Source: Pezizomycotina sp. ARF18 (taxonomy: Eukaryota; Ascomycota). Taken from it: a DNA stretch of 25,645 nt. The position numbers and the translations under genes are program-made. Location: positions 148,049 through 173,693 of the forward strand of contig AZLU01000065.1 of the NCBI GenBank assembly GCA_002224055.1, written 5' to 3'. Under the pieces are notes generated by a model. It did no database searches. It saw only the letters and a program-made list of their open reading frames with translations, and was not told the origin of the DNA. Of this stretch, positions 1-25,645 are shown in pieces; positions within the stretch are counted from its first letter, which is position 1, and the number at the start of each line of letters is the position of its first letter.

Positions 1-11
1 AAAAAAAAAAA
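1..11. repeat. Poly(A) at the window edge
   Basis: Eleven A residues open the window. The other end closes with a run of 23 T, so both ends stop inside homopolymers. Confidence 0.8.
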
Positions 12-251
12 GGGGAGAAATAGAAAACCGCGAGCTAACCACTGGTGAGGCGACGAGTACGATGAACTGGGTACGTCCACACTGAAGACCAGCTGCCGCA
101 GCAGTACGCTTGAGCTCGCGATTTGAAGGACCCGGGAGACGACCGGGAGGGCGATAGGCACGAACGGCTTGGGCGCGGTCGACAGTTGCAGGAGCGAATA
201 TTGCCGACTTGCTGCTCTATAGGGCCGCTAGACGATTGCCCACGCGGGTGC

Positions 252-508
252 CATCTGCCCAGGGGGTCCGCGCGGCCCCGGGGGACCCGCAGGACCAGGC
301 GCGCCGTCGTTACCGCGATGCCCGCGACGGCCACGCTCGCCGCGTTCACCGCGTGTACCGTCGGCCCCGTTAGCCCGTTTTTACCATCCGCCCCGTCCAG
401 ACCCGGATAGCCGCGATGCCACGCTCGCCGCGCTTACCCCGCCGCTATCGGCACCGTTCTCGCCGTCCGTACCGTCCTTACTATCGTTACCGTTAGCACC
501 GGGGGACC
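252..508 (-). pseudogene. Decayed collagen-like (Gly-X-Y) coding relic
   Basis: Read on the minus strand, this stretch encodes Gly-X-Y triplets, the repeat that forms a collagen triple helix. The longest clean run (about 368 down to 252) has thirteen consecutive triplets, including GERGERGRRGHRGND and GPAGPPGPRGPPG. Further triplets (GYPGLDGADGKNG, GANGND, DGTDGENGAD) lie upstream but in other frames. Each frame change falls at a G or C run (for example GGGG near 366, GGGG near 437, CCCCC near 503), and one extra G or C at each would restore the triplet register. No start codon, signal peptide or terminal domain is visible. Weak Gly-rich triplets recur at about 790-960. The Gly periodicity is seen directly. 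Whether the breaks are real decay or base-calling errors in homopolymers cannot be decided here. Confidence 0.6.
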
Positions 509-1400
509 TTGAGCGCCTTGTGGACTAGTGAGAAGTTAAACAACGGCTGGATCCTGAAAGACGCTTCGGAAGGCGTTCTAAGAGGGCCGCGGAAGGCCGA
601 CGACCTGCCAGGGGCGAAGTTTGCTTGCCCGAGTTGGGCCGCTATGGCTTGGGAGAAAGCTGGGAGGGCGAAGTTCGCAAGAGGGCCGGAGTTGGGATTC
701 ACGTTGGGAACCACCAGGATTCTGCGGATTACTGACGGGGAGCCCTCAGCTACGACCGCCCATTGTGCTACATCTGCGGAGCGGGACGATTACCGGTACC
801 AGGTTAAACACCAGCGCCACCATATTGGTCGACTATCACGCCGTTGATAGTGACGGGATTGCGCGGGCGGTTGGCGCCCTCTTACGGGGGTTGCCAGGTG
901 TTACATACTAGGAAGCATAAGGGACAAGGGAACGAGGCAACCGCACCGTTAGCGCCGATGATGAAGACACCTAGGAAAAGACATGGGTTAGCAGAAGGTG
1001 TACAGCGCGTAAAACACGAGCAAAAATTAGAACAGGTATACTACGGAAGCTACACGGGCGGCACGTAGAAATACAACGACCACACCTGTTATGGCCGTTC
1101 ATACAATAACAGGCTCGTTGTGGTCTTAATAGTTGGTATAAGCAACGGCGACAAGGAAAACCTCTAGCCATTATCCGCGCCTTCGTTGCGGGAGACAAGC
1201 GCCATAGAGGGACGGGGAACCTATTAAAGAGCAGGCGAAGGCCGGAAAGCAAGAGGGGGCAGGAGAGTGAGCGTTGTACGAGAATCTAGGAAGTTGCGAG
1301 TTGGTTAGATCTAGGCAAACGAGATAGGAGGATAAAATAGAAGAATAAAGGACGGAGAATCCTGAGCGGCGCGCAGGAGCTGCTTATAAGGACAAAGAGC
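509..1400. other. Flank with no supportable gene
   Basis: Overlapping short frames occur on both strands, none with a convincing start, family or splice pattern. On the plus strand 550-720 contains two related segments (AKFACPSWAA and AKFARGPELG when translated), suggesting a small internal duplication. Base composition is near 50% GC and CpA/TpG are normal, so this is not RIP-affected like the block that follows. Confidence 0.5.
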
Positions 1401-1404
1401 ATGA

Positions 1405-1887
1405 CACATCGCAGCGGCCAGGGAAAGAAGTTCTAGAAACCGCAGAACCGCGATAGAAGCTTCCACAGAATTATCGAAATTTCGTTTCGAAAACATGAAA
1501 CGCCGAACCGACATCGCACAATACTATTATCCACGTAAAACGCGCCAATCTCCGCGCCGCGTCGACGCGTATACCTGAGAAAATGCGCGGAGGAAAGCAC
1601 GAACAACGGCCGGGCTAACATCGGAAGGACGGCAGAACGCGCGATATCGACGGAAGGAGAGCAGAAAAAGCACGGAGACAGCGCCTCGCGAGACCTCGGC
1701 CAGAGGGGGGGGGGTACTGTCCGATGACAGGGCGGCATCCGCTCACACCGTGCATGCAATGCAGATCCCTGCCCCGTGTAGCAGGGGGCGGCCTGCCGCC
1801 CCACCAGCTGCCCCACAGACCCTTGCGCGGCTAGTAACAGACTCCGAGAATAGCCGGCCCTACTACGCCACTGATACATGTATATAA
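1405..1887 (+). pseudogene. Open frame with one in-frame stop, product unknown
   Basis: From the TGA at 1402 to the TAA at 1885 the plus strand keeps one frame for 160 codons, broken only by TGA at 1576-1578. An ATG lies at 1495. The translation is rich in Arg, Ala, Ser, Thr and Glu (for example RRTDIAQYYYPRKTRQSPRR before the stop and TLARLVTDSENSRPYYATDT near the end), a composition typical of translated sequence. The opposite strand is also open here for 163 codons, but its translation is Cys/Leu/Ser-rich, as expected of an antisense reading. A G10 run at 1705-1714 sits inside the frame. The element directly abuts the RIP block, so it may be part of a repeat whose CGA became TGA. No family was recognised, and chance openness remains possible. 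Confidence 0.3.
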
Positions 1888-4246
1888 TGCCTAGTACGCC
1901 TAGTATAGGCCCCTTATGGGCCAATCTTAGTCCTATATACCCTATAGCTGTCGTAGTAGTGCCCTACTACCCGCTCTGGAGATCCGCCCCCTACGCTTGG
2001 CATTAGTACGAGCAGCGTGTGACAGGTTAAAATAAAATAAATACTATAAGTTTTTAATAAGTTTTATTCTTTTAGTATAACTAATTAATTAATTCTCTTA
2101 ATTATCCTTAGCTAAAAGATTAAATTAAAGCTTTTAAATAATATATTTAAGAGCCGCTTTATATATTATTTTATTTTTATTATACCCGTCCTACTTAAAC
2201 TAAACGATAGTTTTAGCGATAATAACGCGATATATAGATTTCTATAGAAATTTTACCGCTAGAATTTTAAAGCGGCTCGTTAATATCTAGATTTTTTTAG
2301 TCTAACCTCTTCTAATTTTTAAAGCTTTATATAAGTTAAGCTTTTAGCTTTATAGGCGAAGACTATAATCTTAATCTTCTCCTTTACTTACTACCTTTTC
2401 TTCGATATTATCCTTATCCTTTAATATCCTTACTATCCGATTACCGGCTATATCTATATCTTATTTTCTAATATAACGATACCGGCGAGGATTTTATAGT
2501 AGTAGTAAGGTTAGCGGACGTAGATAGTTAAACTTCGGTATAGCTAAGGCGGCGTCGGCTTCTAACCGCCGCGGTACTTAAAGATAAGATAACTATCGCT
2601 ACGGAGGCTACTTTCGTTACTAGCGGATTAAGGTTAAGACTAATATAGCTACTAGTTTTTTAGGCTTAATATTTTTAGCGTTTTTTAAAATCTAAGGCTT
2701 ATTTAATATAGGAAGAATAGAAGATATATCTATAGGTACGGGCTTAGATAGATTTTCTATTTCTAATATAGAAGATAAGAAAGATAAGAATATATATACG
2801 TAAATAGATCTTCTCTTAAAAAAGATTAGAGATTTCTAAGGTTTACGGGTATAAAAAGATATAATATTAAAAAAATTTATTTATTTATTTTATTTATTTT
2901 TAAAAAAAAATTTAAAAAAAATTTTTTTTATTATCTTTTAATAGATACTAGTAGATTCTAATATCTTCTAGTAGATATAAAAAATTTTTTAGCGACTAAT
3001 AGTATCTATTATATTCTATTAGCTTTTATAGGTAAATATAAAAAAGTAAGATATATTTTTTTTTTTTTTTTTTTAAATTCTATTACCCTATATATAATAT
3101 CCGGGAATCTATATATTTTAACTAATTTATATAAATTTTCTTTATTAAATTACCCGGCTAACTATTTAATTTTTTTTATTTTAAATTTTTTTTTTTTTTA
3201 AAATTATTTAAAAAAAAATTTTTTATATTTTTTTTATAGAAAATATAGAATTATTTTTATAGATTTTTTTTTTTTTAAGATTTTCTTTTCTTTCTTTTTT
3301 ATTATATTAAATTATATCTATTTACTATTTTTTTTTATCTATCTTCTTTTTTTACGAATAAATAATAGCCTTTTAATTATTAACGCGTCCTATTATAGAT
3401 AATTTTATAAAGCTTAAGCTAAAGCGTAAGCCCGCGATATATAATATTATCTTTAAATTTAATATTTTAAATTAAAGATAAATTTAAATATACTAATATT
3501 TAATAGAGCGAAAGCGTAGTAGTAGCGTATAAAAAAATATCGATAAATTTATTTAAATTACTGAAAATTAAAGCTCTTAAGATAGTACTTTCTATGTAGA
3601 AATTAAAGGTATACTAGAGCCTAGATTTTTAGAATATAGAAATAATAAAACTAGCTATAAAGGCTAGCGTCGCGCGTCCTTTAGAGGTTATCGTTATAAG
3701 TATATATATATATAATATATATATATATAATTTATAGTTTAAATCTATATACGTATATTTTATTAAAAAAAATTTTTTTTTAAAAGATTTAATTAACCTT
3801 TTTTTTTTCTACGCTCTTAATATAAACTAGATACGTAAGCGAAAAGCTATACTTCCTTTATTTATTAATAAGTAGAAAACGAATAAGGGTAAAAAAGACT
3901 CTTTTACCGGTATAATTCTATTATTTTCTTACTTTTTTTTTTTTTTTTTTTAGGTTTTAATAGAGATTAACTTTTATATATAATAACCCCTTAGCCTATA
4001 GCTAAAATAACGAGGATATCCTTATAATTATAATAAAAATAATTTTCCGCCTTATAATTATAGCGGTAACGCCGCCGCCGTAGCTTTTTCTCGCCCGTAC
4101 GCTATAACAGCTCTAATAGATAAAAGCCGGCCTTTTCCTTAAAGTTCTACCGCGACGCCGGCTCCTCTAGTTTTCTATAGCTTTTCTCGCGTTTATATAG
4201 CGGTTCCCTCAGTTTCTATAACTCTCGCTATAGCTTCTCCCCCGAC

Positions 4247-4390
4247 TTCTAATATAGTTTCTAGTATAATTCCTAGTATAGTTCCTAGTATAGTTCCTAG
4301 TATAGTTCCTAGTACGGGTCCTCCCTCGGCTTCTAGTATAGTTTCTCCTCTAGCTCCTCTTCTAGCTCCTAGTATAGCTCCTCTCCCGCT
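4247..4390. repeat. 12-bp minisatellite inside the RIP block
   Basis: A tandem array of the unit CTAGTATAGTTC: about five near-perfect copies at 4260-4314, flanked by degenerate copies ending near 4390 (variants with CTCCT and GGGTC). CpA/TpG are missing within the units too, so the array was present when the block mutated or was copied from mutated DNA. Confidence 0.8.
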
Positions 4391-6696
4391 TTTAGTATAG
4401 TTCTTCTTTTAGCTTACTATAATTTTTACTACGGGCCCTAGCCTCGTTTTAGCGTCGCTAAAAATTAGTAAATAGTATATTACCCGTTAATTTTAACTTA
4501 TTTTATTTTTATTTTTATTATTTATCTTTTTCTTACTTCTTTTCTATTTTATATTACTAATAAATAGATAATATCTCTTAGCGCGAACTTCTATAATAAT
4601 ACTTTAGAGGACTATACGTAGAAAATACGCGATTAGCTTTTATAGGCCTTAATACTAGAGATTTAATTTAATCTTATTATAATTATTTACGTATATATAT
4701 ATTCGTCTTTACCGTTATAAAGGGAAGAAAATTAATTTTAAATTAATAGTAAAAAAAGGAGTATTAGGAAAGGTATTTATTTTATTTTATTTTAATTTTT
4801 TTATATTTTATTTTTAATTAACTACGTTTAGGTATTTTAAAGTTTTTATTTTTTTTTTTTAATTTAATTTATTTTTATTTATTTATAGTAGGCTAAAGAA
4901 AGCTAATAGCTTCTATTATATTATATTAATAGATAGTAGCCTATATTGCGTTATTATATTTTTAATTAAATATTCTTTTTTTTTTTTTCTTTTTTTTTAA
5001 AAAAAAAAAAAAAACTACGTTTCTATATATACTAAAGATATATATCTAACGTAAATATTACGTATTTATATATCTATTTAATCCTATAAAATTTATATAG
5101 ATATCGTCTTATAATCTATATATTATTATTACTATTACTTATAAATTTTAGAATAAACCTTATGCCTCGCTCGGAATTTTACTTAACGGTAGATTTAGAA
5201 AAAGCTATATATATAAAGTATAAAAATATTTACTAGCTTTAAATCTAATATTATTAATTTAGTAAATATCTATTAATTATCTAGCTCTTAGAGTATTTTT
5301 AATAAGCTAGGACTACAATTTAAACTATATTATAAAACTAAATAATAATCTATAAATTAGTATAATAAATTTTAAAAAAATTACGCTTATTTATAGATTA
5401 TAAATAGATTCTTTAAGAATTTTACAAGTTTATATAACAAAATAAATTTTTTTTTAAAAAAAAAAAAAAAAAAACTAATAAAATATATATAAATTTTAGG
5501 TTTAAAAAAAACTAGCTAAATAAACCGTTACCTAAAGAATTTAATATTAAGTTATATAAATTATATTATAAACAGCTATTTAAATAAAAATACTAAAATA
5601 GAAGATAATTTAATAGAAAATTTATATATTTATTCTAAAAAAGATTACTTAAAAGAATAGAAATATTTATAAATCTTTTTAATAAGATAGTAAAAAAAAA
5701 ATAAAATTCTAAAGATTTTAAAGCTAGAAATAAAGTATTTAATAGAACGATTATATCTTTTTATTTATTTAAGATATATAAAAGAGTATATAAATATAAA
5801 AAGAAAAATAATTTTTTAAAAATATAAGTAACTATATAGTAATATATATATTATTTATAATATAAAATATTTAATTTTTATAATAACTAATTTTTTTAAA
5901 AAAATTTTTTAAAGCTTTAAAAATTAAAATATTAAGGATTTAATATATATTACTATTATTATAGATCTAAAAAAGAAAGAAGAAACTATATATATTAGAA
6001 GTATTACTAGGAAATAGTTTCTCGAAGATTATAAAAAAGAGTCTATTCTTTTTAATTAATTTAAAATAATTATATAAAATTAATAGAAAGAGCTAGAGCT
6101 CGCTTACTTTTAATTATAGTAGTAGCGATAGTAACGAAAAAATAAAAGCTTTTATCTATAAGATTTTAATAACTTCTTAGGTATATTATAGAATAGAAGT
6201 AGAAACTAACGTAGAATAAATAATAATAAGAAGTAACTAACTCTAACTTAATAATATTAATAATTATAATTTACTAATTTATATAGATTTAATATATAAG
6301 AAAACGCTTATGTATCGTTTAAAATAAATTTAGGATTTATACGCTATATCGCGAAGCTCTTAACCCGTATAAGAAAAATTTACGTTATAAATATAGAATA
6401 AAATTAATAAAAATAATAAATTTAGTTATACCTCTAGCTTATTAAAGTTAAAAGATTACCTAGGAAAGGATTAAATATTTTATAATAAAAATATAGGATT
6501 AAGCTATAATTATTAGGTCGCGCTATATCTAAAAGCTAGAACTCTAATTTACTTATACTAAAAATCTTTAAAATTATATAATTACGCCTTCTTTTTTCTT
6601 ATATTAAAAAAAAGAAATAATATTTATTACCGTATAGATGTAGCGGCGTTAACGCCTAAAAAAAAAAATTTTTTTTTCTATCTGTTAGCTTTTCTA

Positions 6697-6892
6697 AGTA
6701 GTAGCTAATAGTAGCTAATGGTAGCTAGTAGTAGCTAGTAGTATCTAATAGCCGCTATCGGCCTTATAACTTTTTAAAAAAATTTTTTATATAAAATTTT
6801 TTAATTAGTAAATAGTAACGGCTAGTAGTATATATTAGCCGCTACTATCTATTATTAGCTACTACTAGCTGCTACTAGCTATTATTAGCTAT
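6697..6892. repeat. Large imperfect inverted repeat of TAGTAGCTA units
   Basis: The left arm (6697-6755) is built of repeated GTAGCTA/GTAGTATC words, and the right arm (6837-6892) carries their reverse complement (GCTACTATC, TTAGCTACTACTAGC). The arms are about 56-59 bp with roughly four of five positions pairing by eye, separated by about 80 bp of AT-rich DNA. Both arms keep a GCCGCTA core at their inner or outer edge. It could form a cruciform or mark the ends of a mutated foldback element. Confidence 0.65.
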
Positions 6893-7210
6893 AAGAAAAT
6901 TTTTAGAAGTTATTACTAGTAGTTATTAGTAAATATTTACTATAAATAGGTTTATAATAGATTATAATTATTTATTACTATTAGTCTTAAACTTTTTAAG
7001 AAAGGGTTGCTGTGAGTTTTTATTTTTTTAATAATTTTTTTTCTTATAATATTTTTATTATTGAGTACGAGCGAAGAATAAATAAAATACTTAATAATTT
7101 TTATATATATAAAAATATACTTTTTTATAGTCTTGTAACTAAAATCTTTAAAGGTCTTTTAGCTTTTTAATTAAAAAAAAATAATAGAATATATATAAAA
7201 ATAATTTCTT

Positions 7211-7220
7211 ATCACGTGAT
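7211..7220. other. Palindrome atcacgtgat (CACGTG core)
   Basis: A perfect 10-bp palindrome lies at the right margin of the RIP block. CACGTG is the E-box core bound by bHLH factors, but one occurrence is not evidence of function. Confidence 0.35.
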
Positions 7221-7353
7221 ATTTTACCCATATTCCTATAAAGGCTATAATTTTTAGTTAAAACCCTTTCTTTTTTGGTTAGTGGGACTAGTAAATGCCG
7301 TGGGTAAAGAAGAAATATTGGGGGGATCAACCTTGCGTGCTAATGGACCCCCC

Positions 7354-8305
7354 TTAGCATGTATTGTCGGCAGACCAGGCAACCAACGCATCGCACCACG
7401 ATCCCTCGGTAGATACGCGCGAAAATTTGCGACGTGAACGCTTTCCGAGCCAGCTCGAGCCCTGGGATGTTTTAGTGCGCGTTGTGGTTCCGTTGGGGGG
7501 GAGGTTCTTCTTTCTGCATAACCGTATGAGAGCGCCGCCAAAACCAAAACCTCGCACACGTGAAGCCGTAAGGACGATGGCCAGGCAAAGGCCGTGCCGT
7601 CTAGCTTCCTCGGTAGATACTGCCTCTGACCCTAATTTTTTCCGGAACGCCCGGCGCGCTGTCGTTCCGACTGTGGCATGTCCTGACCGAGCTTCGCTGG
7701 TGCTTCTGGACAAGACCTCCCAGCGGCCACCCTGTCGCCTAGTAGTTCCTGAAACGTAATCCGCGCGCTTTCCCGCGGGTGTTCTCGTCGCGCGACCCTG
7801 ACCGGGTTCTGCGCAACTTTGGCTAAGGGTCGCTGCACAACAACCACAGGTCAGAAATCCGCGAAAATTTGCAGAGACCTCGTCCACACCGTTGCGACGG
7901 AGTCTTCGGCGTTCCAAGTATGAATAGCCGGAATTTATCCGAGCGTGGCCTCGTATCGCCTATTCCGCAGTCAAAAAATACAGGATAAAAGTCAGCGAGG
8001 AAACTAGCAAAACGCAACTAGCACGAGAAAAAAAAATGAATAGCCAGAGATGAACTTACGATATCCAAGATCCAAGGGTCGCAAAAGGAGGCGCGGAACG
8101 ATCCGAGACGGTGATGTTGTGTTGCGATTTGGGATGGTGGCGGTGGGTTTGGGTTTGGGTTTTCAAATCTGGGTAGAAAACTTTCTCCACAAAAAATTCC
8201 CCACCAATAGTGGGCGGTTTTTTTTTTTTGGATCTTCTCAAAAATTAGCAGCGAAAGGCATTCCAACCAACAGCGACACATCACTTGGCTATACTGGCAA
8301 AACAT
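7354..8305 (-). CDS. Two-exon candidate gene, product unknown
   Basis: Exon 1 runs from ATG at 8305 to 8060 (82 codons). A 100-nt intron (8059-7960) has a strong donor GTAAGT, an internal GCTGAC branch-like site and a GGAATAG acceptor. Exon 2 (7959-7354) continues in phase for 201 codons to TAA. The spliced frame would give about 283 residues. Exon 1 is Pro/Asn-rich in its second half (FENPNPNPPPPSQIA) and contains an A12 run encoding Lys. Exon 2 is Arg/Ser-rich with no recognised motif. The splice signals and the phase-compatible 200-codon exon are seen directly. Against the model, codon context looks mediocre, and another frame across the same intron is also open for about 45 codons downstream. 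I infer a low-expression or decayed gene at the edge of the RIP block. Confidence 0.42.
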
Positions 8306-8940
8306 ACGTCAAAAAGTTGCAGAGCTCTCGGTAAACACTATCCTGTGTTTTATTTGCCGAAATCGTGTCGAAATTGGGTAAATTTCGAGTACGGCAGTAT
8401 TTACCGCATTTTTGGCCGCCGATAGCTCTTAAACGACATGTTACCGATCGTCAAGTGGACTTGGCAGCGAGTTCGCTTACATGCAAACAATCCTATAAGT
8501 AAGTTTGAAGCTTCCCCGGGCACGCCTTCATGGTGTAGCGGGTATAGGACTGGCCACCATTACCTCTCGGAAAGCCCAGACTACCAGCTACCTCCTGCAG
8601 AAGCGCAAGCCTGTCGCTCTCTTTTTTTTTTTTCGTGTCTATTTTTCTGGTGCATTTTCAAGGCATTTCGAGAAAAATAAAATCGATTCTGACGGGCGGA
8701 ACCGCTTCGGGAGAGTGTGAACGTTCAGTCCTCGCGAGATTAAGCTGTGTTATCGCGTTTTGGGGGTGCAGCGGGCGTCGCTGGTACTGAAATTACGAAT
8801 ATCGCGATACTTGCGCATCTAAATTGAAATGAAGCTACAAGGTTACCTTTTTATATATATATACATCAGCTCCTGAACGGAACTTCTCTCTAGATCAGTT
8901 CGACAGTTCAGTTCTATTTACGTACATTATATCCCGGATA
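8306..8940. other. No supportable gene
   Basis: An ATG at 8438 opens a short plus-strand frame that meets a good donor (GTAAGT at 8500), but no phase-matched acceptor with a convincing branch site was found. Poly(T) runs occur at about 8220 and 8627. Nothing else is recognisable. Confidence 0.4.
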
Positions 8941-9104
8941 AACTATCTACACACATTCCCTGCCATACCGTAGGCCTGCTTAATTGAAATCCGGTTTGAA
9001 AGTGATGCATTTTCCGGATTGCAAATCAATTTTTTCCTGGGATGAAAAAGTGCGACCAAACTTCGGCTTGATACTGCGTCCGGTAGCCGGCGTGACCCGG
9101 GCCA

Positions 9105-9220
9105 TTTTCCGGATGCCGGTGTAATTTTCTGCGCGGCGGCTGGAGTAACTCTTTTTGCTCCAATAGCCGGCTTGAAAATTACACCGGCGGCTAGATTGAA
9201 AAAGTTACTCCAGCCGCCGC
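9105..9220. repeat. Interleaved inverted repeats (A-B-A'-B')
   Basis: Arm A, gccggtgtaattttc (9115-9129), is exactly complementary to A' at 9174-9188. Arm B, gcggcggctggagtaact (9133-9150), is exactly complementary to B' at 9203-9220, with a further T5/A5 pairing after one bulge. The order is A-B-A'-B', so the two perfect stems (15 and 18 bp) cross rather than nest. The region also reads as about 24-bp units (ttttc...gccgg..gtaa) present in both orientations. On the minus strand it falls in an open frame with a loosely repetitive translation (GVIFKPAIGAK, VTPAAAQK, ITPASGK). Origin as a foldback element or a structured transcript is inference. Confidence 0.8.
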
Positions 9221-9308
9221 ACCCCAAATAAAACCAGCGTTGGAGTAAAACGCGTTAACCACCGGTTTATCCTAGTTATGCCGTTACTGCATAGTAGTGA
9301 TAAGCCAG

Positions 9309-9414
9309 CTGCCGAGTAAATTCTAAACCGGTTCTGGCTTGATTGTTTCCATCAAAAGATTTGGAGTCATATTTCACACCGGACACTAGAGCTGCGTGAA
9401 ATTTACTCCGGCAG
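9309..9414. repeat. Second inverted repeat of the same word family
   Basis: The word ctgccgagtaaatt (9309-9322) pairs with aatttactccggcag (9400-9414) across about 77 bp, with one extra base in the right arm. It uses the same GAGTAA and CCGG words as the interleaved repeats about 100 bp upstream. Confidence 0.6.
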
Positions 9415-9574
9415 TACCATAGGGTTTGAAGTCCGAGCCCGCCAGACAAGCATGTTTATAACAGAACCAAATGAGCTTCCTTCAGCTCAGTTTGTCGCCA
9501 GCAAAGTACGCGGGATTTTGCTACTTTGGCTCCTCCTTGAGCTACGGTCAAGCAAACCGACCTTTATCGCTTGA
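9320..9574 (+). CDS. Short open frame, possible exon, unknown
   Basis: After TAA at 9317 the plus strand is open for 84 codons to TGA at 9572. The only ATG (9452) leaves 40 residues, with a Leu-rich segment (ILLLWLLLEL) that could be a short membrane helix. No splice acceptor was fixed upstream. The 3' part overlaps a sequence repeated near 11.8 kb, so it may belong to a repeat rather than a gene. Chance openness is quite possible. Confidence 0.22.
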   Translation: MLNRFWLDCFHQKIWSHISHRTLELREIYSGSTIGFEVRARQTSMFITEPNELPSAQFVASKVRGILLLWLLLELRSSKPTFIA

Positions 9575-9640
9575 ACAGCCTGTCGAACAGAATCCCGCTG
9601 CTGCTTAGACCAAGCGCAAAAGAAGGTTCGTTTTTTTTTT
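9500..9640 (+). repeat. Diverged repeat, copy 1 (partner 11745-11925)
   Basis: Shared blocks include GTCAAGCAAA, a GACCTTT...CTTGAAC segment, TGTCGA, and an identical 20-mer, gcaaaagaaggttcgttttt, at 9616-9635 (copy 2: 11901-11920). Spacing between blocks differs by tens of bases, so the copies are old or rearranged. Both lie in the same orientation about 2.3 kb apart. Confidence 0.65.
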
Positions 9641-9862
9641 TTCTTTTCTTTTCTTTTTGCTAATATACGCTCGTTTTGCCAGGAGAAGTTCTTGAGATCT
9701 TTCTACACTTGAGACCAAGACCCCGTTTCCTTCCCAGTACTTCACGCGAGTACACTCGTCCGTCCCGTCCGCAAGCGGCCACACCAAGGCAAATATTGAA
9801 ATGAGAGATTCTTTAGTTTATACATTTATACATGAACCTAATATGCCTCTAGGTACGTATAT

Positions 9863-10150
9863 TTATGCTGGAAGGAATAAAACATGATACATAAATAGCA
9901 CTGGCGTCATCTCGCGATAGTAAACCTGACGCTCACACACTTGGCTACTTTGCGCGAGATTTCCACCAATCCACACTTGACGACCTAGCGCGAAAACCCA
10001 TTTTAGGCTCCCCTCTTTTTCAACTAATAGTAGGATGAGGTCGGCGTTTTGAAAGGGTTTGAAAGCTCTCAGGTTACAGTTTGAGGTCCGTTTATACAGA
10101 AAATAGTCACCACTTCCCGTACAGGACATCTTTTCACCGCAGATTACCAT
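9863..10150 (-). CDS. Unspliced 95-codon open frame, unknown
   Basis: A true ATG (10150) opens 95 codons on the minus strand, about 145 bp downstream of the spliced gene ending near 10295. The middle (NADLILLLVEKEGSLKWVFAL) could fold as a strand/helix pair, but no motif is recognised. Two in-frame downstream methionines and a hydrophobic end (PVLFMYHVLFLPA) are seen. It may be an extra exon of the neighbour, an independent small gene, or chance. Confidence 0.28.
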   Translation of the reverse strand: MVICGEKMSCTGSGDYFLYKRTSNCNLRAFKPFQNADLILLLVEKEGSLKWVFALGRQVWIGGNLAQSSQVCERQVYYREMTPVLFMYHVLFLPA

Positions 10151-10294
10151 CGAATTGGTTTGGATTTTATGACTATATAGTATTCAAGTATTCTTTGTAT
10201 ACCATTATAGCTTCGAAATGGAACAGGGGCCAGAAAAGAATTGTCCCATAGAATTGAAGAAGAGACCGTAAGAGGATCTATGCGAAATATTGGT

Positions 10295-11262
10295 TTACTG
10301 ATACCCGGCAGTCATTCGAGCGGTTTGCGCGATGTTAGTGGATGGTGGATACGGAACGAGACAAAGTCAGAGCTACTTACCGGCAAATCGTCCTCGTCTC
10401 CCTCATAGCCCTGGTTGAAAACTTGCGTCAGATTACACTGGTGTAGAACAGAAGGGGGTAGCGAGGGACTCGTACGCTGGTAGCAGCATCAGCAGCCGAC
10501 CCCTGGGAGTCCATGGCCTGAAGTGGATGCTGTAGTTAGTATCGTAGGACGAGAAAGCAGAGTAACAGTAGTCTCGCTCACCTCAGCAACGGAGCTGGTG
10601 GTGACGATTCGAACGCGTTTTTGGCGGTGTTAGTCATGTAATAAGGGGAATTGGAAGATCCTGGGATATACCTCGACGGCCTTATCATCGTGCTAGATAG
10701 CATGGGTCAGCATTCAATGACTTGAAGAAGGGATATCGCACTCGTGGAAAATACGTACGGCGGGACGCTTCCCCGGGCTTGGTGACCTCCCCCCTCGGCT
10801 ACAGAAGAATAAATGTTAGGATGCAGAAAACGAAGGAAGCACTCACGGGGGGTGCGGATGGTTCGTTGCTTGTAGTCTAAAAGAAGAAAAAAAATGAAGA
10901 GCAAGAGGTCAGAATAGGATTTTCGTTGCTCGAAAAGGAGAAGATGAAGTTTAAACGGCACCAACAGACTAGTAGGGCTAGCCTGTTCGATGTGGAGTAG
11001 TCCTGGCACTTACGAGCGTCTTGCTTGTTTCCCTTTGGCGGGGGGTAGCTTCGAGGAGGTATTGCTTAGAAATGTTTAGCAGACTAATATCACGCGGACC
11101 TCTTCTTTGATCTTTTTTTTAACGCAGCGACCTGTACGCTAATCTCCTTGACCTGCTGATCCAGTAACTTCACGACAGCTGTAGAGGTTTAGCGCTAGAA
11201 CTTTGCCTAGACGACTAAAAGGGACAGCAATGCAACTTACATCCGAGGGTAGGTCCTTGCAT
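10295..11262 (-). CDS. Intron-dense small gene with microexons, product unknown
   Basis: The start ATG is at 11262. Exons (minus strand): 11262-11241, 11178-11100, 11048-11014, 10876-10847, 10798-10759, 10692-10672, 10594-10582, 10476-10381, then TAA at 10297-10295. Introns begin GTAAGT, GTCCGC (or GTGATA six bases later), GTAAGT, GTGAGT, GTACGT, GTATAT, GTGAGC and GTAAGT. Most carry CTAAC, CTGAC or CTAAAC, and they are 48-137 nt long. All phases agree without any base change, giving about 112 residues. The N terminus is helical and charged (VVKLLDQQVKEISVQVAALK) and is followed by a Lys/Arg patch, then a Pro-rich middle (YPPPKGNKQDAHYKQRTIRT), then an acidic end (GYEGDEDDLP). An alternative acceptor for the last intron (exon from 10517) gives a different C terminus stopping at TGA 10428. 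The second intron's AAG acceptor is the weakest junction. The family is not recognised; a small nuclear or scaffold protein is only a guess. Confidence 0.75.
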
Positions 11263-11279
11263 CTTGATTGAGCGGGAGG

Positions 11280-11650
11280 TAGTTAAATATGGCTTTTGTG
11301 AGGATAAGGAAGGAAGAAAGAAGGGAAAGGATAGTGTTGGAAGAGAAATGAAAGGTTTTAAACTGACGGCAAGTAGATGATTTTTGGTTGAAAGGATCGT
11401 AATATAAATAATGAAGTACGATGTAAAGTCAAAGGGAATACTGGAATATGAAATAATAAAAAGGAACAAGTAGGCTTTTGTTGAGTGATAAGATTTTTTT
11501 TTTTAACCCAAGGGAACTAAAAAGTCATGAGATCTCGCGCTGCTATAGGTGATCCATTTTGCACGTCGCCTCCAGTTCTCCCTTAATAAAGGCTATCTGA
11601 AGCTTTTTAGTGAAAAAAAAGCCTAGACGGGAACATTTCAAGACAGTGAC
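11280..11650. other. Upstream region of the spliced gene, no other gene seen
   Basis: This is AG-rich on the plus strand and pyrimidine-rich on the minus strand, which is the 5' side of the minus-strand gene. Pyrimidine-rich promoter DNA is common in filamentous fungi. No TATA element was fixed, and a T11 run lies near 11490. Confidence 0.35.
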
Positions 11651-11658
11651 GAAGCGGT

Positions 11659-12024
11659 ATGTTCCTAATGAAACGTTGGGAGGTCGCGGCAGCAGATCGT
11701 CTGCCCCAGTCTTGTTCTCACGATATCGACAGAGCAGCGAACTACTTTGCAGTCGAGGGAAATCCTACCGGGAGTATATTTGCTCCTTGGATTACCACTC
11801 GAACTACAGTCAAGCAAATTGACCTTTGCTTACTTGAACCAGCCCCTGCCCTCGGTCGGTTTTCTGACGACAGCCTGTCGAGGGCTCCCAGCCCTAGAGT
11901 GCAAAAGAAGGTTCGTTTTTCCCTTGTTGAACCGTCCTCAACCTACAAAAAGACTAGGGAGGTGAAATACCGGAGGGCTACCCCCGATTTCGACAACGAC
12001 CGCGCCGTCTGCATGGTCTGCTGA
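11659..12024 (+). CDS. 121-codon open frame containing repeated modules
   Basis: An ATG at 11659 opens 121 codons to TGA. Translation is Ser/Pro/Arg-rich in the centre (SLSRAPSPRVQKKVRFSLVE). Two parts are duplicated elsewhere in the window. The QKKVRF segment falls in the repeat shared with 9.5 kb. RRATPDFDN near the end matches WRATPDFDD of the 12.2-12.8 kb coding remnant at DNA level (ggagggctacccccgatttc at 11972 and 12694). It is therefore more likely a partial or older copy of the downstream unit than a separate gene. No domain was recognised. Confidence 0.33.
   Translation: MFLMKRWEVAAADRLPQSCSHDIDRAANYFAVEGNPTGSIFAPWITTRTTVKQIDLCLLEPAPALGRFSDDSLSRAPSPRVQKKVRFSLVEPSSTYKKTREVKYRRATPDFDNDRAVCMVC
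11745..11925 (+). repeat. Diverged repeat, copy 2 (partner 9500-9640)
   Basis: Same orientation and block order as the 9.5 kb copy, with the identical 20-mer at 11901-11920. In this copy the blocks are in a different reading register from one another, which argues against strict coding conservation of the repeat. Confidence 0.65.
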
Positions 12025-12760
12025 GCATTTGTAGGAAAGAAGTCGAGCATATTCGGGGATTTCTCTAATTTCCCTATAATTAAATTTAGAGGCGGACATT
12101 TCCAAGGACCCTACATAGCCATCGTACCCGGCGTTCGAGGGTTTTTGAGGCACGAAAAACCCTAGCGCCTGCGGCGGGCGCGTACTTGAATGGCTATGAA
12201 GGAATCCTTTGGGAGAGGCATGTGCTATCATACGACCTGATTCTGCGAAGCTTCTTAAGACTCCGTATACCCTAATCCCTAACCGATCCGTGAAGGTGGG
12301 ACTCAGCAGATGGTCGTCTGAGATCTGTGAACGGCGCGCCCCTGCGGTAAGTACGCGCCTATTCTATAAAAATTTAAGCAAGCAGCTGACGGCAAGTCGT
12401 GGCGGACAGAGACGCAGCGGTCGACTCTGCAATTAGGGAGGCTCTGACTCAAATTCGCCATCGAAAGCGATCGAGTCTCCGGGCACAAAACCGCCCTCGA
12501 TGCCACTCTAGCGCAATGCCGCGCTGATCGACACGTCGAAATCGCCAAGGTCATCGTATCTTCAGCTAAGCTCGGAGATGGATGAATTAGAGACGGTCTT
12601 CGATGATCCTCCTTACGAGCGCACCGGGCCCTGATTCGGAGCTCAGCGCAGCAGTGTCAACCTTTGCCTCGCTCCGTTCCAAACCAAAAGATTGGAGGGC
12701 TACCCCCGATTTCGACGACAACCTCGCCCGTTGCAACCAGCTCCGTGAGCATTCTACATA
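11972..12760 (+). repeat. Direct repeat pair 722 bp apart
   Basis: A 23-bp identity starts at 11972 and again at 12694, followed by weaker similarity through TGAGCATT (about 60 bp in all). Both copies read RATPDFD in the plus direction. This is a partial tandem duplication of one coding segment. Confidence 0.7.
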
Positions 12761-12782
12761 TTTTGAGGAAGCCAGCTTCTAG
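12212..12782 (+). pseudogene. Frame-broken coding remnant, helical protein, unknown
   Basis: Successive plus-strand frames give coding-like peptides: PDSAKLLKTPYTLIPNRSVK, then ADGRLRSVNGAPL, a 63-nt intron (12347-12409; GTAAGT, GCTGAC, GGACAG), RDAAVDSAIREALTQ, then HKTALDATLAQCRADRHVEI, EMDELETVFDD, and finally a 56-codon run ending WRATPDFDDNLARCNQLREH...EEASF with TAG at 12780. At least four single-base register changes are needed (near 12297, 12450, 12565, 12608), none explained by a GT-AG intron. The peptides are charged and helix-prone. The end is duplicated at 11972. I infer a pseudogene of a repeated gene family; assembly indels would be the alternative. Function is unknown, and the individual peptides are an interpretation, not proof. 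Confidence 0.45.
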
Positions 12783-13600
12783 CAGCAGGTGTAACTGCAA
12801 AGATTGCGTGAGGGAAGGCAGGCAACGCCTCTGGCCATTTCTTTGCATTTCGCTTCCACATGAACCGATCCGCTTTCGAAAGCTGGTGCGTGTTGTATAT
12901 TAAACGCTTCGATAATCCTTCTCTCTACTCAAACAGAGCATTTTACAGTGATTAATCTGTCCGACTGGGAAAGCGTATACAAACCAGTAACAACCCTAAA
13001 GACTGGTTTAAACGGCTTATACGTGACCCTACTAACGACGTATGACACCAGAGTTGAATTTTTCATGATTACAGGCCGCTAAAATGACATTCACTCTCCC
13101 CTGGTATTTAAATCTCTCTTTCCCCACTTGAGTTTATCTTTTCGAGTATTTGTGGATGGGAATTCAGGATTTTGCCGACGATTGCACGGCGAGAAACTTT
13201 TTTAAAATTACTTTACTACGAGTGCACCCCCATGCTGAGATCTTCGGCCAGTCTCCAAGTTGACGTTTGCACCAGGTGACGCTTACGAGTCCGACTAGCG
13301 GTGAAAAATTCACCCTGCGTGATTGGAAGAAACTATTTTTTATTGCAATTTGGTGGTGATACTAAGCAAAGTCTCCAAAGCACCTTTAGGAAAATAGGAC
13401 GCCACCAGAGCGATAGCCAGCCCACCGCCCAGCCTGGGCCTAGGCCTATAGTTTCTTGGAGTGGATCATCTCGAGAATTCAGGAAAATATCACGACGAAG
13501 TGCTCTATTTTCCCCTAACTCCTGAAATACCGGTACCCGTTAAGCGGTAACTGGTCTCTCAACGGGGCCTCCCTTCCCTTCCTTTCTTTCCTTTTTTTAA
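12783..13600. other. No supportable gene
   Basis: A 74-codon plus frame (13301-13525) lacks an ATG and a family match. The stretch before it is AT/pyrimidine mixed with no clear splice sites. A polypyrimidine segment (13560-13600, CCTTCC/CTTTC words) leads into a T21 run. Confidence 0.4.
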
Positions 13601-13613
13601 ACCAAGAAAGAAG

Positions 13614-13634
13614 TTTTTTTTTTTTTTTTTTTTT
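13614..13634. repeat. Poly(T) 21
   Basis: This is the first of the series of tracts of 18 or more that recurs to the window end. Confidence 0.85.
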
Positions 13635-13820
13635 CTACTAGCTCGGTCCCTTTTCTTCAAGGTTACGCTAATTTTCTTGATTGGCCTTTCAGAACTGTCC
13701 TTACCAGGAAGATAGGTGAATATCCGGTACAGGAATACTTACAACCTTTTATCACATATACTAACGTCCAGAGCGAACCAGCCCTAAAAGAAACCAACAC
13801 TCCAAGCACGCACGGTACCG

Positions 13821-13846
13821 TTTTTTTTTTTTTTTTTTTTTTTTTT
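13821..13846. repeat. Poly(T) 26
   Basis: The run is preceded directly by the palindrome cggtaccg. No target-site duplication was found in the flanks. Confidence 0.85.
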
Positions 13847-13849
13847 CAG

Positions 13850-15180
13850 ACTTATTCATCCCTCGCCAGACCATCGTCGAAACTGGAAATTTTAAGCGTG
13901 CCACTTAAAATTAAATCCGCTAAAGCGAAAGAGGAAATTAGGCTAAGAATAAGGGGAAAAAAAAAGGAATATAACTTTTTTTTATTCAATTATCGTGATA
14001 CAAGGGCACGTATCCCTTGGCGCAATATATATAAGTATAGTATTATAGGTATATACCCCTTTGACGAAATCTTGGGACTTTATATATTGAAGTCAAAAGA
14101 AACAAAAAAAATAAATATAATAGTTTAAGAGTTTCACAATGAACGTACTTTAAAAAGTAGGCAGCCGTGTCATGGGCATATGGACACAATTAAGATCAGA
14201 AACAAAAGGGCTCGAGGCTTTGCACTACTCGCAATTCTCTAAATGTGCAGTTTTTTTTTTTTTTTTTTACCAAGCTTCTCGGAATCGCTAATAAGAACGT
14301 CCGCTCGGACCTTAATCAAAGCCGCTTCGCTACGTCAGAAAGATGCTTGAGCTTTAGGGGGCAATCTTTTTGCGATATATTGTTAAAATCTCTCTGGAGG
14401 CGTTCAATTCACGGTCCTACTTTAGGAGATTCAGGAAGCCACAATCAAAAAAAAAAAATACTTTTATTTACCGAAACCTTTGTCAATATATCTGAATATC
14501 TCTCTCTCGCAAACTTCCTTGGAGGATTTAAAAAACACGAGGTTCGATATATATTTATAATATATTTATAATATGTATCATTTGACACCTTAACTGTGCT
14601 GCTTTGTTCGGATCTTAATATATTTGCTGTTGCAAAAAGCGGCCGGTTAGTGTAAGAGAAAAAAGGGGACGCTCGCTCAAGGAGAATATGGTACCGAGTC
14701 GCTAAATGTTATGATAAGTGTGTCGATAATCTTGGTCTTTCATGAGACAGGAGAAAAAAAATGCAAGTGCAAATTTCAGATGGGAATTCGAAGGCGTTAG
14801 GTTTCATGCATTAGTCGGTGAGGATCCTTGCCAGATGAGATACTGAATAAAGGTAATACTCGAAGAAACCGGGAAACAAAGAAATGGAAGTAAAGTCTAG
14901 TATATTGTAATTTATCGTTGTTCCAGGAATTCCCGAATTGTCAAGATCGAAGCATAAGTTTCTCAACATCTATATGATACCGGAGGTGACGGCCTCGTGG
15001 TTTCGAATATGTTATAACGTCAAATTGAATCGTAACTCGGAACTACTTTGTAATATCAGCACAGATATTATGATTAAGCAAAGGAAATGACCGTTTGAGT
15101 AATACATCTCCGATATTCTTCGAGGCGATCTATATAAAATACATTGGAATTTATGTAGCGTTTCAGATGACGAGATACGC
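13850..15180. other. Gene-poor stretch
   Basis: Only short frames occur (for example 14245-14571, which starts inside a T18 run). AT content is moderately high with ataTATAta words near 14550, but CpA/TpG are normal, so it is not RIP-affected. No RNA gene was recognised. Confidence 0.4.
14251..14268. repeat. Poly(T) 18
   Basis: A homopolymer tract with unrelated flanks. Confidence 0.85.
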
Positions 15181-15217
15181 CGTGACTGTTCGCTATTTTT
15201 TTTTATTTTTATTTTTA

Positions 15218-15264
<47 letters not shown>
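15218..15264. repeat. T15-A32 homopolymer junction
   Basis: Fifteen T are followed directly by 32 A, preceded by TTTTTA words, giving a potential 15-bp A-T foldback. It is the longest homopolymer in the window. Confidence 0.85.
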
Positions 15265-15266
<2 letters not shown>

Positions 15267-15626
15267 TATCTCGCGCATCGCGCGATATGCTAGACTGTGG
15301 AGCTCGTTGTCAAAATATTCGATCCATATGAACCACTCGATCGCGAGTTAAAAATAAAATAAAAAAATCTCGGAAACAAAGCGTCCTCTCGATTCCGGGA
15401 TATATATATATTTTTGAAAAATCCAATTCTTATTGGATATATCAGGAGAAGCCTCCCGGTCGTAGCAGCGGTGCAATAGACCACAGGTCGTAAAACTTAT
15501 CAATGCATTATTAAGAAATAAACAAATACTAAGAGAGAGAGTACAAAGAAAATCGTCTTTTTTTTCGCCTTCTATGTGTAAAGCTGTACCGTTTCAAATC
15601 GTTACCTTATGCTACTAAAAAAAAAA

Positions 15627-15644
15627 GAGAGAGAGAGAGAGAGA
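15627..15644. repeat. (GA)9 microsatellite
   Basis: Nine GA units directly follow an A run. Confidence 0.8.
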
Positions 15645-16102
15645 ACAATGACACTTGTGCCAAACCAAACGCCGTGTTCCAAGGTGAGTCAAAGCAAATG
15701 CGACAGGAGAAAAAAAAAAAAAAGACAACCAAAATAAGGGGAATTAATCGAACGCTTTTGAAAAAAGAGCTCTGTTGGATCTGTCGCAGCAATGCTTTGC
15801 GACAGTGATCGAGCGACAAAATTCTGTCATGCCGCATATTAAATGTTTGATATAAAACTGTTAAACTCGATGATTGAGACGCGGCCGTAAATGCGTGAGC
15901 GAGCGAAATTGGCTCCGTAAGGCTAACTCAAAGGTTTCAACCTGGACGGAAACTGTTAGTTTAGATTTTCCACTAATTCTGCCTATTTTTTTTTTTTTTT
16001 GAACCGAACTCCTAACACGCGGAAAGTAGTCGTTTACCCGCATCGTCTAGATTCGTATCATGATATTAGGCTGGATTGGAATCCCGGGGAACAAAGAAGT
16101 AC

Positions 16103-17214
16103 CTTGACCTCTCGTGCCTAATATTCTCGTTGGCGATCTCTCCGCGTCCCTCTCGTCACCGACCTTCAGCCGGCCGAACTCCGTTGCCGTTTGCAGCGTC
16201 ACGCTCCGCTGGTGAGGGCGATTAGTCGGCGCGACGTCATCCGAATCGTTGAGCAGGTCTTTGAGACTCGGCGTCGTCCGCCTCGAAGCCACGGAAGCCG
16301 GCTGCGGGCGAGGATACTGTCCGTGCTGGCTCTCCTTGAGCCTGGAGTCCGAACTTGTCGAATACGCCGTGGACGTTGCCAGCGACGCCCTTGAAGATTC
16401 CACGCTCGCTGAGCCTTCGGACTCCGAGCCTCTGCGTTCGATCGGAGACGTGTTCCAAGAGAAATTATGGAAATTGGATGGCCTGCTCCCGATCGTCGGG
16501 ACGTAGATCGCCTCCCCCAGTGCTGCTGCTGGTGATGCTGCGAGGGAACGGTAAAGCGGGAAGGTGTCGTTGCGGTTGTAAATGTGGTGGTTGCTGATAT
16601 TGCTGCTGCTGCTGCTGAGAGTGGTGTTATGATGATGTAGCTGAGGTGGCGGATGGTGGTGGTGATGGTGCAGCTGCTGGTGTTGGGGCAAGTTTCGGGT
16701 GATGCGGCATTATGCCGGGATGCGTCTGGTAGCCCGGGGGCCGTGCTTGCAGCGGCAGCTGGTGTCGGTTCCACTGCTGCGGCTGGTCCGAAGTGGCCTG
16801 CGGGAGGACTGTGAGGGGTATGAGCACTCGGAGTAGTGAAGACGGGCCCATGGAAACCATGGAGCTCACCGAGAGATGAACTTCTAACCAACCTTCTACG
16901 TTTTGATCCGATTGAATTCCACGCGTCGTCCTCGGGCCGCACCCCGTACAGCAGCGCATCCTCCTCCATCTGCGCCTTCGTCCTCCTCCGGCGAGGCTTT
17001 TATCCTTAGCGCCAGGCGGCCGGCCATATCTCTTCCGCCTCTGAATCTCCAGCTCCTCGCCGTGAGCTGCCCGAGCCCTGACCGTCGTGCCGATACATGC
17101 CGTCCATTATCGGGTCGTATCGTTCGTGGTGCAGAGGCTCCGCTACCCTCATTGGTCCCCCGGGTGAGGCAGCAGTTCATACCGCTTCGAATGTTCCGCC
17201 ACAGATGGCTCCAT
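16103..17214 (-). pseudogene. His/Gln/Ser-rich putative nuclear protein, frame-broken
   Basis: From ATG at 17214 the minus strand reads SVAEHSKRYELLPHPGGPMR, then RYDPIMDGMYRHDGQ, to two close stops (17008-17006 and 17002-17000). The same frame then resumes with KPRRRRTKAQMEEDALLYGV and SKRRRLVRSSSLGELHGFHG, two basic clusters that resemble nuclear localisation signals. Near 16690 the coding character moves to the -1 frame: QHQQLHHHHHHPPPQLHHH, a Ser-rich segment, FSWNTSPIERRGSESEGSAS and RRTTPSLKDLLNDSDDVAPT. It ends at a donor-like AAG/GTACTT at 16103, with CTAAC...CAG about 150 nt further on. Low complexity plus NLS-like clusters suits a fungal transcriptional regulator, but no DNA-binding domain is visible. 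The double stop may be an unseen intron. The shift near 16690 needs one missing base (a CCC or AAA run). Confidence 0.6.
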
Positions 17215-17266
17215 GAGGAGAACCAAGTCAATAGTCCCTATACGTCTATTGTTCCAAAATAGCAAG

Positions 17267-17294
<28 letters not shown>
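17267..17294. repeat. Poly(A) 28
   Basis: The run lies about 50 bp upstream of the ATG of the minus-strand His-rich gene, on its promoter/5' leader side. Confidence 0.85.
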
Positions 17295-17297
<3 letters not shown>

Positions 17298-17299
17298 CT

Positions 17300-19200
17300 C
17301 AGCTACTGCCTGCTAGGGCTGCGAGTTTATCGATTTCGAGATTTGAAAAAGGCCTTGATAATGTTACACGTGGAAAAGAAGTAGGTAAAAGAAAGAGGAA
17401 GAGAGGTGACAAAAGTGAAATCGTAAATTGAGAGAAAAGAAAAATGCGTGGAGATGTGTCTTATATATATACTTTTTTAATAAGGAATAATAATATTATA
17501 TTATTACTTATTACTTTACTTATAACATGCTAATATTATTGTAATATAAACTGAGCATGAGAGGTTCTCGAAAGGCTGAAGACACTAGAAATATATATGT
17601 ATATATATATATAAAGAAGATCTATATTAAAAGAAAAAGAAAAGAAAAATAATAAAGATTAATAAAATAATAATATATTAAAAATTATAATAAAATAATA
17701 AATTGCGGAAGCTGCGCCTTTTTGCCAGAAGTCTCTCAACTGTTCGGTAAACCCGCGATGCTTTCTGATAGAGACTTTGAGCACCCGCGAGGTAGAAGAT
17801 GACAGAGAGAGAGAAAGAGGGAGGGAAAGCGAACTGAAGGAGTATTATAGGATGAAAAAGAAGGAGAGGGAGGAAAAGAAAAAAACTGCTATCACAGAAT
17901 GAACAAATGCATTATAGTATAAAAAAGGACTACAGGGAATCCATAGACAACCTTTTTAACGACCTGGGTTGAAAAGAAGGGGGAAGGAAAGAGGGTATTG
18001 TAGATTTTAATAGTATCACAAAAAAGAAAACGTGTAACAAGAGGAAAAGAATACATATTTATATATAAGGATTTAAACAAGATTTTCCTTTCTTTCCTTT
18101 TTCTTTTTTTTTTTTAAAAAAAAAAGAAAAAAAGAAAGAAACCGGGATGATTATAATATCGTTTAAAGAGGGGGAGGAAGAAATAAAATAAAAATAAAAT
18201 AAATAGAATATATTATATACAGTAGTATACTTGTGTATATTCAAGACTTAAAATTCAGGAAAAGAAAATAAAAATGAATAGAAAAGAAGAAAAAGAAAGA
18301 AAAGGAAGAGGAGGAGGAGGAAAAAGAAACGAGTACGAAGAAGAAAAGAAAAGAAGAGGAAAAAGTACGTGGATGCACCGAAAAGTGAAAAAAAAAAGGT
18401 ACCAGGGACAAAAAAAAAAAAAAAGAAATTAAAAAAAATATATATATTTCTTGTGATTTGGTTTTATTTATCTGTATCTGCGGATTTCTCGTCTGGTTTT
18501 CTTTCTTTCTGGCTTCACGTAGATGGACCCTTGAAGCGATACTACTAGCCTGAGTAAGATATTGCAATGAACTGGAGAGAGACCCCGATATTTCAGAGAC
18601 ATGTGCATTGCGACATGGAGGCGAGAGATGAAGCGAAACGGATTGGATATTACGCAGTATATCTGTGTATGGACCTAGAAGAAAAGAACCCCCAGAGGAA
18701 AGACAGTTGGCACAGATGACCATTCTTAAAGTATAGAGGAAAACGCTCCGCCTCAGGTTAAGACATCCCATGTAATCCAGGTTCTTTTTTTTTTTTTTTT
18801 TTTTAAATACACCCCCATCTCTGCGCCCTGTCTCGTAACCTGTAATCAAGTTCTCATGCGGCTGAGCTGCTGCTTCGGAAAAAAAAAGAAAGAAAAAAAA
18901 AGGGAGGAAATGTTAAGAACGACAAAATAAACTAATAGAAAGAAAATCAGCATCGATTTCGATAGAAAAGAGATAAAAATGCGCCTAGAGTTGCTTTCGA
19001 GATCGCCAACATGTTCGTTCGATACGTCAACTCTTTCCCCATACTTATAAATATATCGACTCAAAAAAAGTTGTCGCAAATTTTGTCAAGAGCCCCTCCT
19101 TGCAAGCTTCTAGTAAAAAAAAAGGAGAGGTCTATAAACAATAATCGTTTCTATAGGCCAGTTTTCACTTTTTCTTCCCTTATTTTTGGTCCCTGGCTTA
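17300..19200. other. AG-rich low-complexity region, no supportable gene
   Basis: The plus strand is strongly purine-biased, with AT-rich insets (17460-17700). At 18255-18370 it is almost pure A/G (GGAAGAGGAGGAGGAGGAAA-type words), and similar tracts lie at 17800-17890. The minus strand is open for 202 codons (18849-18241), but most of that is Phe/Ser from the polypyrimidine strand. Its central part (18500-18740) could be coding in either direction: minus gives YTDILRNIQSVSLHL, while plus gives ELERDPDISETCALRHGGER with one TGA. Confidence 0.5.
18785..18804. repeat. Poly(T) 20
   Basis: A homopolymer tract within the AG-rich region, in opposite base polarity to its surroundings. Confidence 0.85.
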
Positions 19201-19225
19201 GGATTTCCTAATAGAAAGGATACGA

Positions 19226-19573
19226 TTGATTTCTGTTCGGCGACGAAGAATTATCTCAGAACTGGGAAAGGGAATTTTTTTTTTGGGGGGGGGTGGAGGT
19301 TCCGCATTAAGGTCTGGGAAGCGTACTAGCCTTCAACTTCACAAGAAGTGGCGTGCCCACACCCTTGGCTCTCAAGCAGATCTTGCCCGTCAAGATCAGC
19401 CAATTAACGAGAGCTTGGACGAAGAAGCAGGGGCACGAACGGGGCCCCTCGTGGAGCGACTGTCACCAAAAGTGGTGTTCACCTGGTTCCATTTGATCTT
19501 CTTTCGCCCGAGACGTCGACTTCTAGAAAGAAATAGAGCAAGAACTGTCAGTATTTCGTCGAGAAAAATGTAA
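19226..19573 (+). CDS. Possible exon, 115 open codons, unknown
   Basis: The plus strand is open from 19226 to TAA at 19571-19573 without an internal ATG until the last codon, so if coding it is an internal or terminal exon. Translation includes QADLARQDQPINESLDEEAG and a basic tail (RPRRRLLERNRART). A T10-G9 run near 19275-19293 encodes the Phe/Gly stretch and is a likely length-error site. No acceptor with a branch site was fixed. No domain was recognised. Confidence 0.28.
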   Translation: MISVRRRRIISELGKGIFFLGGGGGSALRSGKRTSLQLHKKWRAHTLGSQADLARQDQPINESLDEEAGARTGPLVERLSPKVVFTWFHLIFFRPRRRLLERNRARTVSISSRKM

Positions 19574-19599
19574 ATGAGCGATTGTGAGTGAGAAAAACA

Positions 19600-20900
19600 C
19601 TTTCGATAAAAATAAATAAATAATCAAGCGAAGAAAGGGTGGGTGGAGAATCTCAGTAGGGTTCCCTCTTCATTTTTTCCCTCCTAGCTCTTTCTGGAGT
19701 TGGGCTGGTACTTCTTGTATATCTGGGGATACATTTATCAGCGTATCCTGTGTAGTGTAAAAAAGGAATTAATATACTTGTTTTATATAAAATAATATAC
19801 TTGGTATTTAAATAATGATAACAATAAAAAGTCTCAAAGAAGCAAATAATAAACAACCGGGGGGAATATTCGACGAGCTAATCGGGTAATTCTTACTTAT
19901 ATTATTCCCGAAAGAGGATGAGCAGAAAGAAAAAGAAAACGAAGAAAAAAGAAAAGAAAAGAAAGGTCTGTTCGGAGAGAAAGAGAAGAAAAGACGCGGA
20001 ATAGGTCGGCTGGTCGCTATCTTTCACAGTATATTTGCGAAAAAAAAAAAAATTTGGATAAACGCGCCGTCGCTTATGGTTATCGTTCGACAGATTACGA
20101 CCGTTAAAAAAGGACCTCTCTACCCCGGGAAATTCTGTCGACTGGGTATAGAACGTGATAAAACGGGAAGGCCAGTGATGTCGGGACTATATGAATGTTA
20201 GAGGTATATTTTTTTGTGTAATATTCGGTTTTTGAGGAAGGTCTGCGATCATATGACATCGAAAGTTTGGGATTGCAGTATTATGGTGATGCGCCTCAAT
20301 ATAGAGCAGAATGCAGCCGCGCATAGGTTATTTACTTACAAAAGAGGAATTAAAAGATGCAGTTTCACCTAGCATCCTAACGTCTTAGGCTAATTTTGTC
20401 GGGCGCACATCTCTGCTGCTCGTGAAAGTGCTAAGCGTGTTGTGTTGTGTAGGTTCTCTCTTTTGGCTCGCTCTTCCTCCATCAGTAATCAATTTAAAAG
20501 AATGGGAAAGATGAACTGGACCATCCTCGGGAAAAAAAAAAATACCATATTACTATTAACCGTGATCTGTCTACTCCGAAGCAGCTAGCAGCCTTGTGGA
20601 GATAGTACTTTTTTTTTTTATTTCAACCCGCAAAGGGGATCCCCAAGGATTGGCGTCTGCGGTTAATATGGTGGGACGTTTACAGTCGTTAACGCCGTGA
20701 TTAGAGAAATTGCCATAATATAGGTTTTTTTTTTTTTTTTTTTTTTCGTTTGAAAATTCCCCGGAAGATTTTCGTTTTGCACATACCTAAAAGGATAAGC
20801 AATCCCACTAGTCGGTCAGTCGTTTTCCCGCTGTTTTTCCTATATGCATCCTGTTGAATAATAGTGTTCCCCAGTCCTAACAAAGAAATTGCCGCAATAG
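19600..20900. other. Gene-poor stretch with isolated splice-like sites
   Basis: AG-rich DNA (19915-19990) gives way to mixed sequence. A short plus frame, 20040-20198 (PLYPGKFCRLGIERDKTGRP), and a minus-strand donor GTAAGT at 20341 are the only coding hints, and neither could be extended to a gene. A T22 run is at 20725-20746. Confidence 0.4.
20725..20746. repeat. Poly(T) 22
   Basis: A homopolymer tract about 155 bp upstream of the candidate ATG at 20902. Confidence 0.85.
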
Positions 20901-20901
20901 A

Positions 20902-21352
20902 ATGGCGCAAGCGCTGTGGCCGGTCATGGAACCCTGGGACGTCAAGCTTTTGCAAACCCTTGCCAGAGAAAAAGAAGCCTGGTTAAGGGAGCTCAATACA
21001 AATGTAGGGCAGCGTTCATGCACTGGTCAGACATCTTTTTATTTCTCTTGCTGGCCTTCTGAGGCTTTTCGAGGCGTTTATGAGCTTGGGTGAGAATCGC
21101 TACACGGTACCTTCCTCGGATGCTCTCGAAAGGAAGATCCAAGCGCAAATGAAGATAGGTGTAGCTAAGTAAGTGTTTCTCACTCGTGTATGGAAGGTGG
21201 TTAGTCGTCTTTGGCAAATACCCAGGTACTAGTAGTTTCTGAGCGTAGGTGTTTTTATTATTAGAACAATCTGTTTGGACAGCGACTATAGGATTCATTC
21301 TATCAACGTCGCTTACTGCCTAAAAACTAAAAAGATTTTATTAGAGGAATAA
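20902..21352 (+). CDS. Two-exon candidate gene, product unknown
   Basis: ATG at 20902 (A at -3) opens MAQALWPVMEPWDVKLLQTL and on to RELNTNVG. The coding character then continues one register later (VHALVRHLFISLAGLLRLFE), so one extra G in the GGG at 21006 would have to be assumed, or translation starts at ATG 21080 (MSLGENRYTVPSSDALERKI). The second frame reaches a strong donor (AA/GTAAGT at 21169), and a 96-nt intron ends ATTATTAG at 21264. Exon 2 continues in phase (KTICLDSDYRIHSINVAYCL...ILLEE) to TAA at 21350. The segment HLFISLAGLLRLFEAF is hydrophobic and may be an amphipathic or membrane helix. A CTAAC site and AATAG acceptor just before 20902 leave open an upstream exon. Family not recognised. 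Confidence 0.5.
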
Positions 21353-21431
21353 TAATAAGTTAATAAAACATTCTTTTTATCTTTTTTATATATATAATAA
21401 AGAAAGGGCAATTCGCGTCGGGGAGATATGT

Positions 21432-21458
21432 AAAAAAAAAAAAAAAAAAAAAAAAAAA
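21432..21458. repeat. Poly(A) 27
   Basis: The run follows the 20.9-21.35 kb candidate by 80 bp. There is no AATAAA immediately ahead of it, though ATAATAAAG occurs at 21393-21401. Confidence 0.85.
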
Positions 21459-21539
21459 TTGCCGCGGCCTGTGCGTTTAACGAACGTGAAAAAGAAAAAG
21501 GAAGGAAGGGGAGCGAGGAGGGGAATTGTTATTTTATTT

Positions 21540-21612
21540 TACTATTATTTTTATTATTATTATTATTACTACTATTATTATTATTATTATTATTATTATT
21601 TATTTTATTATT
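21540..21612. repeat. (ATT)n microsatellite
   Basis: Imperfect ATT/ACT/TTT triplets run over about 70 bp, with a perfect (ATT) core near 21575-21600. Confidence 0.85.
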
Positions 21613-21637
21613 TTACTTTCGTGTAACGAGAACCAAA

Positions 21638-21668
<31 letters not shown>

Positions 21669-21773
21669 GGGAATTAAATTTGTTAGGAACAGATAACTTT
21701 ATAAGAAATCAGTCCATTGCACTCCATAACAGTCTCTTTCGAATAAGTTTTACTAATCATCACTTTTAACTAG

Positions 21774-22692
21774 CGTGTACTTCTCTCAGAAGTAGCAATA
21801 AATATCGACAAGTCCCTCCAAGATAGGATTTTTTGTCCGGCCACCGAGCATTTGGCTCTAATGGAGAAGGCGAACGATCTCTCCTGGATCTGAATGTAGG
21901 AGTCATAACCGTCTATGTCGCGTGGGCTGAAAGGATGCACTGGGTAGGGTAAAATGGTTAGTATTACACACCCCTGCCCGCCTTTCAATCTAGAAGAGAT
22001 ATATTTTTTCGTTCGAAGCATGTCAATTTTACCTACAAGAGTCGTTCGTCTTTTCTTGCCAATTGGAACAGGTGATCTACTCGTTATGTGCTTCCCTCGA
22101 GCAAAGCCTCACTCGCTTCCCTTCGAACCCGGTTGACGGTCGAGGTATTGTAACGTCATTCGACACCGTAATGACCAAATTGGAAGCTGGTGCTGCCAAC
22201 AGCGATATTTTTTTTTTTTTTTCGCATTTTATTATTAAGGAGATAAATCGCAAGGCTTAGTTTCGTACCCAAAATCTTTCTCGCACCCATGTCTTCCCGC
22301 GATAGTCATTCGAGAGAATCAATAAAGATTAATTTTGTTTTATATTTAGATTTACGTGCAGAAGTTCGTTCCTAGCTTTTTTTCTACCTCATTTCGGCAG
22401 GATTTATTGCCCTATCGACCACTAACTACGCACGCTGTCTAAAATTGTTTCAGTAGTCTCGGCCTGTGGGGGTGTGGTGTGTGTGCGGCTCTTTTCACTG
22501 GGATCCCTGAGGAAGACCAAAATATCCAGCCCAGGAGAGGAACGGCCCGATCTTCGATTATATAATAGTATTATTATTATATATATCGATTATACTATCG
22601 CTATAATCGAGGTGGCGATTGAGAATATCGATGGTATCGTCAATTCATCTGTTGCTCTCAGCGTGGTATCGAAAAACGATTCGCCTCGGTAA
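21774..22692 (+). CDS. Candidate exon chain, product unknown
   Basis: A good acceptor (TACTAAT...TTTTAACTAG, ending 21773) opens EVAINIDKSLQDRIFCPATE and HLALMEKAND. The character then shifts by one register to LDLNVGVITVYVAWAERMHW, ending at a GTAGGG donor (21944). After a 50-nt intron the next exon (21994) reads FSFEACQFYLQESFVFSC, LEQVIYSLCASLEQSLTRFP and GRGIVTSFDTVMTKLEA. A weak GTGCTG donor at 22190 and a TTTCAG acceptor at 22453 would join a last exon ending EVAIENIDGIVNSSVALSVV and TAA at 22690. The peptides are helical and hydrophobic. One single-base shift (about 21885) and the weak donor are problems. The opposite strand is also open over 21770-22021, so strand is not certain. No family assigned. 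Confidence 0.35.
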
Positions 22693-22982
22693 TTCCTCTC
22701 CTCTCCTTGTCATTTCTTTTTAATATTAAAACAGCACACAACTAATTAGCACAGCCAGGGCTGCTGTGGATCGACGATACGATGTATAATATTAATTCCC
22801 GATGGTGGATTGACATCCACCCAGGGTGCCGTATTACTTACTATGCGGGCTATCCGTTTTTCTCAAATTCTCCTAGACATGGTGGATACCACCTTCTGGA
22901 AAGATGGATCTTGGGCCCTTGTCGTTAGTTTTAGGCGGGAGAACATTCTATGGAATATTCCTAAACCCTCGTCACACTGGGC

Positions 22983-22983
22983 T

Positions 22984-23017
<34 letters not shown>
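22983..23017. repeat. T8-A27 homopolymer junction
   Basis: Eight T are followed directly by 27 A, just upstream of the first recognised exon of the 23-24 kb candidate. Confidence 0.85.
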
Positions 23018-23021
<4 letters not shown>

Positions 23022-23041
23022 CGTTCACATTCTCAACGTAG

Positions 23042-24112
23042 AAAAGTGCCAGGGGATGGGCAGGTAAGCAGAAGCAGTCCCGATTGCGCAACCGTTCAGA
23101 AGGAAAGGGAAAAAAAAAGTCTCTTCTCTACCCGGCATTGTGGATTTGCTAATCGCAGAAACCTACCTGCCAGTCCAGGCCCTGTTGTGCCCACCACAAG
23201 CACAAGCACAAGCACAAGCACAAGCACAAGCACACCTCTCCCTCTCTTGCCTCTGGGCGGCTATTTATTTTGGAGAGACTTGATTGGCAAGATGTCGGCG
23301 AGGAGATATCCCTTGTCCATGCTCCAGGTTCGATCACATCAAACTCTTCAAGCCTGATTAACGAACAATTTATAAGAAATTTACAGGTAATAACAATGGA
23401 TACGAAAAGGGGCGGGGCTGCGCCTCATGCAGATATTCGGCGGTGTGCTGAGCTCGATTTTCTTTCTACATGAAACTCGTCCCGCCTGGAAGAGGAGCTT
23501 GAGTGGTCAAGAATTCGCAATAGACTGAATACTTAAGTTCAGGAGCAGCCCGCAATCGGCGACCATCACGACAAAAGAACACACGTCACAAAACGGTAAG
23601 TCTTTAGGTATAGCCTACCGGGATAACTGGCCATCACCGCGCGGGCGAGTTCGGCCTCGTTGGGTCGACGGTGGTACGGTAATATAAGGGCACGATATAT
23701 AGCCGTCTACTTCGCGGGTCACCCGCAGCTTCAGCGTCGGCATTTGTAGGAAGACTGACCAGGGTCCCAAAGCATCGTTTTGGGGAGACGTTCTTTAGGA
23801 GGGTGCAGAATTCATCATCGCAATTTAGCTATAAGCAAGTAGAAAAAACAAAGTAATCAGAAAGTTCACGGCGTAAGCTTGCTATGCGACGGGATCTTAT
23901 TCAGAAAGAAACGGAACCCCCGATTTCAAAGCCAATCATCCAGCAAGGTAGGTATATCCTTTTTACTTTCTATGTTTGGTTATCTACCGCCTTGAAGACA
24001 ATTTAGGGAGCTCTCAAAAAATGTCTTTTTTTTTTTTTTTGCAGCTGATTATGTTTCTGAAATTTGGTCCAGAATTCTTGAGTTTATCAGCGATAGCGCC
24101 GTATCATCGTAA
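23042..24112 (+). CDS. Spliced candidate gene with Lys-His repeat, product unknown
   Basis: Phase-compatible exons are 23042-23063, 23159-23386, 23543-23595, 23763-23947 and 24045-24112. Introns start GTAAGC, GTAATA, GTAAGT and GTAGGT. They end GCAG, TTCAG, CCAG and T14-GCAG, with TGCTAAT, ACTGAAT and CTGAC near the first three acceptors. Exon 2 is fully open: CCAHHKHKHKHKHKHKHTS from a hexanucleotide array, then LFILERLDWQDVGEEISLVH. Exon 3 gives EQPAIGDHHDKRTHVTK. Exon 4 gives VPKHRFGETFFRRVQNSSSQ, one in-frame TAA (23854), then LIQKETEPPISKPIIQQ. Exon 5 gives ADYVSEIWSRILEFISDSAV and TAA. A 58-nt intron in exon 4 would avoid the stop but change the C-terminal frame. The first exon is missing. 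The His/Lys run could bind metal or nucleic acid; that is inference. Confidence 0.5.
23195..23234 (+). repeat. (CACAAG)6 microsatellite in a putative exon
   Basis: Six perfect CACAAG units plus CACA. In the frame of the surrounding candidate exon it encodes Lys-His pairs; the other two frames give Thr-Ser or Gln-Ala. The 6-bp unit means copy-number change would not shift the frame. Confidence 0.9.
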
Positions 24113-24680
24113 CACAAGCGCGCAAGGGACAAGGTATAACCTACAAGCCTTACGGGGCTCATGAGATTGGAAAATGCTGGCGATACACAGCTGATCTACA
24201 ACGGTTGAAAAGGAGAAAAAAAATAATATATATCTATATCCTGCGACGGAGTGTTCTCCTTCCGAAACTTTCGTTATATCGGTGCATGTCGTAGTCTGAA
24301 ACATTACTGATCTGGAGGCGCAAGGACAGGTTTACCACCTTAATTTTTTTTTCTTTTTCTCCTGAAATTGTCTCGAATTCTCGTTTGCCATTTACCAGGT
24401 GGTAATGTCGCAACATTTTTTTTTTGGGCCTACTCACTCGCTAACCAAACCACTTACTAAACGTTACGACAGGCTTTGCCTGTTTTAAAAGCGGAGACAG
24501 GGCCCGGCGTATGAGATGGCGAGAGACTAAACATATCCTCAGGAATCGTCACTGTAATACAGTCTGACGGTCTCATGGAAAATCGTAGACAGACCTTATT
24601 CCTTTGGCGTGATCATCCCGTTCTTCCCTGACTTTTTCCATGATATTGCGAAATAAATAGAAGAGGTGCTTTCGGACATA
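24113..24680. other. No supportable gene
   Basis: A minus frame at 24437-24234 (REFETISGEKEKKIKVVNLS) is open for 67 codons and looks mildly coding but has no ATG of its own at the proposed start and no splice partner. T10 and T11 runs flank it. Confidence 0.4.
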
Positions 24681-24684
24681 AGTG

Positions 24685-25030
24685 CGCATATATTTATTTG
24701 CCTTTGGGACCTGTGGCATTATTGCACGGGACGGCCGCAGCACACCTAAACCTCCGGACAGGCTCGCAAGCGTTAGCCTTGGTTACACTTCACTTCCTTC
24801 GTCGAGTTTGGGAATAAAGCGAGAAAAGGGGAGAAAACGAGAAGGAAAATAAGCTCTGCAAGAAACCGGTAATGTCTTTGGCATCCTTCCGGATGGAAAA
24901 GCCCCAAGGGTGGTATTTTCATTCTATTTCTCAAGTTGGCGTTCCTGCAGCGAAGCTGCCTAATCCAGGACAGGTTGGTAACTGTTTCCACTCATTGCAG
25001 CTGCGAGAAACGTTGAACTATACTCTATGA
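24685..25030 (+). CDS. Candidate coding segment, unknown
   Basis: Two overlapping plus frames look like one protein. The first is open from 24685 to TAA at 24850 (LFAFGTCGIIARDGRSTPKP, SVSLGYTSLPSSSLGI). The second, one register later, continues from about 24815 (SEKRGENEKENKLCKKPVMS, EKPQGWYFHSISQVGVPAAK) to TGA at 25028. Moving between them needs one base fewer in the AAA near 24818. Read alone, ATG 24872 to TGA 25030 is a complete 52-codon frame. No intron fits the junction. No domain was recognised. Either a decayed gene or an indel in the assembled sequence would explain it. Confidence 0.38.
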
Positions 25031-25622
25031 CGACCTCGATCTACATAAGCATCCGCCTTATTATAACAGCTATCAAGTAGATATTCCAATGTGCAATCTT
25101 GTCTTTTCCCATCTTCTTTCTCTTTGGTTACTTGTTGCCCCATTCCTCAGTCTATAATGTTTTGAGCTAGTAGGTATAGGCCACGAGATCAAAGCTCCAC
25201 AACGGCTCATTGAAGCGGCGAGATAGTATGGAGCAGAAGGTGAAATACCTCCCGGGAGCGAAGGTAATGCTTGAACCAGATTGGGTCTAAAGAGAAAGAT
25301 GTTTGAATAGATAAACGTCCAGTAAATCGGCTTCAAGACTTCGAGAAAGCTAGGGGGATTGTTGCTTACGCCGAAGTATACTCCAACCCCCTGGGGTACT
25401 TAACAAGAAGACGGTCCTCAGTCAAGCTCATTAGGCTCTTCCGTCTGTCGCCACTCTGAACAGGCAAGCTCCTGCTCTATCATCCAAAAAAAAAAATGAA
25501 GAATCTACTGGAATCTCCGAATAGTTTGCTCTGCATCAAGGTGTGCAAACGTTCAAAAAAGACCTTGTTCCCCTGATGCACCTTCAGTTTTAATGCGTCA
25601 ATCCGGCCGTTGTTGCTGTTCC
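25031..25622. other. No supportable gene
   Basis: The minus strand is open at 25336-25073 (87 codons, no ATG at the top) and the plus strand carries GHEIKAPQRLIEAAR with two stops. Neither was extended. The rest shows nothing recognisable. Confidence 0.4.
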
Positions 25623-25645
25623 TTTTTTTTTTTTTTTTTTTTTTT
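25623..25645. repeat. Poly(T) 23 at the window end
   Basis: The window stops inside the run, so its true length is unknown. Confidence 0.85.

Follow-up and report, generated by a model that had tools for sequence, protein, structure and literature searches.

A small predicted minus-strand gene with nine short introns and serial tiny exons in a filamentous ascomycete

The window analysed here, that is, the whole stretch of 25,645 nucleotides of DNA from Pezizomycotina sp. ARF18, corresponds to positions 148049-173693 of contig C65 (AZLU01000065.1) within a 46.36-Mb assembly of 408 contigs. The placement of this genome in Pezizomycotina gains indirect support from its 15 HET-domain matches, HET being a domain that marks the group. 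The feature under study occupies C65:158343-159310 and reads, on the minus strand, from an ATG at 11262-11260 of the window, with an A at position -3, to a TAA stop codon at 10297-10295. The predicted model comprises nine coding exons of 22, 85, 35, 30, 40, 21, 13, 42 and 30 nt and nine GT-AG introns of 45-137 nt, with a tenth exon that opens directly with the stop codon. The intron phases are 1, 2, 1, 1, 2, 2, 0, 0 and 0, and along this minus-strand chain a single frame is open from ATG to stop. No base has to be altered for the phases to agree, as the preliminary description of this DNA, which named no strand, had claimed. That description had also counted nine pieces and eight introns; the split into many pieces stands but the count does not, there being nine coding pieces, a stop-only tenth and nine introns. 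The exons of 13 nt (10594-10582), 21 nt (10692-10672) and 30 nt (10876-10847 and 10410-10381) that it had pointed out are all present. The features are listed below, all on the minus strand, the introns with their motifs and site scores.

11241..11262, minus strand: exon 1, 22 nt, MQGPTLG plus 1 nt, followed by donor GTAAGT
11179..11240, minus strand: intron 1, 62 nt, GTAAGT ... GCTAAA ... CAG, phase 1, score 8.7
11094..11178, minus strand: exon 2, 85 nt, open frame, predicted three-heptad coiled coil and basic KKRSKKR cluster
11049..11093, minus strand: intron 2, 45 nt, GTGATA ... CGAAG, the weakest junction, score 3.5, taken by the lax chain scan
Donor 11099, minus strand: variant of intron 2, 51 nt, score 3.3
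11014..11048, minus strand: exon 3, 35 nt, from the lax chain scan
10877..11013, minus strand: intron 3, 137 nt, GTAAGT ... TCTGAC ... TAG, phase 1, score 9.7
10847..10876, minus strand: exon 4, 30 nt, phase 1-1, could be skipped with the frame kept
10799..10846, minus strand: intron 4, 48 nt, GTGAGT ... CCTAAC ... TAG, score 9.7
10759..10798, minus strand: exon 5, 40 nt
10693..10758, minus strand: intron 5, 66 nt, GTACGT ... GCTGAC ... TAG, phase 2, score 9.0
10672..10692, minus strand: exon 6, 21 nt, phase 2-2
10595..10671, minus strand: intron 6, 77 nt, GTATAT (a fair donor) ... ACTAAC ... CAG, phase 2, score 7.2
10582..10594, minus strand: exon 7, 13 nt
10518..10581, minus strand: intron 7, 64 nt, GTGAGC ... 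ACTAAC ... CAG, phase 0, score 9.1
10503, minus strand: tandem acceptor of intron 7, 15 nt further and in frame, score also 9.1, picked by the lax scan
10476..10517, minus strand: exon 8, 42 nt, phase 0-0, or 27 nt with acceptor 10503
10411..10475, minus strand: intron 8, 65 nt, GTACGA ... TCTGAC ... CAG, phase 0, score 7.7
10381..10410, minus strand: exon 9, 30 nt, acidic end GYEGDEDDLP
10298..10380, minus strand: intron 9, 83 nt, GTAAGT ... ACTAAC ... CAG, score 10.4
10295..10297, minus strand: start of exon 10, stop codon TAA
10176..10277, minus strand: possible alternative last exon, acceptor 10278 (score 7.7), open frame encoding ILLRSLLQFYGTILFWPLFHFEAIMVYKEYLNTI and then a stop

The site scores come from a list of minus-strand GT-AG introns of 43-160 nt, each of which was roughly scored on its donor, branch site and acceptor, with weights that we set ourselves from the fungal consensus. 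Eight introns stand out by this score; the intron at 11093-11049 (3.5) was added to them and bypasses the in-frame TGA that directly follows exon 2, which is the reason why the models rely on one of the donors 11093 and 11099. Of the nine donors, four have the sequence GTAAGT or GTGAGT, whereas GTACGT, GTGAGC, GTATAT and GTACGA are near or fair matches and GTGATA is weak; a CTRAC branch-like site is found in seven of the nine introns, in agreement with the earlier remarks on canonical-looking donors and on branch sites in most introns. Site quality is thus good or fair in eight introns and weak in intron 2, which combines the GTGATA donor with an AAG acceptor and a length of 45 nt. We also considered by eye a frame in which the A8 run of exon 2 would have to differ in length, and dropped it because the sequence as given works.

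Could this arrangement be a mere pile-up of splice-like motifs, each of which is, after all, short and degenerate by itself? The question was addressed with a chain scan that maximises the site scores under the constraint of an open frame, the strict version of which bars weak introns. The strict scan gives 16.0, compared with a mean of 1.1 (sd 1.2, maximum 5.5) in 300 dinucleotide shuffles, none of which reaches this value, and the lax scan gives 16.5, compared with a maximum of 8.9 in 1000 shuffles, again with none reaching it. Among 94 tiles of the window itself, taken from both strands and none containing the whole gene, the best three (8.7, 8.4 and 5.1) overlap the gene and the best one clear of it scores 4.3 in the strict scan. 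As a control from the same genome, 1264 overlapping windows of 1051 nt were scanned on both strands, 692 of them from 49 loci and 572 from 11 arbitrary 10-kb stretches; 47 of the loci had been located via kinase, proteasome and LSM matches and two via chance-level protein matches, and some overlap one another. None of these windows reaches 10 (maximum 9.3), and two contain six or more introns; in an earlier strict run on the 49 loci the maximum was 8.6. Neither the shuffles (0/300 and 0/1000) nor the genome windows (0/1264) approach the score of the gene, and we regard a chance origin of the chain as very improbable. The observation of a tiny multi-exon gene is thereby confirmed, and the GT-AG introns with their branch sites, in a number beyond chance, are as expected of a U2-type spliceosomal gene. 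A gene on the opposite strand was rejected, given that the same region scores only 0.2 on the plus strand in the strict scan. The control covers 240 kb net, or 0.5% of the genome, in overlapping windows, so similar genes may exist elsewhere. The best control chains (8.4-9.3), which begin at about 350 in control locus L013 and at about 1050 in L020 (contig C297, close to where a kinase-domain match begins), hold runs of 21-51 nt exons as well, so that runs of short exons may occur in other genes of this fungus.

The two versions of the scan part ways at the head of the gene. The lax scan recovers, unaided, the head given above and all junctions except that it picks the tandem acceptor 10503 at intron 7, whereas the strict scan takes another head, 11240-11112 and then 11013-10869, with eight introns in total. 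This alternative, in which the same gene would have exon 1 spliced to 11111 and the coiled coil skipped, yields eight introns, nine exons if the stop-only exon is counted, and, with the tail as tested, 96 residues; it avoids the weak intron 2 and agrees with the eight introns of the preliminary description. However, it requires an AAAAG acceptor as well as an ACAAG acceptor located 8 nt beyond a good TTTTAG, its total is 16.0 versus 16.5 for the ten-exon model, and its codon score is poorer than that of the coiled-coil head (-0.120 versus -0.065 for the whole, -0.223 versus -0.058 for the head alone). The head without the coiled coil is accordingly ranked below the best model, and we hold it to be improbable. 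The ten-exon model predicts the product MQGPTLGSVVKLLDQQVKEISVQVAALKKRSKKRSAYPPPKGNKQDAHYKQRTIRTPPEGGGHQARGSVPPTMIRPSSSVAEAMDSQGSAADAATSGYEGDEDDLP, of 106 residues, 11.2 kDa and pI 9.3, and not the 112 residues announced earlier; the exact model behind that figure was not recovered, 1614 nine-exon variants among the heads and tails tried giving a product of this length.

Is the frame coding? With 4398 codons from the kinase, proteasome and LSM matches in the same genome as the reference, the ATG frame of the spliced exons has a codon score of -0.065 and is free of stops, the single open one of the three forward frames; the other two score -0.381 and -0.340, with four stops apiece. A single open frame with coding-like codon usage thus runs across the exons, a signal of modest strength. 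As a yardstick, 14 pieces of 318 nt were cut from known coding matches, nine of which were dropped owing to in-frame stops, a sign of introns; the five retained score -0.074 to 0.204, one of the five falling below the gene, and the 28 off-frame readings of all 14 pieces score -0.567 to -0.109. In the window sequence from 12600 on, a stretch that may itself include genes, 9 of 240 frames score at least -0.065. Comparison of the strands is less clear-cut: the spliced sequence in reverse complement reaches -0.074, with three stops; exons 4-9 by themselves give a tie between the strands, at -0.192 and -0.194, both open; in exons 8-9 the reverse is slightly ahead (0.008 versus -0.017); and in exons 1-3 one reverse frame scores 0.018 versus -0.015, but has three stops in it. 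Because the codon scores of the strands tie or favour the reverse in parts, the strand assignment rests on the splice sites and not on the codons.

These features leave room for another interpretation, namely that the locus produces a multi-intron long non-coding RNA, in which the splice sites are real and the open frame is incidental. The modest and partly strand-ambiguous codon signal is compatible with this, as is the lack of any family or homolog in the libraries searched, and when the exon sequence is shuffled 20,000 times, an open frame of this length arises in 453 cases (2.3%). Against it, the sole open forward frame begins at the exon 1 ATG with its A at -3 and has the top forward codon score, and none of the 453 open shuffles equals either this score or the heptad pattern of exon 2, in which six of six positions are occupied, although this shuffle test flatters the model because the model was picked before the test. 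On balance, we consider a non-coding RNA unlikely, if somewhat less so than the other head. That the frame is protein-coding appears likely, not proven, and coding is less strongly supported than the chain of splice sites.

What could such a protein be? In exon 2, V10, L13, V17, I20, V24 and L27 occupy all six consecutive a/d positions of three heptads, and the predicted protein as a whole consists of a short coiled coil, the basic KKRSKKR cluster, which we take to be NLS-like, a middle part rich in Pro, Gly and Ser, and an acidic tail, the last decapeptide of which, GYEGDEDDLP, has a net charge of -5. This composition suggests a small nuclear adaptor or a subunit of a complex, the weaker step in the argument: the N-terminal three-heptad helix would dimerise or dock onto the coiled coil of a partner, nuclear import would be mediated by the KKRSKKR cluster, and the flexible linker would make the acidic DEDDLP tail accessible for binding by a basic partner. 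A role as a small nuclear adaptor thus seems plausible on these grounds.

Searches for relatives gave little. The 106-residue model matches no Pfam family and no NCBIfam family at E<=10, and among five variants or pieces of it the search of Pfam produced a single match, PF15814, with E 0.13 and under its cut-off, the others none. The best matches among PDB sequences, to EZH2 over query residues 49-101, have E-values of only 0.17-1.1, and for this reason EZH2 is not taken as a homolog, the resemblance being confined to TPP and Pro/Ser-rich stretches; a further search of PDB sequences gave the TSG101 coiled coil (E 1.6) and MTH1615 (E 3.3), neither of them meaningful. Pattern matches in viral contigs (18) and in bacterial and archaeal genome contigs (185) included none that was confirmed. 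In the genome of the fungus itself, where the best candidates only were scored, two self matches and two weak ones (E 0.49 and 2.7, taken as chance) were found and no paralog; with a single copy found, we rejected the idea that the gene itself is multi-copy or stems from a transposon. Status as an orphan holds only relative to these libraries, namely Pfam, NCBIfam, PDB sequences, the viral, bacterial and archaeal contigs and the fungus's own genome. Rfam and tRNA scans of the window gave no hits, and a scan for bacterial-type promoters and terminators gave one and two sites, respectively, which is within the shuffle range and irrelevant to a fungus. Taking the splice sites, the consistent phases and the coding-like frame together, we think it probable that the locus is an ordinary single-copy, minus-strand nuclear gene with nine short U2-type introns for a protein of about 106 residues.

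How would a gene of this kind be spliced? The efficiency of splicing by intron definition is set by the length of the intron and not by that of the exon (PMC8624252). Each intron here appears sufficiently short for recognition as one unit, so that the exons of 13-42 nt could be joined constitutively into one mRNA, exon-level recognition not being required; with introns of only 45-137 nt, we infer that such exons need no special machinery. Other outcomes can also be envisaged. Retention with the frame kept is possible only for intron 4 (48 nt), which would add 16 residues within the open frame 11009-10710; introns 2 and 5 are multiples of three, yet contain an in-frame stop, and the remaining introns shift the frame. 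Exons 4, 6, 8 and 9 have lengths divisible by three. Together with intron 4, these in-frame exons would permit isoforms, and regulation through them is possible but unsupported.

The end of the gene offers a further choice. Both acceptors that the preliminary description had noted for the last coding exon, one giving an acidic and the other a hydrophobic end, do exist: use of acceptor 10298 leads to DDLP and then TAA, and use of 10278 to a largely hydrophobic tail of 34 residues. Acceptor 10298 is the first AG past the ACTAAC site, from which it lies 37 nt away, a distance that is long for a fungus. It is conceivable, therefore, that the last intron is alternatively spliced into acidic- and hydrophobic-ended isoforms with different destinations, given a pair of YAG acceptors with a spacing of 20 nt, of which the second opens the hydrophobic-rich frame; the nearer acceptor outscores the other, though, by 10.4 versus 7.7, and we judge such a pair of isoforms doubtful. 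A more ambitious version of the same idea would make the locus an ascomycete micro-exon gene, that is, an orphan nuclear protein gene whose serial tiny exons are used combinatorially to generate protein variants. The elements for this are in place, namely in-frame cassettes of 30, 21, 42 and 30 nt, the retainable 48-nt intron, the 15-nt tandem acceptor and the two C-terminal acceptors, but we give this version, too, little credence next to the ordinary, constitutively spliced gene.

For that ordinary gene, the nine introns in 318 coding bases, unusual in a gene this small, amount to about 28 introns per kb of coding sequence. This density is extreme in comparison with published means, although a short gene easily reaches a high per-kb value; the kind of gene is already known. 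In one survey, Pezizomycotina have a mean of 0.47 introns/kb in conserved orthologs, which places them among the intron-poorer fungi, and the top fungus of that study has 4.5 (PMC8476143); this bears out the earlier remark that the gene is unusual for an ascomycete. Means of 1.83 introns/kb for Pyronema confluens and 2.49 for Tuber melanosporum have also been published (PMC3778014).

Several known systems come close in one respect or another. The lipS gene of Dactylellina haptotyla is interrupted by more than ten introns and includes two exons of 3 nt (PMC5639578). Like the present gene it is a filamentous ascomycete gene with many introns and very small exons; unlike it, lipS has orthologs in many fungi and codes for a putative lipase that contains a conserved domain, whereas the gene of about 106 codons is without known relatives and is fragmented over its entire length. 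A microexon of 20 nt in Xlr2 of Trichoderma virens is regarded by its authors as the first functional one of its kind in filamentous fungi (PMC11121469). It, too, comes from a filamentous ascomycete and its size is near that of the 13-, 21- and 22-nt exons here, but it is a single microexon, switched by glucose and proven with RNA, whereas the tiny exons here are serial and any regulation of them would be conjecture. A more distant parallel is provided by the micro-exon genes (MEGs) of schistosomes, reportedly described by DeMarco in 2010. In MEGs, most of the coding sequence lies in tiny symmetric exons, that is, multiples of three, and the genes form a multi-copy secreted family. The likeness is a small coding sequence largely made of tiny exons; the differences are that only four of the eight internal exons here are multiples of three, that one copy was found, and that no hydrophobic N-terminal signal is seen by eye.

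With a 13-nt exon between introns of 77 and 64 nt, and others of 21-42 nt, the gene would be a direct test of the recognition of short introns as units and a natural test of the smallest exon that a fungus can splice. Gene predictors miss such genes, and the Xlr2 paper suggests that the 20-nt microexon had been overlooked owing to its size (PMC11121469). If conserved, the gene would add a hidden small protein; if lineage-specific, it would bear on the gain or retention of so many introns in so small a gene.

The surroundings of the gene in the window show some further features. The segment 2001-7000 has a GC content of 13-28%, compared with 54-61% in the sequence preceding it and about 45% in that following it, and resembles an AT-rich isochore. 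The minus strand at 16047-17106 carries open frames that overlap one another and contain GRPPGAKDK and KPRRRRTKAQMEEDALLYGVRPEDDAW segments; they have the look of a gene with introns and an AT-hook-like start, and no Pfam match above the cut-off was found for them. Nested inverted repeats lie at 9115-9238, one pair with 40-nt arms that are 80% complementary and 44 nt apart and a second pair of 34 nt at 76%. Another diverged direct repeat joins 11965-12029 and 12687-12753 (76%, core GGAGGGCTACCCCCGATTTCGAC). Finally, diverged direct repeats about 2.3 kb apart flank the gene, 9517-9580 pairing with 11779-11844 (74% over 66 nt) and, as a second part, 9613-9635 with 11898-11920 (22 of 23 identical). 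A 16-mer of this flanking repeat, with at most one mismatch, occurs at five places in the genome, two of which are these copies, and in the genome search the stretch 11640-12060 matches itself only; the gene may therefore lie inside a local duplication of old date.
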